This document shows positions 1-64,000 of a stretch of 64,000 nt of DNA, piece after piece. Every line of letters begins with the position of its first letter. The first letter of the stretch is position 1. The notes beneath the pieces were generated by a model. That model was not told where the DNA came from, made no database searches, and saw only the letters and a program-made list of their open reading frames with translations. This stretch comes from Luteitalea sp. TBR-22. Lineage in GTDB: Bacteria > Acidobacteriota > Vicinamibacteria > Vicinamibacterales > Vicinamibacteraceae. The DNA lies in NCBI RefSeq assembly GCF_016865485.1, contig NZ_AP024452.1:4672501-4736500 (forward strand). Direction: 5' to 3'. The position numbers and the translations under genes were made by a program.

Positions 1-2
1 AG

Positions 3-497
3 ATCGCGGCCGCCAGCGGCGAGGTGGCCGGCGAATACCGCTGGGGCTCGCGCGAGGTCGAGATTCCGCAGGTGCGCCTGCTCGACGCCGCTGACCAGCC
101 CGTGACCAGCCTGCAGACGGGCGAGGCCCTGACGATCGCCTTCTCGTACCGGGCGGCGAGGCGGGTGCCGCGCCCCGTGTTCGGCCTCGCCGTGTACCAC
201 GAGGACGGCACCCACCTGACCGGCCCGAACACGCGGACCGGCGGATTGGTGATTCCGGAGGTCGAGGGAGACGGCGAGGTGCGCTACAGCATCGACCACC
301 TGCCGCTGTTGCCGGGGCGATACGTCGTGTCCGTGTCGGCCTACGACTACCACCTGGTCGAGCCGCTCGATCACCGTGAGCGCGTCGCGACCTTCACGGT
401 CACCGAGGGCGGCACGCTCGAGCGCTTCGGCAAGGTCACCCTCGGGGGGACCTGGCGACTCGTGCCGGCCCCGGCCCGGGAGCCCGTCGGCCCGTGA
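3..497 (+). CDS. Wzt-like ABC transporter ATP-binding protein, C-terminal part (5' end outside window)
   Basis: The reading frame is open from the window edge, so only the last 164 residues are seen. They form a beta-rich domain (phrases such as LTIAFSYRA, PVFGLAVYHEDG, LLPGRYVVSVSAYD) like the C-terminal carbohydrate-binding domain of Wzt, the nucleotide-binding subunit of ABC exporters for O-antigen or similar polymers. The ATPase part would lie upstream. The stop TGA overlaps the GTG start of the next glycosyltransferase (GTGA), which indicates translational coupling and a polysaccharide export operon. The domain call rests on recognised sequence style; the ATPase itself is not visible. 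Confidence 0.72.
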   Translation: MAAASGEVAGEYRWGSREVEIPQVRLLDAADQPVTSLQTGEALTIAFSYRAARRVPRPVFGLAVYHEDGTHLTGPNTRTGGLVIPEVEGDGEVRYSIDHLPLLPGRYVVSVSAYDYHLVEPLDHRERVATFTVTEGGTLERFGKVTLGGTWRLVPAPAREPVGP

Positions 498-3400
498 CCG
501 AGCGCCGCCTGGCCGCCATCGTCCATGGCGCGCGCTGGCCTGAGGGGGACGCCGAGGCGGCGTGGCGCGACCGCCTCGCCCGCGCCTTCGGTCACCCGGT
601 CGAGGTCATCGTCGCGCGCGAGGACCACGCGTCACCACGGGGCGCGGCGGCCCTCATCCACGCCGCGCTCGGCCGCGCGGTGGCGGCGCAGGTGCTCGTG
701 CTCGACGTGCACGCGCAACCCTCCGACGCCACGCTGCGCGCGCTGGTGCAGGCGCTCGGCGAGCACGCGCTCGCCGTCGCGCACGATGCGCCGCACACGG
801 CCGGCGACGGCCGCCGCTGGCAGGATCGCTGGCTCGCTGCGCGCGAGGCCGCCCCGCCCGTCTTCGTCGCCGCGCCGGCGTGGGCGATCGACCGGGACGC
901 GGTGGTCGGCGCCGGTGGCGTGGACCCTTCCCTCTGGTGCCACGGCGTCGTCGAGGACCTCGCTGCGCGACTGGCGCGCCGCGGCGGACGCACTGCCTGG
1001 CTCGCGGGGCCGGTGCCAGTGGCTGCCGAGTCGTACCCGCTGACGCCCGACCTGGACGCCTTCCTGCGCTGGCGCAACGGGCTGCGCCTGGCGTTCGCTC
1101 ACGCGTCGGCCGACGCGCTCGGGGAGACCCTGCTCTTGCCGGTGCTGGGGCTGCTGGCCTCCGCCTGGCGTGCCACCGGCCTCGACGCGCGGCACATCGC
1201 ATTCGGCGGCGACTGGGGACGCGCGTCGCTGGCCAGCAAGCTGCGCACGCGCCTCGGCGGTCCCCCTCCCGACCGCATCTGGCCCGCCGACGAGGCAGCA
1301 GCAGCCGTTCCCCTGGCGGCGCTCCAGGCCTTCACGCTCGAACTGCCGGAACTGGCGCGGGAGCGGCTGGCAGCCGGCCTCGAGCGGGTCGAGCCGCAGC
1401 CCATGGCGACCGCGGCATCTCTCGCGGTCGACGCGACGCGCCCCGATGGCGATGCCACGCAGCCGCGGGTGTCGGTGATCGTCGTCAACTGGAACGGCCG
1501 CGAGCACCTCGAGGCGTGCTTTGCGTCCCTTCAGGCGAGCGAGTACCCGTCCGATCGGCTCGAGCTGATCTGCGTGGACAACGGCTCGAGCGACGACAGC
1601 GTCGCGTTCATGACCGCGCGGTTTCCCGGCGTGCGCCTCGTGCCGTTGCCGGAGAACCGCGGCTTCACGGGCGGCAACGAGGCCGGCGTCGGGGTCGCGA
1701 CGGGCGACGTGCTGGTGTTCGTCAACAACGACATGCGCTTCGAGCCGTCGTTCCTCGCGCGGCTGGTCGGCGGGCTCGGGAGGGACGCCGCCTGTGCCGG
1801 CGCGCGCGTGATGGCCTGGGACGGCGGGCACATCGATTTCGTGCGCGGCACCGCCAGCTTCGAGGCGCGCGGCTACCAGGAGCAGTACGGTCAGCCGTAC
1901 ACGCCCGGCATGGCGCTGGCCGAGTCGTTCTTCCCCAACGGCGGCGCCTTCGCCGTGACGCGGCAGGCCTACGACGATGCCGGCGGCTTCGACCCTGCCC
2001 TGTTCGCGTACTACGACGACGTGGACCTCGGCTGGCGGCTCCGCATGGCGGGCCACGCGATCCGCACGGTGCCCGACGCGGTGGCCTTCCACCGGCACGG
2101 CGCCACGGTCCGCACGCAACCGCACGCCCACAAGCGCTTCGTGCTGGCGCGCAACGCCCTGTGGATCGCCCTCCGGAACTACGACGACCGCACGCTGCCG
2201 CACGTGCTGCCAGCGCTGCTCCTGCTCGCCGGCCTGCGGGTGGCCCAGGATCTCGTGTGGCTGCGCACGCCGCTGCACGCCCGCCTGCGCCCCTGGCTCG
2301 AGCCCTCGCGTCGACACCCGGTGCCCGCCAGCGCGTACGAACCGACGCCCGACTCCGCTGCTCCCTCGCCGGCTCGCGTGCTGGCGCAAATCCCGGTGCC
2401 TGAACTGGCGGCGATCGGCGCGACGCTCGACGACATGCCGCGGCTGCTCGCGCTTCACGACGCGCAGCAGCAGCGACGACGCGTGCCCGACAGCGAGGTG
2501 CTCCCGTACCTCGGGCGCCCCTTCGACGAGCTCGACGGACGCCGGACGTACCGGCTGGCGCAGAAGGCGCTGGTCGAGGCCCTCGGGTTGCGGGCCAGGC
2601 TCGGCATCCGACCGCACGTGCTGTTGATCACGCACGAGGCCCTGCGCACCAACATGTCCGGCCCGGCGATCCGCGTGCTGGAGATGGCGCGCGCCCTCAG
2701 CCGGGACGCGCGCGTCACGGTGTGCGCGCCCGGGCCGATGGAGATCCGCGACGACCGGGTGGCACTCGTCCCGTTCGATCCGGCTCGCCCGGCTGTCCTG
2801 AAGGCCCAGGCCGAGACTGCCGACGCCGTCGTGGTGCAGGGCTTCGCGCTGAACTCCTACCCGTTCCTGTCGGCGCTCGTCTGCCCCATCGTCGCCGACC
2901 TGTACTGCCCCTTCACGATCGAGCACCTCGAACAGCAGCGCGCTGCAGGAGGCGCCGTGCCGCCTGCACACGAGCAGGAGGCTGCGGCCATCCTCTCGGT
3001 GCAGAATGCGCAACTGCAGCAGGCCGACTTCTTCCTCTGCGCCAGCGAGCGGCAGCGTGACTTCTGGATCGGCGCGCTGCACACCGCCGGCCGCGTCAAC
3101 CCGCGCACCGTCGCCCGCGACGCCGACCTGCGCACGCTCATCGACGTCGTGCCGTTCGGCCTGCCGTCCGAGGACGTCCACGAGGCTGCGGCGCGGGCCC
3201 GCGACGCCCGGCTGGCCCGGGGAGCGTCCGGCGCCGTCATGAAGGGCGTGCATCCGGCCATCCGCGAGACCGACCGCGTCCTGCTGTGGGGCGGCTCCCT
3301 GCTCGACTGGCAGGACCCTGAGACGCTCATCGCCGCGGTCGCCACGCTCGCCCGGACCCGCGACGACGTGAAGCTGTTCTTCATGGGCGTCAAGCACCCG

Positions 3401-4066
3401 AACCCGCAGGTCAAGCCGATGGCGGTGGTCGAGCGTTCGCGTCGCCTCGCCGAGTCGCTCGGCGTCGCCGGCACGCACGTGATCTTCAACGACTGGGTGC
3501 CCTACGAGGAGCGCGCGCTCTACCTCACCGAGGCCGACCTCGGCGTGAGCACGCACCACTGGCACCTCGAGACGCGCTACGCGTTCCGCACGCGCATGCT
3601 CGACTACCTGTGGGCGCGCCTGCCGATCGTCTGCAGCGAGGGCGACCACTTCGGCGACCTCGTGCGGGCGCGCGGACTCGGGCGGGCCGTGCCACCCGGC
3701 GACGCCGAGGCGCTGGCCGGCGCCATCGCGGAGATGCTCGACGCGCCGGCCGCCCGCGACGAGGCGCGTCGCGCCCTCGCGCAGGTGGCCGACACGCTCA
3801 CGTGGGATCACGTGGTCGAGCCGCTGCGGCGCTGGTGCGCCGAACCGCAGTTCGCCGCCGACCGGGAGCAGGAAGTCGTGGCGTTCCGCGCCCACCTGAA
3901 CGAGAGCTTCAAGGCGTCGCGCTGGCTGAAGCGCACCGCGCTCAGCCTCGGCGTCAAGGAAGCCGACGTCGAGGCGCTCAAGCGCTGGGGCCCGGTGCGG
4001 GCCGGCATGTCGATGCGCAATGCGGTCGCGATCAGCCGCGCCCGCAGGAAGGCCCGTCGCGCGTGA
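494..4066 (+). CDS. Bifunctional glycosyltransferase (GT2 domain followed by GT4 domain)
   Basis: 1190 residues, GTG start overlapping the upstream stop. Residues 1-320 are not recognised (possibly a degenerate glycosyltransferase-like region). About 323-570 is a GT2 domain beginning VSVIVVNWNGREHLEACF, with the nucleotide-binding DNGSSDDS, a metal-binding-type VFVNNDMRF and the acceptor-side FAYYDDVDLGWRLRMAG motif. About 706-1150 is a GT4 (GT-B fold) domain beginning HVLLITHEALRTNMSGPA and containing GGSLLDWQDPETLI. It probably adds two sugars in sequence during assembly of a surface polysaccharide on the cytoplasmic face of the membrane. The fusion is longer than either family alone. Substrates cannot be read from sequence. 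Confidence 0.85.
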   Translation: MTERRLAAIVHGARWPEGDAEAAWRDRLARAFGHPVEVIVAREDHASPRGAAALIHAALGRAVAAQVLVLDVHAQPSDATLRALVQALGEHALAVAHDAPHTAGDGRRWQDRWLAAREAAPPVFVAAPAWAIDRDAVVGAGGVDPSLWCHGVVEDLAARLARRGGRTAWLAGPVPVAAESYPLTPDLDAFLRWRNGLRLAFAHASADALGETLLLPVLGLLASAWRATGLDARHIAFGGDWGRASLASKLRTRLGGPPPDRIWPADEAAAAVPLAALQAFTLELPELARERLAAGLERVEPQPMATAASLAVDATRPDGDATQPRVSVIVVNWNGREHLEACFASLQASEYPSDRLELICVDNGSSDDSVAFMTARFPGVRLVPLPENRGFTGGNEAGVGVATGDVLVFVNNDMRFEPSFLARLVGGLGRDAACAGARVMAWDGGHIDFVRGTASFEARGYQEQYGQPYTPGMALAESFFPNGGAFAVTRQAYDDAGGFDPALFAYYDDVDLGWRLRMAGHAIRTVPDAVAFHRHGATVRTQPHAHKRFVLARNALWIALRNYDDRTLPHVLPALLLLAGLRVAQDLVWLRTPLHARLRPWLEPSRRHPVPASAYEPTPDSAAPSPARVLAQIPVPELAAIGATLDDMPRLLALHDAQQQRRRVPDSEVLPYLGRPFDELDGRRTYRLAQKALVEALGLRARLGIRPHVLLITHEALRTNMSGPAIRVLEMARALSRDARVTVCAPGPMEIRDDRVALVPFDPARPAVLKAQAETADAVVVQGFALNSYPFLSALVCPIVADLYCPFTIEHLEQQRAAGGAVPPAHEQEAAAILSVQNAQLQQADFFLCASERQRDFWIGALHTAGRVNPRTVARDADLRTLIDVVPFGLPSEDVHEAAARARDARLARGASGAVMKGVHPAIRETDRVLLWGGSLLDWQDPETLIAAVATLARTRDDVKLFFMGVKHPNPQVKPMAVVERSRRLAESLGVAGTHVIFNDWVPYEERALYLTEADLGVSTHHWHLETRYAFRTRMLDYLWARLPIVCSEGDHFGDLVRARGLGRAVPPGDAEALAGAIAEMLDAPAARDEARRALAQVADTLTWDHVVEPLRRWCAEPQFAADREQEVVAFRAHLNESFKASRWLKRTALSLGVKEADVEALKRWGPVRAGMSMRNAVAISRARRKARRA

Positions 4067-5004
4067 AGGTCAGCGTGATCGTCGCCGCGCGCGACAGCGC
4101 GGCCACGCTCGGCGCGTGCCTCGACGCGCTGCGCGCCCAGGACTACCCCGACGTCGAGGTGATCGTCGTCGACGACGGGTCCACCGACGACACGGCGGCG
4201 ATCGCCGAGGCCGGGGGCGCCCGGGTCGTGCGCACGCCCGCGGTCGGCGCGTCAGCGGCCCGCAACCTGGGGATCGAACTGGCGCGTGGCGAAGTGGTCG
4301 CGTTCACCGACGGCGACTGCGTGGCCGAGCCACGGTGGGCGCGCGCGCTGGCCGAGGGCCTCGAGTCTTCCGGGGCGACGGGGATCGGCGGCCGGCAGGT
4401 GAACGTGTTCCCTGCCGCGCAGGCGTGGCTGCGCGACGGCTTCGAGGCGTTCTTCCGCGCCGCGTCGATCCTGAGCGACTACACGCGCGGCGACGACCGC
4501 CCGCGGCAGGTGCGGCACAACGCCAGTTGCTGCAGCGCCTACCGCACCGAGGCGCTGCGTCAGGTAGGCGGCTTCAGGCCGGGCCTGTGGCCCGGCGAGG
4601 ACGTCGACCTCGACCTGCGCCTGACGCGCAGCGGCGCGACGCTGTACTACGTGCCGTGGGCCGTGGTGCACCACCATCGGCCCGGCACGTTCGCGTGGTT
4701 CCGTCGCATGATGCGTCGATACGGCGGCGCGGAGAGGCGCCTGGTCCGCCTGCACGGACGGGCGCGCGCGGTCGACTACGTGCCGATCGTGACGACGACG
4801 GCCGTGCTGCTGCAGCTGCTGTGGCTGTGGCCCGCGGCGCACGCCGCGCTGTTCATGGGGCTGGTGCTGGTGGGCCTCGGCGGCCTCGGCGTGCTGACGT
4901 CCACGACGCCGGTGCGGCTCTGGCCCTTGGTGGTCGCCTTCGGGGTCACCGCGATCGTCGAGTGGCACGTCGGCTGGTGGACCGCGCCTGGAGAACCCGC
5001 ATGA
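4063..5004 (+). CDS. Family 2 glycosyltransferase with C-terminal membrane segments
   Basis: 313 residues from a GTG that overlaps the previous TGA by 4 bp; a longer in-frame extension upstream lies inside the previous gene and is rejected. The N-terminus VKVSVIVAARDSAATLG, then VDDGSTDDT, AFTDGDCVAEP (DXD-like) and LWPGEDVDLDLRLTRSG are classic GT2 motifs, close to ExoA/cell-wall synthase style enzymes. Two or three hydrophobic segments at about residues 245-310 (VLLQLLWLWPAAHAALFMGLVLVG and following) would anchor it in the inner membrane. The ATG of the next methyltransferase overlaps its stop. Role: a sugar transfer step of the same polysaccharide pathway. Confidence 0.87.
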   Translation: MKVSVIVAARDSAATLGACLDALRAQDYPDVEVIVVDDGSTDDTAAIAEAGGARVVRTPAVGASAARNLGIELARGEVVAFTDGDCVAEPRWARALAEGLESSGATGIGGRQVNVFPAAQAWLRDGFEAFFRAASILSDYTRGDDRPRQVRHNASCCSAYRTEALRQVGGFRPGLWPGEDVDLDLRLTRSGATLYYVPWAVVHHHRPGTFAWFRRMMRRYGGAERRLVRLHGRARAVDYVPIVTTTAVLLQLLWLWPAAHAALFMGLVLVGLGGLGVLTSTTPVRLWPLVVAFGVTAIVEWHVGWWTAPGEPA

Positions 5005-5771
5005 CGGCGCCCGATCCGATCATCGAGCAGGAGCGCGCGCACGAGAACGCCTGGTACACGCGCGCCCTCGAGGAGCGCTTCTTCGAGCGGGAGGGCTTCC
5101 GGCAACTCGTGGCGTGGAACGTCGCGGCATTCCGCCGCCAGGTCCCGCTGCGGCGTGACATGCGCCTGCTCTCGATCGGCGCCGGGCTCGGCGACTACGA
5201 GCTCGCACTCGCGCCGCTGGTGGCGCACATCACCGCCGTGGAACTCTCGGAGACGGCCACGGCGACGGCGCGCCAGCGACTGGCCGCGGCTGGCCTCGAC
5301 AACGTCACGGTGATCACGGGCCCCATCGACACGCAGGCCTTCGACCGCGCATCCTTCGACGTCGTGTACGCGATGGGCGTGTTCCACCACTTCCTGCCCG
5401 AACAGCGGCGTCGCCTGCTGGCGCAGTGCCACGACTGGACGCGCGCCGGCGGCTCGTTGTACGTGCGCGATCCCAACGCGCGGGGCCTGCTCCGTCGGGT
5501 GCTGGAGGGCTGGTTCAGGCGGCGGAGCACGGTACACGCCGAGCAGGAGGCCTCGCTCGATCCGCTGGCCCTGCGCGAGGAGGCGCTGGCGGCCGGCTTC
5601 CGCGACCCGCGGCTCGACTACATCGACGTGATCGGCGGTCCGCTGCCCTGGCTGGTGCGCAGCGACTCGCGCCTGCTGTGGCGCGCGGTGTTCGCCGTCG
5701 ATCGCGCCTGGCTCGCGATCCCGGGCTTGCGTCGCGCGGCGTCGCAGTTCGCGCTGGTGGCAAGGCGATGA
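5001..5771 (+). CDS. Class I SAM-dependent methyltransferase
   Basis: 256 residues, ATG overlapping the upstream stop (ATGA). The SAM-binding fold is visible: motif I LLSIGAGLGDYELAL (about residue 55), an acidic residue at the end of strand 2 (ITAVELSE), and DVVYAMGVFHHF as the post-motif with a histidine pair typical of Methyltransf_11/25 proteins. It probably methylates a sugar or lipid-linked intermediate, given the flanking glycosyltransferases; the substrate is unknown. The next gene again starts in its stop codon (ATGA). Confidence 0.82.
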   Translation: MTAPDPIIEQERAHENAWYTRALEERFFEREGFRQLVAWNVAAFRRQVPLRRDMRLLSIGAGLGDYELALAPLVAHITAVELSETATATARQRLAAAGLDNVTVITGPIDTQAFDRASFDVVYAMGVFHHFLPEQRRRLLAQCHDWTRAGGSLYVRDPNARGLLRRVLEGWFRRRSTVHAEQEASLDPLALREEALAAGFRDPRLDYIDVIGGPLPWLVRSDSRLLWRAVFAVDRAWLAIPGLRRAASQFALVARR

Positions 5772-8700
5772 CGCGTCGGGAGGAGCCGGGCACCGGGCAC
5801 CGGGCGACGGGCACCGGGGAACCGCAGGAGGCAGGCACCGGGCAGCGGGCACCGGGCACCGGGGAACCGCAGGAGGCAGGCACCGGGCACCGGGCACCGG
5901 GCACCGGGGAACCGCAGGAGTCGCGCAGCGGGCACCGGGCGACGGGCACCGGGGCAGCGCCGGAGGTGGGCTCCGGGCAGCGGAGTCCGGGCACCGGGGC
6001 AGCTGCGGCCCATGGGCCACAGGTTGCCCGTGGCGGCACGTGGACGGCGACGCGCAAGGCGTTGCTGCCACTGCTGGTGGTGATGCTGGCGTGCCTGCTG
6101 GCGTTGTTCGAGCGCGAGTGGCGGCATGGCGAGGTGTTCTCGCCGGCCGACCTCGTGTTCCAGTTCTACCCGTGGGCGCACGACGCGCCGCGCACGCCCG
6201 CTGCCAACCCGACGCGTTCCGACGAGGCCTTCTATCACCAGCCGCTGATGGCCACGCACTTCGCGCGGCTGCGTGGCGGCGAGTGGCCCGACTTCGACGA
6301 CTCGCGACTGGCCGGCGTGCCGGCCTTCTTCCAGGGGCTCGACGTCGGGCGCGCCTTCTCGCCCTTCAGCCTGCCCTTCTACCTGCTGCCGGCCGAGGAC
6401 GCCGTCAACTGGTACGGTCCGCTGCGCTTGCTCGTCGCGGCGCTGGCGATGTGGCTGTTCCTGCGTGATCTCGGCGCCGGGGCGATCGCGGCGGCGCTGG
6501 CTGGCGTGGCATACGGGCTCAACGGCCACTTCCTCACGTGGCTCAGCGCGCCGATGCCGACCGTGGCCGCGTGGCTGCCGCTGGTGCTGCGGCAGGTGCG
6601 TCGGTGCGCGCGGGGCGGCGGCATCCGCGACGTGGCCGGACTCGCGCTCGCCACCGGCGCGCTGTGCCTGGGCGGCTACATGGCCACCACGCTCGTGTGC
6701 CTGTTCGGCGCCGGCGTCTACGGGCTCGTCGAGCTGTGGGCGGCGCGGGTGAACGACGAGGAGACCGTCGACCAAGGTCGACGGCTACACGAAGGCGAGG
6801 GTCGACGGCTACCCCGAGGCGAGGGTCGACGGCTACGCGGAGGAGAGGGTCGATGGCCACTCCGGCGCTTCGGCGCCCTGGTGGGCGGTGGCGTGCTCGG
6901 CCTCGCGGTCGGCGCAGTGGCCTGGTGGCCGATGGTCGCGGCCCTGCGCACCTCCCCGGCCGGCGCGCGGGTCGTCTCGGCGGAAGGTGCACCCTGGCCG
7001 AATCTCGCCACGCTCGCGCTGCCCGACTTCTGGGGCTCGCCGGTCCGCGGCAACTGGTGGCACCCGGACCCGTCGGCCAACTACCCGGAGCACGTCGCGT
7101 ACTTCGGCATCGTGGTCGCCATTGTCGCGGGGCTGGCGCTGGTCGCGCGGTTGCCGCGCCCCCTGTCGATCGTGCGGTGGACGTTCGTCGGACTGCTGGT
7201 CGTGGCCCTCACGCGCGCCTACGGCGGGTTCCCCGGGCGGTGGCTGCTGGTGTTGCCGGGACAGGCGCAATCCAATCCGTTCCGCTGGTACGCGCTGGCC
7301 GCCTGCGCGCTCGCCGTGCTGGCCGGGCTTGGCCTGCAGGCGTGGCTCACCGAAGCGGATGGTCGTCGACGGCTCCGCCAGCTCGCCGGCCCGACGCTGG
7401 TCGCCGGCGCGCTCGCGGCGGTCACGGCCGCCGCGCTGCTGGCGTTGCTGCCCGACCTTCGTGCGCGCAACCTGCAGGGATTCGAGCGTGCCCAACTGCT
7501 GCGGCTCGCGCTGATTGCGGGCGCCACGCTGCTGCCGGTGTACGTCGGCGCGTGGGTGCGCGATGCCCGCGTGCGCATGGCGTGCGGCCTCTGGCTGGTG
7601 GCGCTGGCGGGCGCCGACCTGGTGCAGGCGCATCGCGGCTTCAACCCGACGGTGCCGCGCGACCGCTACTACCCCGAGACGCCGACCCTCGCCTGGCTGC
7701 GCGAGGAAGCGGCGAGCAGCCGCGTCGCGCCCGTGGACACCGCCGGCGACCTCATCGAGGGCCACGTGTGGTCGATGTACGGCATCGATGTCGTCACGGG
7801 ATTCGACTACCACGGCGACCCCGCCTATCAGCGCTACATGCAGCTGGCGCAGCATCCGCCCGGTGAGTCGGTGGCTCCCCGACCGGCCGCGTGGGACTTC
7901 GTCGGCCTGCGGCGCGAGACGCTCGACCTCCGCATGCTCGGTGTGCTCGGCGCACGCTACATCGTCGCGCCGCCCCTCGACCTCACGCCGCGGGCCGGCG
8001 GCTACGTGCCCATCGGTCCGGTTGGCGACGGCACCGTGGTGACCCTCACCGTCCCCGTCCGGCACGATGGGCTTCGGGGCATCGACCTGCTGACCGCAAC
8101 CCACGGGCGAAGGAACAAGGGCCGATGGCATTACACGGTCACGCACGCCACCGGGGGCAGGCTCGCGGCGGGTGTGATCGAACAGGCGGCGCTGCCCAAC
8201 ACCGAGTGGTGGCGCCTCACGTGGACGCCGGTGCAGGCCTCGCGCAACAGCAGCATCACCGTGACGATCCGCGGCGAGGGCAGCGGCCCCGACGACAGCG
8301 CCACGATCATGGCCACAGCAACGCCGTCGGCGCTGGGCACGACCTTGACGATCGACGACCGGGCGGACCTCCGGACGCTGTGGTTCCGCACGTTCTCGAC
8401 CGCGCCGGACCGGTTCGGCGAGGCGCCACTGGTCCGCGCCGGAGACCTCAACGTCTACCGCAATCCGTACGCGCGGCCGCGGGCCTGGTTCGTGCTCGGT
8501 GACACCGTGGCGCCGGCGTCGAGCCACGCCGCCGCCATGCACGCCGGGCCGTTCGAGCCCGCTCGTCACGCCTGGGTCGACGGTCCGCCGTCGCACGAGC
8601 CGAGCGCAACCGCCCGCGTGACCTCGGTCAGCCTCGACGATGACACGCGGACCATCGGCGTCGACGCCCCCGACGGCGGACTGCTCGTGATTGGCGACCG

Positions 8701-8917
8701 GGCGCACGCCGGCTGGGATGTCACCGTCGATGGAAGGGCTGTCCCCTGGCAGGTGGCCGATGGCGTGCTCATCGGTGTCGGAATTCCGCCAGGGGCGCGG
8801 ACCGTGGTCCTGCAGTTCCGCCAACCCTCCGTACGTCCCGCGCTCGGCCTTTCCCTCCTGGCCCTGTCTGGCATCGCCCTTGCGGTAGTGGCCAGCAGCA
8901 GGCGGGCACGACCTTAG
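5768..8917 (+). CDS. YfhO-like multi-spanning membrane protein with repeat-filled segments
   Basis: 1049 residues from the ATG that overlaps the upstream stop (AAGG lies just before it). Residues about 5-85 are a low-complexity Gly/Thr/Pro/Glu/Arg stretch encoded by a 45-bp (15-residue) repeat. About ten hydrophobic segments follow, starting LLPLLVVMLACLLALF, with YfhO-type features: an early loop of the style LFLRDLGAGAIAAALAG, GLNGHFLTWLSAPMP, and a C-terminal extracytoplasmic domain with VLGARYIV and GDRAHAGWDVTVDG. YfhO relatives are linked to glycosylation of cell-surface polymers. A second repeat block (EGRRLxxG, 24-bp period) fills a loop near residues 333-363. The true start could be downstream of the N-terminal repeat; no good in-frame ATG precedes the first membrane helix. 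Confidence 0.75.
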   Translation: MTRREEPGTGHRATGTGEPQEAGTGQRAPGTGEPQEAGTGHRAPGTGEPQESRSGHRATGTGAAPEVGSGQRSPGTGAAAAHGPQVARGGTWTATRKALLPLLVVMLACLLALFEREWRHGEVFSPADLVFQFYPWAHDAPRTPAANPTRSDEAFYHQPLMATHFARLRGGEWPDFDDSRLAGVPAFFQGLDVGRAFSPFSLPFYLLPAEDAVNWYGPLRLLVAALAMWLFLRDLGAGAIAAALAGVAYGLNGHFLTWLSAPMPTVAAWLPLVLRQVRRCARGGGIRDVAGLALATGALCLGGYMATTLVCLFGAGVYGLVELWAARVNDEETVDQGRRLHEGEGRRLPRGEGRRLRGGEGRWPLRRFGALVGGGVLGLAVGAVAWWPMVAALRTSPAGARVVSAEGAPWPNLATLALPDFWGSPVRGNWWHPDPSANYPEHVAYFGIVVAIVAGLALVARLPRPLSIVRWTFVGLLVVALTRAYGGFPGRWLLVLPGQAQSNPFRWYALAACALAVLAGLGLQAWLTEADGRRRLRQLAGPTLVAGALAAVTAAALLALLPDLRARNLQGFERAQLLRLALIAGATLLPVYVGAWVRDARVRMACGLWLVALAGADLVQAHRGFNPTVPRDRYYPETPTLAWLREEAASSRVAPVDTAGDLIEGHVWSMYGIDVVTGFDYHGDPAYQRYMQLAQHPPGESVAPRPAAWDFVGLRRETLDLRMLGVLGARYIVAPPLDLTPRAGGYVPIGPVGDGTVVTLTVPVRHDGLRGIDLLTATHGRRNKGRWHYTVTHATGGRLAAGVIEQAALPNTEWWRLTWTPVQASRNSSITVTIRGEGSGPDDSATIMATATPSALGTTLTIDDRADLRTLWFRTFSTAPDRFGEAPLVRAGDLNVYRNPYARPRAWFVLGDTVAPASSHAAAMHAGPFEPARHAWVDGPPSHEPSATARVTSVSLDDDTRTIGVDAPDGGLLVIGDRAHAGWDVTVDGRAVPWQVADGVLIGVGIPPGARTVVLQFRQPSVRPALGLSLLALSGIALAVVASSRRARP
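5783..6006 (+). repeat. In-frame 7-bp-based array with 45-bp higher-order repeat at 5' end of YfhO-like gene
   Basis: The stretch is built from CACCGGG/CAGCGGG-type heptamers interrupted by GGGGAACCGCAGGAG. The latter recurs at 5816, 5861 and 5906, a spacing of exactly 45 bp, so the reading frame stays open (15-residue unit GTGEPQEAGTGHRAP). The same CACCGGG heptamer occurs between genes at 49025-49080. Confidence 0.85.
6765..6788 (-). repeat. REP-like hairpin with GTAG foot, inside the YfhO-like gene
   Basis: On the minus strand it reads GTAG then CCGTCGACC, loop TT, GGTCGACGG: a perfect 9-bp stem with the foot tetranucleotide shared by the other REPs of this window. It lies within a coding region and keeps the frame. 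Confidence 0.8.
6776..6859 (+). repeat. 24-bp tandem repeat derived from a REP half, in frame
   Basis: The half-site GGTCGACGG recurs at 6776, 6800, 6824 and (as GGTCGATGG) 6848, exactly 24 bp apart, joined by GAAGGCGAG-like linkers. It encodes four 8-residue units of the pattern GRRLxxGE in a loop between membrane helices. The unit looks derived from the REP at 6765-6788. Confidence 0.85.
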
Positions 8918-8941
8918 GGTCGGTCCCTCTCCGCCTGCCGT

Positions 8942-8967
8942 GGTCCGGTGCTGGTGTCCACCGGACC
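8942..8967 (+). terminator. Hairpin after YfhO-like gene
   Basis: Nine-bp perfect stem GGTCCGGTG/CACCGGACC with an 8-base loop, 25 bp after the stop codon. No clear T-run follows, so it may be a factor-assisted terminator or an mRNA 3' end stabiliser. Confidence 0.5.
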
Positions 8968-9051
8968 CTCCCATCCGAGCAGGCGCGCGTCCCGTCACGT
9001 CGGGCCCCGGCCGGCAGCCAGACACCTTGCGCCCGAGTGGCGCCAACAGAA

Positions 9052-12000
9052 ATGTATTTCCAGGTGCGATTCTCGTCGTTGGTCGTGCTGCTCGGCCTGG
9101 TCGCCGCGACCTCGGCATCGGCGCAGACCCTTCGTGTCAACGGCTCGGCCTCGGTGACGGTTGCTGCGGCCCCCGATTACGCGGCCGAGGCCAAGGGCGA
9201 TCCCTGGGACTTCGACAAGGCGAGCGACTACGTCTACACGTACTCGCTGGGCGCGACACAGGCATCCTACGAGTACACCGCGTGGCAGCCCTACCCGACC
9301 GTCAGCGGCGGCGTGTTCAGGGGCGTCGCGCGTGAGTCCAAGCCATCGCTGCAGATGCTCTTCGGCGGCGTGCCCGGTGCGATGAACGCGGCGCAGGACA
9401 CGGGGCTCAGGACACCGATCGACGCGACGCGGTACCGGGTGCTGTCGTTCCGCGTGAAGCGCTCATGGGCGGGGAGCACGAACGAAGTCCTCGGCGTGTC
9501 GTGGGAGAAGGGCCGCAGGGGCGCGTCTGCGGCGGCCGCGATGCTGATTCTCGAGCAGGGACACAACAACGACACGGCGTTGTGGGCCAACCAGATGCCC
9601 GTCGCCGTGCAGGGCGCGGCCAACGAGTGGCAGGTCTTCAGCATCAGGCTCGACGACCCGAAGAACCTCGTCCCGTTCTGGTTCGACAACGGCACGCCCT
9701 GGAGCGGCCAGGTGATGGGACTGAACCTCTCGCCCGGAACGGCGCCCAGCGGCGGCACGGTCGAGTACGACTGGGTGCGCCTCACGGCGCCACGCACCGT
9801 GCGCCTCGAGTGGCAGGGCATGGGCGGCAACGTGATCGTGACGGCCACCAACGGCACCGACACGTTGCAGGTGTTCCCCGTGGACCTGCCGGTGCTGCCC
9901 ACGTCGCAGCGACCGCACGCTCGTGCGGCGACCGGGGCCTTCCTCGACAACAGCGCGATCGACTGGGACTACGGCCACCTCACGCCGGGCACGTGGACGA
10001 TCACGGCCACCGGGCCGTCCGGGAGCCGGCAGGTCACCCTGGTCGTCGACGCCAACCCCTTCTTCACGGTGCTGAACCCCGATGCGACGGGGGGCCAGGA
10101 CATGGCCACCACGCTCATCGGCGACCCCTGGGATCTCGCCAACCGCGAGGACGTGTTCCGCTTCAGCAACCCGGCGTCGGCGCTGCACGACGTCCGCGGC
10201 GGCCAGTTCACCCCGCAGGGCCTCACCGGCACGGCGTTCGTGTCGGCGGGCACCCAGAGCGACTCGCAGGTGCGCCTGTTCGACGATGACCTGGGAGCCA
10301 GGTTCGCGCTGACGCCGACGCAGGCGCAGCGCTATCACCGGCTGACGTTCACGATCGACTACGACGTGCCCGTGCAGCCGACCTTCGACCCCCTTGCTCC
10401 CGCCCCCTTCCTCGAGGATATCAGTGCCAGCGGGCGCAAGGGCGTCGGCGGCATCATGCGCCTCGTCTGGCGCACGGCGGCCAACCGTGGCGGCGCCTTC
10501 GCGGTGTCGTGCCCGATCGTCGTGCAGGACGGCGGCCCGCGCACGTACACGCTCGACCTGACGGCGTACACCACGGCCAACCCCGCCTGCGACAGCGAGA
10601 CGTTCGCGACCCTGCCGGGTGGCAGCGCGTGGGGCGCCCTCGCCTCGGACCTGACCAACTTCCGTCTCGACATCAACGAGGGCACCCTCGACACCCCCTT
10701 CACGCTGTCGAACGTGAAGCTGGCCGCCGATGACGAACCCGACGCCGCGGGCCGGTTCGTGGTGCAGTGGTCGGCCGGCGACGCGCGCTACGGCGCCAAC
10801 CCGGCCACGGCCAACGGCTCGGTGGCGATCTACCTCGACAGCGACACCAATCCATCGTCGAAGACCCTGCTTGCGAGCAACCTGGCGGCGGCGAGCGGCG
10901 CGTACACGTGGGACCTGGCGTCCACGGCGGGCGGCGTGGCGCCGGGTACCTACTACGTGTACGTCGAGATGACCGACACCGCCGGCTACAGCTTCGGCAA
11001 GTACGCCACCGGCCCGCTGCAGGTGACACGCGCCTACGAAACGCCGATGACGCTCGGTCAGTGGCAGACGTTCTACGGCCTCTCCAACATGTCGGCCGAC
11101 ACCGACGGCGATGGCGTGACCAACCAGGCGGAGTTCGACGCCGGCACCAGCCCGCAGATCGCCAACCGGGCCGAACTGGCCGAGGGCTCGACGGGCTTCT
11201 TCCAGGAGCGCGTGGCCATCGCCAACCCCGAGAACCGCTCCGCGATTGCCCGCGTGACCGTGCTGTTCGGGCAACGCTCCGACCTGGGCGAAACCTCGGC
11301 GCCGCAGCCCATCGTCGAGGAGATTCCGCTGGCGGCCTACGCCCGCCACACCATGAACCTGAACGCCTTCGCGACCGCCACCTACGGCGGGCAGGGCCGG
11401 CCCGTGTCGGTGGTCGTCGAGTCGCTGCGCGGCGGCGTGGTCGTCGAGCGCACCATGAGCTTCGGCGACGGCTGGGGCGGCCACACCGGCAAGGCGCTCA
11501 ACGCGCCATCGAAGACCTGGTTCCTCGCCGAGGGCGCGGCCAACGCGTTCTTCCAGACCTTCATCCTGCTGACGGCCACCGGCACGGTGGCGCCCAAGGT
11601 GACGGTCGACTTCCTGCTCGAGGACGGCACCGTGGTGTCGATCCCGTCGGACTTCGCGTCGGCGCCGGCGCGCCTCACGCTCTGGGCCAACGAGATCTGC
11701 GCCCCGGGCACCAGCGGCGCCGGGTGCCAGCGCGTGCTGGCCGGCAAGGCCTTCTCGACCCGCATCACCGCCGACCAGCCGATCACCGTCGAGCGCGCGA
11801 TGTACTTCAACCGAGGTGGCCGCACGTTCGAGGGAGGACACGCGTCGGCGGCCGTCACCGCACCGGCCACGCGGTGGTTCGTCGCCGAGGGCGCGACGGG
11901 GCCGAATTTCGACACATACCTGCTGATCGCCAACCCCGGCACGACCGACACGGTGGCGACGGTGCGGTACCTCACACCCGAGGGGGCGTACTCACGGACG

Positions 12001-12573
12001 TACGGCGTGAAGGCCAACAGCCGGCTGACGCTGTTCGTGGACGGCGAGTTGAGCCAGGTGTCCGGGCGCGACGCCATCGGTACGCAGATCGACGTGTCGG
12101 CCGAGGTGTCGGCGCCCCAGTCCATCGTCGTCGAGCGCGCGATGTACTGGTTCGGGTCGTACCTGAACTGGACCGACGCCCACAACAGCGCCGGGGTCAC
12201 CACCACGGGCACGAACTGGGCCATGGCCGAGGGACAGAACGGCGGCCCTCTCGCCTACAAGACGTTCGTCCTCATCGCCAACCCCTCGGCGTCGCCGGCG
12301 ACCGTACGACTCCGGTTGCTGCGCGAGAACGGGAAGGCGGCCATCACGTCGAGCACGTTCACGGTGCCCGCCAACTCGCGGTTCACCTGCTACGCCGGGC
12401 AACCCGGCGCGTGCCAGGACGCCTTCGCGCAATTGCAGGACGGCGAGATGTTCGGCATCAACGTCGAGAGCACCAACGGCACGCCGATCGTCATCGAGCG
12501 GGCCTTGTACTGGGACGGCGGCGGCGAGGTGTTCGGCGCCGGCACCAACGAGACGGGGATCCGGATCAAGTAG
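9052..12573 (+). CDS. Secreted repeat protein with WFLAEG (DUF5719-like) modules
   Basis: 1173 residues from ATG 9052, chosen because it gives a clean signal peptide (MYFQVRFSSLVVLLGLVAATSASAQ, cleavage after ASA); an in-frame GTG lies at 9037. The N-terminal 600 residues look beta-rich without a clear family. Near residue 682 is a thrombospondin-type-3/dockerin-like calcium motif (DTDGDGVTNQAEFDAG). Four related modules then start near residues 706, 822, 940 and 1054 with the signature [W]F[LV]AEG and a following LxANP, about 116 residues apart, as in DUF5719 proteins. Likely exported and surface-attached or released. Its place inside a polysaccharide locus suggests it travels with, or decorates, the capsule; that is inference. 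Confidence 0.72.
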   Translation: MYFQVRFSSLVVLLGLVAATSASAQTLRVNGSASVTVAAAPDYAAEAKGDPWDFDKASDYVYTYSLGATQASYEYTAWQPYPTVSGGVFRGVARESKPSLQMLFGGVPGAMNAAQDTGLRTPIDATRYRVLSFRVKRSWAGSTNEVLGVSWEKGRRGASAAAAMLILEQGHNNDTALWANQMPVAVQGAANEWQVFSIRLDDPKNLVPFWFDNGTPWSGQVMGLNLSPGTAPSGGTVEYDWVRLTAPRTVRLEWQGMGGNVIVTATNGTDTLQVFPVDLPVLPTSQRPHARAATGAFLDNSAIDWDYGHLTPGTWTITATGPSGSRQVTLVVDANPFFTVLNPDATGGQDMATTLIGDPWDLANREDVFRFSNPASALHDVRGGQFTPQGLTGTAFVSAGTQSDSQVRLFDDDLGARFALTPTQAQRYHRLTFTIDYDVPVQPTFDPLAPAPFLEDISASGRKGVGGIMRLVWRTAANRGGAFAVSCPIVVQDGGPRTYTLDLTAYTTANPACDSETFATLPGGSAWGALASDLTNFRLDINEGTLDTPFTLSNVKLAADDEPDAAGRFVVQWSAGDARYGANPATANGSVAIYLDSDTNPSSKTLLASNLAAASGAYTWDLASTAGGVAPGTYYVYVEMTDTAGYSFGKYATGPLQVTRAYETPMTLGQWQTFYGLSNMSADTDGDGVTNQAEFDAGTSPQIANRAELAEGSTGFFQERVAIANPENRSAIARVTVLFGQRSDLGETSAPQPIVEEIPLAAYARHTMNLNAFATATYGGQGRPVSVVVESLRGGVVVERTMSFGDGWGGHTGKALNAPSKTWFLAEGAANAFFQTFILLTATGTVAPKVTVDFLLEDGTVVSIPSDFASAPARLTLWANEICAPGTSGAGCQRVLAGKAFSTRITADQPITVERAMYFNRGGRTFEGGHASAAVTAPATRWFVAEGATGPNFDTYLLIANPGTTDTVATVRYLTPEGAYSRTYGVKANSRLTLFVDGELSQVSGRDAIGTQIDVSAEVSAPQSIVVERAMYWFGSYLNWTDAHNSAGVTTTGTNWAMAEGQNGGPLAYKTFVLIANPSASPATVRLRLLRENGKAAITSSTFTVPANSRFTCYAGQPGACQDAFAQLQDGEMFGINVESTNGTPIVIERALYWDGGGEVFGAGTNETGIRIK

Positions 12574-12576
12574 GCC

Positions 12577-12618
12577 CAGGGCTCAGGACTCAGAGAGCTC
12601 TCTGAGCCGTGAGCCCTG
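12577..12618 (+). terminator. Long hairpin after secreted repeat protein
   Basis: An 18-bp perfect palindrome (CTCAGAGAG/CTCTCTGAG, 12589-12606) is enclosed by a second pair of arms CAGGGCTCA (12577-12585) and TGAGCCCTG (12610-12618). It starts just after the stop codon and is the obvious terminator candidate. GAGCCCTG words continue to 12632. Confidence 0.6.
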
Positions 12619-12652
12619 AGTCTTGAGCCCTGCCCCCAGGGCGCACAGGCGG

Positions 12653-12658
12653 TACGCT
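12653..12658 (+). promoter_or_regulatory. -10-like TACGCT, leaderless start
   Basis: TACGCT ends 7 bases before the GTG at 12666, and no ribosome binding site is present, so transcription would begin at or next to the start codon. Confidence 0.45.
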
Positions 12659-12665
12659 GTAGACC

Positions 12666-13676
12666 GTGCGTCCCCCTGTCTCGGTCGGCGTCGTCACCTA
12701 TCACCCGGACGCGCTCCTCGCGCGCTGCGTGGCGTCGGTGCGGGCACAGGCCTACGACGGCGCACTGACGCTGCACGTGTGGGACAACGCCTCGACGCCC
12801 GCGTCGCGCGCCCTGATCGAGCCGCTGACCTCGCCGGACGAACACACCTTCTCGGAGGCCAACCTCGGCTTCTCCGGGGGACACAACGCCCTCATCAGGC
12901 GGTCCACGGCCGCCTATTACCTCTGCCTCAACCCCGACGCCGTGCTCTCGCCCGGGTACGTCGCCGAACTCGTGGCAACCCTGGAGTCCAACCCGACCGT
13001 CGGCTCTGCCACCGGTCGGTTGCTGCGCCTGGACGATGACGCGGTTCTCGACTCGACGGGGATCGTGATGACTCCGGACCAGCGCCACCTCGACCGTGGA
13101 GCCGACGAACCGGCAGCGGGCCACTACCTCGGCGGGCCGGAGCCCATCTTCGGGCCGAGCGGCGCGGTCGCCATGTATCGGCGGGAGATGCTCGAGGACG
13201 TCGCCTGGCGAGGCGAGTACTTCGACGAGGCATTTTTTGCGTATCGAGAGGATGCAGACCTCGCGTGGCGTGCACAGTGGCGCGGCTGGGGCAGCCTGTA
13301 CGTGCCGGCAGCGGTGGCCTGGCATCGGCGACGAGTCACGCCCGGGCGGCGGTCTATGCTCCCGGCGGCCATCAACCGATACTCGGTACGGAATCGCTTC
13401 CTCTTGCGGCTGAAAAATCAGTCGGCCGGCCTGGCGTGGCGGTTCGCCCTGCCGGGGCTGTGGCGGGATGCCCAGGTGGTCGGGTACGTCCTGCTGAGGG
13501 AGTGGACGTCGCTGCCGGGCCTGTTGGACGTGGTTCGACTGCTGCCGACGATGCTCGTCAGGCGTCGGCACGTTCTTGGCAGGCGACGTGTCCGTTCGGC
13601 GGAGCTTGCGCGTTGGTTCGAGAAGGGACGCCCTGGACAGAGCGGCGTCACCAAAGTCACCGACACCCCCGGATAG
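12666..13676 (+). CDS. Family 2 glycosyltransferase (rhamnosyltransferase-like)
   Basis: 336 residues, GTG start 7 bases after a -10-like box. The N-terminus VSVGVVTYHPDALLARCVASV, WDNAST, NLGFSGGHNALI, LCLNPDAVLSPGY (the NPD variant of the DXD metal site) and the acceptor motif FFAYREDADLAWRAQWRGWG are typical of the WbbL/RfbF group that adds deoxysugars to O-antigen or exopolysaccharide repeats. It is soluble or peripheral, with a basic Arg-rich C-terminal part (LVRRRHVLGRRRVR) that could contact membrane. It is followed by the priming transferase, consistent with one repeat-unit pathway. Confidence 0.86.
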   Translation: MRPPVSVGVVTYHPDALLARCVASVRAQAYDGALTLHVWDNASTPASRALIEPLTSPDEHTFSEANLGFSGGHNALIRRSTAAYYLCLNPDAVLSPGYVAELVATLESNPTVGSATGRLLRLDDDAVLDSTGIVMTPDQRHLDRGADEPAAGHYLGGPEPIFGPSGAVAMYRREMLEDVAWRGEYFDEAFFAYREDADLAWRAQWRGWGSLYVPAAVAWHRRRVTPGRRSMLPAAINRYSVRNRFLLRLKNQSAGLAWRFALPGLWRDAQVVGYVLLREWTSLPGLLDVVRLLPTMLVRRRHVLGRRRVRSAELARWFEKGRPGQSGVTKVTDTPG

Positions 13677-13760
13677 GGCGCGCGCCGTGTATTGCGGCGG
13701 CCTGCGGCCCTGTCCGACAATAGGCGCGGACGTGGCACAGACGCACACAACCAGGCGGCA

Positions 13761-13766
13761 GGAGGG
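13761..13766 (+). promoter_or_regulatory. Ribosome binding site deciding the start of the priming sugar transferase
   Basis: GGAGGG, nine bases before ATG 13776. It favours this start over an upstream in-frame codon at 13692. Confidence 0.7.
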
Positions 13767-13775
13767 CGACACGGC

Positions 13776-15203
13776 ATGATTGCCGAGCGCGCGCGCCTCA
13801 TCAACGGCGCCTATGTCGTGAGTGACACGCTGGCGACGGTGCTGGCGCTTGCCGTGGCCTACACGCTGCGCGGGGTCGTGCCCGGCGACAGCATGCCGTT
13901 CCTGTCGGGGAGCCTGCCACCCTTCGCGTGGTACCTGCCCGTCCTCGGCTGCATCCTGCTCACCTGGCCGCTGGTCTTCTACGCCCTCGGCCTGTACGGC
14001 CGCCAGGGACGCACGCTCAACTCCGAGGTCTCGACCATCCTCGGCGCGGTCGCGGTCGGCGGCCTGCTGGTGATGGCGTTCATCTTCGGCGCCCGCCAGG
14101 CGCACGTCATCAGCCGGCCCGTCATCCTGCTGTTCCTGCTACTGGACTTCGCCTTCGTCGTCGGCTTGCGGCGCTTCGTGCGGGCGCTGCTCCTCGGCGG
14201 CGGGATTCACCGGCGCATCATCGTCGCCGGCGGGCGGCGGGAGGCCGAAAGCGCGGCCAACCTCGTCAACGCGCACCGGGACTGGGGGCTCGAGATCGCC
14301 GGCCTGGTGACCGACGGGCGCTGGGCGGCCGCCGATGTCACCACGTTTCCGGTCCTCGGCACCTACGCCGACCTCCCGCGCCTGGCGCAGGACCAGCACG
14401 CGGGCGAGGTGCTGTTCGCGCCAGCCACGGGCGAACTGGCCGACCTGCAGGCGCTGTCGCCGATCATCGCGCGGCTCGAGGAGCAGGGCACGATGGTGCG
14501 CGTGGCCATGGACTTCCTGCCGCGCTCGTCGTCGCGCCTGAGCTTCGACCAACTGGGCGACGAGTTCCCGCTCGTGACGTTCTCGCACGCGCCTGGCGCG
14601 GAGGTGCGCCTGGCCGTCCGTCGCGTCGCCGACGTGGTGCTCGCGGCCGCCCTGCTCGTGCTCCTGAGCCCGTTGCTGCTGCTCATCGCGATCGGCGTCA
14701 AGCTGGCCTCGCCCGGTCCGGTGCTGTTCCGCCAGGTGCGCTGCGGCCTGCACGGCCGACGCTTCACCTTCCTGAAGTTCCGCACGATGCGGATCGACGC
14801 CGAGCGGCTCAAGCCGCTGCTCGAGCCCTTCAACGAGATGGACGGGCCGGCCTTCAAGATGACCAACGACCCGCGGGTGTTCCCCTTCGGCGGGTTCCTG
14901 CGCCGCACGAGCCTCGACGAGCTGCCGCAGCTCTGGAACATCCTGCGCGGCGACATGAGCTTCGTGGGGCCGCGCCCCTCGGTCGTCGAGGAAGTCAACC
15001 AGTACGAGCCGTGGCAGCGCCGCCGCCTGAGCATGAAGCCGGGCCTCACCTGCCTCTGGCAGATCAGCGGTCGCAACGAGCTCACGTTCGAGGAGTGGAT
15101 GCGGCTCGATCTCGAGTACATCGACAACTGGTCGCTGTGGCTCGACGTCAAGATTGCCTTCAAGACCATCCCCGCCGTCCTCCTCGGCCGCGGCGCCAAG
15201 TAG
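13776..15203 (+). CDS. Undecaprenyl-phosphate sugar phosphotransferase (WcaJ/exopolysaccharide priming type)
   Basis: 475 residues. Four hydrophobic N-terminal segments (about residues 10-135), then a nucleotide-binding-like middle domain starting IIVAGGRREAESAANLV, then a fifth membrane segment (VVLAAALLVLLSPLLLLIAIGV) and the conserved C-terminal catalytic domain: FRQVRCGLHGRRF, FLKFRTMR, RRTSLDELPQLWNI, LRGDMSFVGPRPSV and WQISGRNELTFEEW. Members move a hexose-1-phosphate from UDP-sugar to undecaprenyl phosphate, the first step of polymer synthesis. The 475-residue, five-helix layout matches the WcaJ/WbaP family. The methyltransferase that follows starts on the base after its stop. Confidence 0.93.
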   Translation: MIAERARLINGAYVVSDTLATVLALAVAYTLRGVVPGDSMPFLSGSLPPFAWYLPVLGCILLTWPLVFYALGLYGRQGRTLNSEVSTILGAVAVGGLLVMAFIFGARQAHVISRPVILLFLLLDFAFVVGLRRFVRALLLGGGIHRRIIVAGGRREAESAANLVNAHRDWGLEIAGLVTDGRWAAADVTTFPVLGTYADLPRLAQDQHAGEVLFAPATGELADLQALSPIIARLEEQGTMVRVAMDFLPRSSSRLSFDQLGDEFPLVTFSHAPGAEVRLAVRRVADVVLAAALLVLLSPLLLLIAIGVKLASPGPVLFRQVRCGLHGRRFTFLKFRTMRIDAERLKPLLEPFNEMDGPAFKMTNDPRVFPFGGFLRRTSLDELPQLWNILRGDMSFVGPRPSVVEEVNQYEPWQRRRLSMKPGLTCLWQISGRNELTFEEWMRLDLEYIDNWSLWLDVKIAFKTIPAVLLGRGAK

Positions 15204-15923
15204 GTGAATCCCGCCGACCCGCTGGCCCACGCACAGGCGCTGGTCACCAGCGCCCTGGCGGCGCGGACCGGTGCCCGGGTCGTCGAAGCCGGCTGCGGTG
15301 CGCGCTCGCACCTGGCCTACCCGCCCGGTGCCCGCGTGGTCGGCGTCGACCTGCTCCGATCCCAGCTCCAGCGCAACACCGACACGCGGCTGCTGGCGCA
15401 GGGCGACGTCGCGGCCCTCCCGATCGCGAGCGCCGTTGCCGACCTCGTGGTGTGCTGGGACGTGCTCGAGCACCTGCCCGATCCAGAGGCCGCGATCGGC
15501 GAGATCGCGCGTCTGGTGCGGCCCGGCGGCCTGGTGGTGCTGGCGTTGCCGAACATCCTCTCGCTCAAGGGTCTGGTCACGCGCTTCACGCCCTGGTGGT
15601 TCCACGTGTGGGTCTATCGCCGCGTGCTCGGCGATCGCACGGCCGGGACCGACGCGTTCGACCAGTTCCCGACGGCCTTCCGGTTCGTGCTGCGCGCCGG
15701 CGGGCTGCGGCGACTCGTCGCGGCACACGGACTGCGTGTCGAGGCGCTGCACCTGTACGAGGGGCCGGTGCCGACGCACCTGCGTCGCCGCCACCGCGCG
15801 GCCGACGTGCTGCTCACGGCGGCGAGCATCGGGACTCGCGCGGCAACGCTCGGGCGCTACGACACGACGCTGTCGGACATGATCGTGGTGGCGTCGCGGC
15901 CGGGATCGGACAACGCGGCATGA
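15204..15923 (+). CDS. Class I SAM-dependent methyltransferase (Methyltransf_11 type)
   Basis: 239 residues, GTG directly after the upstream TAG. Motif I is VVEAGCGARSHLAY, the acidic strand-2 residue is in VVGVDLLRSQL, and DLVVCWDVLEHLPDPEAAI and RLVRPGGLVVLALPN follow in the expected order. The late segment (FTPWWFHVWVYRRVLG) resembles methyltransferases acting on lipid-linked glycans. Its stop overlaps the next ATG (ATGA). The substrate is not predictable. Confidence 0.85.
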   Translation: MNPADPLAHAQALVTSALAARTGARVVEAGCGARSHLAYPPGARVVGVDLLRSQLQRNTDTRLLAQGDVAALPIASAVADLVVCWDVLEHLPDPEAAIGEIARLVRPGGLVVLALPNILSLKGLVTRFTPWWFHVWVYRRVLGDRTAGTDAFDQFPTAFRFVLRAGGLRRLVAAHGLRVEALHLYEGPVPTHLRRRHRAADVLLTAASIGTRAATLGRYDTTLSDMIVVASRPGSDNAA

Positions 15924-17029
15924 CCCGTCCCCGCCGCCTGCGCATCCTGGGGTCGCGTGGCATCCCGAACCGCCATGGCGGCTTCGAGGCGTGCGCGCAG
16001 CACCTCGCGCCCTGGCTGGTCGAGCGCGGCTGGGAGGTCACGGTGTACTGCCAGGAAGCACCGGGCACGCCACGCCGTCAGGACGCGTGGCGGGGCGTGC
16101 AACTCGAGCACGTCCCGGCGCCGTGGGACGGCGCGCGCGGCAGCCTCTGGTTCGACGCGTGGTGCGCGCGGCATGCCGCCCGTCACGACGACCTGCTGCT
16201 GACGCTCGGCTTCAACACGGCGGTGCTGTTCCCGTGGTACCGGCTGCGCGGGCGCACCCACGTGGTCAACATGGACGGCGTCGAGTGGCGCCGCGGAAAA
16301 TGGTCCCTGCCGGTGCGGGGCTGGTTCTGGGGCAACAGCTGGATTGCCGGGTACTCGGCGACCCACCTCATCGCGGATCATCCGGGCATCGAGTCGATCC
16401 TCGCGGCCCGGGGCTGGGCGCGTCGCGTGACGATGGTGCCGTACGGGGCGGCGCGGGTGGACCACGCGCCGGTCGCGCCGCTCGACACGTGGGGACTCTC
16501 GTCGCGCGGCTACGGGCTGGTGATCGCCCGTCCCGAGCCCGAGAACTCGCTGCTCGAGATCGTGCGGGCCTGGTCGGCCGCCGCACGCGCGTATCCCCTC
16601 GTGGTGCTCGGCGCGTACGACTCGACGCACCCCTACCACGCGGCCGTGCGTGCCGCCGCCGGCCGCGACGTGATGTTCCCGGGAGCGATCTACGACGAGG
16701 CCGTGGTGCAGGCCCTGCGGCACCACGCGCGCCTCTACGTGCACGGCCACACCGTTGGCGGCACCAACCCGTCGCTGGTCGAGGCGCTCGGCGCCGGGTC
16801 GCCAGTGCTCGCGCACGACAACCTCTTCAACCGGTGGGTAGCCGGCCCCGGCGCGCGGTACTTCGGCAATCAGGGCAGCTGCGCGGCGCAGTTGGCGGCA
16901 GTGCTCGACGATGCTGCCGCGCTTGACGCGATGCGAGCAGCCAGCTACGCGCGGCACGCCGAGGCGTTCACCTGGGAGCAGGTGCTGCCGGCCTACGAGG
17001 CCGTGCTCCTGGCAGCGCTGGCAATTTGA
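15920..17029 (+). CDS. Family 4 glycosyltransferase with DUF1972-type N-terminus
   Basis: 369 residues, ATG overlapping the upstream stop. The opening RILGSRGIPNRHGGFEACAQHLAPWL is the hallmark of the DUF1972 group of rhamnosyl/glucosyl transferases (GT-B fold). GVEWRRGKW, the donor-side VIARPEPENSLLEIVRAW and the late HTVGGTNPSLVEALGAG with its E-x7-like glutamate fit the GT4 donor site. It is probably the last transferase of this locus. The final two codons and stop (GCAATTTGA) are part of the left arm of the inverted-repeat element 17017-17155. Confidence 0.87.
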   Translation: MTRPRRLRILGSRGIPNRHGGFEACAQHLAPWLVERGWEVTVYCQEAPGTPRRQDAWRGVQLEHVPAPWDGARGSLWFDAWCARHAARHDDLLLTLGFNTAVLFPWYRLRGRTHVVNMDGVEWRRGKWSLPVRGWFWGNSWIAGYSATHLIADHPGIESILAARGWARRVTMVPYGAARVDHAPVAPLDTWGLSSRGYGLVIARPEPENSLLEIVRAWSAAARAYPLVVLGAYDSTHPYHAAVRAAAGRDVMFPGAIYDEAVVQALRHHARLYVHGHTVGGTNPSLVEALGAGSPVLAHDNLFNRWVAGPGARYFGNQGSCAAQLAAVLDDAAALDAMRAASYARHAEAFTWEQVLPAYEAVLLAALAI

Positions 17030-17155
17030 AATTTGACATCATCTGAAATTCTCGGCGGCTCGGCCTCACGGCCTTCGCTCGCGCGCAGCATCCCGAGGCG
17101 AGTGGCCGAAGGCCCTCGCCCGTCAATTTCAAATGTCAAATTTCAAATTGCCAGC
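17017..17155. repeat. 139-bp MITE-like element or bidirectional terminator with perfect 23-bp inverted ends
   Basis: Left arm 17017-17039 and right arm 17133-17155 are exact reverse complements (GCTGGCAATTTGAAATT plus GACAT). The middle contains further complementary GGCCTTCG/CGAAGGCC words, so the whole stretch can fold. It exactly spans the gap between two convergent genes and overlaps the last codons of one and the stop codon of the other. A partial relative (GAAATTCTCGGCG plus GGCCTTCGGCC) occurs near 40597-40645. Confidence 0.8.
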
Positions 17156-17667
17156 TAGCGGCGTACCACACGTTCCTTCACGGCCGCGCGCGTCTCGCGG
17201 TCGGTCTCGCGCTTCTTGATCGTCTCGCGCTTGTCGTGGGCCTTCTTGCCGCGCGCGAGCGCCAGGTTGATCTTGACGCGGCCGTTCTTGAGGTACATCC
17301 GCGTCGGGACGAGCGTCAGCCCCTTCTCGGTGGTCTTGCCGATCAGCTTGCGGATCTCGGCCTTGTTGAGCAGCAGCTTGCGGCGGCGCAGGGCCTCGTG
17401 CTCGGCGTACCCGCGGTGGCTGTAGGGGCTGATGTGGATGTTGTACACCCACACCTCGCGGCCCTCGACGCGCGCGTAGCTGTCGCGCAGGTTGACGCGC
17501 CCCTCGCGGATCGCCTTGACCTCGGTGCCGAGCAGCACCACGCCGGCCTCCCACTGCTCGAGATACTCGTAGTCGAAGCCCGCCTTGCGGTTGTCGGCCA
17601 ACAAGCGCGGCGTCTTCTCGGCCGGCTTTGGCGATGTCTTCGGCTGGGAGGTCTGGTGGGTGGACAT
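17155..17667 (-). CDS. smpB: SsrA-binding protein SmpB
   Basis: 170 residues. SmpB binds tmRNA and brings it to stalled ribosomes for trans-translation. The family core is plain: LLADNRKAGFDYEYLEQWEAGVVL, TEVKAIREGRVNLRDSY, YNIHISPYSHRGYAEHE, RRKLLLNKAEIRKLIG, KGLTLVPTRMYLKNGRVKI, LARGKKAHDKRETIKKRE. The C-terminal tail after this is the basic helix that mimics mRNA in the ribosome. The N-terminus has an extra 20-residue Ser/Thr/Pro/Lys-rich stretch. No tmRNA gene is visible nearby. The stop codon touches the 139-bp inverted-repeat element. Confidence 0.97.
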   Translation of the reverse strand: MSTHQTSQPKTSPKPAEKTPRLLADNRKAGFDYEYLEQWEAGVVLLGTEVKAIREGRVNLRDSYARVEGREVWVYNIHISPYSHRGYAEHEALRRRKLLLNKAEIRKLIGKTTEKGLTLVPTRMYLKNGRVKINLALARGKKAHDKRETIKKRETDRETRAAVKERVVRR

Positions 17668-17700
17668 GGGGTGGGGTCTTCGCCGTCGGCCTTCGGCCCT

Positions 17701-17868
17701 GGGCCGTGGGCCTTGGGCCTTGGGCCTTGGGCCTTGGGCCTTGGGCCTTGGGCCTTGGGCCGTGGGCCTTGGGCCGTGGGCCTTGGGCCGTGGGCCGTGG
17801 GCCTTCTACCTTGGGCCTTCCGAGCCCTGAGCCTCGAGCCCTGAGCCATGAGCCCTGAACCCTGAGCC
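17701..17868. repeat. 24-unit heptanucleotide array (GGGCCTT, then NNGAGCC)
   Basis: Seventeen units of GGGCCTT/GGGCCGT (one CTACCTT) run in phase into seven units of the form NNGAGCC or NNGAACC, with no break of the 7-bp register between the two types. The array occupies the smpB-pdxA gap and the last codons of pdxA. Confidence 0.92.
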
Positions 17869-18777
17869 ACCGCCAGCGAGCTTCGCGGCGAGCGTCACCG
17901 CGCTCACCATGCTCGACGCGTCGGCCGTGCCTTGCCTGGCGATGTCGAACGCCGTGCCGTGGTCGACCGACGTCCTGATGATGGGCAGCCCGAGGGTGAC
18001 GTTGACCGACTGGCCGAACGCCAGCAGCTTCACGGGGATGAGCCCCTGGTCATGGTAGCAGGCCACCACCACGTCGAAGGCGCCGCGCGTCGCGCGCAGG
18101 AACACGGTGTCGCCTGGAAATGGCCCCTGCACGTCGATGCCGCGGGCCCGGCAGGCGGCCACCGCCGGCGCGAGCACCTCGTCGTCCTCGTGCCCCATCA
18201 GCCCGTGCTCGCCGGCGTGCGGGTTCAGGCCCGCTAGCCCGATCCGGGGAGTGGCGTAACCGAAGGCCGGCAGGCTCCGGGCGGTGAGCTCGACGATGTC
18301 CTCCACGAGCGCCCGGGTGAGCAACCGGGGCACCTCCGCGATCGCCACGTGCACGGTGGCGAGCACCACGCGCAGCGGCTCGGAGTGGAACATCATGGCG
18401 ACGCGCCGGCTGCCGGTCAGGTGCCCGAGCAGGTCGGTGTGGCCCTTCCACGGCAGGCCGCAGGCGGCGAACGCTTCCTTGTGCACGGGACCGGTGGTGA
18501 TGGCGTCGACCGCCCCGGCCTGCGCATCGCGCACCGCCGCGACGATCGCGTCGTAGGAGGCCTGCCCGGCCTCGGCGCTGATGCGGCCCGGCGCGAAGGT
18601 GGCCAGCGCATCGGCAGTGTGGGGGCCGTACAGCACGGGCTCGCACACCGCGCGGACCTCGCGCGAGGCGGCCGCCGCGAGGGCGATCTCGGGGCCGATG
18701 CCGGCCGGGTCGCCGACGGTGATGGCGACCCGCGGCTTCGGCCCGGCTCCGCGCGCGCTCCGTGTCGGGGACGTCAC
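17806..18777 (-). CDS. pdxA: 4-hydroxythreonine-4-phosphate dehydrogenase PdxA
   Basis: 323 residues. It oxidises 4-phosphohydroxy-L-threonine in the DXP-dependent vitamin B6 pathway. Motifs: VAITVGDPAGIGPEIAL, TGPVHKEAF, GHTDLLGHL, GLNPHAGEHGLMG and the metal-binding YHDQGLIPVKLL. I place the start at GTG 18777 (AGGA seven bases upstream) because the ATG at 18828 would overlap ricT by 41 bp. Ten bases separate it from ricT, so one operon is likely. The C-terminus is odd: the last ~20 residues (GFRAHGSGLEAQGSEGPR) follow a 7-residue period because they and the stop codon are encoded by the heptanucleotide array. Confidence 0.93.
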   Translation of the reverse strand: MTSPTRSARGAGPKPRVAITVGDPAGIGPEIALAAAASREVRAVCEPVLYGPHTADALATFAPGRISAEAGQASYDAIVAAVRDAQAGAVDAITTGPVHKEAFAACGLPWKGHTDLLGHLTGSRRVAMMFHSEPLRVVLATVHVAIAEVPRLLTRALVEDIVELTARSLPAFGYATPRIGLAGLNPHAGEHGLMGHEDDEVLAPAVAACRARGIDVQGPFPGDTVFLRATRGAFDVVVACYHDQGLIPVKLLAFGQSVNVTLGLPIIRTSVDHGTAFDIARQGTADASSMVSAVTLAAKLAGGGSGFRAHGSGLEAQGSEGPR

Positions 18778-18787
18778 GCCTCGATCC

Positions 18788-19573
18788 TCACTTCCCGCAC
18801 GCGCAGCCGTCGCTGCCGCAGGCGCCATCGCCGGCGCAGTTGCCGCCGCACGAGCCCTCCTGGGCGCAGCCGGCGTGCTTGTCGCCCTTCGCGTTGGGCA
18901 GTTCGTAGCGCAGGCAGCACTTGAGCCGCCCGCACACGCCGGCGAGCTTGGAGGGATTCAGGCTGAGGCCCTGCTGCTTGGCCATCTTGATGGAGACCGG
19001 CTCGAAGGTGGTCAGCCACGTCGTGCAGCAGAGCGGGCGCCCGCACGGCCCGTACCCGCCGAGCATGCGGGCCTCGTCGCGCACGCCGATCTGGCGCATC
19101 TCGATCCGCATGTGGAAGGCGGCGGCCAGATCGCGCACGAGTTCCCGGAAGTCCACGCGGTGCTCGGCCGTGTAGTAGAACAGCAGCCTGGACCCGTCGA
19201 AGGCGTGCTCGACGCGCGTGAGCTTCATGTCGAGCCCCCGCTCGCGCACCTTCATCTGGCAGAAGGCGAACGCCTCCTGTTCCTTGTGCTGCTGCTGCAG
19301 GCGTCGGCCGACGTCCTCGCGCGTCGATCGCCGCACGACCCGGGCGCGCCCCTCGGCCGCGACGTCGCGGCCGCGCCGCTCGGCCAGGCTCGCCGACTCG
19401 CCCACCACCGATCCGATCGCCATGTGCTCGCCATCCTGCACGACGACGCGATCGCCGGGGACGAGCGGACCGTCGAGCGGGAGGTCGGGCAGCAGGAACG
19501 AGCGCCGCCGCCCTGCCGGCACGAACCGGACACTGGCCGTCGGCGGCACGGGCGTGGTAGTCGTGTCGCTCAT
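18788..19573 (-). CDS. ricT: PSP1-domain protein, RicT/YaaT family
   Basis: 261 residues. The central PSP1 domain (AFAFCQMKVRERGLDMKL, FDGSRLLFYYTAEHRVDFRELVRDLAA, RIEMRQIGVRDEARMLGGYG) and the cysteine motifs CGRPLCCTTW and GVCGRLKCCLRYE identify the YaaT/RicT family. In Bacillus RicT belongs to the Fe-S-dependent Y-complex that works with RNase Y on RNA maturation. Here the protein ends in a cysteine/glycine-rich tail (about residues 235-261, seven Cys), which could bind a further metal or cluster. It lies between holB and pdxA, as often seen (holB-yaaT order in many genomes). RNase Y itself is not in the window. Confidence 0.85.
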   Translation of the reverse strand: MSDTTTTPVPPTASVRFVPAGRRRSFLLPDLPLDGPLVPGDRVVVQDGEHMAIGSVVGESASLAERRGRDVAAEGRARVVRRSTREDVGRRLQQQHKEQEAFAFCQMKVRERGLDMKLTRVEHAFDGSRLLFYYTAEHRVDFRELVRDLAAAFHMRIEMRQIGVRDEARMLGGYGPCGRPLCCTTWLTTFEPVSIKMAKQQGLSLNPSKLAGVCGRLKCCLRYELPNAKGDKHAGCAQEGSCGGNCAGDGACGSDGCACGK

Positions 19574-19576
19574 CGC

Positions 19577-20590
19577 TTACATCTCGCAGGCGAGCCAGTC
19601 GGCGACCACCTTGGCCGCCTGGTAGCGCTCGAGCGATCGGCGCGCCTGCTCGACGGTGTCGAACGCGGCCAGCACGCGGCCCGTGTCGAAATGCCGGGCG
19701 AGGCCGGCCAGGTCACCCTGGAGGTCCGGGTTGGCGAGCACGGTCGCGCCTGCGTCGCCGGGGGCCGACATCGCGCCGAGGTCGCGGACCAGCAGCGACA
19801 ACGCCTCCAGCCGACGCGCGAGCACCTCGCGGTCCGTCCCGGCGCCCTTCTTCTTCGGTACCTCGGCCAGCTGCTGCGCGAGCCTCAGCCGGGACGCCGC
19901 CGGGGGCCGGCCGGCGACGCCCTGCAGCAACGACAGGGCGGCCGCCCGCGCCTCCACCAGTTCCCCGGTCTCCTGCGCCAGCGCCCGCGCCACGCTGCCG
20001 TCCCCCATCGCAGCCAGCCCCGCAGACTCGGCGCGCGCCACGCCACAGTGACGCACCAGCACCTCGGCCAGGTCGGCGGCACCGAGGCGACCGAAGCGGA
20101 CGCGCGGGCAGCGCGACCGCACCGTTTCGAGCAGTGAATCGGGGCGCGCCGAGACCAGCACGAACATCGACGAGGGCGGCGGCTCCTCGAGCGTCTTCAG
20201 CAAGGCGTTCTGCGCCGGGGGGAGCAACGCGTCCGCCTCGTCGATCACCACCACGCGCCGCCGGGCCTCGAACGGCCGGTAAGTGGCCTGCCCGATGACG
20301 TCGCGAGCCATCTCCACCGTGATGGTCCCCTTCTCGTTGGGCACCAGCGAGACGATGTCGGGATGCTGCGCGCGGGCGATGCGCTTGCAGGACGAACAGG
20401 TGCCGCAGGCGTCGCCGTCGATGCCGGGCTGCTGGCAGTTGATGGCCGCGGCCAGCGCCAGGGCAGTGGTCCGCTTGCCGATGCCTTCGGGGCCATCGAA
20501 CAGCAGGCTCTGGGGCACGCTCCGCGACGCCACGGCGCGCAGGAGCAGCGCGCGCGGTTGCGCGTGGCCGAGGATGTCCGAGAGCCGCAT
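19577..20590 (-). CDS. holB: DNA polymerase III delta-prime subunit
   Basis: 337 residues, starting MRLSDILGHAQPRALLLRAV. Part of the clamp loader. Visible: P-loop GPEGIGKRTT, zinc-binding module CGTCSSCKRIARAQHPDI, Walker B-like VVVIDEADALLPPAQNALLKTLEEPP (DEAD-like with the delta-prime variation), sensor 1 region FVLVSARPDSLLETVRSRC. The C-terminal collar domain is divergent, as usual. A TACAAT box ends six bases before the ATG with no ribosome binding site. ricT follows 3 bases after its stop. A long in-frame extension upstream of this ATG runs through the repeat array and the next gene and is not real. Confidence 0.93.
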   Translation of the reverse strand: MRLSDILGHAQPRALLLRAVASRSVPQSLLFDGPEGIGKRTTALALAAAINCQQPGIDGDACGTCSSCKRIARAQHPDIVSLVPNEKGTITVEMARDVIGQATYRPFEARRRVVVIDEADALLPPAQNALLKTLEEPPPSSMFVLVSARPDSLLETVRSRCPRVRFGRLGAADLAEVLVRHCGVARAESAGLAAMGDGSVARALAQETGELVEARAAALSLLQGVAGRPPAASRLRLAQQLAEVPKKKGAGTDREVLARRLEALSLLVRDLGAMSAPGDAGATVLANPDLQGDLAGLARHFDTGRVLAAFDTVEQARRSLERYQAAKVVADWLACEM

Positions 20591-20596
20591 GGTCCA

Positions 20597-20602
20597 ATTG
20601 TA
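20597..20602 (-). promoter_or_regulatory. -10 box TACAAT of holB, leaderless start
   Basis: TACAAT (minus strand) ends six bases before the holB ATG, so the transcript would start at or beside the AUG. The expected -35 position falls in the adjacent heptanucleotide array. Confidence 0.55.
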
Positions 20603-20620
20603 GCCGTCGCCCGCTCCCCG

Positions 20621-20662
20621 ATTCCCGACTCCCGACTCCCGACTCCCGACTCCCGACTCCCG
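20621..20662. repeat. Heptanucleotide array (ACTCCCG x6)
   Basis: Six perfect or near-perfect ACTCCCG units (the first is ATTCCCG) in the 76-bp gap between the penicillin-binding protein and holB. Confidence 0.92.
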
Positions 20663-20666
20663 ACTT

Positions 20667-23081
20667 CTACTCGTTCTTCTTCTTCGGTTCGTCCTTGTCG
20701 CGACGTCCGAACAGGCGGCCCCAGAAGCCCCGCTTCTTCTCTTCCCTGGGCGCTTCGGCGGCCTTGGGGGCCTCCTCGCGGGCGTCGGCCCTGGCCTCGG
20801 CCGCTCGCCCGGGCGCCTCGGCCGCTTCCTCGCGTTCGGCCGGCGTCGGGATGTCGCGCGGAATGCTGGCGGGGGGCAGGCCGGCCTGTTCCGCCGAGAC
20901 GGGCTTGACGTCGTTGTCCTTGCCGAAGAAGCCGGCCAGCTTGTCGAGGAAGCTCGCTCCCTGGTGTTCCTCGCACTCGCCCTGTGGCTCGGTGCCCTTG
21001 CGGAAGTACTCGGTGTAGGCCATCGAGCGGATCTCGACGGCGCCGTCCTCGCCTTCCACCGGCACCTGCGAGCAGCCCTCGACCGCCCGCTTGCCGCTGA
21101 TGCGGCAGATCGTCGCGCCGACGATCCCGGGGGGACGCTTGAACGACTCGGGCGCGTCGCCATCGGTGGCCACGGCCATCACGCTCGCCCAGAGGGGCAC
21201 GGCCAGCTCGCCGGCGTAGCCGTTGGCGATGATCTCGCGCGGCTGATCGAATCCCATCCACACGCCGGTGACCGTGGTCGGCGTGAAGCCCACGAACCAG
21301 ACGTCGTGGTAGTCGTTGGTCGTGCCGGTCTTGCCCGCCGCCGGCAGGCGGAAGCCCTCGGCGCGGGCCCGCCAGCCGGTGCCCGAGTTGATGACGTCGG
21401 CAAGCATGCTGGTGACCAGGAACGCCGTCTCGGGCTTGAACACGCGCCGTTCCTTCGCCTCGGTGGCATACAGCACGTTGCCGTCCTGATCCTCGACGCG
21501 CCTGATCAGGTAGGGCTCGTGCATCACGCCCTCGGCCGCGAAGGTCGCGTAGGCGGCGGTCAGCGACTGCAGCGTCACCTCGCCGGCGCCGAGCGCCATC
21601 GACGGCACCGCTGGCATCTGCCCGAGCGACAGCGCCTGCGCGGTCTTGACCGCCTGCGGAATCCCCACCGTGCGCAGCAACTGGACGGCAGCGCGGTTGC
21701 TCGACGTGCGGAGCGCCGTGCGCAGCGTCATGCTGTTGGCGCCCGAGTGCTCGTCCTCGGGGACGTAATCGCCCTGCGGCGTGTTGATCGGGTCGTTGAG
21801 GTTGGTCACCAGCGAGCCGGGTGACTGCCCCTGCTCGATCGCCGCGGCATAGACGATCGGCTTGAAGGCCGATCCGGACTGGCGGCGCGCCTGCACCGCG
21901 CGGTTGAAGCGGCTCTCGCGGAAGTTCCGCCCGCCCACCTGCGCGCGCACGGCGCCGGTCCGGGCATCCATCACCACCACGGCGCCCTGCAGGTACGGCG
22001 GTGCCACGTCCTCGTCCACGGTGATCTTCGCGCGCGGCGTGTGCGGATACCCCCGCCGCTTCTCCACCTCCGACAGGCGACGCTCGACGATGGCCTCGGC
22101 CTGCTGCTGGAGGGCGCGGTCGATGGTCGTGTAGACCTTGAGCCCGCCTTCCGACACCCGCTGCCAGCCGAACCGATCGACGAGCTCGCGCCTGACCTGC
22201 TCCTTGAAGTAGAGGCCGTACGGCTCGTCGCGACGCAGGCGGTTCTCGAGGCGCACCCGCGCCCGCTTCGCCTTGTCGTAGGCGGCGCGATCGATGACGC
22301 CGTTGTCGAGCATCATCAGCAGCACGATGTTGCGTCGCGCGATCGCCTTCTCCATGTTGATCGTCGGCGCGTACGCCGATGGCGACTGGATCAGGCCGGC
22401 GATCAGGGCCGCTTCCGGCACGTCGAGCTGGTCGGCGTGCTTGCCGAGGAAGCCGAGCGAAGCCGCCTCGACGCCGTGATACCCGTCGCCGAAGTAGGCC
22501 TTGTTCAGGTAGAGCGCGAGGATCTCGTCCTTGGAATACGTGCGCTCGATGAGGAGGGCCGCGAACGCCTCCTTGATCTTGCGCGTGTAGGTCTTCTTCC
22601 GGTTCAGGAAGGACATCCGGGCGAGCTGCTGCGTGATGGTGCTGCCGCCCTGGGCGCGCGATCCGGCGCGCGCATTGGCGACCACCGCCGCGCCGATGCG
22701 CACGAAGTCGACGCCGTTGTGCTGGTAGAAGCGCTGGTCCTCCACCGACACGACCGCCTCGCGCATCGTCTTGCCGATCTTGTCGAGCGGCACCTCGATG
22801 CGCTGTTCCTTGAAGATCGTGAAGACGGGCTCGTCGGCCTGGTCGTAGAGCGTGGTCGCCTGCGCCATGTCGCCCACCGACGACAGGGCGCGGCGGTCCG
22901 GCAGCGAACGGCGGATGTCCCAGGCGAAGGCGAGCACGCCCGCGAAGGCCACCCAGGCAGCCAGCGACAGCCCGGCCAGCATCCACGCGAGCGTCCGCGG
23001 GCGGCCCTGCAGCCAGCGACCGGCCCGACCGGGGTGCTGCCCATCGAGCCAGGCCAGGAATCGAGTCGCGATCGCCATCAT
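20667..23081 (-). CDS. Class A penicillin-binding protein 1A (transglycosylase/transpeptidase)
   Basis: 804 residues from ATG 23081 (a second ATG follows directly). One N-terminal membrane helix (LAWMLAGLSLAAWVAFAGVLAF). The GT51 transglycosylase domain has VSVEDQRFYQHNGVD with the catalytic Glu, GGSTITQQLARM and NKAYFGDGYHGVEAAS. The transpeptidase domain carries SAFK (SxxK), SSN (SxN) and AGKTGTTNDYHDVWF (KTG). It polymerises and crosslinks peptidoglycan in the periplasm. The last ~120 residues are an Ala/Glu/Lys/Arg-rich low-complexity tail after KLAGFFGKDNDVKP, ending in RRDKDEPKKKNE. A TACGCT box precedes the start by eight bases. It is transcribed apart from glgX (128-bp gap). Confidence 0.94.
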   Translation of the reverse strand: MMAIATRFLAWLDGQHPGRAGRWLQGRPRTLAWMLAGLSLAAWVAFAGVLAFAWDIRRSLPDRRALSSVGDMAQATTLYDQADEPVFTIFKEQRIEVPLDKIGKTMREAVVSVEDQRFYQHNGVDFVRIGAAVVANARAGSRAQGGSTITQQLARMSFLNRKKTYTRKIKEAFAALLIERTYSKDEILALYLNKAYFGDGYHGVEAASLGFLGKHADQLDVPEAALIAGLIQSPSAYAPTINMEKAIARRNIVLLMMLDNGVIDRAAYDKAKRARVRLENRLRRDEPYGLYFKEQVRRELVDRFGWQRVSEGGLKVYTTIDRALQQQAEAIVERRLSEVEKRRGYPHTPRAKITVDEDVAPPYLQGAVVVMDARTGAVRAQVGGRNFRESRFNRAVQARRQSGSAFKPIVYAAAIEQGQSPGSLVTNLNDPINTPQGDYVPEDEHSGANSMTLRTALRTSSNRAAVQLLRTVGIPQAVKTAQALSLGQMPAVPSMALGAGEVTLQSLTAAYATFAAEGVMHEPYLIRRVEDQDGNVLYATEAKERRVFKPETAFLVTSMLADVINSGTGWRARAEGFRLPAAGKTGTTNDYHDVWFVGFTPTTVTGVWMGFDQPREIIANGYAGELAVPLWASVMAVATDGDAPESFKRPPGIVGATICRISGKRAVEGCSQVPVEGEDGAVEIRSMAYTEYFRKGTEPQGECEEHQGASFLDKLAGFFGKDNDVKPVSAEQAGLPPASIPRDIPTPAEREEAAEAPGRAAEARADAREEAPKAAEAPREEKKRGFWGRLFGRRDKDEPKKKNE

Positions 23082-23089
23082 CGGCTTCC

Positions 23090-23095
23090 AGCGTA
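23090..23095 (-). promoter_or_regulatory. -10-like TACGCT, leaderless start of penicillin-binding protein
   Basis: TACGCT on the minus strand ends eight bases before ATG 23081; no ribosome binding site is visible between them. Confidence 0.45.
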
Positions 23096-23175
23096 CCCGA
23101 AACGACAGGGCCTCGGGGCATGTGCCGAATGCCGCGATGCGCGAGTCGAAGGTCGACCGTGCCGCTGTCGATGAC

Positions 23176-23200
23176 GGCGGGGTGGGACACCCCGCCCTAC
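23176..23200 (-). repeat. REP-like hairpin with GTAG foot
   Basis: On the minus strand: GTAG, stem GGCGGGGTG, loop TCC, CACCCCGCC. The 9-bp stem is perfect. It lies in the gap between glgX and the penicillin-binding protein gene, 9 bases after the glgX stop. Confidence 0.8.
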
Positions 23201-23208
23201 CCTGGTGC

Positions 23209-25305
23209 CTACTCCCGCCTCTGGAGCACCAGCAGCGAACGCCCTTCGAGCTTGATGCGGCTCGTGGCACGGAACAGCCGTGTCGTCGGCCCGACGTGCC
23301 CGTGGGCCGTGTCGATCACGGTGCTCCAGTGGCGCCCGAACGGCTCGGGCGGCGGCGTGAACCGCAGCGCCTCGTAGTGGGCGTTGAACATCACCACGAA
23401 GCTCTGATCGCGCACCCGTTCGCCGCGCGGGCCGAGGCTGGGAATCGCGTCGCCGTTGAGGAAGACGGAGAACGACTTGTTGTGGCCGGTCGCCCAGTCG
23501 TCGGCGTCCATCACGCGACCGTTCGGCCGGAACCACTCGATGTCGGCCAGCCCGTGCAGTTCCATGCCCTGGAACCACTTGCGACGCCGAAAGACGGGAT
23601 GGGCGTGCCGGAAGGCGATGAGCTGGCGGGTGAAGGCCAGCAGCGACTCGTCGAGGGCCGCCCAGTCGAGCCAGCTGGTCTCGTTGTCCTGGCAGTAGAC
23701 GTTGTTGTTGCCGTGCTGCGTCCGGCCGGCCTCGTCGCCGGAGAGCAGCATCGGAATCCCCTGCGACAGCAGCAGCGTGGCGAGGAAGTTGCGCTGTTGG
23801 CGTGACCGCAGGGCGTTGACCGCGGGATCATCCGAGGGGCCCTCGACCCCGCAGTTCCATGATCGGTTGTGGCTCTCGCCGTCGCGGTTGTCCTCGCCGT
23901 TGGCCTCGTTGTGCTTGTCGTTGTACGACACGAGGTCGCGCAGCGTGAACCCGTCGTGCGCGGTCACGAAGTTGATGCTGGCGTAGGGCCGGCGGCCGGT
24001 GCCCTCGTACAGGTCACTGCTGCCGGTGAACCGGTAGGCGAACTCGCCGAGCGTCTGGTCCTGGCTGCGCCAGTAGTCGCGCACGCAGTCGCGGTACTTG
24101 CCGTTCCATTCGCACCACAGCGGCGGAAAGTTGCCCACCTGGTAGCCGCCCTGGCCGACGTCCCACGGCTCGGCGATGAGCTTGGCCTGACAGACGATCG
24201 GATCCTGCTGGATCAGGTCGAAGAAGGCCGACAGCCGATCGACGTCGTGCAGCCCGCGCGCCAGCGTCGCCGCGAGGTCGAAACGGAAGCCGTCCACGTG
24301 CATGTCCGTGATCCAGTACCGCAGCGAGTCCATCAGCAGCTGCAGCACGTGCGGGTGCCGCATGTTGAGGCTGTTGCCGGTGCCGGTGTAGTCCATGTAG
24401 TACCGCGGGTGGTCGGCCACCAGGCGGTAGTAGGCGGCGTTATCGATGCCCTTGAGCGACAGCACGGGGCCGAGATGGTTGCCTTCCGCGGTGTGGTTGT
24501 AGACCACGTCGAGGATGACCTCGATGCCTGCCGCGTGCAGGCTCTTGACCATGTGCTTGAATTCGGTCACCTGCGCGCCGCGCCCGCTCGTCGCGTACTC
24601 GTTGTGCGGCGCGAGGAACCCGATGGAGTTGTAGCCCCAGTAGTTGCGCAGGCCCTTCTCCTGCAGCAGCGAGTCGTGCACGAACTGGTGCACCGGCTGC
24701 AGCTCGATCGCGGTCACCCCGAGCGCCAGCAGGTACTCGACGATGGCCGGGTGGGCCAGGCCGAGGTACGTGCCGCGCAGCTCGGGCGGCACGGCGGGGT
24801 GCCGCATCGTCAGGCCCCTGACGTGCGCCTCGTAGATCACCGTCTTGTGGAGCGGCGTGCGCGGGAAGCGGTCCTGGCCCCAGTCGAACGCCGTGTCGAC
24901 GACCACCGCGCGGGGCATGAAGGGAGCCGAGTCGGCGTCGTTGACCGAGCCCTCGGGATCGCCGAACCGATACGGGAAGACCGCCTCGTCCCAGCGCACG
25001 TGGCCCTCGATGGCGCGCGCATAGGGGTCGAGCAACAGCTTGCTGGCATGACACCAGTGGCCGCGTCCCGGATCGAAAGGACCATCGACGCGGTACCCGT
25101 AGCGCGTGCCGGGGCCGACGCCGGGCACGTAGCCGTGCCAGCAGTACGCGGTGACCTCGGGCAGCACGAGCCGGGTCTCGTGGTCGTGCTCGTCGAACAG
25201 GCACAACTCGACGCGCGACGCCGGTTCGGAGAACAGCGAGAAGTTGGTGCCGGCGCCGTCGTACGTGGCCCCGAGTGGATACGCCCGCCCGGGCCAGATG
25301 TCCAT
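23209..25305 (-). CDS. glgX: Glycogen debranching enzyme GlgX (GH13)
   Basis: 698 residues, a normal GlgX/TreX length. It hydrolyses alpha-1,6 branch points of glycogen limit dextrins. An N-terminal CBM48 beta-domain (about 1-125, YPLGATYDGAGTNFSLFS, YGYRVDGP) precedes the alpha-amylase barrel: DVVYNHTAEG, the nucleophile aspartate in VDGFRFDLA, the acid/base glutamate in LIAEPWD and the third acid in FVTAHDGFTL. GYNSIGFLAPHNEY and QHGNNNVYCQDN are typical of the isoamylase/GlgX subgroup. It is cytoplasmic, with no signal peptide. TAGGCT ends seven bases before the ATG. The opposite-strand GH127 gene is divergent. Confidence 0.95.
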   Translation of the reverse strand: MDIWPGRAYPLGATYDGAGTNFSLFSEPASRVELCLFDEHDHETRLVLPEVTAYCWHGYVPGVGPGTRYGYRVDGPFDPGRGHWCHASKLLLDPYARAIEGHVRWDEAVFPYRFGDPEGSVNDADSAPFMPRAVVVDTAFDWGQDRFPRTPLHKTVIYEAHVRGLTMRHPAVPPELRGTYLGLAHPAIVEYLLALGVTAIELQPVHQFVHDSLLQEKGLRNYWGYNSIGFLAPHNEYATSGRGAQVTEFKHMVKSLHAAGIEVILDVVYNHTAEGNHLGPVLSLKGIDNAAYYRLVADHPRYYMDYTGTGNSLNMRHPHVLQLLMDSLRYWITDMHVDGFRFDLAATLARGLHDVDRLSAFFDLIQQDPIVCQAKLIAEPWDVGQGGYQVGNFPPLWCEWNGKYRDCVRDYWRSQDQTLGEFAYRFTGSSDLYEGTGRRPYASINFVTAHDGFTLRDLVSYNDKHNEANGEDNRDGESHNRSWNCGVEGPSDDPAVNALRSRQQRNFLATLLLSQGIPMLLSGDEAGRTQHGNNNVYCQDNETSWLDWAALDESLLAFTRQLIAFRHAHPVFRRRKWFQGMELHGLADIEWFRPNGRVMDADDWATGHNKSFSVFLNGDAIPSLGPRGERVRDQSFVVMFNAHYEALRFTPPPEPFGRHWSTVIDTAHGHVGPTTRLFRATSRIKLEGRSLLVLQRRE

Positions 25306-25312
25306 CAGCGCC

Positions 25313-25318
25313 AGCCTA
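25313..25318 (-). promoter_or_regulatory. -10-like TAGGCT, leaderless start of glgX
   Basis: TAGGCT on the minus strand ends seven bases before the glgX ATG; no ribosome binding site is seen. Confidence 0.45.
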
Positions 25319-25442
25319 TCAGCGGCTGCGGCACAGGTGCTAGCGGTTGCTTACAGATGAGCCTGGACGCGACGCGACGACCGCCCCGGACACCCGCCGC
25401 CACGACCGGCTGCCCGGGTGTCGACCGTCCGCGGCCAGCAGA

Positions 25443-25530
25443 GCGTCGGCCAAGGGCGACGCCTGCACCTGTTGGAGCCCGCCACGATCGGCGCCCTGAA
25501 GAGACCGTCGCCGTCGCCCTTGGGCGACGG
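25443..25530. repeat. Two degenerate REP palindromes
   Basis: At 25443-25462 GCGTCGGCC and GGGCGACGC face each other around AA, with a mismatch in the stem. At 25511-25530 CCGTCGCCC, TT, GGGCGACGG is a perfect palindrome with foot GTCG instead of GTAG. The second stem matches the REP at 27657-27680. Confidence 0.65.
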
Positions 25531-25646
25531 TCAGCCGCAGGCGGCACGAGCGAACGGCAGGGTTGGACGCAGGCCGGCGCGGCGTGCCGGCCTGCATGAC
25601 GGTCGGGCACGCCGCACCGGGCGCGCGTCGGGGCAAACCGTCGAGC

Positions 25647-25652
25647 TATGCT
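25647..25652 (+). promoter_or_regulatory. -10-like TATGCT, near-leaderless start of GH127-like gene
   Basis: TATGCT ends nine bases before ATG 25662; there is no ribosome binding site. Confidence 0.45.
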
Positions 25653-25661
25653 CTGGCCATC

Positions 25662-27650
<1,989 letters not shown>

Positions 27651-27656
27651 GGCTGA

Positions 27657-27680
27657 CCGTCGCCCAAGGGCGACGGCTAC
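27657..27680 (-). repeat. REP-like hairpin (GTAG foot, stem CCGTCGCCC)
   Basis: Minus strand: GTAG, CCGTCGCCC, TT, GGGCGACGG. Perfect 9-bp stem, starting 6 bases after the GH127 stop. Confidence 0.85.
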
Positions 27681-27692
27681 GAAACCGTCCGC

Positions 27693-27716
27693 GTAGGCGT
27701 CGGCCCTGGCCGACGC
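27693..27716 (+). repeat. REP-like hairpin (GTAG foot, stem GCGTCGGCC)
   Basis: Plus strand: GTAG, GCGTCGGCC, CT, GGCCGACGC; perfect stem. Inverted with respect to the REP at 27657-27680 and repeated at 27738-27761. Confidence 0.85.
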
Positions 27717-27737
27717 TGGCCGCGACTACCGGCGAGC

Positions 27738-27761
27738 GTAGGCGTCGGCCTTGGCCGACGC
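27738..27761 (+). repeat. REP-like hairpin (GTAG foot, stem GCGTCGGCC)
   Basis: Same stem as at 27693-27716 with loop TT. It ends 4 bases before the stop codon of the convergent heme protein gene, so the whole convergent gap is REP material. Confidence 0.85.
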
Positions 27762-27765
27762 TGGG

Positions 27766-30700
27766 TCACTGTTTCAGGTACGCGATCAGGTCGGCGAGCG
27801 CGCGCGGCGGCAGGGCCTCACTGAACGTCGCCGGCATCAAGGACGAAGGCGAGGCCGCAATCGACGCGATGTCGGCGCGCAGCACGGCGTGCGGCTCGCC
27901 GGCGCCGTCGCGCAGCGTCAGGCTCGCCCCGGTCTCCGACTCGACGCGCCCGACCAGCGTCAGCCCGTCCTTCATCTGCACGGTGTAGGACTCGAACCCC
28001 GGCGTGATCTCGTAGTCGGGCACCACGATGTGCAACAGCAACGCGTCGGCGGGCTGGTTGCGGATGCCGCTCAGGTCCGGCCCGACGCGACCACCGGCGC
28101 CCTTGAACGTGTGACAAGCGGCGCACTGGGCCTCGAAGACCGTGCGGCCCCTGCCCGCCTGGCCCGCCTGCGCCAGCACCGCCGGCCGCACCCGCTGGTA
28201 CGCGGGCATGCCCGCCCCGGCCGCGGCGTTGCCCAGCAGCGCGCGGGCCCGCGTCGCGATCGCCGGGTCACGGTGCGCTTCCAGTCGTCGCGCCCGCGCC
28301 GGCCCGACGGCCGCCCCACTGACCACCCCGGCGGCGACCCCGTCGAGCAGCACCCCCACGAAGCGGTCGTCGGCCATCAGGGTGGTGAGCACCGCGTCGC
28401 GCAGCCGGGGTGAGTACGCCAGCCAGCGGGCCCGGTCCATCAGTCCGGCCGTGAGTTCCGGGCGTCCCACCTGTGCGATGGCGCGGACGGCCGCTGCCTG
28501 CACGCCGGAGGGCTGCGCCGGCGCGAGCAGCGCCAGCAGCGTCGCACCGCGCTCCGGCCCGGCATGCCCGAGCAGGTCGACGGCGGGGACGCGTTGATCG
28601 ACCGGCGCGGCGTCGAGCAGGGCGAGTTCGGCGGCGCGATCGAACTGCGTCGTGAGCCGGGCGCGCGCCTCGACGGCCATCGGGGCATCGCCCGCGACCA
28701 GGTCGAGCAGCACGGAAGACCCGGCTGCGCCGAAGGCAAGGCCACGCGCCCGCAGCCCCTGCGCCAGTCCCGCCAGGGCCGCCGGTTGCCACGACAGCTC
28801 GCTCGCGGGGTCCGACACCCGGTGGACGAACGCGAGTGCCTCGTCACGCGACGCCGCTGCGCCGAACAGCCGCCCGAGATCCTGCATCACCGCGGCGCGA
28901 GACGCCGCGCTCGGCGGCGGCGCCGCCGCGGCCGACCAGGCCTCGAGGAACGGCACCGCGCGGTCACCGATGCCGCTGATCACGGCCGCACGAGTCCAGC
29001 GGTCCGCGCCGTCGCGCCGGGCAATCGCGGCCAGGGCGCCGACCGCACGCGCATCCGCGGCGCCGCCGAGCGCCAGCGCGACGCGCAATCGCACGCGCGG
29101 CGCCGGGTCGTCGGCCAGGCGAATGAGGGCGTCGAGCACGGCGGGCCTCGCCACCCGCGGCTCGGCGAGCCGCGCGGCATTCTCGCGGACCCCGGCCGCC
29201 GCATCCCCGAGGGCCACGACCAGCGTGTCCTCGTCGAGGGCGCCGAGGGCGTCGAGCGTCCAGAGGGCGTGGAGGCGGCCGAGCAGCGCGCCGTCGCGAG
29301 CCAGCGCCCGCAACGCCGGCGCAGCCTCGCCTGCCTGTCGCTCGACGAGCAGCCGCTGGGCGGTATCGCGCACCCAGCCGTTGGGGTCGGCGAGCCGTGC
29401 GACGAGCGCCGCCGCCGACGCGCCCGCGAGGACCGGCGCCATGGCGCGCGGTGCCGAACCCGTCGCCGCGATCCGGTAGATGCGCCCACGCTCGCGCCCG
29501 GCCGTGAAGTCGAAGAGCCGCCGACTCTCCTCCGGCACGTAGGCCGGGTGGTCGATGTCCTTGCGGTACATGTCGACGACGTAGAGCGCGCCGTCGGGTC
29601 CGGCCGAGAGGTGCACCGGGCGGAACCAGCTGTCGCGCGAGGCGAGGAACTCCACGCCCTCACGCGCGGGGCGTGACCGGAACGTCGCGCCCGCATCCGT
29701 CCGCACCTGCCGCTGCACGAGGTTCTGCGCCGACTCGGCGACGAACAGGCTGCCGGCATGTCCCTGGGGCAGCGCGTCGCCCCGGTGCACGTGCACCCCA
29801 CTGGCCGACGTGAACGTGCCGGCGTGCGGCGTGGCGATGAGCGACGGGTGGAACGATGCCGTCGTCAGGTCACGCGTGAGCGGCCACACGGCAGCCTCCG
29901 CGCCCACCGTCGACACCTCCTGGACGGTCTCGGAGAACGCGAGGTGACGATTGCGCTGCAGGTGCCACGGCTCGATCACGACCTGCCACACGGGATGGCG
30001 ATTGGCGCAGATGAAGCGATGCCCCTCGTCGTCGAAGGTGAGCCCGTACTGGCCCTGTCCGCCGACGAGTTCGAATGCGCCGGTCTGCGGGTGGTAGCGG
30101 GAGTCGCTGGTCGTGAAGACGACGGGCGGGCGCTCGGGATGCGCGGGATTGGTGACCCGCCCACCGTTGAGGCCGCTGGTGAAGTAGATCCAGCCGTCGG
30201 GCCCGAGCGTCGGATGGCTGAAGCGGATCTGCGCGGTGCGAGTCGCGTTGAACCCCGTGAGGACGACGCGCCGCACGTCGGCGACGCCATCGTCGTCGGT
30301 GTCCTTCAGGTACAGCAGGTCGGGTGCGACCGTCACGAAGACGCCGCCGTCCCACGGCATGATGCCGTTGGGATAGGTCAGGCCGGTGGCGAACTCGGCA
30401 CGGGCGTCGTAGCGGCCGTCGCCGTCGGTGTCGGTCAGCAACGCCACGACGCCCTGCGCTGGTGCGGCGGGCTGTCCCTCGAGCGGATCGGGATAGCCGC
30501 GGTTCTCGACCACGTACAGGCGACCTCGCTCGTCGAAGGCGATCGCCACCGGGCTCTGCACGAGCGGCTCGGCGGCGACGAGATCGATCCGGTACCCGGG
30601 CTCGAGCACGAACGAGGCGAGGGCCGCGTCCGTGGACAACGGGCGACGGTCGTCGGCCGCCGCGCGTGGTGGCGACTGCGCCCGCATCGGCCACGAGCCC

Positions 30701-30816
30701 AGGGCCACTCCGGCGGCCAGCAGGACCGCGCCGACGACCCACCGCGCCAGGCCAGAACGCGAACGTGATGGCGCGCCGGGCCGCCCGCGACCGTCGTGAG
30801 GAGCCGGCACGATCAC
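27766..30816 (-). CDS. PVC-type heme-binding membrane-anchored dehydrogenase-like protein with HEAT-type repeats
   Basis: 1016 residues from the GTG that overlaps the stop of the ceramidase-like gene by 4 bp. A basic N-terminus and one hydrophobic helix (ARWVVGAVLLAAGVALGSW) act as signal or anchor. About residues 60-430 form a beta-propeller resembling the TIGR02604 membrane-bound dehydrogenase domain (VAIAFDERGRLYVVENRGYPD, DGRYDARAEFATGL, RPVHLSAGPDGALYVVDMYR). About 450-850 are alanine-rich HEAT-like repeats (LARLADPNGWVRDTAQRLL style). The C-terminal ~130 residues are a c-type cytochrome with a single CAACH heme motif and VGPDLSGI. Likely a periplasmic electron-transferring oxidase of unknown substrate. 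Such proteins are best known in Planctomycetes/Verrucomicrobia and also occur in Acidobacteriota. Confidence 0.85.
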   Translation of the reverse strand: MIVPAPHDGRGRPGAPSRSRSGLARWVVGAVLLAAGVALGSWPMRAQSPPRAAADDRRPLSTDAALASFVLEPGYRIDLVAAEPLVQSPVAIAFDERGRLYVVENRGYPDPLEGQPAAPAQGVVALLTDTDGDGRYDARAEFATGLTYPNGIMPWDGGVFVTVAPDLLYLKDTDDDGVADVRRVVLTGFNATRTAQIRFSHPTLGPDGWIYFTSGLNGGRVTNPAHPERPPVVFTTSDSRYHPQTGAFELVGGQGQYGLTFDDEGHRFICANRHPVWQVVIEPWHLQRNRHLAFSETVQEVSTVGAEAAVWPLTRDLTTASFHPSLIATPHAGTFTSASGVHVHRGDALPQGHAGSLFVAESAQNLVQRQVRTDAGATFRSRPAREGVEFLASRDSWFRPVHLSAGPDGALYVVDMYRKDIDHPAYVPEESRRLFDFTAGRERGRIYRIAATGSAPRAMAPVLAGASAAALVARLADPNGWVRDTAQRLLVERQAGEAAPALRALARDGALLGRLHALWTLDALGALDEDTLVVALGDAAAGVRENAARLAEPRVARPAVLDALIRLADDPAPRVRLRVALALGGAADARAVGALAAIARRDGADRWTRAAVISGIGDRAVPFLEAWSAAAAPPPSAASRAAVMQDLGRLFGAAASRDEALAFVHRVSDPASELSWQPAALAGLAQGLRARGLAFGAAGSSVLLDLVAGDAPMAVEARARLTTQFDRAAELALLDAAPVDQRVPAVDLLGHAGPERGATLLALLAPAQPSGVQAAAVRAIAQVGRPELTAGLMDRARWLAYSPRLRDAVLTTLMADDRFVGVLLDGVAAGVVSGAAVGPARARRLEAHRDPAIATRARALLGNAAAGAGMPAYQRVRPAVLAQAGQAGRGRTVFEAQCAACHTFKGAGGRVGPDLSGIRNQPADALLLHIVVPDYEITPGFESYTVQMKDGLTLVGRVESETGASLTLRDGAGEPHAVLRADIASIAASPSSLMPATFSEALPPRALADLIAYLKQ

Positions 30817-32294
30817 CGCGCCCCCGCGGAAGTGGCCTGCGCCTTCAGGTCGGCAAGCATGCCCAGCAGGGTGTTGGTCATCAGGCGCGCTGCGTCGAGT
30901 TGCACGCGATTGGTGCCGAGCCACGTCTCGTAGCCGCCGAGCGCGTGCTGGCGCTCGGTGGGCAGGTAGCCCTCCGAGCCGTTGGCCAGCGACGTGGTGA
31001 ACGTCTGCGGGAACGGCGTGCGTGCCTTGATCTCGAGGCCGATCTCGGCAAACACCTCGAACGGGAACGTGGCGATCGCCAGGTCGCCGATCCGATGCGC
31101 CTGCAGCACCACGTCGAGGGTGGGCGGCGCGCCGCCGCTGCCCTGGATGCGCTCGGCGTAGATGCGCTCGCGGGGGTGGGCAGGCGCGTCCGCCGGACGG
31201 GCAAGCGCGGCGCGGGCCCATGCCTGCAGGTCGGGCGTCACGGGGCGGCGGCGCAGCGTGACGACGCGCTGCGCCGAGGCCAGCGTCACCTGGTCACGCC
31301 ACGGCAGCAGTTGCAGGCCCTTGTAGACCTCCGCGGCCACCTTGGTCGCCACGCGTTCCATCCGCTCGTAGGGCGGGAGTTTCGGCTGTCCACCCCGCAC
31401 GTCGACGTTGTTGATGTCGCCGCTGGTGCCGTTGGAGAGCATCGCCACGAACGTCGAGTCGGCGCGGTCCTCGCCGAGCAGACGCGCCAGCGTCCGGGCG
31501 AAGACGCCGAAGTAGTCGGCCGACACGTGCCCCTGCGGCACGCCGCCGACGTAGTGCAGCGAGTAGTTGGCCAGCACCGCGATGGGGCGGCCGTCGGTGC
31601 CGCGCACCGCGAGGAACGCCACCTCGGGGTCGGTTGGACCGGCAGGCTCCACCAGGTCGGGGCTGCCGACGGCCGGGTTCATCTGCACGCGATCGGTGCC
31701 GCCGAACGGGTTGCGCAGGTGTGGGCCCGGTTTCATATGCCAGCGGCGGTTGAACACCTCGTCGGGCACTGCCCCGCGGCCCCACGCCACTTGCGCGGGG
31801 CGCAGGTTGGCGACCGCGCGCCTGATGCCGTCGGCGATCCGCGTCGCCAGGAACTGCTGGTACGGGTCGAGCGCGGGTGCCTGCTCGTACTCGGCCGGCG
31901 ACCAGCGCGACCCGAGCGCCGACGTCGCGGAGTGGGTGTGCGTGGCGCTGACGAGGATGCGCTCGGCGGGAATGCCCGTGTGGCGGACGGCCAGGGCCTT
32001 GGCGTGCTCGACGACGTGCCGCGGCACGCCCAGGCTGTCCACCACCACGATCGCCAGTCGTCCCTGCCCGTCGTCGAGCACCAGGCACCGCGCGTGCAGT
32101 TCGTCGTGAACGTACGTGGCGGGGATCGGCGCCCAGCCGCCGACGATGTCGCCACCGAGCGCGGGCGTGACGTTGCTGGTGGCGGCGCCGGCCCGCAATC
32201 GGGGCTCGGGTGACTGCTCGCCGGCCGCGGCCCCGCCGGTCGTGGCCGACAGCACGAGGACGCACAGCAGGAACGAGAAGGCACGTGTCCGCAT
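30813..32294 (-). CDS. Neutral/alkaline ceramidase N-terminal-domain protein, secreted
   Basis: 493 residues with signal peptide MRTRAFSFLLCVLVLSATTGGAAA. The ceramidase-type metallo-amidase core is visible: AGAATSNVTPALGGDIVGG, DELHARCLVLDDGQGRLAIVVVDSLG, AERILVSATHTHSATS (zinc-binding histidines) and SNGTSGDINNVD. It lacks the C-terminal ceramidase domain, as do many bacterial relatives annotated only by this N-terminal domain, so hydrolysis of ceramide is not assured; another amide or ester is possible. Its stop codon overlaps the GTG of the heme protein, implying a joint role. The start lies 10 bases after the acetyltransferase stop. Confidence 0.83.
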   Translation of the reverse strand: MRTRAFSFLLCVLVLSATTGGAAAGEQSPEPRLRAGAATSNVTPALGGDIVGGWAPIPATYVHDELHARCLVLDDGQGRLAIVVVDSLGVPRHVVEHAKALAVRHTGIPAERILVSATHTHSATSALGSRWSPAEYEQAPALDPYQQFLATRIADGIRRAVANLRPAQVAWGRGAVPDEVFNRRWHMKPGPHLRNPFGGTDRVQMNPAVGSPDLVEPAGPTDPEVAFLAVRGTDGRPIAVLANYSLHYVGGVPQGHVSADYFGVFARTLARLLGEDRADSTFVAMLSNGTSGDINNVDVRGGQPKLPPYERMERVATKVAAEVYKGLQLLPWRDQVTLASAQRVVTLRRRPVTPDLQAWARAALARPADAPAHPRERIYAERIQGSGGAPPTLDVVLQAHRIGDLAIATFPFEVFAEIGLEIKARTPFPQTFTTSLANGSEGYLPTERQHALGGYETWLGTNRVQLDAARLMTNTLLGMLADLKAQATSAGAR

Positions 32295-32301
32295 CGCGCG
32301 G

Positions 32302-32307
32302 AGTCTA
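32302..32307 (-). promoter_or_regulatory. Possible -10 TAGACT before ceramidase-like gene
   Basis: TAGACT ends seven bases before the ATG at 32294, but its TAG is also the stop codon of the upstream acetyltransferase, so it may be chance and the two genes may be co-transcribed. Confidence 0.25.
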
Positions 32308-32829
32308 CTGCAAGGCGCGCACGAGCACGGGATCGATGTGCTCCTCGTCGGCCAGCCGGAACACGTCCTGCCCGACGACCTCGAAGCCCTCCTTGCGATA
32401 GAAGGCCAGGGCGCGTGCGTTGTGCTCCCAGACCATCAGCCACGCGGTGCGTGCCCCCTGCGCCCGGATGGCCTCGAGGCAGGCCGTCATGAGGACGCGC
32501 GCGAGCCCGCGGCCATGCCAGGGCCGATCGACGTAGAAGCGCCAGATCTGCAGGGCCGTCGGGTCGGTGACGCAGTCGGGCACGGGGACGCGGCGCAGTT
32601 GCGCATACGCGGCCCACGCGCCGTCCGGCTCGCCGGTGGCCACCAGCGTGGTGACCGCCGGATCGGCAAGGACGCGCCGGGTGGCCCCGGGCGTGTAGTG
32701 CTCCGTCAGGTACGCCTCCATCGCCGGCGAGCCGACGCCGTGCCCGTAGGTCTCGATGAACACGCGGCGACCGAAGATGGCGAGCGCGTCGGCGTCAGCG
32801 GGGGTGCCCTGTCGGATGGCCCAGTTCAT
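32305..32829 (-). CDS. GNAT-family N-acetyltransferase
   Basis: 174 residues. The acetyl-CoA fold is seen in IRQGTPADADALAIFGRRVF (strand 1/helix 1), LQIWRFYVDRPWHGRGLARVLMTACLEAI (motif A with the R/Q-x-x-G-x-G/A type loop HGRGLA) and WLMVWEHNARALAFYRKEGFEVVG (motif B). Closest in style to the SpeG/RimI-like single-domain GNAT proteins; the acceptor is unknown. Its start lies one base after the stop of the upstream membrane protein on the same strand, so the two are coupled. Confidence 0.85.
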   Translation of the reverse strand: MNWAIRQGTPADADALAIFGRRVFIETYGHGVGSPAMEAYLTEHYTPGATRRVLADPAVTTLVATGEPDGAWAAYAQLRRVPVPDCVTDPTALQIWRFYVDRPWHGRGLARVLMTACLEAIRAQGARTAWLMVWEHNARALAFYRKEGFEVVGQDVFRLADEEHIDPVLVRALQ

Positions 32830-32830
32830 C

Positions 32831-33307
32831 TCACCAGGAGCGCAGCCAGGGGCGCGCGATCTCGCCCATGAACGGCCACGGAATGGCGGCGAGAATCAGC
32901 AGCAGGGAGAGCCCGCCGAAGATCAGGCTGGTGCGGGCGGCAGCGGCCGACGAGGAGGCGTTGCGCGCCTTGACGCTGCCCCACTGTGCGATCACCAGCG
33001 CCACCAGCATCATCGTCGTGTGCTCGACGACGAAGAACCGCATCGGGCGCACCTTCATGGCCGTGCCCATGTCGCCCATCGCCGCCTGCGCCAGTGGGCT
33101 CACGAACAGCAGCACGAGGCCGAGCAGCAACTGGAGGTGGATGCTGCCCATGTACGCCTTCCACGGCGTGCGTACCGGCGCGACGTCGGCCGAGCCTCCA
33201 CGTCCGAGGGACCCGAGGGCCGAGAGCACGAGCCACGCACCGCCGAGGACGACGAACCAGCGCGTCAGGCCGTGCAGGAAGAGAAGGAACGGATACAGGG
33301 CTGCCAT
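32831..33307 (-). CDS. Conserved four-helix membrane protein of unknown function
   Basis: 158 residues with four hydrophobic segments: FLLFLHGLTRWFVVLGGAWLVL, SIHLQLLLGLVLLFVSP, FFVVEHTTMMLVALVIAQW and LIFGGLSLLLILAAIPW. Histidines lie in helices 1, 2 and 3 (LHGLTRW, SIHLQ, VEHTTM), which could ligate heme as in small cytochrome b-like proteins, but no family assignment is certain. A TACCAT box ends eight bases before the ATG. Divergent from the hybrid kinase. Confidence 0.7.
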   Translation of the reverse strand: MAALYPFLLFLHGLTRWFVVLGGAWLVLSALGSLGRGGSADVAPVRTPWKAYMGSIHLQLLLGLVLLFVSPLAQAAMGDMGTAMKVRPMRFFVVEHTTMMLVALVIAQWGSVKARNASSSAAAARTSLIFGGLSLLLILAAIPWPFMGEIARPWLRSW

Positions 33308-33315
33308 CGCCTCGA

Positions 33316-33321
33316 TGGTAC
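33316..33321 (-). promoter_or_regulatory. -10-like TACCAT, leaderless start of membrane protein
   Basis: TACCAT on the minus strand ends eight bases before ATG 33307, with no ribosome binding site. Confidence 0.4.
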
Positions 33322-33449
33322 GTCAGGCGCGCAGGGCAGCACAGCCGGGAGGTGACCGACGGTGCGCGCCGCATGTCCATCGCAGGTGACCGGTTCCTGA
33401 TGAGATTCGGGACCACACCGGCTGCCGTAAGATTTCTCACGGCCGTGTA

Positions 33450-36400
33450 ATGCTCGATCGCCTTCTTGCCGCGGTGGATGAGGGGCTCGTCGCCCTGGAC
33501 CGGGATCTGCGGTACGTGTTCATGAACGACGCGGCCGAGCGCCTGGTCGGGCTGTCGCGCGCGCAGGTGATCGGGCGCCGCCCCGAGGACGTGCTCCCCG
33601 ACGAGGTGCTGGCGCAGGTGATGCCGCACGTCCGCAGGGCGCTCGAGACCGGCCAAGCGGTGACCTACGACGCCTGGGTACCCGGGGCCGGTCGATGGTT
33701 CGAGAACCGCCTCTATCCGTCGCCCGACGGACTCACCCTCCTGTTCGTGGACGTGACCGAGCGCCGCGAGGCCACCGAGGCGGTGCGCCGCCGGGCGGCG
33801 ACGCAGGCGCTCCTGGTGTCGCTTCTGGAGCAGACGCGCCACCTGCGCGATCCCGACGCCGTCATGTGGACCTGCGTCCGGGGTCTCGGCCTGCACCTCG
33901 GCGTGGCGCGGTGCATGTTCGGCGAGATCGACGAGGTGCAGGCGACGGCCGTGGTCGCCCGTGACTACGTGGACGGCGTGCCGAGCGTCGCCGGCCGCTA
34001 CCGCCTGGAGGACTTCGGCCCGACGCTGGCCACCGAGTTGCGCGCGGGCCGCACCTTCGTCATCGGCGACACGGCCGACGACGCCCGGGTGCCCGACGAG
34101 GCGAGCCGGGCGGCGTTCGCCGCGCTCGGGGCCAGGGCGCTGGTGGTGGTGCCGCTGGTCAAGGACGGCCGGCTCGTCGCGCTGCTCTCGGTGCACCACC
34201 CGGTGCCCCGCACGTGGACCGACGACGAGGTGGCGCTGCTCGAGCGCATCGCCGAGCAGACGTGGCTGGCGGTCACGAGCGCGAGAACCGAAGTGGCCCT
34301 GCGCGAGAGCCGCGACGTGCTGGCGCTGGCGATGCGTGGTGGTCGCATGGGCGCCTGGTCGCGCAACCTCGAGACCAATGTCGTCTGGTGGAGCCGCGAG
34401 CTGGAGGAGATTTTCGGGTTGCCGCCGGGCGGCTTCGACGGGACGGAGGCCGGGTTCTTCGCCTTCGTGCATCCCGACGATCGCGCCGCGGTCGAGCACG
34501 CGGTGACCTCGGCGCTCCGGACGCACACGGACTACGTCGTGGAGTTCCGCTTCCAGCACGCCAGCGGCGCCTGGCGCTGGATGGACGGGCGGGGCCGCGC
34601 CGAGTACGGCCCCGACGGCACGCCACGCTGGCTCTACGGCCTCGGCATCGACATCACCGAGCGCAAGACCGCCGAGGCGGCGCTGGCTGCCGCCCGTGCC
34701 ACCGCCCATGCCGACGCCGAGCGCCTCGGCCTGGCCATGGCGGCCGCCCGGCTCGGCGACTGGAGCTGGGACGTCAGGACCGACGCGGTCAGCGTCTCGC
34801 CGCGCTTTGCCGAGATCTTCGGCATTCGCCCGGATGTGTCGACGACCTGGGCAGCGCTGCGCGCCCTGCTGCACCCCGACGACCGTGAGCGAGCCCAACG
34901 GGCGGTCAGCGCGGCATTCGAGTCGGGCGGAGATTACGCGATCGAGTACCGCGTGATGCACGGCGCCCGGGAACGATGGCTGGCGGTGTGGGGCCGTCCC
35001 CGTTTCGATGCCGCCGGCGCGCCACTCGGCATGATGGGCATCGTGCAGGACATCAGTCACGACCGGCTGCTGGTGCGGCTCGAGGACGCGATGCGCAGCC
35101 TGGAGTCGCCCGAGGAGATCGCCCGCACCGCGGCCCGGATGCTCGGCGAGCATCTCGGCGTGCAGCGCTGCGCGTACGCGGCCCTCGACGAGGACGGCCG
35201 CACCTTCACCGTGTCGGACAACTTCGTGGACGGCCTTCCGAGCATCGTCGGCCAGTACGCGTTGGTGGACTTCGGGCAGTCCTTCGCCGACACGATCGAC
35301 GCCGGCAATCCCTTCGTGGTGGAGGACAGCGAGACCGACCCACGGCTCGGCGAGGACGAACGGCAAGCCTACGCCACCCTCGGCATCGGCGCCGTGGTGG
35401 CCGTGCCGATCATGAAGGGCGGCCGGGTGGAGGCCCTGCTCGGCGTCCACGCGGCGGCGGCGCGGCCCTGGCGAACGCACGAGGTCGAACTGGTGCGGCA
35501 GGCGACGAGCCGCTGCTGGGAGTCGATGGAACGGGCGCGCGTGCAGGCCGATCGCGCCGCCCTGCTGGCGCGCGAGCGCCTCGCGCGACTCGAGGCCGAG
35601 GAGCAGAACCGTCGCCTCGCCCAGTTGTCCGAGGCCGCCGAGGCCGCCAGCACGGCCAAGGACGAGTTCATGGCCATGCTCGGCCACGAACTGCGCAATC
35701 CCCTGGCGCCGATCCTCACCGCGCTCCAGTTGATGCGGCTGCGCGGCGACGCGGGGTCGGAGCGCGAACGGGTGGTGATCGAGCGACAGGTCAAGCACCT
35801 CACCCGGCTGGTCGACGACCTGCTCGACGTGTCGCGGATCGCGCGGGGCAAGGTGGAACTGAAGCTGGCGCCGGTCGAGACCGCGGAGATCGTCGCCCGA
35901 GCCATCGAGATGGCGAGCCCGCTGCTCGAGCAGCGCACGCACACGCTGACGGTGGACGTGCCGCGGGTCGGGCTGCCGATGATCGTCGATCCCGCACGAC
36001 TCAGCCAGGTGGTGGCCAACCTGCTGACCAATGCCGCCAAGTACACGCCGCCCGGTGGCGCCATCACCGTGGCGGCCTCGCGCGACGGCGACCAGGTGCG
36101 GGTCACTGTCCGCGACACCGGCATCGGCATCGCTCCCGACGTCCTGCCGGCGGTGTTCGACCTGTTCGTGCAGGGACGCCAGGCCAGCGATCGCGCCGAG
36201 GGCGGGCTCGGCCTCGGCCTGACCATCGTGCGCAACCTCGTGGAGCGTCACGGCGGGCGCGTCAGCGCCGAGAGCGATGGTCCAGGCCGCGGCAGCGCGT
36301 TCAGCCTCTGGGTGCCACGCGCCCCGGTCCTCGCCGCCCGCCAACAGCCGCTGCGGGCCAGCGGCGCGGAGTGGCCGCCCTCGCGGGCCGCCGCGTCACG

Positions 36401-36743
36401 CGTGCTCATCGTCGACGACAACGTCGACGCGGCCGACATGCTCGCCCACGTGCTCAGCGCGCGCGGCCACGAGACGCGCATCGCCCACGACGGCGTCGAG
36501 GCGCTTCGCGCGTGCCAGGACTTCGTGCCGCAGGCTGCCTTCCTCGACCTCGGCCTGCCGGTGATGGACGGTTACGAACTGGCGAGCCGGCTGCGGGAAC
36601 TGCCCGGGCTGGCCGACATCCGGCTGATTGCCGTCACCGGATACGGCCAGGAGTCGGACCGTCGGCGGTCCAGGGCCGCAGGCTTCCACCACCACCTCGT
36701 CAAGCCGGTCGACATCTCCGTGCTGGAGGCGCTGCTCGCGTGA
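33450..36743 (+). CDS. Hybrid sensor histidine kinase/response regulator (PAS-GAF-PAS-PAS-GAF-HisKA-HATPase-REC)
   Basis: 1097 residues with no membrane helix, so a cytoplasmic sensor. Approximate order: PAS 1-110, GAF 130-285, PAS 290-410 (ends ITERKTAEAALAAARA), PAS 424-535, GAF 537-700, HisKA around 736-800 with the phosphorylated His746 in MLGHELRNPLAPIL, HATPase 843-960 (NLLTNAAKYTPPGG, DTGIGIAPD, GGLGLGLTIV) and a receiver from 982 (VLIVDDNVDAADML) with the phospho-acceptor Asp1033 in FLDLGLPVMDGYE. The two GAF domains are alike (CAYAALDEDG/CMFGEIDEVQ; FVDGLPS/YVDGVPS), suggesting internal duplication. No separate response regulator or DNA-binding output gene is next to it. A DUF1697 gene overlaps its stop. 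Confidence 0.93.
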   Translation: MLDRLLAAVDEGLVALDRDLRYVFMNDAAERLVGLSRAQVIGRRPEDVLPDEVLAQVMPHVRRALETGQAVTYDAWVPGAGRWFENRLYPSPDGLTLLFVDVTERREATEAVRRRAATQALLVSLLEQTRHLRDPDAVMWTCVRGLGLHLGVARCMFGEIDEVQATAVVARDYVDGVPSVAGRYRLEDFGPTLATELRAGRTFVIGDTADDARVPDEASRAAFAALGARALVVVPLVKDGRLVALLSVHHPVPRTWTDDEVALLERIAEQTWLAVTSARTEVALRESRDVLALAMRGGRMGAWSRNLETNVVWWSRELEEIFGLPPGGFDGTEAGFFAFVHPDDRAAVEHAVTSALRTHTDYVVEFRFQHASGAWRWMDGRGRAEYGPDGTPRWLYGLGIDITERKTAEAALAAARATAHADAERLGLAMAAARLGDWSWDVRTDAVSVSPRFAEIFGIRPDVSTTWAALRALLHPDDRERAQRAVSAAFESGGDYAIEYRVMHGARERWLAVWGRPRFDAAGAPLGMMGIVQDISHDRLLVRLEDAMRSLESPEEIARTAARMLGEHLGVQRCAYAALDEDGRTFTVSDNFVDGLPSIVGQYALVDFGQSFADTIDAGNPFVVEDSETDPRLGEDERQAYATLGIGAVVAVPIMKGGRVEALLGVHAAAARPWRTHEVELVRQATSRCWESMERARVQADRAALLARERLARLEAEEQNRRLAQLSEAAEAASTAKDEFMAMLGHELRNPLAPILTALQLMRLRGDAGSERERVVIERQVKHLTRLVDDLLDVSRIARGKVELKLAPVETAEIVARAIEMASPLLEQRTHTLTVDVPRVGLPMIVDPARLSQVVANLLTNAAKYTPPGGAITVAASRDGDQVRVTVRDTGIGIAPDVLPAVFDLFVQGRQASDRAEGGLGLGLTIVRNLVERHGGRVSAESDGPGRGSAFSLWVPRAPVLAARQQPLRASGAEWPPSRAAASRVLIVDDNVDAADMLAHVLSARGHETRIAHDGVEALRACQDFVPQAAFLDLGLPVMDGYELASRLRELPGLADIRLIAVTGYGQESDRRRSRAAGFHHHLVKPVDISVLEALLA

Positions 36744-37279
36744 CGACCTGGGTCGGGCTGCTCAGGGGCATCAACGTCGGCAAGGCGAAGCGACTGCCGA
36801 TGGCCGACCTGAAGCGCCTCGTCGAGGGTGCGGGCTACACCGACGCGCGCACCCTCCTCAACAGCGGCAACGTGGTGTTCCGCGGCGAGGCCGGCGCTCC
36901 CGAGCGGATTGCCGCGCGGCTCGAGCGCGCCGTCGAGGAGACGGCGGGGTTCCACGCCACGGTCGTGGTCCTGTCGTCCGACACGCTGGCGACCGTGGTC
37001 GCGGAGAACGCCCTCGCGTCGCTGGTCGACGACCCGGCCAGGCTGCTGGTGGCGTTCGTCCAGGACGCGTCGAGGCTGGAGGCGGTGCGTCCGCTCGCCG
37101 CGCGCGCCTGGGAGGGCGCGACGCTGGCAGTCGGGTCGAAGGCCGCTTACGCGTGGTGCCCCGGCGGCATCCTCGAGAGCGGCGCCCTGGAGGCGATGGG
37201 ACGCCTGCTGAAGGATCAGGTCACGACGCGCAACTGGGCCACCGTGCAGAAGCTGGCGGCCCTCGCCGGGTGCGGCTGA
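36740..37279 (+). CDS. DUF1697 family protein
   Basis: 179 residues, GTG overlapping the kinase stop. The family signature is clear: WVGLLRGINVGKAKRLPMADLKRLVEGAGY at the N-terminus, TLLNSGNVVFRGE, then a late KDQVTTRNWATVQKLAALAG. The function of DUF1697 proteins is not established. The 4-bp overlap suggests translational coupling with the kinase, but the family is usually scattered, so a shared role is uncertain. Only 3 bases separate its stop from the convergent oxygenase gene. Confidence 0.85.
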   Translation: MTTWVGLLRGINVGKAKRLPMADLKRLVEGAGYTDARTLLNSGNVVFRGEAGAPERIAARLERAVEETAGFHATVVVLSSDTLATVVAENALASLVDDPARLLVAFVQDASRLEAVRPLAARAWEGATLAVGSKAAYAWCPGGILESGALEAMGRLLKDQVTTRNWATVQKLAALAGCG

Positions 37280-37282
37280 CGC

Positions 37283-38749
37283 CTATCCCGGCGTGCCGAG
37301 CAGCGCGCGCACGACGTCGGCCGCGCCGTAGCCGTCGGCACCCGGCTGGAGGAACCGCGCGACCTCGGTGAGGGCGTCCCCTGAGGTCACGATCCCCGCC
37401 TCGACGTGCTTGCCGGCGCGTACCTGCGGGAAGCCCGCCGTCGCCATGAGCGCATTGCAGATGCACTTGCGCCCGACGGTGTCGCTGGCATCGCCGCCCT
37501 TGGCGACGTACAGGGACACGGGTTCGGCCGCACAGCGGTAGCCGACCGTGCCGTCGTCGGCGCGGTACGCCTCGCGGAGGTACCCGAGGTCGCAGATGCG
37601 TGGCCGCGCCGCGTAGACCTCGTCGACGGAGACGGTGTCGGGCAGCTGCGCCACCTTGAAGGGGAACCCGGTCGGCGAGGCGAAGGGGTCCGTCTTCACG
37701 CGCGTCCCTGCCTCGCGCACGTGGGCGAGCAACGCGGCGCGGTAATCGGGACGCATGCCCGAGTCCTCGCACAACGCGAAGGCGGTGCCCACCTGCACGC
37801 CGGCAGCGCCCTCGGCCAGCGCGGCGCGCAGGCCCTCGGGCGATCCGTAGCCGCCGGCGAGCCAGAACGGCACGCCGAACTCGCGGAAGGCCGCCAGGTC
37901 GACGCGATCACGCTCGCCGTAGATCGGCTCACCCTCGTCGTTGAGCTGCAGCTTGCCGCGCGGCGGCGCGTTGTGGCCACCCGCCGTGGGGCCCTCGATG
38001 ATGAATCCGTCGACCCTGCCGTTGGCCTTGCGCAGCAGCGTGAGCGCCAGGGTCGAGGAGCCGACGATGGCAAGGAAGCGCGGCCGATGGAGGGGCGGAC
38101 GGGCCTCGCCCACGATCGACGCCGGGTCGAAGCGCACGAGCGTGTCGTCGCCGGGTGCCGCGCCGGTGACCGCCAACGGGTAGGTCGCCGGCTCGTGCCG
38201 GGCGAGCGCGTCGATGGCGCCGGGAATCTTCAGCGGGATGCCGGCGCCCATGAGGATGTACTCGACGCCGGCGAGGAGCGCGCCGTAGATCGAGGGCAGG
38301 TGCGGGATCTGGATCTTCTCGAGGTAGTTGATGCCCACAGGGTTGTCGTGGCCCTGTCGCGCCAGCCAGACCTCGACGAAGTTGGCCAGCACGCAGAGTT
38401 CCTCGAGCTCCCGGCTGTTCTCGCGGGCCTGCATGGGCAAGGTGGCGTACGGCTGTCGCTCGCCCTTGCCGCCCGGGATGTGGAAGCGGGCCCACACGCG
38501 CTCGGCCAGTTCCGGCACCGGGAAGGCATCGAAGGCCATCCTGACGTGCCCCCCCTGGTCGCCGTCCTGCAGGCGGCGCACCAGCACCTGGTCCAGCGCC
38601 GTGCCCGACACCACGCCCAGCGCGCCAGCCGTCGACACCGCACGGGCCAGGTGCCAGTCGGAGATCGCTACGCCCATCCCGCCCTGAATCACCACCGGCA
38701 GCCCTTCGCGGGCCGCAACCTTCGCCTCCGGAGACACGTCACCCATCAC
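37283..38749 (-). CDS. Nitronate monooxygenase family flavoprotein
   Basis: 488 residues (GTG 38749, or ATG 38746). The FMN-binding TIM barrel is visible as LPVVIQGGMGVAISDWHLARAVS, ALGVVSGTALDQVLV, GFIIEGPTAGGHNAP (phosphate-binding/active-site loop with the His of nitronate monooxygenases) and WLAGGYGSPEGLRAALAEGAAGVQVGTAFALCEDSG. The length exceeds the usual 320-380 because of an insertion after the first 50 residues and an extended C-terminal part with cysteines (RICDLG, YRCAAEP, RKCICNALMATAG). This matches the longer PfaD-like/2-nitropropane dioxygenase-like branch. The substrate is unproven. Confidence 0.85.
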   Translation of the reverse strand: MMGDVSPEAKVAAREGLPVVIQGGMGVAISDWHLARAVSTAGALGVVSGTALDQVLVRRLQDGDQGGHVRMAFDAFPVPELAERVWARFHIPGGKGERQPYATLPMQARENSRELEELCVLANFVEVWLARQGHDNPVGINYLEKIQIPHLPSIYGALLAGVEYILMGAGIPLKIPGAIDALARHEPATYPLAVTGAAPGDDTLVRFDPASIVGEARPPLHRPRFLAIVGSSTLALTLLRKANGRVDGFIIEGPTAGGHNAPPRGKLQLNDEGEPIYGERDRVDLAAFREFGVPFWLAGGYGSPEGLRAALAEGAAGVQVGTAFALCEDSGMRPDYRAALLAHVREAGTRVKTDPFASPTGFPFKVAQLPDTVSVDEVYAARPRICDLGYLREAYRADDGTVGYRCAAEPVSLYVAKGGDASDTVGRKCICNALMATAGFPQVRAGKHVEAGIVTSGDALTEVARFLQPGADGYGAADVVRALLGTPG

Positions 38750-38909
38750 GGCGGCCTTCGGAGTGCAAACCAGGGGCCGCTGCGCAACCGCCGGATTTCC
38801 GCAACCACGCGCGCGCCCTCCGGCCGGGTGCGGGTGAGTCGCCGCGGCCGGTGGGGGAAATCACCCAATGCCGCGATGCGGCGATGCTCAACGGCACCGG
38901 GAGGCGGTG

Positions 38910-38931
38910 TGCTCCCAGCCCCCAGCACCCA
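38910..38931. repeat. Short heptanucleotide array (NNCCCAG x3)
   Basis: CTCCCAG, CCCCCAG and CACCCAG follow in 7-bp register in the gap upstream of the PepSY gene. Only three units, so weak alone, but the period matches the other arrays. Confidence 0.55.
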
Positions 38932-38976
38932 GACGCCTGAAACACACGATGCCAGGGCCACGGGCACCAGGCCTGA

Positions 38977-38982
38977 TAGAGT
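38977..38982 (+). promoter_or_regulatory. -10-like TAGAGT, leaderless start of PepSY protein
   Basis: TAGAGT ends eight bases before ATG 38991; no ribosome binding site. Confidence 0.4.
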
Positions 38983-38990
38983 CGCGCGCC

Positions 38991-40142
38991 ATGGACGTGC
39001 CCGCCTCTCGCCGCGGCCTGCTGCGGCGGGCCCTCTTCCAGGTGCACCTCTGGACGGGCCTGGCCGTCGCCCTCTACGCGATCGCGATCAGCGTCAGCGG
39101 GTCGATCCTGGTGTATGCCCCGATGCTCGGCGCGCGGGCGCACGTCGAGTGGCGCGGCGTGCCGAAGGAGAGCGTCGAGGGCCGGCCGGTGGTGACCACG
39201 GCGCAGGCGGTGGCGCTGGTGAGGCAGGCCCTGCCGGGCCGGACCTTGCTCAACGTGCAGGTCCCTGCGGAGCCCTGGCACGCGCACGTCGTCGGCCTGC
39301 TCGACGCCAGGGAGTACCGGGTCGTGTTCGTCCACCCGACGACCGGGGCGGTGTCTCCGCCGGTGATGGGTCGGGGCGCGTTCATCGGCTGGCTCGATCG
39401 CCTCCACTCCAACTTCTTCTCGGCCCGCCCCGGCCGCGTCGCCAACGGCATCGGCGGCCTGCTGCTCGTGCTGCTCTCACTGACCGGCATCGTCATCTGG
39501 TGGCCCGGGCGGGGACGCGTGCGGCGGGCGCTGCGCGTGGAGTGGGGCGCGGGGTGGAAGCGGGTGGTGTTCGACCTGCACAACGCGCTCGGCGCCTGGC
39601 TCCTGGTGCCCGTCATCGTCCTGTCGATCACCGGCGCCTACTTCACGTGGCCACAGGTCTACCGGGACCTGGTCGGTCGCGCGTCGCCACTCACGCGTCG
39701 CACGGCGCCACGCAGCACGCCGCCGGCGTCCCCGGGTCCGGCGCTCGACCTCGACGTTCTCGTGGCGCGCGTGCGTGCCGCCGAACCCGGCCGGCCGTAC
39801 GTGCGCGTCGACCTGCCCGGAGGCGCGCGGGCCCCGTACGTCCTTGTGGCCTCGGCCGAGCCCGAAGCGCCGGCGCGCGAGGCGACGACGACGTTCATCG
39901 ACCAGTACGGGGGGCACGTGCTGGAGGTCCGTCGCGGGAGCGGCGCCGTGACACGAGGTGATGCGATGGTCGAGTGGATCGGGCCGCTGCACACCGGGCA
40001 CTTCGGCGGCCCCGTGGTGCAGTTGGTGTGGGCGGTGCTCGGCCTCGCGCCGACGCTGCTGGCGGTGACGGGCACGCTGATGTGGTGGAACCGGGTGATC
40101 GTGCCGAGGCGACGACAGGCGTCGCGACGCACACAGGCTTGA
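38991..40142 (+). CDS. PepSY-associated membrane protein (PiuB-type)
   Basis: 383 residues. Four membrane helices: HLWTGLAVALYAIAISVSGSILVY, GIGGLLLVLLSLTGIVIWWPG, LHNALGAWLLVPVIVLSITGAYFTW and LVWAVLGLAPTLLAVTGTLMWWN. Conserved histidines occur before helix 1 (QVHLWTG), in DRLHSNFF and FDLHNALGAW, and in PLHTGHFGG. This is the PepSY_TM family, members of which sit with TonB/siderophore systems and can reduce ferric siderophores in the periplasm or inner membrane. No siderophore receptor is adjacent; the TonB receptor at 41390-45157 is on the other strand. The ATG is preceded by a TAGAGT box rather than a ribosome binding site. Confidence 0.87.
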   Translation: MDVPASRRGLLRRALFQVHLWTGLAVALYAIAISVSGSILVYAPMLGARAHVEWRGVPKESVEGRPVVTTAQAVALVRQALPGRTLLNVQVPAEPWHAHVVGLLDAREYRVVFVHPTTGAVSPPVMGRGAFIGWLDRLHSNFFSARPGRVANGIGGLLLVLLSLTGIVIWWPGRGRVRRALRVEWGAGWKRVVFDLHNALGAWLLVPVIVLSITGAYFTWPQVYRDLVGRASPLTRRTAPRSTPPASPGPALDLDVLVARVRAAEPGRPYVRVDLPGGARAPYVLVASAEPEAPAREATTTFIDQYGGHVLEVRRGSGAVTRGDAMVEWIGPLHTGHFGGPVVQLVWAVLGLAPTLLAVTGTLMWWNRVIVPRRRQASRRTQA

Positions 40143-40169
40143 CGAGTCGCCGGGAGGGCCGTGTATACT
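40139..40169 (+). promoter_or_regulatory. Candidate sigma-70 promoter for tRNA-Val
   Basis: TTGACG (40139-40144) and TATACT (40164-40169) are 19 bp apart, about 70 bp before the tRNA. The -35 box overlaps the stop codon of the PepSY gene. Confidence 0.6.
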
Positions 40170-40240
40170 CGCTGGGTTGTCGCGAGTCGTCGGCGTGGCA
40201 ACGGGCGCCGACCTTCGGCGTCGACACGGCTGGCTGGGAA

Positions 40241-40316
40241 GGGCGGTTAGCTCAGTTGGTAGAGCACCGGTCTTACACACCGGCTGTCACAGGTTCGAGT
40301 CCTGTACCGCCCACCA
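40241..40316 (+). tRNA. tRNA-Val (anticodon TAC)
   Basis: 76 bases including an encoded CCA. Acceptor arms GGGCGGT and ACCGCCC pair perfectly; the D-arm TAGCTCAGTTGGTAGAGCA, anticodon stem CCGGT/ACCGG with loop CTTACAC, and T-arm with GGTTCGAGTCC are all intact. The anticodon UAC reads GUA-type valine codons. Confidence 0.97.
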
Positions 40317-40415
40317 GCCTTCGAGCTGGGGGGCACGTGAGCGCTTCGGCTGGCAAGCCAGGCACCACGGGCGCAGCAGTCAGCGCAGTCCAGCGACTGG
40401 AACACAGCATATTGC

Positions 40416-40492
<77 letters not shown>

Positions 40493-40676
40493 ATTCCCGC
40501 AAGCGGTTCTTGTCGCGGTCGACGGCCTCAGGCGGCTCGGCTCCGCGGCTGCTCGCCTCGGGCGCGAGCCCAGCGCGAACCCCGCCCATCCCCCGCAATT
40601 GGAAATGTGAACGTCGAAATTCTCGGCGCGGGCCTTCGGCCACGCACGCGGATGCGTGCATCACCGCTTCGCCATT

Positions 40677-40765
40677 CCGTCCTTCCGCCCTTCTCCCTTC
40701 CCGCCCTTCTCCCTTTCCGCCCTGCCTTCTGCTCTTCTACCCTTCTACTCTTCTTACCTTGCCCC
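40677..40765. repeat. Polypyrimidine 7-8-bp array (CCCTTCT/CCTTCCG type)
   Basis: Degenerate tandem CCCTTCT, CCTTCCC and CCTTCTG words with period 7-8. The array runs into the last codons of the convergent small membrane protein gene (stop at 40754). Confidence 0.75.
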
Positions 40766-41128
40766 GACTGCGATTCGGGTCCACGCGAGGGTAAAGAGGA
40801 CGTAGATGAGAGTCGTGGACCAGCCGAGCGCGTTGACGGCGCCGGTCAGGGTGGCATGGGCTGCCACGAACACGGCCGCCACGCTGGCTGCGGCGAACGT
40901 GCCACTGAAGCGCCGCTGCAGGGCACCATCGGCGGTGGTGCGGACGGCGAAGGCCGCCGCGGCCACCAGGAGCAGTGACGCGCCGAACAACCGCGCCACC
41001 ATCAGGGTTCCGGCATTGAATCCCATGATGCCGTACGGCGACGAGACCTGTTCGGGCGCCAGAAGGAACGCGAGCCCGAACGGCAGGGTGACGAGCACGG
41101 CACAGAGGCACACGGCAGCGAAGGTCAT
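40754..41128 (-). CDS. Small four-helix membrane protein, unknown function
   Basis: 124 residues. Hydrophobic segments at about 3-23 (FAAVCLCAVLVTLPFGLAFLL), 38-60 (GTLMVARLFGASLLLVAAAAFA), 76-97 and 100-120 (STTLIYVLFTLAWTRI) give four helices. GGAGA sits upstream of the ATG. The layout (PYGIMGF, ARLFGASLL) is like uncharacterised small inner-membrane proteins found across many phyla; I cannot name a family with confidence. No conserved catalytic residues are evident. It is isolated between the tRNAs and the TonB receptor. Confidence 0.65.
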   Translation of the reverse strand: MTFAAVCLCAVLVTLPFGLAFLLAPEQVSSPYGIMGFNAGTLMVARLFGASLLLVAAAAFAVRTTADGALQRRFSGTFAAASVAAVFVAAHATLTGAVNALGWSTTLIYVLFTLAWTRIAVGAR

Positions 41129-41202
41129 GGGGGTCTCCAGGTGTTCGTGATGAACGCTGGTAGCCGCTCTTGCGGACAGCGCGCCAGCGAGATCCGCCTC
41201 CG

Positions 41203-41325
41203 CCGCCCTTCCGGCCTTCCCCCTTCCCGCCTTCCTGCCCTCCCGCCTTCCTGCCTTCCTGTCTTCCGCCTTCCCGCTCTGCCTTCTACTCTTCTGCTCT
41301 TCTACCCTTCTTCCCTTCCCCCCAA
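41203..41325. repeat. Polypyrimidine 7-8-bp array (GCCTTCC type)
   Basis: About sixteen imperfect units such as GCCTTCC, GCCCTCC, GTCTTCC, then TACTCTTC and TGCTCTTC. It fills most of the 261-bp gap (41129-41389) between the small membrane protein and the TonB receptor gene. Confidence 0.8.
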
Positions 41326-41330
41326 ACAGT

Positions 41331-41370
41331 TCGAGCCGGACGCCTGCATGTGCAAGCGCCCGGCTCGAAA
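41331..41370 (-). terminator. Terminator hairpin of TonB receptor gene
   Basis: Perfect 10-bp arms TTCGAGCCGG/CCGGCTCGAA around a 20-base loop, starting 20 bases after the stop codon and followed on the minus strand by CTGTTTG. The 3' T-run is weak. Confidence 0.65.
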
Positions 41371-41389
41371 GGTCCCGCCTCTCGGCTAC

Positions 41390-44300
41390 CTAGAATTCGT
41401 AGCGGAGATTCAGCTGCATGCAGCGGTTGGCCGCGCCGTCGCAGCCGGCGAGCGTGCCGTTGTAGCGGCCGAACGAGGCGGCGATGTCCGGGAACATGTC
41501 CAGGCTCGCGGTGTCGAAGCGCACACTGTTGGTCAGGTTGAACACGTCCCACCGGAACAGCAGGCGGTGGCCGAACGGCATGCGGAACGCCTTGCCGAGG
41601 CTGGCGTCGATGCCGAAGTAGCCATCACCGCGGAACAGGTTGCGGACGCCCGACTGGCCCGGCGTGGCGCGCTGGAAGTAGGTGAGCGCCTCGGTGGCGT
41701 TCGCCCACGGGCTGGGCTGGCCGCCGACCGCGTTCGGCGTCGTCTCCATCGGGGGCAGGCGGTCCGGATTCACGAGGACCGCGTTGCCCTGGATGTTCCA
41801 GTTGGTGGCCCAGCACGAGCGGCAGTTGTAGACGTTGAACGGGAAACCGCTCGTCCAGCGGTAGATGCCCGAGATCGACCAGTCACCGATCAGGGCGTTC
41901 ACGAAGCCGTTGGCGTTGGTGCCCCACTTCTTGCCCTGGCCGAACGGCAGCTCGTACAGGCCGTTGACGTTGATCTGGTGACGCACGTCGAAGTCGGCGT
42001 ACGAGTACTGCTGGTCGGGATCCCACGAGTTGACGAGGAAGCCCGAGTAGCCGCCGGCGCTGAAGTTGCCGAACGACGAGCCGCGCTCGACCGACGAGCC
42101 GTGGTCCTTGGCCACCGCGTAGGTGTAGTTGAAGTCGAACTGGTAGCCGTCGCTGAAGCGGCGGCGCAGCGCGACCTGCATCGAGTTGTAACCCGAGCGC
42201 GCGAGCGAGCTCTGGACGGCGAGCGAGTCGTACTGCTGGTTGAAGTACGAGAACCGTCCGGTGCTCGGGCACGCCGGGGAGCAGAACTGATCGGCCTCCC
42301 ACAGTGCGGTGATCCAGTCGGGCCCGTTGGCCAGGAACGCCGCGGCCATCGCCTGCGTGGCCGACTGGGTGGCCGTCGCCGCCCCCGGGAACAGGTTCTC
42401 CCAGTACGGAATCGGCGCGACGCTGCCGACGCCGCCGGCGTTGGCGCGGGTGATCAACAGGTTGGCCGCCGTGAAGTAGTCCATCCCGGACTTCGGGTCG
42501 ACCAGGTTCGAGGGCATGGCCGCGTCGCGGCGGATCAGGAGGTTGCGGCCCTGGCGCCCGACGTACGCGACGTCGACCGAGTAGTTGCGGCCGAGGTCAC
42601 GGCTGAACGTCAGGTTGTAGGCATGCGAGTACGGCGTGCGCAGGTTCTGGTCGATGGCCTGCGTGATCGTGCCCGAGCGGGTCGGCGGCGTCGCCGGGAA
42701 CGAGGCCGGGGGGGCGGCCGGGTACGTCGCCGGGATCACGTTGATGCCGCGGAACCGGATCGCCGGGTTGGTCTCGTTGTTGGTGTTGACCGGGCTGCTC
42801 AGGACGGTGGCCAGGCCGAACGAGCCCGTGTTGTTGAACTGCGTCGCCAGGCCCGAGCCGATGCGGTCGTAGACCAGGAAGTAGCCGCCGCGGATCGACG
42901 TCTTCGGGTTGAGCGTCCAGGCGAAGCTGGCGCGGGGCGCCCAGTTGTTCTTGTCGTACTGGTACCAGTCGGGGCCGTCGTTGACCGGCCCGCCCGGGAT
43001 GAACGAGATGAGCGCGTCCTGGCTCGACGGCACGCCCGCCTGCATGTTCGTCTGGCGCCGCGCGATCCAGTCGCCCATGTTCACGTTGGGGACCACCTGC
43101 TGGCCGCGGCCCTCGTAGACCGGCGGGAACAGGCTGTACCGGAGGCCGCCCGTCAGGGTGAAGTTGTCGCTGACGCGCCACTGATCCTGCACGTAGAACT
43201 CGTACTCGTTGGCGACGTAGAGCCGCGGCAGGGGCACGCCCTCCTTGATGACCTGGCCGTCGATCGTGTAGTTGTAGCGCGCCGTGGTCTGGGTGATCGC
43301 GCCGAGCATGTTGATGAACGAGTCGGCGTACGTTGCCTGCGCGGTCGAGGCGACGGCCGGCAGGCCCGAGCAGTCGGCCGGGGCCGGGCAGGCGCCGCCC
43401 GGCATGTACCGGCGGCCGACGCCGGTCACCCACGAGCCATTGGCCGTGCCACCGAAGAACGAGCTCGCGTTGGTGAACGTGTCGTTGCGGAGGAAGCGCA
43501 GGTTCGTGCCGACCTTGAGCGTGTGGTTGCCCTTCACCCACGAGAAGTCGTTGGTGACGTTCCAGGTGCCGAGCTCGCGGCCGTTGGTCGACGTGAGCGC
43601 TTCGTAGTTGTCCATGAAGCGGAACACCGTGGCGCTCTCCCGCTGCAGGCCGAGCGTCACGTCGTCGATCTTGGTGTAGCCGACGCGCAGCGTGTTGACC
43701 ATGTTGCCGCCGAGCACCCAGTCGTGGCCGCTGCCGAAGCCCCAGTTCTTCACCTCGCGCGTCGTGTTGGGCGCCAGGCCCGGGAACTGCTGCACGCCGA
43801 CGATCGCGTCGTCCTGCTTGTTGAAGCGCGTGAAGAAGGACTGCGACCCGCTGATCCGGTAGTCACCGCGGGCGATGATCGTGTTGAACTCGTTGTCGAT
43901 GGGCGACGTGAAGCGGTAGCCCATGATGTTGTAGGCGTCGCGGCCGTCGAAGTTCGGCAGCGGGTACTGCTTCCAGTACTCGGAGGCCAGCGTGCTCGCG
44001 CCGACGCCGATCGGGTCGACCCGGCGGAACTCCGCCGGGTTCATGCCGTAGTAGCCGGCCGGGATGTTGTGGGTGGCCGAGAAGCCCTGCACCGGCCCGC
44101 CGGGGCAGGCCGAGGCGACCGCGCAGCGGTAGGTCAGCACGCCGTCACGCATCGCCGCCGACGGCACGGCGCGCTCGACGACGCTCTCGCGCTTCTCGCG
44201 CAACGCCTCGAAGTTGCCGAAGTAGAACAGCCGATCCTTGAGGATCGGGCCGCCCACCGAGCCGCCGTAGATGTTCTTGTTCAGCAGCGGCGCTTCGCTC

Positions 44301-45157
44301 TCCCTGCCGGCCTTGAGCTGCGACAGTTTGTTGAAGTACTCGTTGGACGAGAAGCGCGTGTCGCGGTTCACGAAGTAGCCGGCGCCACGGACGTTGTTGG
44401 TACCGCTCTTGGTCACCAGCGACACCTGCGGACCGGACGACCGGCCGCCATCGGCACCGTACGAACTGGTGGTCACGCGGAACTCCTGCACCGAGTCGAG
44501 CGTCACGCGCAGGACCGAGGTGAAGGCGCTCTGGTTCTGGCCGTCGTTGACGTCGACGCCGTCGAGCGTCACGTTGCTCTGGTCGGCGCGGGCGCCACTC
44601 ACCGAGCCGTAGCGCGGGTCGACGGTGGTCTCGGGGTTGTTGCGCGGGATGTAGACCACGCCCGCCTGCAGCGACAGGAGGCCGACCGGGTTGCGGGCCT
44701 CGAGCGGCAGGCCCATGATCTGGGCTTCCTTGATGACGTTGCCGAGGCTGGCATCCGTGGTGTTGATGGCCGGCGCTTCGGCCAGCACCTGGACGCTCTC
44801 GGACACGCCGCCGACTTCGAGCGTCACGTCGAGGCGCTGCGCCGTGTCCGTGTTCAGCACGATCTTGTCGACGATGCTCGTCTTGAAGCCGCTGAGTTCC
44901 GCCTTGAGCGAGTACGTGCCGGGCGGCACCGCCACGAACTGGTAGCTCCCGTTGGCCCCGGACACGGCTTCGCGCGTGAACCCCGTGGCCGCGCTGGTCA
45001 ACGTGACGGTTGCGCCGGGGACCGCACTCTTCTGGTCATCGACGACCGTCCCCGACAACGACGACGTACCCGTCTGGGCCGCTGCGACCGATGGCGACAC
45101 CAACAGGGCCACGGCCGTCAGCAGGCTCAGGACGAGCCTGGAGAGAGAACCCCTCAC
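41390..45157 (-). CDS. TonB-dependent receptor with carboxypeptidase-regulatory-like N-terminal domain (Oar type)
   Basis: 1255 residues from GTG 45157, decided by AGGAGGT just upstream. Signal peptide SRLVLSLLTAVALLVSPSVAAAQ, then a carboxypeptidase-regulatory-like beta-sandwich (about 30-115: GTVVDDQKSAVPGATVTLT, GSYQFVAVPPGTYSLKAELSGF), a plug domain (about 130-250: SVQVLAEAPAINTTD, NVTLDGVDVNDGQ) and a long outer-membrane barrel ending in the aromatic-terminated strand NRCMQLNLRYEF. This architecture is heavily expanded in Acidobacteriota and probably serves uptake of large substrates or outer-membrane assembly. TonB/ExbBD genes are not in the window. Two cysteine pairs in loops (CPAPADC, CSPACPSTG) could form disulfides. 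Confidence 0.93.
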   Translation of the reverse strand: MRGSLSRLVLSLLTAVALLVSPSVAAAQTGTSSLSGTVVDDQKSAVPGATVTLTSAATGFTREAVSGANGSYQFVAVPPGTYSLKAELSGFKTSIVDKIVLNTDTAQRLDVTLEVGGVSESVQVLAEAPAINTTDASLGNVIKEAQIMGLPLEARNPVGLLSLQAGVVYIPRNNPETTVDPRYGSVSGARADQSNVTLDGVDVNDGQNQSAFTSVLRVTLDSVQEFRVTTSSYGADGGRSSGPQVSLVTKSGTNNVRGAGYFVNRDTRFSSNEYFNKLSQLKAGRESEAPLLNKNIYGGSVGGPILKDRLFYFGNFEALREKRESVVERAVPSAAMRDGVLTYRCAVASACPGGPVQGFSATHNIPAGYYGMNPAEFRRVDPIGVGASTLASEYWKQYPLPNFDGRDAYNIMGYRFTSPIDNEFNTIIARGDYRISGSQSFFTRFNKQDDAIVGVQQFPGLAPNTTREVKNWGFGSGHDWVLGGNMVNTLRVGYTKIDDVTLGLQRESATVFRFMDNYEALTSTNGRELGTWNVTNDFSWVKGNHTLKVGTNLRFLRNDTFTNASSFFGGTANGSWVTGVGRRYMPGGACPAPADCSGLPAVASTAQATYADSFINMLGAITQTTARYNYTIDGQVIKEGVPLPRLYVANEYEFYVQDQWRVSDNFTLTGGLRYSLFPPVYEGRGQQVVPNVNMGDWIARRQTNMQAGVPSSQDALISFIPGGPVNDGPDWYQYDKNNWAPRASFAWTLNPKTSIRGGYFLVYDRIGSGLATQFNNTGSFGLATVLSSPVNTNNETNPAIRFRGINVIPATYPAAPPASFPATPPTRSGTITQAIDQNLRTPYSHAYNLTFSRDLGRNYSVDVAYVGRQGRNLLIRRDAAMPSNLVDPKSGMDYFTAANLLITRANAGGVGSVAPIPYWENLFPGAATATQSATQAMAAAFLANGPDWITALWEADQFCSPACPSTGRFSYFNQQYDSLAVQSSLARSGYNSMQVALRRRFSDGYQFDFNYTYAVAKDHGSSVERGSSFGNFSAGGYSGFLVNSWDPDQQYSYADFDVRHQINVNGLYELPFGQGKKWGTNANGFVNALIGDWSISGIYRWTSGFPFNVYNCRSCWATNWNIQGNAVLVNPDRLPPMETTPNAVGGQPSPWANATEALTYFQRATPGQSGVRNLFRGDGYFGIDASLGKAFRMPFGHRLLFRWDVFNLTNSVRFDTASLDMFPDIAASFGRYNGTLAGCDGAANRCMQLNLRYEF

Positions 45158-45162
45158 TATCC

Positions 45163-45169
45163 ACCTCCT
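45163..45169 (-). promoter_or_regulatory. Strong ribosome binding site of the TonB receptor gene
   Basis: AGGAGGT on the minus strand, five bases before GTG 45157. It decides the start against an in-frame codon at 45247 and contrasts with the leaderless-looking starts elsewhere. Confidence 0.8.
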
Positions 45170-45387
45170 GCGAGCAAGGACTGCAAACCCTCGCGCGGCG
45201 CGCCATGTGGGAGGCGCGGACACGAGGAAGGAAAGCCGATCGGTCACGCGGCGGGAGCCGCGTCCGCCTCGACGGGTGCCTCTTCCGATGGAAGACGCAC
45301 CTCGACCGGATTTGGTGAGAATGCGACCGCCTCGCCCCTCGAGTCAAGGAAAGACACAGGGCTTCTTGCTCTTTGTGGCCCAAAGCA

Positions 45388-45403
45388 GTCACGTTTTTGT
45401 GAC
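45388..45403. promoter_or_regulatory. Palindromic operator candidate upstream of TonB receptor
   Basis: GTCAC, six bases GTTTTT, GTGAC: a 5-bp perfect inverted repeat in an A/T-richer patch of the 278-bp upstream region (45158-45435). It could be a regulator site or a small hairpin ending the minus-strand transcript from the LPS block. Confidence 0.35.
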
Positions 45404-45435
45404 GAACGGCTTTATGACACACGGCCGTCCGCGCG

Positions 45436-45975
45436 TCAGGACAGGGCGCGCCACACCAGGAACAGGCTCACCACCAGCAGCCCGATCGGCGCCCGGTACT
45501 CCTTGTTGCGCACCGCGCGTTCGAGGCTGAACCGGCGCGACGCTGTCGGCAGGGCTCCCGCCGTGTAGCGATCGTAGGTGGCGCCGAACGTGGCGCGCAG
45601 GTAGGCCTCCTCCGTCCGGATTGCGACCCACAGCGTGGTGGCCAGGTACAGCCCCACCAGGACCGCCACGGCCCAGTGCGCCGACGCCACCGCCAGCCCC
45701 ACGCCCATCAGCGTCGACCCCAGATAGAGCGGATGCCGCGTGAACCGGTAGGGCCCCGACGAGGTCACCTCGCGACTCTTCTCGAGGTGCCCCGCGGCCC
45801 AGAGCCGCAGGCCCTGCCCGAGCAGCGCAATCGGCAGCCCGATCGCCAGGCTCGATGGCGTCGGCCTGGCCAGCCACAGCACGAGCCACACCGCGACGAA
45901 CCCGATCGGCACCCGCCACCGCGCGAACCCGGCCCGTGGCGAGGGGGGCGCCGGACCCGCGTGGACCGCGCTCAT
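45436..45975 (-). CDS. Isoprenylcysteine carboxyl methyltransferase-family membrane protein
   Basis: 179 residues from ATG 45975, which overlaps the stop of the heptosyltransferase gene (ATGA). Helices at PIGFVAVWLVLWLA, LAIGLPIALLGQGLRLWAAG, TLMGVGLAVASAHWAVAVLVGLYLATTLWVAI and the C-terminus. The family motif is GHLEKSREVTSSGPYRFTRHPLYLGS followed by RTEEAYLRATFGATYDRY, as in ICMT/PEMT-type methyltransferases that use SAM on lipid or membrane substrates. Its position as the last gene of an LPS operon suggests a lipid or glycan substrate; that is inference. Confidence 0.85.
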   Translation of the reverse strand: MSAVHAGPAPPSPRAGFARWRVPIGFVAVWLVLWLARPTPSSLAIGLPIALLGQGLRLWAAGHLEKSREVTSSGPYRFTRHPLYLGSTLMGVGLAVASAHWAVAVLVGLYLATTLWVAIRTEEAYLRATFGATYDRYTAGALPTASRRFSLERAVRNKEYRAPIGLLVVSLFLVWRALS

Positions 45976-46967
45976 GCCGCCGCCTCCAGCCGTGCCGCGA
46001 CCGCCGCGGCCACCTGCTCGACCGAGACCGTCTCGAGGCACCACCTCGTGGCCGTGCATCGCCGCTTGAACGCGCACTGGCACGCGTCGTGTGCCGAGAC
46101 CACCAGGTCGCGGGGATCCCACGGCCCGTTGCGCGCCGGCGGGGTCGGACCGAACACGCCGACGACGGGCGTGCCGGCCGCCGCAGCCAGGTGCAGGGGC
46201 CCCGTGTCACCCGAGATCAGCACGCGCGCCGCGCGCGCCACCGCCAGCATCTCCACCATCGTCGTCTGGGGCGCCATCGCCGCCGCGCCGTCGCTGGCGC
46301 GCACGACCGCCGCGGCCAGCGTCGCCTCGTCAGGGCCCCACAACACCGCGCTGCGCAGGCCGTGCCGCTCGCGCAGCACGCGCGCGAGGGCGCCGAAGCG
46401 CTCGGCAGGCCACCGCTTGTTGGGCCAGGCGGCACCCGGATTGATCACGGCAAACGGATCGTCGGCGCGCAAGCGGAGGATCTCGCGCGTGCACGGCACG
46501 ACCGGCGTCGCCGGGATCGCCAGCGCGAAGCGCGGTGGCCCGGGCGCGAGGCCGAGCAGCGCGAGCAGCGAGAGGTTCTTGGCCACCACGTGCCCCGACC
46601 CGTCGCCGCCGACGTCCGTGTAGGCCAGGCTCGCCGCCGGCTCCCGGAGCCATCGACGCGAGAAGCCGAGCACGCGGCCCGCCCCGCTGAGCCGGGCCAC
46701 CGCCGCCGACTTGAGCAGGCCCTGCAGGTCCAGGCACACGTCGTAGCGCTCGCGGCGGACTTCGGCGATGACGCGGGTGCCGGTACGGCGATCGAGCGGA
46801 TGGATGCGGTCGAGTCCCTGCACCGTCTGGACCAGCGGCACGAACCGCGGGTGCACCAGCCAGCCGATGCGGGCGGCGGGATACGCGGCTCGCAGCGCCG
46901 TCACCACCGGCATCGCGTGCACGATGTCGCCGAGGGCCCCGAGCCGCACGATGAGGAAGGACGTCAC
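45972..46967 (-). CDS. waaC: LPS heptosyltransferase I family protein (GT9)
   Basis: 331 residues. GT9 motifs: FLIVRLGALGDIVHAMPVVTALRAAYP at the N-terminus, CLDLQGLLKSAAVARLSGAGRVLGF, INPGAAWPNKRWPAERFGAL, then the ADP-binding site SGDTGPLHLAAAAGTPVVGVFGPT. LGALGDIVHA and the DLQGLLKSA phrase match WaaC, which adds the first heptose to Kdo2-lipid A, rather than WaaF. A cysteine-rich late segment (CQCAFKRRCTATRWCLE) resembles that of some GT9 enzymes. ATG overlaps the hldE2-like stop. Confidence 0.85.
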   Translation of the reverse strand: MTSFLIVRLGALGDIVHAMPVVTALRAAYPAARIGWLVHPRFVPLVQTVQGLDRIHPLDRRTGTRVIAEVRRERYDVCLDLQGLLKSAAVARLSGAGRVLGFSRRWLREPAASLAYTDVGGDGSGHVVAKNLSLLALLGLAPGPPRFALAIPATPVVPCTREILRLRADDPFAVINPGAAWPNKRWPAERFGALARVLRERHGLRSAVLWGPDEATLAAAVVRASDGAAAMAPQTTMVEMLAVARAARVLISGDTGPLHLAAAAGTPVVGVFGPTPPARNGPWDPRDLVVSAHDACQCAFKRRCTATRWCLETVSVEQVAAAVAARLEAAA

Positions 46968-47422
46968 TGCAGGCGCGCGACGATGTCGCGGGTGGAGTGG
47001 TCCTTCGGGTCACCGCAGATGGCGGTGCGTCCACCGTACGCCGCGACGATGGCCCGCTCGGGCACCGTGTCGACCGTGTAGTCGGTCCCCTTGCAGTGCA
47101 CGTCCGGACGCAGCGCCTCGAGCAGCGGGCCGACCGTGCGGTCGCCGAACAGGACCACGTAGTCCACCCCGCGCAGCGCCTCCACCAGTTCGGCCCGTGC
47201 CGCCTCGGGCACGATCGGCCGATCGGCGCCCTTCAACTCCCGGACGCAGGCGTCGTCGTTGACCGCGACCACCAGGACGTCGGCCTCGGCGGCGGCCCCC
47301 TGCAGGTACCGCAGGTGCCCGACGTGCAGGAGGTCGAACACGCCGTTGGCCAGCGCGATGGTCTCGCCACGGGTCCGGTGGTCGGCCGCGCGCGCCAGCA
47401 GGGCCTCGCGCGAGAGGATCAT
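46964..47422 (-). CDS. hldE2: D-glycero-beta-D-manno-heptose 1-phosphate adenylyltransferase
   Basis: 152 residues. It makes ADP-heptose from heptose 1-phosphate and ATP. The nucleotidyltransferase motif FDLLHVGHLRYLQGA (HxGH), the downstream VVAVNDDACVRELKG, RPIVPEAARAELVEALRGVDYVVLF and KGTDY are those of RfaE domain II. Here the adenylyltransferase and kinase are separate genes, unlike the fused HldE of enterobacteria. It overlaps both neighbours by 4 bp. Confidence 0.95.
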   Translation of the reverse strand: MILSREALLARAADHRTRGETIALANGVFDLLHVGHLRYLQGAAAEADVLVVAVNDDACVRELKGADRPIVPEAARAELVEALRGVDYVVLFGDRTVGPLLEALRPDVHCKGTDYTVDTVPERAIVAAYGGRTAICGDPKDHSTRDIVARLQ

Positions 47423-48432
47423 CGGGTGGCCTCGATGGCGTGGCGCAGCTCGTCGACAGATGCCGTGGCCGTGCCGCGCTTCATCACCACCAGCCCGCCG
47501 GCCACGTTGGCCAGCCGGGCGGCGTCCTCCATCGACGCGCCGCCGGCCAGCGCTTGCGTGACCGTGGCAATCACCGTGTCGCCGGCGCCGGTCACGTCGG
47601 CGATTTCGTCGGTGCCGTGGATGGGGATGTGGACCGTCGGCCGGTCGGGCTCGAACAGGGCCATGCCCCGGCTCCCGCGCGTGATCAGCACGGCTTCCAT
47701 CCGCGATCGCTCCAGCAGGGTGCGCCCCGCCTTCTCGAGCACCTTGCGGTCATCGTCGATACGGATGCCGAGGAGGGCCTCGACCTCCGACTCGTTGGGG
47801 GTCGAGGCGGTGAGTCCCTGGTAGCGCCCGAGGTCGTAACGCGAGTCGACGAGCACGGGAACGCGGCGGCCCTTGCGCGCCCGCAGCGCCTGCCGCACGT
47901 GGCGCACCAGCGCCGGCGTGACGACGCCGCCGCCGTAATCGGAGACGAGCACCGCGTCGCAGGTGCGCAGCGCCGCGTCGAGCCGTCGGCCCCACGCCTC
48001 GTGGACCACCCGCGGCGTCGCGACGTCGCCCTTGCGGTCGATGCGCACCACCTGCTGCTTGGCCGAGTGGATGCCGCCGGCCAGCACCCGTGTCTTGGTG
48101 GTGGTCACGAGACCCGCGAGGCGCACCACGCCGCGCGCGTCGACGCCGCGCGCCGACAGGGCCTCGATGAGCCTCGCCCCCTGCGCGTCGCGCCCGACGG
48201 CGCCGAACAGGCTGGCGCGGGCGCCGAGCGCCGCGACGTTGGCGGCGGCGTTGCCGGCCCCGCCAGGGACGATCTCGGTGGTGTCGTACTCGAGGATGAG
48301 GACGGGGGCCTCCCGCGAGACGCGCGCCACGCGCCCGTAGAGGAACTCGTCGGCGGCGATGTCGCCGATGACCACGGTCCGGCGGCCGCCGAACGCGTCG
48401 AGCGCGGCCAGAAGGCGGTCGGGCGCGGTCAT
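47419..48432 (-). CDS. hldE1: D-glycero-beta-D-manno-heptose-7-phosphate kinase
   Basis: 337 residues, PfkB/ribokinase family. RTVVIGDIAADEFLYGRVARVSREAPVLILEY, PGGAGNAAANVAALGARASLFGAVGRD near the N-terminus and the C-terminal DVTGAGDTVIATVTQALAGGAS with the catalytic aspartate identify RfaE domain I. It phosphorylates heptose 7-phosphate to the 1,7-bisphosphate, the substrate of the adjacent GmhB. Four-base overlaps on both sides indicate a tightly coupled operon. Confidence 0.95.
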   Translation of the reverse strand: MTAPDRLLAALDAFGGRRTVVIGDIAADEFLYGRVARVSREAPVLILEYDTTEIVPGGAGNAAANVAALGARASLFGAVGRDAQGARLIEALSARGVDARGVVRLAGLVTTTKTRVLAGGIHSAKQQVVRIDRKGDVATPRVVHEAWGRRLDAALRTCDAVLVSDYGGGVVTPALVRHVRQALRARKGRRVPVLVDSRYDLGRYQGLTASTPNESEVEALLGIRIDDDRKVLEKAGRTLLERSRMEAVLITRGSRGMALFEPDRPTVHIPIHGTDEIADVTGAGDTVIATVTQALAGGASMEDAARLANVAGGLVVMKRGTATASVDELRHAIEATR

Positions 48433-49007
48433 CGCGGCTGCCTCAGGATCCAGCCGGCGGCGTCCATGAGGTCGTCAGCGACGTGCGCGGCCGACGCGCC
48501 CGCGGCAGGACGGGCCTCGGCGCTGCGCCCGTAGCCGGTCCGCACCAGCAGCCCCCCGGCCATGCCGGCCGACGCGGCGAGCTGCACGTCGCCCCACCGG
48601 TCGCCCACCATCCACGATCGCGAGAGATCGAGGCCGAGGTCGCTCGCGGCCTGACGTGGCAAGGCCGGTCCGGGCTTGCGGCAGTCGCAGGCCGTGGTCA
48701 GCGCCGGCACCTGGCCGGCCGGGTGATGGGGACAGTAGTACCAGCCGTCGATGCGGGCCCCGCCGGCATCCAGGCGGGCGTGCAGGGCCTCGTGGGTCCG
48801 CTTGACGAAGTCCTCGTCGAACAGCCCGAGCGCGATACCGCTCTGGTTGGTGACGACGACGAGCCGGAACCCGGCGCGGGCGAGTACTCGCAGGGCGTCC
48901 ACCGTCGAGGGGAAGAGCGCGAGGCGGTCGAGGCTATCGAGGTATCCGGCCTCCTCGATGAGGGTGCCGTCGCGGTCCAGGAACACCGCGGGGTCGAGGG
49001 ACGACAT
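48429..49007 (-). CDS. gmhB: D-glycero-beta-D-manno-heptose 1,7-bisphosphate 7-phosphatase
   Basis: 192 residues from ATG 49007; an upstream in-frame ATG (49076) would encode the heptanucleotide array and is rejected. HAD-family motifs: FLDRDGTLIEEAGYL (DxD), VVVTNQSGIALGLF, and the GmhB-specific zinc site YYCPHHPAG plus CDCRKPGP, then WMVGDRWGDVQLA. It removes the 7-phosphate before adenylylation. It is the first gene of the gmhB-hldE1-hldE2-waaC-methyltransferase unit. The isomerase GmhA is not in the window. Confidence 0.94.
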   Translation of the reverse strand: MSSLDPAVFLDRDGTLIEEAGYLDSLDRLALFPSTVDALRVLARAGFRLVVVTNQSGIALGLFDEDFVKRTHEALHARLDAGGARIDGWYYCPHHPAGQVPALTTACDCRKPGPALPRQAASDLGLDLSRSWMVGDRWGDVQLAASAGMAGGLLVRTGYGRSAEARPAAGASAAHVADDLMDAAGWILRQPR

Positions 49008-49024
49008 CGGAGAGCATGTTACCC

Positions 49025-49080
49025 GACCGGGCACCGGGCTCCGGGCACCGGGCTCCGGGCACCGGGCACCAGGCACCGGG
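49025..49080. repeat. Heptanucleotide array (CACCGGG x8)
   Basis: Eight units of CACCGGG/CTCCGGG (first GACCGGG, one CACCAGG) in exact 7-bp register, immediately upstream of gmhB. The same heptamer builds the in-frame array in the YfhO-like gene (5783-6006). Confidence 0.93.
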
Positions 49081-49092
49081 CGCCGGCATTCA

Positions 49093-49134
49093 CTGCCGAC
49101 TGCCGACTGCCTACTGCCTACTGCCTACTGCCGA
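49093..49134. repeat. Heptanucleotide array (CTGCCGA/CTGCCTA x6)
   Basis: Two CTGCCGA, three CTGCCTA and one CTGCCGA unit, perfect register, 12 bp from the preceding CACCGGG array. The two arrays lie side by side in the divergent gap between gmhB and the symporter. Confidence 0.93.
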
Positions 49135-49154
49135 CTGCGGCCTCGACATAGTGC

Positions 49155-49160
49155 TACCCT
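49155..49160 (+). promoter_or_regulatory. -10-like TACCCT, leaderless start of symporter
   Basis: TACCCT ends nine bases before ATG 49170; no ribosome binding site. Confidence 0.35.
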
Positions 49161-49169
49161 GACCCGCCC

Positions 49170-50612
49170 ATGGTCCTCAACTGGCTCGATTACGCCGTGA
49201 TCGCCGGCTACGTGCTGGCCCTGACGGCCTTCGGCACGTACTTCGCCCGGTTCCAGCGGTCGAGCAAGGACTACTTCCTCACCGGCCACTCGGTGCCCTG
49301 GTGGGCGATCTGCTTCACCATCGTCGCCACCGAGACCAGCACCATCACCTTCATCGGGGTGCCGGCCGCAGCCTACACCGGCAACATGGCGTTCCTGCAG
49401 TTGCCGATCGGCTACGTGATCGGTCGGGTGATCGTCAGCGCGCTGTTCCTGCCGGCCTACTTCCGCGGCGACCTGATGACGTCGTACCAGTTGCTCGAGT
49501 GGCGCTTCGGGCCGGGGGTCCGGTCGGCAGGCGCGGCGATCTTCCTGATCACGCGGTCGCTTGCCGACGGCATCCGGCTGTTCACGACGGCGCTGGTGAT
49601 CGCGGTGGTGACGGGCGTCCCGGTGCCCTGGACGGTCGTGCTGCTCGGGACGGCGATGATCGTCTACACGATGTACGGCGGGTCGGCGGCGGTGATCTGG
49701 ACCGACGTCGTGCAGATGTTCGTGTACCTGGCCGGCGCGTTGATCATCTTCTTCGCGCTGCTGAACGGGATCGAGGGAGGCTGGGGCGCGGTGGTGGCGG
49801 CGGGGCGCGCGGCAGGCAAGTTCCACGTCTTCGAGTTCGGGCTCGACTTCACGAAGATCTACACGTTCTGGGCGGGGCTGGTGGGCGGCGTCGCCCTCAC
49901 GCTGGCCACGCACGGCACCGACCAGTTCCTCGTCCAGCGCCTGCTGGCGGCGCCGTCGGCGCGCGACGCCGGCCGCGGGCTCATCCTGAGTGGCGTGCTG
50001 GTGATGCTGCAGTTCGGGCTGTTCCTGGTGATCGGCGTGATGCTCTTCACCTACTACCAGCAGGTGCCGCTGCCGGTGCTCGGCCGCCCCGACGAGATCC
50101 TGCCGCGTTTCGTGATCAACACGCTGCCGAGCGGCGTGTCGGGCTTCATCGTCGCGGCCATCGTCGCGGCGGCGCTGTCGCCGTCGATCAACGCGATGGC
50201 GGCAACCACCGTGAACGACTTCTACCTGCGGTACGTCAACGAGACGGCCGACGAGCAGACGATCATGCGGGTGTCCTACCGCGCCACGTTGCTCTGGGGC
50301 ATCGTGCAGCTCGGCGTGGCCCTCGCGTGCCAGTGGATGGACCGGTCGGTGCTCGATGCCGGGTTGTCGATCCTGTCGCTGACGGCAGGGCCCGTGCTCG
50401 GCGCGTTCCTGGTCGGCTTTGCCACGACCCGCGTGAGCGCTGCCGCGATGCTCGCCGGCATGGGGGTCGGGCTGGCCGTGCTCGTGTACGTGTTCATGGC
50501 GACGCCCGTCGCCTGGACGTGGTACGCGTTCATCGGCTCGAGCGTCACCGCGCTCGCCGCGCTGGCCCTGAGCGTCCCGTTCCCCAATCGCACCCGCACC
50601 GCCACGGCGTGA
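49170..50612 (+). CDS. Sodium:solute symporter (SSS family)
   Basis: 480 residues, about 13 membrane helices. The family features are LDYAVIAGYVLALTAFGTYFARFQRSSKDYFLTGHSVPWW at the start, ATETSTITFIGVPAAAY in helix 2 (Na+ site region), YQLLEWRFGPGVRSAGAA and GGSAAVIWTDVVQMFVY. SSS proteins import sugars, amino acids or organic acids with Na+; the substrate cannot be told. It is divergent from gmhB, and its stop is followed after five bases by the first REP of the RAYT island. It separates two halves of the LPS block. Confidence 0.92.
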   Translation: MVLNWLDYAVIAGYVLALTAFGTYFARFQRSSKDYFLTGHSVPWWAICFTIVATETSTITFIGVPAAAYTGNMAFLQLPIGYVIGRVIVSALFLPAYFRGDLMTSYQLLEWRFGPGVRSAGAAIFLITRSLADGIRLFTTALVIAVVTGVPVPWTVVLLGTAMIVYTMYGGSAAVIWTDVVQMFVYLAGALIIFFALLNGIEGGWGAVVAAGRAAGKFHVFEFGLDFTKIYTFWAGLVGGVALTLATHGTDQFLVQRLLAAPSARDAGRGLILSGVLVMLQFGLFLVIGVMLFTYYQQVPLPVLGRPDEILPRFVINTLPSGVSGFIVAAIVAAALSPSINAMAATTVNDFYLRYVNETADEQTIMRVSYRATLLWGIVQLGVALACQWMDRSVLDAGLSILSLTAGPVLGAFLVGFATTRVSAAAMLAGMGVGLAVLVYVFMATPVAWTWYAFIGSSVTALAALALSVPFPNRTRTATA

Positions 50613-50617
50613 CGCGT

Positions 50618-50643
50618 CTGCCGACCTGAGGGTCGGCAGCAAC
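50618..50643 (-). repeat. REP-like hairpin with GTTG foot variant
   Basis: Minus strand: GTTG, CTGCCGACC, CTCA, GGTCGGCAG. Perfect 9-bp stem, 6 bp after the symporter stop. Its stem matches the REP at 51387-51412 on the other side of the transposase. Confidence 0.75.
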
Positions 50644-50653
50644 ATCGTCACGC

Positions 50654-50700
50654 GTAGCCGTCGCCCTGTTGAAGTGTAGCGATCGCCCTTGGGCGATGGT
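50654..50700 (+). repeat. REP half-site and REP-like hairpin (GTAG foot)
   Basis: GTAG plus CCGTCGCCCT at 50654-50667 lacks its second arm. At 50676-50700 GTAG, CGATCGCCC, TT, GGGCGATGG forms a stem with one mismatched step. Confidence 0.7.
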
Positions 50701-50722
50701 CGCAGGCATCGACCTCCCGTTC

Positions 50723-50748
50723 GTAGGCGTCGACCTTCAGGTCGACGC
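50723..50748 (+). repeat. REP, copy 1 (GTAG foot, stem GCGTCGACCT)
   Basis: GTAG, then 10-bp perfect stem GCGTCGACCT/AGGTCGACGC with TC loop. Identical to the copy at 50789-50814. Confidence 0.92.
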
Positions 50749-50788
50749 ACCCTGTCGCCCCCCGTGCGAAGCAGCTATACCGCAGCGT

Positions 50789-50814
50789 GTAGGCGTCGAC
50801 CTTCAGGTCGACGC
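50789..50814 (+). repeat. REP, copy 2 (GTAG foot, stem GCGTCGACCT), containing the RAYT stop codon
   Basis: Identical to 50723-50748, 66 bp away in the same orientation. On the minus strand, TGA at 50805-50803 (loop and first stem base) is the stop codon of the RAYT gene, whose last codons come from one arm of the stem. Confidence 0.92.
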
Positions 50815-51261
50815 GCCACCCGAGGCGCGAGCCAGGCTCCATCGAAGCGGATTGGTCTCGATGTAGCGGCGCAGCGCGTCGAGTTCCTGGTCGTTCCTGA
50901 TCACACGATCGTGGAAGCCGCGTTGCCACACCGCGACGTCCACGCCGACCAGGCCCGCGGCGCGGCAGCCGTGCGTCACCAGGGCCTTGTAGTCACGGAC
51001 GAACAATGAGAGGGAACGGCCCCGCGCCTTGGTGATGGCCAGGAGCAGGTGTACGTGGTCGGGCATGACCACGGCGCACTCGATCCTTCCGTCGCGACCA
51101 TCAAGTCGAGAGAGGGCGTCGCGGGCGATGGCGCCGACCGGAGTCATATGCATACGACCGAGCGCCACCTCGCCGAACAGCGGGCGGCGCGCCGCGGTGC
51201 ACGCGGTGACGAAGTAAAAGCCGGGGCTTCGGTAGTCCCACGTGCGCAGTCGCATCGTCAT
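50803..51261 (-). CDS. REP-associated tyrosine transposase (RAYT, TnpA-REP; IS200/IS605-like single-strand transposase)
   Basis: 152 residues from ATG 51261; another ATG (51255) and a GTG (51279) are alternatives. The N-terminus RLRTWDYRSPGFYFVTACTAARRPLFG, the HUH metal-binding histidines in VVMPDHVHLLLAI, and WQRGFHDRVIRNDQELDALRRYIETNPLRW are the RAYT signature. RAYTs of this family bind and nick REP hairpins with a GTAG foot and are thought to have spread them. No partner TnpB gene and no insertion-sequence ends are seen. The C-terminus GGAST is encoded by the adjacent REP. REPs face each other on the two sides of the gene. Confidence 0.93.
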   Translation of the reverse strand: MTMRLRTWDYRSPGFYFVTACTAARRPLFGEVALGRMHMTPVGAIARDALSRLDGRDGRIECAVVMPDHVHLLLAITKARGRSLSLFVRDYKALVTHGCRAAGLVGVDVAVWQRGFHDRVIRNDQELDALRRYIETNPLRWSLARASGGAST

Positions 51262-51386
51262 GCTGCAGGCGTGCTGCACAGCCTGTGCCTACGAGACTTC
51301 GCCTCCGCACGGGCGTCGCTGCGGCTCGACACGACAACCGTGGTTGCTGACAGGCAACCCACGTTGGCAGAGTTCGGGCGAGCCGC

Positions 51387-51412
51387 CTGCCGACCTGAAG
51401 GTCGGCAGCTAC
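51387..51412 (-). repeat. REP-like hairpin (GTAG foot, stem CTGCCGACCT), inverted relative to copies 1 and 2
   Basis: Minus strand: GTAG, CTGCCGACCT, TC, AGGTCGGCAG; perfect 10-bp stem. It lies 4 bp from the waaF stop. It closes the RAYT island on the right, facing inward like a BIME-type pair. Confidence 0.9.
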
Positions 51413-51415
51413 ACG

Positions 51416-52441
51416 TCACAGCTCCTTGAGGGCGGCGATGACGCGATCCGGGGAGACGCCGGTCATGCAGCGGTGGTCGAGCGGACACTCGCGCAGCATG
51501 CACGGGCGGCACCAGACCTCGTGCGTCAGGATGCGGTGCGGGCCCAGCGGCGACGTCGCCCACTCGCGGGTCGGGCCGAACACCGACACGGTCGGCGTGC
51601 CGAGTGCCGCCGCCACGTGCATCGCCCCGGAGTCGTTGGCGAGCACGCGCGAGGCGACGCCGAGCACCCCCGCCAGCGCCAGCAGGCTCGTGCGGGCCGT
51701 CAGGTCGATGAGGCCGGTGGCGCCAGGCGCCGGGGAAACGAGCCCGCCCTTCACGGCCTCGGCGGCCGGCCGATCCGCAGCCGCACCGACGAGCACCACG
51801 ACTCCCCCGTCGGCCCGCCATGCGTCAGCCACGCGCGCCACCAGTCGCGGCGGCCATTGCTTGGCGGCGCCGTAGGCCGCCCCTGGCGCGCACGCGAGGA
51901 GGGGCGCATCGCCATCCCAGCCCGCCTCGCGCAGCAACGACACGGCCTCGTCGCGCGCCGCGGTCGGCAACGCGGCCTGCAGATCGAGCGACGGGCGCGG
52001 GAAGCCGAGCGCCTCGACGAGCGCCGCGTAGTAGTCGGCGTGATGCGTCGTCGAGCGCCGTGCGTCGCGAGGGCGGATGGCCCGCGTGAGCAACCAGCCA
52101 CGCCCGTCGCGACGGTAGCCCCAGCGCTCCGGCACGCCGGCCTGCCGCATCGCGAGCGCCGACGCGAACGAGTTGGTGAGCAGGATCGCGTGGTCGTACC
52201 CGCCGGCCGCGACCTGCGCCGCATGCCGCCACACGGCGCCCACGCCGGTCCGCCCGGCCAGTGGCAGCACACCGGCGCGCGGCTCGAGCACGCCGACGAT
52301 CGGCGCCAGGCCCGCCGGCACCGCGACGTCCACCGCCGCGCCGGGCCACGCGTCGCCGATGGCGCGGATTGCCGGCGCCGCCATCACGAGGTCGCCGAGC
52401 CAGTTGGGCCCGCGCACCAGGACGCGACGCGCGTCGCTCAC
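51416..52441 (-). CDS. waaF: LPS heptosyltransferase II family protein (GT9)
   Basis: 341 residues. The start MSDARRVLVRGPNWLGDLVMAAPAIRAI is the WaaF signature. CAPGAAYGAAKQWPPRLVARVADAW and the ADP-heptose site ANDSGAMHVAAALGTPTVSVFGPT follow, with a late CRPCMLRECPLDHRCMTGVSPDRV Cys/His cluster also typical of WaaF. It adds the second heptose of the inner core. Its ATG overlaps the acyltransferase stop (ATGA). It is the last gene of the waaA-lpxK-lpxL-waaF unit, directly followed by the REP island. Confidence 0.92.
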   Translation of the reverse strand: MSDARRVLVRGPNWLGDLVMAAPAIRAIGDAWPGAAVDVAVPAGLAPIVGVLEPRAGVLPLAGRTGVGAVWRHAAQVAAGGYDHAILLTNSFASALAMRQAGVPERWGYRRDGRGWLLTRAIRPRDARRSTTHHADYYAALVEALGFPRPSLDLQAALPTAARDEAVSLLREAGWDGDAPLLACAPGAAYGAAKQWPPRLVARVADAWRADGGVVVLVGAAADRPAAEAVKGGLVSPAPGATGLIDLTARTSLLALAGVLGVASRVLANDSGAMHVAAALGTPTVSVFGPTREWATSPLGPHRILTHEVWCRPCMLRECPLDHRCMTGVSPDRVIAALKEL

Positions 52442-53388
52442 GCCTCGGCGTCCCCGGCCGCGTCGTCGACCGCCAGCGACGGCGACTCGGTGGTCCGCAC
52501 GTCGTCACGCCACCGACGGTGCATCCACAGCCAGCGCTCGGGGTGGGCGCGGACGTACTTCTCGAGCACCTTGGTGCAGCGCTGCGTGAGGTCGCGCACG
52601 GCCTCGGGCGACTCGCCGTCCGGCAGCTCGATCGGCTTCTCGTAGATCAACCGGTAGCGCCCGTCGTTGAGCGGCAGCGAGAACGCGGGGATCACCGCTG
52701 CACCGGTGCGCAGCGCGAGCACCGCCACCGCCGACGTCGTCGCGGCAGGCCGCCCCAGGAAGTCGACCTTGACGGCGTCGGCCGTGAGGATGTGCTGATC
52801 GATCAGCACCGCCACGGCCTGGTTGGCGTTGAGCGCGCGCATGATCCGCCGCAGTCCGCCCTTGCGGTCGATGACGATGTTGCCCGTGCTGCTGCGCAGG
52901 TCGATGAGGGTGCGATCGAGCAGGGGGTTGTCGAGGGCTCGCGCCACCACGGCCATCGGCCCGAGCTTGAGCCCGTGGGCGAGGGCGTGGAGTTCCCAGA
53001 AGCCGAAGTGCCCCGTGACGATCAGCGCGCCCTTGCCCGCTCGCTGTGCCGCCCGGATGTGTTCCTCGCCGACGAACTCCACCAGCGCGAGCTGCCGCTC
53101 GGGCGGCAACCCGGTGAACCACAGCAACTCGACGAGCTTGCGGCCGAAGTGCGCGAACACCTGCCTCGCGATACGGGTGCGCTCGGCGACCGACCGTTCG
53201 GGAAACGTCGCCGCCAGGTTGTCGAGGGTGATGCGGCGATGACGGCCGTCGAGGCGGTAGCCGATCGCGCCGATCGCGTGCCCCAGCCGGGTGGCGAACG
53301 ACTGCGGCAGTCGGCGCACGATGGCCGTGACCACCGACAGCACCGCGTGCTCGAATCGGTGCCGTCGGCGCGGCCGAGGCTCGCTCAC
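52438..53388 (-). CDS. lpxL: Lipid A biosynthesis acyltransferase (LpxL/HtrB family)
   Basis: 316 residues from GTG 53388, which overlaps the LpxK stop. The acyltransferase motif is GALIVTGHFGFWELHALA, with the His-x4-Glu dyad; the downstream VIDRKGGLRRIMRAL, ALIDQH-like VAVLIDQH and LPDGESPEAVRDLTQRCTKVLEKYVRAHPERWLWMHRRWR are typical of LpxL/LpxM. It acylates Kdo-lipid A precursor at the inner membrane. Which acyl chain and position cannot be read. Its position between lpxK and waaF fits lipid A completion. Confidence 0.9.
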   Translation of the reverse strand: MSEPRPRRRHRFEHAVLSVVTAIVRRLPQSFATRLGHAIGAIGYRLDGRHRRITLDNLAATFPERSVAERTRIARQVFAHFGRKLVELLWFTGLPPERQLALVEFVGEEHIRAAQRAGKGALIVTGHFGFWELHALAHGLKLGPMAVVARALDNPLLDRTLIDLRSSTGNIVIDRKGGLRRIMRALNANQAVAVLIDQHILTADAVKVDFLGRPAATTSAVAVLALRTGAAVIPAFSLPLNDGRYRLIYEKPIELPDGESPEAVRDLTQRCTKVLEKYVRAHPERWLWMHRRWRDDVRTTESPSLAVDDAAGDAEA

Positions 53389-54419
53389 GCGCCCTCCGGA
53401 TCCAGCGACAGCCGCGAACGCAGCCACGCCGCGAACTCGTCGACCGGCTCGATCACGACCTCGAGGGGCACCACGGCGACGGGCACCTCGATCGGCAGGT
53501 AGCGTTCGAGCTTGACCGCGTCCTTGGCGGTGGTGATGACCGCGTGTGCCCCGACCTCGCGCGCCCGCCGGGCCAGCAGCGCGGCGTCCTCGCCGCGGTA
53601 GCGGTGGTGATCGCGGAAGCTCAGGACGTCGGCCAGGTTCCACCCCACGCGCCGCAGGTCGTCGGCGACGCGCGACGGCTCGGCCACCGCCGTCACGAGC
53701 AGCACGGGCGCCTCGTGCAGGCGCGAGAAATCGGTCGTGCCCGACAGCGGGCGGGCGGGGCCGAGGTGGCGGCGGGCCTCGAAGATCGGGACGTCGGGGG
53801 TACGCCCCAGCGCCATCCGCAGCCGCGAGGCGCTGCCGTCGACGGCCAGCAGCGCATCGGCGTGCTCGAGCACGTGCAGCGGCTCGCGCAATCGCCCGGC
53901 CGGCAACACCTCGCCGTGCAGCACGTCGTCGACGGTGAGCAGCACGAGGTTGACGTCGCGAGCCAGCTCGACGTGCTGGAACCCGTCGTCGAGGACGTGG
54001 ACGGTGCAGCCGAGCGCCTCCTCGGCGTACGCGCCTGCCCGGGCCCGCCGGGGATGCACGAGCACGCAACAGCCGGGCAGTTCCCGCGCCAGCATGAAAG
54101 GCTCGTCGCCGCTCTCGGCCAGCGTCGCCCGCATGTGTTCCGCGTCGCGCACGACCACGACGTCGCGGGTCGGCGTCTCGCGCCCGTAGCCGCGACTCAG
54201 CACGGCGGGCCGCTCGCCCCAGCCGTGCAGCATGCGCGCGACGGCCGCGACGACGGGCGTCTTGTTACGGCCCCCGACGGCGAGGTTGCCGACGCTCACG
54301 ACCGGCCGCTCGAGGCGCCGGGGCGTCTTGCGGCGCAGTTCGCGGCGCAGGCCCGCGCCGTGACCGTACACACGCGCCGCCGCGCGCAACGCGCGGGAGG
54401 ACCAGGGCGCGTCACTCAT
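53385..54419 (-). CDS. lpxK: Tetraacyldisaccharide 4'-kinase LpxK
   Basis: 344 residues. It phosphorylates the 4' position of lipid A disaccharide. RPVVSVGNLAVGGRNKTPVVAAVARML contains the P-loop, here GGRNKTP instead of the usual GGTGKTP; the lysine is kept. PAVLSRGYGRETPT, DDGFQHVELARDVNLVLL and TAKDAVKLERYLP are also family motifs. ATG 54419 overlaps the WaaA stop. The P-loop change is worth noting but need not abolish activity. Confidence 0.94.
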   Translation of the reverse strand: MSDAPWSSRALRAAARVYGHGAGLRRELRRKTPRRLERPVVSVGNLAVGGRNKTPVVAAVARMLHGWGERPAVLSRGYGRETPTRDVVVVRDAEHMRATLAESGDEPFMLARELPGCCVLVHPRRARAGAYAEEALGCTVHVLDDGFQHVELARDVNLVLLTVDDVLHGEVLPAGRLREPLHVLEHADALLAVDGSASRLRMALGRTPDVPIFEARRHLGPARPLSGTTDFSRLHEAPVLLVTAVAEPSRVADDLRRVGWNLADVLSFRDHHRYRGEDAALLARRAREVGAHAVITTAKDAVKLERYLPIEVPVAVVPLEVVIEPVDEFAAWLRSRLSLDPEGA

Positions 54420-55723
54420 CGCCCCACCCCCGCCATCGCCCCCGCCGCCACGGCCCGCGTCGCCATCACGGCGCTGATCTCGCGCATCGTCCGGCCCACC
54501 GCCCCGCGGTGCCGGTCCAGCACGCCCTGCGCCGCGGCGCCGAGCGCCTGCCGGCGGGTCGGGTCGGCAAAGAGAGCCAGCAGCTCGCGCTGGGCCGTCG
54601 CCGCGTCGGGCACCTGCACGAGGGCGCCGGCCTCGAGGAACACCCGTGCGATCTCGGCGAAGTTCGACATCGAGGGTCCGACGACGATCGGCCGGGCGTA
54701 GCGCGCCGGCTCGAGGATGTTGTGGCCACCGGCCGGCACGAGGCTGCCGCCCACGAACACCACCGTCGCCTGCGCACACAGCGCAGCCAGCTCGCCGATG
54801 GTGTCGAGCACGAGGACGTCGAAGGGGGCATCGGGATCGGTGGCCAGCGCAGTCCTGCGCGCCACCCGCAGCCCGGTGCGCGCCGCCAGGGTCGCCACCG
54901 CCTCGAAGCGCTCGGGATGCCGGGGCGCCAGCACCAGCAGCGCCCCCGGCGTGCCCTCACGCAGGCAGGCGAACGTCTCGAGCAGGACCTCGTCCTCGCC
55001 TTTCAGCGTGCTCGCGGCCAGCAGGACCGGCCGGCCTTCGAGTCGACCCGCCACGGCGGCCACACCGGCGGGCGCGTCGGCAGGGACGTCGAACTTGAGG
55101 CTGCCGGTCACGACGAGCCGGTCGGCCGGTGCGCCGAGCGCGCGCAACCGGGCGGCCGTGTCCTCGGACTGGGCGCACAGCCGGTCGAACTGCGCCAGCA
55201 CCCGCCCCAGCAGGCCCCGGACCAGCCGGTAGCGTGGGTAGCTGCGGTCCGAGATCCGCGCGTTGACGAGCAAGACCCCGATGCCCGAGGCGCGGGACAG
55301 ACGCGCCAGGTTGGGCCAGATCTCGGTCTCGACGATGACGAGGAGGTCGGGGCGGAGGTGCCGCAGCACGCGTCGGACCACCCAGGCGAAGTCCAGCGGG
55401 AAGTAGAAGACGCCGGCCACGCCCGACAGCCGGGCCTCTGCGGTCGCGCGCCCCGTCCGGGTGGTCGTGGACACGACGACGCGCCATTCCGGGTGGTCGC
55501 GACGAAGGGCGGCAACCAGGGGCGCGGCGCTCAGGACCTCCCCCACCGACACCGCGTGGAGCCAGAGCGTGGGGCTGCCGGTCGCAGCGAGGCTCTCGGG
55601 CAATCGCCCGAGTCGCTCCTGCCACTTGTGCCGGTACTTGCCGTGGCGCAGCGCCTGCCAGGCGAGCCAGGGGGCCGACACCACGAGGCCGGAGGCGACG
55701 AGCAGGCTGTAGAGGAAGTACAT
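54416..55723 (-). CDS. waaA: 3-deoxy-D-manno-octulosonic acid transferase (Kdo transferase)
   Basis: 435 residues. N-terminal membrane anchor [24 protein letters not shown], then [22 protein letters not shown] with the catalytic Glu, [66 protein letters not shown] and the CMP-Kdo site [28 protein letters not shown]. It transfers Kdo to lipid IVA. First gene of the waaA-lpxK-lpxL-waaF unit, with overlapping starts. Divergent from gap (193 bp between starts). Confidence 0.96.
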
Positions 55724-55903
55724 GACGGGCAGACCGGCCCGCCGCCGTTCCGCACGGGCCGAGGCGGCTCCGTGGAGTATAGCGAACCATTCGCGATACC
55801 ATGAGCGGTCGTGCCGCCCCCTGTCCCCCGGTCACGGGGGTCCGGGTCGTGGACGGCACGTCATTCATACGGACCGTCATCATCCGCAGGTCTGCGACCG
55901 CGT

Positions 55904-55910
55904 GGGAGGG
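55904..55910 (+). promoter_or_regulatory. Ribosome binding site of gap
   Basis: GGGAGGG six bases before ATG 55917. It fixes the start; an upstream in-frame extension reaching 55722 is not expected to be translated. Confidence 0.75.
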
Positions 55911-55916
55911 AATTCC

Positions 55917-56924
55917 ATGGGCATCAAGGTTGGCATCAACGGGTTCGGGCGCATCGGGCGCAACATCATGCGGGCGGCGCTCGGCACCGGAAAGCTCGAC
56001 TTCGTTGCGGTGAACGACCTGACCGACACCAAGACGCTGGCGCACCTGCTCAAGTACGACTCGATCCTCGGCAATCTCGAGGCGACGGTCGAGTCGGGCG
56101 ACGGCTGGATCAGCGTCAACGGCGACAAGTTCCAGGTGCTGGCGCAGCGTGATCCGGCGCAACTGCCCTGGGGCGACCTCGGCGTGGACGTGGTGTTCGA
56201 GGGCACGGGCATCTTCACCAAGCGTGACGACGCGGCCAAGCACGTCGCGGCGGGCGCCAAGCGCGTCATCATCACGGCCCCGGCCACCGGTCCTGACGGC
56301 ACGTTCGTCATGGGCGTGAACCACGAGCAGTACGACCCGGCCAAGCACGTGGTGGTGTCCAACGCTTCGTGCACGACCAACTGCCTCGCGCCGTTCGCCA
56401 AGGTGCTCGAGGAGAACTTCGGGATCGTCAAGGGCTGGATGACGACGATCCACAGCTACACGAACGACCAGCAGCTGCTCGACCTGCCGCACAAGGACCT
56501 GCGCCGGGCGCGCGCGGCGGCCTTGTCGATGATCCCGACGACGACGGGCGCGGCCAAGGCCGTGGGCGAGGTGCTGCCGCAGCTGAAGGGCAAGCTCGAC
56601 GGCTTTGCGATGCGCGTGCCGACGCCGAACGTCTCGGTGGTCGACCTCGCGGTGATCGTCGGCAAGAAGACGACGGCAGACGAGGTCAACGCGGCGTTCA
56701 AGGCCGCCGCGGCCGGTCCGCTCAAGGGCATCCTTGCGGTGGAGGACGCGCCGCTCGTGTCGATCGACTTCCGCAAGAACTCGAACAGCTCGATCGTCGA
56801 CTCGGCGTACACGAAGGTCATGGACGGCGACTTCGTGAAGGTGCTGAGCTGGTACGACAACGAGTGGGGCTACAGCAGCCGCTGCGTCGACCTGGTCAAC
56901 TACATGGCCACCAAGGGCCTGTAA
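55917..56924 (+). CDS. gap: Glyceraldehyde-3-phosphate dehydrogenase, type I
   Basis: 335 residues, normal length. The N-terminal Rossmann motif is [14 protein letters not shown]; the catalytic Cys152 lies in [12 protein letters not shown]; the C-terminal [19 protein letters not shown] is the standard end. It converts glyceraldehyde 3-phosphate and phosphate with NAD+ to 1,3-bisphosphoglycerate. It starts a gap-pgk-tpiA-secG run, the common order for lower glycolysis genes. A GGCCTTCG-rich hairpin region (56925-57026) separates it from pgk. Confidence 0.98.
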
Positions 56925-57026
56925 GTCGGCCTTCGTCATTCGGCCGTCGGCCTTCGACGGTCGCAGGGCACTTCGGAAGGCCGTCGGCTCGCGCCGCCGG
57001 CCTTCGTTTCATTTCAGCGAGTCTCC

Positions 57027-58217
57027 ATGGCCAAGCGTTCCATCACCGACCTGAACCTGAAGGGTCGTCGCGTGTTCATCCGCGTCGACTTCAACGTGCC
57101 CATCAAGAACGGGCAGATCACCGACGACACGCGCATCCAGTCGTCGCTGCCGACGATCCGCTACGCGCTCGAGCAGGGCGCGACGGTGATCCTCGCCTCG
57201 CACCTCGGCCGGCCCAAGGGCAAGCCGAACCCGGAGTTCACGCTGCAGCCGGTGGCCGACCGCCTGTCCGCGCTGCTCGGACAGCCGGTCGTGTTCGCGA
57301 GTGACTGCGTGGGCGCCCCGGCGGCCGACGCCATCGCGAAGGCCGGCGCCCCGGGCGTGGTGCTGCTCGAGAACCTGCGCTACCACGCGGAGGAGGAAGC
57401 CAACGACGCCGGCTTCGCGGCGCAGTTGGCGGCGCTCTGCGACGTGTACGTCAACGACGCGTTCGGCTCGGCGCACCGCGCGCACGCCTCGACCGAGGGC
57501 ATGGTCGCGCACGTGAAGGACGCCGCCGCCGGCCTGCTGATGGCCAACGAAGTGGCCTACATGGGCAAGGCCCTCACCAACCCCGAGCGGCCGTTCGTGG
57601 CGGTGCTCGGCGGTGCGAAGGTGAGCGACAAGCTCGAGGTGATCCAGAACCTGCTGCCGAAGGTCGATGCGCTGGTGATCGGCGGCGCGATGGCCTACAC
57701 GTTCCTCAAGGCGCAGGGGCTCGAGGTCGGCAAGTCGCTGGTCGAGGCCGACCTGGTGGACACGGCGCGCGACCTGAAGGCGCAGGCCGATGCGCGCGGC
57801 CTCACGCTCGCGCTGCCGGAGGATCACGTCGTGGCCGAGGCGCTGTCGGCCGACGTGCCGTCCGAGACGCTTGCGGTCGGCGACGCCGCAATCGGCGCGC
57901 GGATGGGCCTGGACATCGGCCCGAAGACCGCGGCGCGCTACGCGGAGCTGATCAAGGGCGCGAAGACGGTGGTGTGGAACGGCCCGATGGGCGTGTTCGA
58001 GATCCCGGCCTTTGCCAACGGCACCAACACGGTCGCGCAGGCGGTGGCCAGCGTCGACGGCATCACGATCATCGGCGGCGGCGACTCGATCTCGGCGGTG
58101 CACAAGGCCGGCGTCGCCGACCGGATCAGCCACATCTCGACCGGCGGCGGCGCGAGCCTCGAATTTCTCGGAGGCAGGACCCTCCCCGGGGTCGCGGTGC
58201 TGCCGGAGAAAGAGTAG
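57027..58217 (+). CDS. pgk: Phosphoglycerate kinase
   Basis: 396 residues. [23 protein letters not shown] (substrate-binding), [55 protein letters not shown], and the C-terminal [27 protein letters not shown] and [20 protein letters not shown] are the complete family set. Generates ATP from 1,3-bisphosphoglycerate. The ATG has only a weak GAG upstream. It is followed after 18 bases by a polypyrimidine array before tpiA. Confidence 0.98.
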
Positions 58218-58247
58218 AAGAGCCGAAGATTAGAAGGTAAGAAGGCT

Positions 58248-58320
58248 TCTGTCCTTCCGTCCTTTTTCCTTCCCGCTCTGCCTTCTGCCCTTCTGTCCTT
58301 CTGCTCTTCTTTCCTTTTCT
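58248..58320. repeat. Polypyrimidine 7-8-bp array between pgk and tpiA
   Basis: Degenerate units GTCCTTC, CGTCCTTT, GCTCTGCC, TTCTGCCC, TTCTGTCC, TTCTGCTC, TTC. Nearly all C and T on the plus strand, like the arrays at 40677 and 41203. Confidence 0.75.
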
Positions 58321-58334
58321 GTAAAGGATCAAGG

Positions 58335-59090
58335 ATGCGTTCTCCACTGGTCGCCGGTAACTGGAAGATGTTCAAGGGCGTCGCCGACGCCATCGCCTAC
58401 GCCAAGGAGTTCCGGGCGCTGGCCAAGGACCTCACGACGGTGGAACTCGTGATTGCGCCGCCGTTCACCGCGGTGCACGGCGTCGCCGATGCGCTGCGCA
58501 ACTCGGGGATCGCGACCGCGGGCCAGGATTGCTTCTGGGAGAAGGAAGGCGCGTACACGGGCGCCGTCAGCGCGCCCATGCTGAAGGAAGCGGGCGCCGA
58601 GCTCGTCATCCTCGGGCACTCGGAGCGGCGCCGCGTCTTCGGCGACACCGATGCCGACGTGACGCGCAAGATCCATGCGGCGTACGCCGCCGGTCTGGCC
58701 CCCATCGCCTGCATCGGCGAGACGCTCGAGGAGCGCGAGGCAGGACGGACCTTCGAGGTGCTCGACACGCAGCTCAAGGCCTGCATCGACGGCCTGTCGG
58801 CCGAGCAGTTCGCGCTGATGGTGATTGCCTACGAGCCGGTCTGGGCGATCGGCACCGGCCGCAACGCCACCCCTGAACAGGCACAGGAGGCCCACGCCCA
58901 CATCCGCGGACGGCTTCGCGCCTGGCTGGGTGCCGAGGCGGCCGACAAGTGCCAGATCCTCTACGGTGGCAGCGTCAAGCCGGACAACGCCCGCGCCATC
59001 CTGCAGCAGCCCGACGTCGACGGCGCGCTCGTCGGCGGCGCCAGCCTCGACCCGCAGGGGTTCTTCGCCATCGCCTCGGCTGCGGTCTGA
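58335..59090 (+). CDS. tpiA: Triosephosphate isomerase
   Basis: 251 residues. PLVAGNWKMFKG (catalytic Lys), LVILGHSERRRVF (His), IAYEPVWAIGTGRNAT (catalytic Glu) and the phosphate-binding LYGGSVKPDNA, LVGGASLDPQGF are intact. AAAGGA precedes the ATG. It interconverts dihydroxyacetone phosphate and glyceraldehyde 3-phosphate. Confidence 0.98.
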   Translation: MRSPLVAGNWKMFKGVADAIAYAKEFRALAKDLTTVELVIAPPFTAVHGVADALRNSGIATAGQDCFWEKEGAYTGAVSAPMLKEAGAELVILGHSERRRVFGDTDADVTRKIHAAYAAGLAPIACIGETLEEREAGRTFEVLDTQLKACIDGLSAEQFALMVIAYEPVWAIGTGRNATPEQAQEAHAHIRGRLRAWLGAEAADKCQILYGGSVKPDNARAILQQPDVDGALVGGASLDPQGFFAIASAAV

Positions 59091-59114
59091 GGGACGATCA
59101 GGACCGCGCCGCCG

Positions 59115-59142
59115 ATTCCCGCTTCCCGATTCCCGGTTCCCG
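59115..59142. repeat. Heptanucleotide array (ATTCCCG type, x4)
   Basis: ATTCCCG, CTTCCCG, ATTCCCG, GTTCCCG in perfect 7-bp register, in the -35 region before the secG TACACT box. Confidence 0.88.
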
Positions 59143-59145
59143 ATT

Positions 59146-59151
59146 TACACT
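59146..59151 (+). promoter_or_regulatory. -10-like TACACT, leaderless start of secG
   Basis: TACACT ends eight bases before ATG 59160. No ribosome binding site is present. Confidence 0.45.
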
Positions 59152-59159
59152 GAATCGTT

Positions 59160-59624
59160 ATGCTGTACTGGTTGATCGTCACCCTCTACGTGGTCGTCTG
59201 CCTGCTGTTGCTGCTGGCCGTCCTGCTGCAGCAGGGCAAGGGCGGTGACATCGCCTCCGCGTTCGGCGGTGGCGGCGGACAGGCCGCTTTCGGTGCCCGG
59301 CAGGGCGCCACGGTGCTCACCAAGGCGTCGGCGATCCTCGGCGGGCTGTTCATGGTCGGCGCGCTCGGTCTGGCGATCGTCGGCACGCGTGGTCCGAGCT
59401 CGGTGATGAGCGGCGTGCCGGGCGCCAAGCCGGCGCCAGTGACACCAGCGACCAAGGCGCCTGCGGCTCCGGCCAACCCGGCCGCCGCGGCCGCTCCGAC
59501 GCCTGCCGCCACGACCCCGAGCACGGGCGCGGCGACGTCGCAGCCTGCGGGCAGCGCGGCGCCTGCGACCGTCGCGCCGGCAGCCCCGGCCAAGGCTCCG
59601 GCACCCGAGCCGAAGAAGCAGTAG
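59160..59624 (+). CDS. secG: Preprotein translocase subunit SecG
   Basis: 154 residues. Two membrane helices: YWLIVTLYVVVCLLLLLAVLLQQG and LTKASAILGGLFMVGALGLAIV, joined by the SecG loop GKGGDIASAFGGGGGQAAFGA. It assists SecYE in protein export. The last ~75 residues are an Ala/Pro/Thr-rich tail, longer than in most SecG proteins and common in this phylum. It follows tpiA by 69 bp with its own -10-like box. Confidence 0.94.
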   Translation: MLYWLIVTLYVVVCLLLLLAVLLQQGKGGDIASAFGGGGGQAAFGARQGATVLTKASAILGGLFMVGALGLAIVGTRGPSSVMSGVPGAKPAPVTPATKAPAAPANPAAAAAPTPAATTPSTGAATSQPAGSAAPATVAPAAPAKAPAPEPKKQ

Positions 59625-59675
59625 CGGCGCGGCAGGCTTCGCGCCTGCGCGCTTCCCTCGCAGCCACGGACCTGC

Positions 59676-59681
59676 TATAGT
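59676..59681 (+). promoter_or_regulatory. -10 candidate TATAGT for tRNA-Leu
   Basis: TATAGT, about 46 bases before the tRNA, with TTCCCT 17 bp upstream. It sits in the loop and arm of a CCACGGA/TCCGTGG hairpin (59664-59687) that may instead terminate secG. Confidence 0.4.
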
Positions 59682-59727
59682 CCGTGGTTCTGTCGGGCGG
59701 GTTCACGCCCACCGACACCTACCACTT

Positions 59728-59814
59728 GCGGAAGTGGCGGAATTGGCAGACGCACCAGCTTGAGGGGCTGGCGGGAGCAATCTCGTGGGGGTTCGAGTCC
59801 CCCCTTCCGCACCA
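59728..59814 (+). tRNA. tRNA-Leu (anticodon GAG)
   Basis: 87 bases with encoded CCA and the long variable arm of class II tRNAs (TGGCGGGAGCAATCTCGTG region). Acceptor GCGGAAG pairs with CTTCCGC, anticodon stem CCAGC/GCTGG with loop TTGAGGG, and T-loop GGTTCGAGTCC. Reads CUC/CUU leucine codons. Its 3' end seeds the tandem repeats downstream. Confidence 0.96.
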
Positions 59815-60020
59815 TCACTCACGACGTTCGTTCTGGCGCGGCAGGCCGGCCGCAGGCCCTGGGCCCACGCCGCTGCGCGGCTCGGCCGCCGGGCTCGAGT
59901 CCCCCCTTCCGCACCATCACTCACGACGTTCGTTCTGGCGCGGCAGGCCGGCCGCAGGCCTTGGGCCCACGCCGCCGCGCGGCTCGGCCGTCGGGCTCGA
60001 GCCCCCCTTCCGAGCCGGTC
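59793..60020 (+). repeat. 102-bp tandem repeats seeded from the tRNA-Leu 3' end
   Basis: The tRNA 3' sequence from TCGAGTCCCCCCTTCCGC onward recurs at 59895 and, with changes (TCGAGCCCCCCTTCCGAG), at 59997: a period of exactly 102 bp. The unit carries the last 22 bases of the tRNA, ACGTTCGTTCTGGCGCGGC, and a GC-rich hairpin stretch. A shifted fragment (GTTCGTTCTGGCGC) follows at 60076. The layout resembles the rtT repeats behind E. coli tyrT. Confidence 0.93.
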
Positions 60021-60260
60021 GACGAGTCGAATGCCCTGCGCGAGCCTGCGAGTCCAGGGGCGCTCCCAGCACAGCGTTCGTTCTGGCGCATCGAAGCCAC
60101 TGAGTCAGCCGGCGTGCAGCGCCGCCATCGGCGCCCTTGCGTCTCGGCTCCGGTCGGCTCGCACTCCGACAACGTCCCGCACGCCCGGTCGGCAGCAGCG
60201 CGGGCAGGCTCCGACGTCCGGACGCCGTTCGCGCCGACGGCGCGGGCCTGCCTGAGCACG
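59815..60260. other. Gene-free 446-bp region after tRNA-Leu
   Basis: Holds the 102-bp repeats (to 60020), a displaced fragment of the repeat near 60076, and about 170 bp of GC-rich sequence with no recognised element before the AraC-type gene. No integrase gene is present. Confidence 0.7.
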
Positions 60261-61241
60261 TCACGCGGAAGCGCCGGACGAGGAGTGGCCTCGCCGCCGC
60301 TCCTGGCCGGGGCCGTGGCCGAGCACCCGCTTGAAGGCGCGCGCGAAGGCCGCATCGCTCTGATACCCCAGGTCACTGGCCACCGACGTGACCGTGGTGC
60401 GAGCATCGCGCAGCGCCGCCGCGGCCATGTGCATGCGCCAGCGCAGCACGAAGCGCATCGCCGGTTCTCCGACCAGCGCCGTGAATCGGGCGGCGAACGC
60501 CGATCGTGACATCTGCGCCTCGGCCGCCATCGACTCGACGGTCCAGGCGCGGCCCGGCTCGCGATGGACGCACCGGATGACGCGGCCGATCCGCGGGTCG
60601 CGGAGCGCCCCCAGCCATCCCCGGTGCTGGTCGGCGTGCTGCGCGAGCCAACTCCGTACCGCCTGGATGACGAGGATGTCCGCCAGTCGCGTGATGACCG
60701 TCTCGCCGCCCGGCCGGAGTTCGCGCGCTTCACTGGCGAGGAAACGCAGCGTGGTCTGGACCCAGTCACGTTCATCGCTGCGCCAGGCATCGATCGTGAC
60801 CACGGACGGCAGCAGGCGGACCAGGTCCGCGGCGGCCGGGTGATCGAAACGGACGGCCCCGCAGATGAGTGTGGCGGGGTCCCCGCCGCCGCCCTGCCGC
60901 AGCACCTCGTATCGCTCGCTGATCCGTTCGGCCGGCACGTCGAAGAGGCCCACCGCCGTCGCGCCGGGCTCGCTGACGAGGCGATGTCCTCGCCCATGCG
61001 GGACCAGCGCGAAGCTCCCCTCGCGCAGGCGCCGGGGCGCCTCCTCCCCCACCACCAGCCAGCACTCGCCCGCGGTGACCACGTGAAACATGAGCGTGTC
61101 CGACAGCGGCGGAAGGTCGAGTCCCCAGGGCGCCGTGAACTCCGATCGGCAGTAGAGCGTGCCGCTCATCCGCAGGAAGTGGAGAGCCTCTCCCAGCGGG
61201 TCGGCCGAAGCGGGGAGCATGCGCGGCGTGCCTGCCACCAT
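60261..61241 (-). CDS. AraC-family transcriptional regulator with cupin sensor domain
   Basis: 326 residues from ATG 61241 (a GTG at 61307 would add 22 residues). An N-terminal cupin-like sensor (about 15-190: FLRMSGTLYCRSEFTAPWGLDLP, MFHVVTAGECWLVV, GSFALVPHGRGHRL, ICGAVRFDHP) of the Cupin_6 AraC type, and a C-terminal double helix-turn-helix (VESMAAEAQMSRSAFAARFTALVGEPAMRFVLRWRMHMA, VTSVASDLGYQSDAAFARAFKRVLG). Likely controls the divergent NAD(P)-binding gene 153 bp away, as this pairing is common; the signal is unknown. Confidence 0.9.
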   Translation of the reverse strand: MVAGTPRMLPASADPLGEALHFLRMSGTLYCRSEFTAPWGLDLPPLSDTLMFHVVTAGECWLVVGEEAPRRLREGSFALVPHGRGHRLVSEPGATAVGLFDVPAERISERYEVLRQGGGGDPATLICGAVRFDHPAAADLVRLLPSVVTIDAWRSDERDWVQTTLRFLASEARELRPGGETVITRLADILVIQAVRSWLAQHADQHRGWLGALRDPRIGRVIRCVHREPGRAWTVESMAAEAQMSRSAFAARFTALVGEPAMRFVLRWRMHMAAAALRDARTTVTSVASDLGYQSDAAFARAFKRVLGHGPGQERRRGHSSSGASA

Positions 61242-61382
61242 GCGCCACAATTGCACGAGTGATGCGTCACGTTCAATGAGCAGGACGATCGAGCATGAAA
61301 TCGACACGAGTGGGAATGGAAACGCCAGTTCTGTCGCCGGAAGATGGACGCATCAACCTGGCCGACAAGGTCGGCCCCTGGC

Positions 61383-61388
61383 AAGGAG
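61383..61388 (+). promoter_or_regulatory. Ribosome binding site of NAD(P)-binding protein gene
   Basis: AAGGAG, seven bases before ATG 61395. It selects this start. Confidence 0.65.
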
Positions 61389-61394
61389 CACACG

Positions 61395-62045
61395 ATGAAC
61401 GTTCTGGTCGTCGGAGCGACGGGGGGGTCGGGACGGGCCGTGATCGCGGCCCTCCTGAATCGCGGGCACAACGTCACGGCGATGGTGAGGCGACCCGCGT
61501 CGAGCCCGCCCTTTCCCGAAGGCGTCAGGGTCGTGCAGGGCGACGCGATGCGCGCGACAGACGTCGAGCAGTGCGTGCGCGGTCAGGACGCCGTCGTGGT
61601 GACGCTGGGGATCCGGGAGCCTGCCCTTCGCGTGCGCCTGCGGGGCAGCGCCGACACGCCCCTGCACGTGCGCTCGCAGGGCACCAGGCACGTCATCGCG
61701 ATGATGCGACGGCATGGCGTCCAGAAGCTCGTCGTCCTGACGTCGTTCGGCGTCGGGCCGACGCGGGCGCACCTCCCGCTCAAGTGGCGGCTGATCTTCG
61801 CGCTGCTTCTCCGGCCGCAGATCGCCGATACGGAGATCCAGCAGGCCGAAACCGTCTCGAGCGGGCTGCGATGGGTCGTGGCCCAGCCGGTGGCGCTCAC
61901 CGACGTTCAGCCGGCGCCTGAGCCCTTCGCCTCCGTCGATGGCGAGGTCCGCGGGATGGCCATCAGCCGACACAGCGTCGCGAAGTTCCTCGCCGATGCC
62001 GTCGAGGGTGACGCCTTCGACCACCGCATCGTCGCGCTCTCGTGA
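61395..62045 (+). CDS. NAD(P)H-binding oxidoreductase-like protein (atypical SDR)
   Basis: 216 residues. An N-terminal Rossmann fold with MNVLVVGATGGSGRAVIAALLNRGHNVTAMVRRP (GxxGxxG) and VQGDAMRATDVEQCV, VVVTLG; then VLTSFGVGPTR and WVVAQPVALTD. These are marks of the NAD(P)H-binding/NmrA-like atypical short-chain dehydrogenases; the usual YxxxK is not evident, so a redox reaction is not assured. AAGGAG precedes the ATG. It is divergent from the AraC regulator, which probably controls it. Confidence 0.85.
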   Translation: MNVLVVGATGGSGRAVIAALLNRGHNVTAMVRRPASSPPFPEGVRVVQGDAMRATDVEQCVRGQDAVVVTLGIREPALRVRLRGSADTPLHVRSQGTRHVIAMMRRHGVQKLVVLTSFGVGPTRAHLPLKWRLIFALLLRPQIADTEIQQAETVSSGLRWVVAQPVALTDVQPAPEPFASVDGEVRGMAISRHSVAKFLADAVEGDAFDHRIVALS

Positions 62046-62135
62046 CGAGATCACGGCAGGCCGAACCGACCTCCTGACCTTCGGGACGAAGTCGGTCCGG
62101 CCGGCGCCGTGGATGCGGAGGCCCGGCGCCCGCGC

Positions 62136-62141
62136 TATGCT
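62136..62141 (+). promoter_or_regulatory. -10-like TATGCT before antiporter gene
   Basis: TATGCT ends twelve bases before ATG 62154; a very short leader or none. Confidence 0.35.
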
Positions 62142-62153
62142 GGCCTGCCGGCC

Positions 62154-63575
62154 ATGCTGCATCGTGCCTCCCGCGTCCTCGTCGAATATGCGTTGCTCGT
62201 GGGCCTGCCCATCGCGGGGGTCCTGCTGGCGCTACAACTCGGGTCCGCGCTCGTGGCGCCGCCAGGGGCGGCGCACGACACGGTGAGGGCGGCGGCTCCG
62301 GTCGGCGCGTTCAGCCTCCCGTGGCTGCTGCTGTCGGTCGCGGTGCTGGTGGCGTGCGCGCGCGTCGCGGGACTGGCGGCCCGTGCCATCGGCCAGCCCC
62401 AGGTGGTGGGCGAGATGGCGATGGGCATCGCGCTCGGGCCGTCACTGCTCGGCTGGGCGGCGCCGGCCCTGTCGGCCACGCTGTTCCCTGCCGCCAACCA
62501 CGCTCACCTGAACACGCTCAGCCAGCTCGGGCTACTGCTGTTCATGTTCCTGGTCGGCCTCGAGTTCGACCTCCGTCGCCTCCGACACCTCGGCCACACG
62601 GCCGTGCTGGCCAGCCACGCGAGCATCACACTGCCCATGCTGCTCGGCGTGTCGCTGGCGCTCTACCTCTACCCGCGACTCTCGTCCGCCGACGTCCGCT
62701 TCCACGAGTTCGCGCTGTTCATGGGCACGGCGATGAGCGTGACCGCCTTCCCCGTGCTCGCCCGAATCCTCCGCGAGCGCCGGCTCACCGACTCGCGGAT
62801 CGGCACGGTGGCCATCGCCTGCGCCGCCGTCGACGACGTCACGGCGTGGTGCCTGCTGGCCGGCATCGTCGCGCTCGTGCGCGCGTCGCAGCACGCGCTG
62901 CCGGTGCCCGTGATGGTCGGCGGCCTGGCCGCCTTCATCGCCGTCGTCGCGCTGCTGCGTCGGGCCGGACTCGGGGTGTTCCTCGCCAGCTTCGAGAAGC
63001 GGCGGCGCCTCAGCGAGGATTCGGTGGCGCTGCTGCTCACCGTCGTGATGCTGGCCTCGGTGACCACCGAGTGGCTGGGCCTGCACCTGCTGTTCGGGGC
63101 CTTCTTCGTCGGCGTGATGCTGCCCAAGACGGAGGCGTTCGTCGACGCCGTCACCGCCCGCTTCGAGCTCGTGGCGACGACGCTGCTGCTGCCCGTGTTC
63201 TTCGCCTACACGGGCCTGCGCACGCAGATCGGACTGGTGGTCGGCGCGCAGATGTGGTTCTACTGCGCCCTGATCCTGGTGCTCGCCATCGTCGGCAAGC
63301 TGGTGGGGTCTGCCGTCGCCGCCCGCGTGACGGGACTCAACACGCGCGATTCGCTCGCGTTGGGCGTGCTGATGAACACACGGGGGCTGATGGAACTGGT
63401 CGTGCTGAACCTGGGGCTCGATCTGGGCATCATCTCGCCGGCCCTGTTCTCGATGCTGGTGGTGATGGCGCTGGTGACGACGGTGATGACCACGCCGCTG
63501 CTGGCGCGCCTGTACCCGTCCGCAGCCGCGGGCGTCATCCCGGTGGCCCGCCCCGCATCCGCCGGCCACGCGTGA
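62154..63575 (+). CDS. Cation:proton antiporter (CPA2 family)
   Basis: 473 residues from ATG 62154 (GTG 62109 would add 15). About 13 helices. Family motifs: QPQVVGEMAMGIALGPSLLGW, LNTLSQLGLLLFMFLVGLEFDLRRL, FMGTAMSVTAFPVLARILRERRL, AAVDDVTAWCLLAGIVAL (the ion-binding DD motif) and LFGAFFVGVMLPK, FAYTGLRTQIGL, NTRGLMELVVLNLGLD. It exchanges Na+ or K+ for H+ at the inner membrane. There is no C-terminal TrkA-N domain, unlike KefB/KefC. Confidence 0.92.
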   Translation: MLHRASRVLVEYALLVGLPIAGVLLALQLGSALVAPPGAAHDTVRAAAPVGAFSLPWLLLSVAVLVACARVAGLAARAIGQPQVVGEMAMGIALGPSLLGWAAPALSATLFPAANHAHLNTLSQLGLLLFMFLVGLEFDLRRLRHLGHTAVLASHASITLPMLLGVSLALYLYPRLSSADVRFHEFALFMGTAMSVTAFPVLARILRERRLTDSRIGTVAIACAAVDDVTAWCLLAGIVALVRASQHALPVPVMVGGLAAFIAVVALLRRAGLGVFLASFEKRRRLSEDSVALLLTVVMLASVTTEWLGLHLLFGAFFVGVMLPKTEAFVDAVTARFELVATTLLLPVFFAYTGLRTQIGLVVGAQMWFYCALILVLAIVGKLVGSAVAARVTGLNTRDSLALGVLMNTRGLMELVVLNLGLDLGIISPALFSMLVVMALVTTVMTTPLLARLYPSAAAGVIPVARPASAGHA

Positions 63576-63583
63576 GGTCTCCG

Positions 63584-63979
63584 ATGCCGCGCCCCTCCTT
63601 CGATTCCGTCGAGGCATACCTGGCGGCACTGCCCGACGACTCGCGCGCCGTCCTGGGGCGCGTGTTCGCGGCACTACGAAAGGGTGTACCTGGCGCCGAG
63701 CCGGTCATCTCGTACGGGATCCCGGCGCTGCGCGCGGGCGGACGCGTGGTCGTGTACTGCGCGGCCTTCACCGCGCACTACTCGGTCTATCCGGCGACCC
63801 GCGACCTGGTCGAGGCGCTCGGCGACGCGCTCGAGCCGTACGAGTACAACGGCAAGGGCACCATCCGCTTCCCCCTCGCCGGCAAGGTGCCCGTGGCGCT
63901 CCTGACGCGCATCGGGCGCCTGCGCGCCGCCGAGGACGCCGCGAGGGGTGTGCGTCGCCTCGCCGCGAAGAAGAAGTAG
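63584..63979 (+). CDS. DUF1801 domain protein
   Basis: 131 residues, starting eight bases after the antiporter stop. SVEAYLAALPDDSRAVLGRVFAALRKGVPGAEPVISYGIPALR, VVVYCAAFTAHYSVYPAT and NGKGTIRFPLAGKVPVALLTRI are the DUF1801 pattern (YdhG/iron-chaperone-like fold). The function of most members is unproven. The short spacing to the antiporter suggests co-transcription. It is complete; the last 21 bases of the window hold no feature. Confidence 0.85.
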   Translation: MPRPSFDSVEAYLAALPDDSRAVLGRVFAALRKGVPGAEPVISYGIPALRAGGRVVVYCAAFTAHYSVYPATRDLVEALGDALEPYEYNGKGTIRFPLAGKVPVALLTRIGRLRAAEDAARGVRRLAAKKK

Positions 63980-64000
63980 CCGCCAGTCGCCTCAGCGCGT

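Follow-up and report, generated by a model that had tools for sequence, protein, structure and literature searches.

The window, that is the whole stretch of 64,000 nucleotides analysed here (G000:C1:4672501-4736500), lies within a single 6,468,984-bp contig of Luteitalea sp. TBR-22 (G000, the host genome), a member of the class Vicinamibacteria with a complete genome obtained from long and short reads (PMC8852301). All positions given without a genome handle refer to the window. tRNA-Leu(GAG) is located at 59728..59814 on the forward strand (ARAGORN; RF00005, 53.6 bits), downstream of tpiA and secG (names read off the reading frames). The last ~20 nt of this tRNA (59795-59814, forward strand) constitute the segment that is copied downstream, both in antisense and in sense.

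Two 102-nt direct repeats at 59789-59890 and 59891-59992 share 96% identity, and Tandem Repeats Finder reports the region 59789-60012 with a period of 102, 2.2 copies and a score of 413. All features described in the following are on the forward strand. Unit 1 begins directly 3' of CCA with a short stem-loop spacer (P1, 59815..59833; assigned from the sequence and from the equivalent position in other units), followed by an antisense arm (A', 59834..59853) of the sequence TGGCGCGGCAGGCCGGCCGC, a partial complement of the tRNA-Leu(GAG) 3' end. A conserved hairpin (GCAGGC...GCTCGAG, 59851..59902) is matched by the covariance model R1 (see below) with a cmsearch E of 3.8e-6, or 2.8e-4 for the whole genome. 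Echo 1 (59891..59916), defined by repeat and echo comparison, is a sense copy of the tRNA 3' end through CCA. Unit 2 (59917..59992) is a duplicate of unit 1 over the 102-bp repeat, with its own stem-loop, antisense arm (59936-59955) and conserved hairpin (59955..59999; R1, cmsearch E 5.3e-5). Echo 2, the third copy (59993..60012; sequence and Tandem Repeats Finder), keeps GGGCTCGAGCCCCCCTTCCG and diverges before CCA, and a displaced 20-nt remnant of the unit start, 90% identical, is found at 60070..60089.

A previous, sequence-only reading of this DNA had described copies of the tRNA-Leu end at exactly 102-bp spacing, with a diverged third copy and a displaced fourth fragment, and the arrangement given above bears this out in full: the spacing is exact, and of the third and fourth copies only the two 20-nt segments are kept. 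That reading also held that the last 22 bases of the tRNA are copied; the copying is correct, the length is not, as the last ~26 bases are involved. Three features go beyond it, namely an antisense copy in each unit, the conserved hairpin, and similar units behind other tRNAs of the host. The sense echo of tRNA-Leu(GAG) attains an ungapped score of 23, far above chance; in none of the trailers of the remaining 43 host tRNAs does this tRNA end score higher than 10. The antisense arm of unit 1 is weak if taken alone (score 8, equalled by 2 of 43 other tRNA trailers), and ranks among the weaker arms of the module family described below.

The window contains further short-period repeats elsewhere. 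Tandem arrays of 7-bp units (GGCCTTG, GAGCCCT, CCCGACT, ACCGGGC, ACTGCCG) are located at 17688-17868, 20617-20665 and 49026-49138, and a tandem array of a 45-bp unit, made of CCGGGCA heptamers, is present in 4.9 copies at 5781-5999.

Trailer modules behind tRNA genes of the host

The trailer of each of the 44 tRNA genes of the host genome was checked for a copy of the 3' end of its own tRNA. About a dozen or more of these genes carry the trailer module, and more than half are devoid of a unit, which means that the module is not essential. Trailers with an own 3'-end copy include those of Leu(GAG), Lys(TTT), Arg(CCG), Arg(TCG), Gln(TTG), Gln(CTG), Ser(CGA), Ser(TGA), Pro(TGG; best copy in the second unit) and others, and the copies sit about 70-85 nt behind CCA. 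The common order is CCA, a stem-loop, the antisense copy of the tRNA 3' end and TTCAGGC, followed by a GC hairpin, GCTCGAATCC and a variable amount of the remaining tRNA end. The echo always comprises the T-loop/T-stem part, and often the acceptor part and CCA as well. Units are ~92-104 nt long, and the antisense segment of ~20 nt lies ~15-25 nt behind CCA. In a swap test with all 44 tRNAs, the total for the own echo (441) exceeds all of 20,000 permutations (maximum 398), and so does the total for the own antisense copy (316; maximum 295). Units may be multiplied head to tail, with five copies behind tRNA-Met (G000:5877224-5877646). Where tRNA genes are clustered, only the terminal one is followed by a unit (Val-Asp in G000 and G014, Arg-Lys in G044), a pattern that a 3'-end element would be expected to show.

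A second recurrent type of trailer, GCCTTCG...hairpin...CTTCGGCTNGGCAAGCC, also stands directly behind CCA and displays no visible kinship to the TTCAGGC module. It is found behind Val, Tyr, Ser(GCT), Gly(TCC), Thr, Leu(TAG) and other tRNAs in G000, G001 and G005 (L037, L045, L071, L201, L221, L178), and in the window at 40317-40360 behind tRNA-Val.

The antisense arm of the TTCAGGC module spans tRNA positions ~57-76 (G57-A76), and these boundaries are fixed across 20 tRNA species. The arm was evaluated in 37 units of 15 tRNA species, chosen only by the motif xTC(AGGC/GGTC) together with a CGAATCC-type motif, with the shared TTC excluded from scoring. Complementarity to the own tRNA amounts to 21.9, versus 12.3 to other tRNAs, and for the ten units of the host none of 100,000 permutations reaches the observed sum of own-tRNA complementarity. 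The signal is also obtained when no motif selection is applied (0, 0 and 1 of 5000 permutations in G000, G001 and G005, respectively), and under the same condition it is missing in 65 non-acidobacterial tRNAs (own 11.12 versus swapped 11.09). Where echo and tRNA differ, the arm agrees with the tRNA at 198 positions, with the echo at 6 and with neither at 16; in the strictly aligned part it sides with the tRNA 15 times and never with the echo. These counts speak against selection for a mini-helix between arm and echo, which we therefore reject, as the arm tracks the tRNA and not the echo. An example is tRNA-Ser(TGA) in the genomes G340 and G334, where T-stems of CCTGTCCC and CCCGTCCC are accompanied by correspondingly different arms, GGGACAGG and GAGACGGGG. 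Counted from the TGG end, mismatches of the arm concentrate at positions 7-8, 12-13 and 15-16, and nearly all of them are purine to pyrimidine or A.C. Only 4 of 178 substitutions yield wobble pairs (A>G 3, C>T 1). This does not speak for simple selection for RNA pairing, which would tolerate G.U, and it counts against the function proposed below.

A vertically inherited module family in Vicinamibacterales

The hairpin core TTCAGGC...GCTCGAA displays covariation in 31 aligned cores (0.223 versus 0.094 if shuffled, 0 of 500 shuffles reaching the observed value; slid controls at most 0.12). One G.U pair, adjoining an A.C mismatch, is invariant in all 31. Model R1 was built from cores without the Leu(GAG) units of the window, and it recovers both of these units in spite of their exclusion.

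Searches with two exact patterns return 8 and 13 matches in G000, 5 and 9 in G001 and very few elsewhere, and a reversed-pattern control gives essentially no matches. With R1, 49 of 149 genomes of Vicinamibacterales are matched, and 19 of the 20 matches in the host stand directly behind tRNAs. We inspected 50 loci, mostly loci of R1 matches from the family of the host and from other families of the order. A tRNA is present directly upstream of the module in 36 of them; among the remaining 14, at least 7 modules stand behind a severed tRNA 3' end and three look like chance matches in coding sequence. Taken together, the units cover 20 tRNA species, inclusive of tRNA-Sec, which has a near-perfect antisense arm (L300, L302).

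The similarity of cores behind orthologous tRNAs in different genomes of the genus is 0.743. Cores behind different tRNAs are no more alike within one genome (0.586) than between genomes (0.588), which indicates vertical descent of the module together with its tRNA; the same comparison of orthologs and paralogs rules out a transposition of modules between tRNAs. The Leu(GAG) repeat thus belongs, as a duplicated member, to a family of tRNA 3'-trailer modules that is handed down vertically in Vicinamibacterales. The sequence-only reading had taken it for a single independent case resembling the rtT repeats of E. coli; instead, it belongs to an order-wide, tRNA-specific family.

A spread of the module beyond the order was considered in a sample of 247 genomes of the phylum and rejected, as the R1 matches in 13 outside genomes read as chance matches in coding sequence, with the exception of G227. 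In this genome tRNA-Glu(TTC) is followed by three units with a perfect 20-nt arm (L314, G227:C1:3478219-3478544), the one convincing case outside the order, which is possibly convergent or transferred. Sense echoes at ~75-100 nt behind tRNA 3' ends, with no clear antisense arm, are seen in other phyla as well, namely in Flavobacterium, Agrococcus, Howlettbacteria, Chloroflexi, an alphaproteobacterium, Sumerlaea and a gemmatimonadete (L091, L109, L113, L131, L144, L145, L150).

Islands at tRNA-Leu(GAG) and rival origins of the module

The gene for tRNA-Leu(GAG) is a strong site for genomic islands in the order. In G059, 49 kb separate it from a copy of its positions 30-87, and this fragment is adjoined by an integrase gene, which is recognised by PHROGs (PHROG_1, E 1.4e-17) and missed by Pfam. 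In G041, an 8-kb stretch holds four 3' fragments of tRNA-Leu(GAG) (positions ~30-87), all on one strand (L247, G041:C150:29500-37552), apparently a run of island ends. These observations bear on an alternative raised by the sequence-only reading, by which repeated site-specific integration at this tRNA left the copies behind as scars. The suggested island and integrase do exist in a relative (G059), and the part of the suggestion by which such an island is bounded by the 102-bp repeat copies fails: island duplications at tRNA-Leu(GAG) measure 58-60 nt (positions 28/30-87) and are devoid of an antisense arm, versus an echo of 22-26 nt (~62-87) in the repeats, such that the bounds differ from those of island fragments in relatives. 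Moreover, the severed 3' end of tRNA-Leu(GAG) in G001 (positions 28-87) has taken its unit along, as have other severed ends, so the units are older than the islands that displaced them. Inspected by eye, the reading frames of the window behind the repeats include no recognisable integrase and read as an AraC-type regulator, an NAD-binding protein and a transporter. Integration would also leave the antisense arm and the conserved core unexplained. Since islands leave fragments of 58-60 nt and displace existing modules, the Leu(GAG) repeats are very probably not island scars, and this reading is largely refuted. Some echoes reach CCA and are then followed by attL-like sequence (judged by eye), and islands may use the echo as an integration target.

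The strongest rival to a functional module is neutral template switching, by quasi-palindrome correction or tandem inversion duplication, which would both make and keep an A-A'-A arrangement, with subsequent slippage between the sense copies. The order A-A'-A is what two template switches leave behind. As the tRNA is constrained, only the copies would change to match it, and no function would be necessary. The order of the segments, the tracking of the tRNA by A' and the frequent multiplication of whole units in tandem agree with such a process, as does the near-absence of wobble pairs, which is expected of DNA copying rather than of RNA pairing. On the other hand, the process does not account for boundaries fixed at G57-A76 in 20 tRNA species, for the conserved TTCAGGC core with its covarying stems and invariant G.U pair, for the preference of mismatches for positions 7-8, 12-13 and 15-16, or for the persistence of modules by descent across many genera. 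On balance, we consider neutral template switching conceivable, though rather improbable. Insertion of a small non-autonomous mobile element behind tRNAs, at a target of ~22 nt (T-loop to CCA) that is duplicated in the process, would fit with the two direct target copies flanking the unit, the strict location at tRNA 3' ends and the attL-like island sequence after several full echoes. At one of these loci, the tRNA-Gln(CTG) unit of G005, the echo of which is complete, a serine recombinase gene in the flank may be named in its favour as well. We deem such an element unlikely, given that cores resemble their orthologs and not co-resident units and that a clean insertion relative to an empty site was not observed in any pair; furthermore, an arm specific to each tRNA cannot be carried by a single mobile element. 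The recombinase in the flank of the G005 unit displays Resolvase and Recombinase domains (L257, G005:C82:19500-23700). An assembly artefact or a chance repeat may be dismissed for practical purposes: tandem repeats are hard to assemble, nothing else speaks for an artefact, and the module is present in independent assemblies of many species, in addition to the complete host genome from long and short reads (PMC8852301).

Proposed function and comparison with known systems

Based on this dataset, we hypothesize that the trailer module is a transcribed, structured 3'-end element that acts like rtT and governs how the transcript of its own tRNA is terminated, processed or matured, a proposal to which we assign about an even chance. 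As the module begins directly behind CCA, we infer that it is co-transcribed with the tRNA. The pre-tRNA would thus be transcribed beyond CCA and through the module, and the nascent transcript could adopt two folds: one with the cloverleaf and trailer hairpins, and another in which the trailer forms a long hairpin with the 3' strand of the tRNA, capturing it together with CCA. While the tRNA matures or its transcription terminates, the module would compete for this strand or guard it. Such capture would be the reason why the antisense arm stays matched to its own tRNA, and the module may be freed as a small RNA.

Computed folds are consistent with the capture of the 3' strand. The acceptor stem is lost from the minimum-energy fold in 97% of cases if a tRNA is folded with its own full unit, versus 48% with a unit belonging to the tRNA of another amino acid, and 13.7 versus 3.2 bases of the tRNA 3' strand pair with the trailer. 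At the Leu(GAG) locus of the window, the cloverleaf persists in the predicted fold, the stability of which does not exceed that of shuffles. Two other roles were considered and set aside. As for a replacement of intrinsic terminators by the unit, terminators are found behind 0 of 29 unit-bearing tRNAs versus 7 of 100 others, which is the right trend with counts that are too small. As for C-richness of the Rho type, C is only modestly raised over G (skew 0.116 versus 0.057).

A literature search of open-licence papers returned no description of the tRNA-trailer module. We tentatively suggest, as a possibility about which we are doubtful, that it may represent a new class of cis-acting RNA, a tRNA-specific antisense trailer, carried by many tRNA genes of the order, that can capture the 3' strand and CCA of its tRNA and acts as maturation switch or checkpoint, with rtT as a distant or convergent instance. 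rtT has been a curiosity of one E. coli locus until now. An order-wide family in another phylum makes self-regulation of tRNAs by bacterial trailers testable, and likewise a common mechanism for A-A'-A structures at tRNA ends. The module hints at an undescribed mode of tRNA finishing or control, and annotators gain a reason for partial tRNA copies other than island scars.

Four known systems are close enough for comparison. The attR fragments of islands with tyrosine integrases share with the module a copy of a tRNA 3' end near to or far from the intact gene; they differ in their length of 58-60 nt in the order Vicinamibacterales, and neither the antisense copy nor the conserved core stems from them. 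REP/BIME elements resemble the module as short conserved hairpins with covarying stems that sometimes occur in tandem. Unlike these, the module is tied to tRNA 3' ends, half of its sequence is tRNA-specific, and it is not dispersed in their manner, as the position of 19 of 20 host matches directly behind tRNAs demonstrates. The primer-binding site of LTR retroelements starts with TGG, complements the last ~18-20 nt of a tRNA and ends in the T loop. The antisense arm is similar in its TGG start and its complementarity to a tRNA, which we regard as analogy and not homology, and it differs by its location in cis, immediately downstream of the very tRNA gene that it complements.

The closest comparison is to the rtT (RttR) repeats behind tyrT-tyrV of E. 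coli, which had been proposed by the sequence-only reading and proves apt in layout. The tyrV repeats of E. coli K-12 (L327, 1287066-1287328) end in AATCCTTCCCCCACCACCA, 19 nt of the tRNA 3' end, and this sense copy is preceded by GGGGAAGGAT, a perfect 10-nt complement of the tyrosine tRNA end (shuffle p 0.0033 within the first 120 nt), with a GC hairpin after it. Both systems thus consist of tandem units behind a tRNA, each ending in a sense tRNA 3' end through CCA, and both have a GC hairpin and an antisense block between the tRNA end and the sense copy; in the module this block is family-wide, and at the unit of the window it is weak. rtT differs in its 178-nt units, its restriction to one tRNA locus and its 10-nt antisense block 60 nt behind CCA, the module in units of ~92-104 nt with ~20 nt of antisense, in the TTCAGGC...GCTCGAA core and in its occurrence at 20 tRNA species. 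The Rfam model RtT gives no match in 59600-60200 of the window up to an E of 5. As layout is common to both, and sequence and spacing are not, we describe the module as laid out like rtT, with no claim of family membership; by analogy, it may also work like it.
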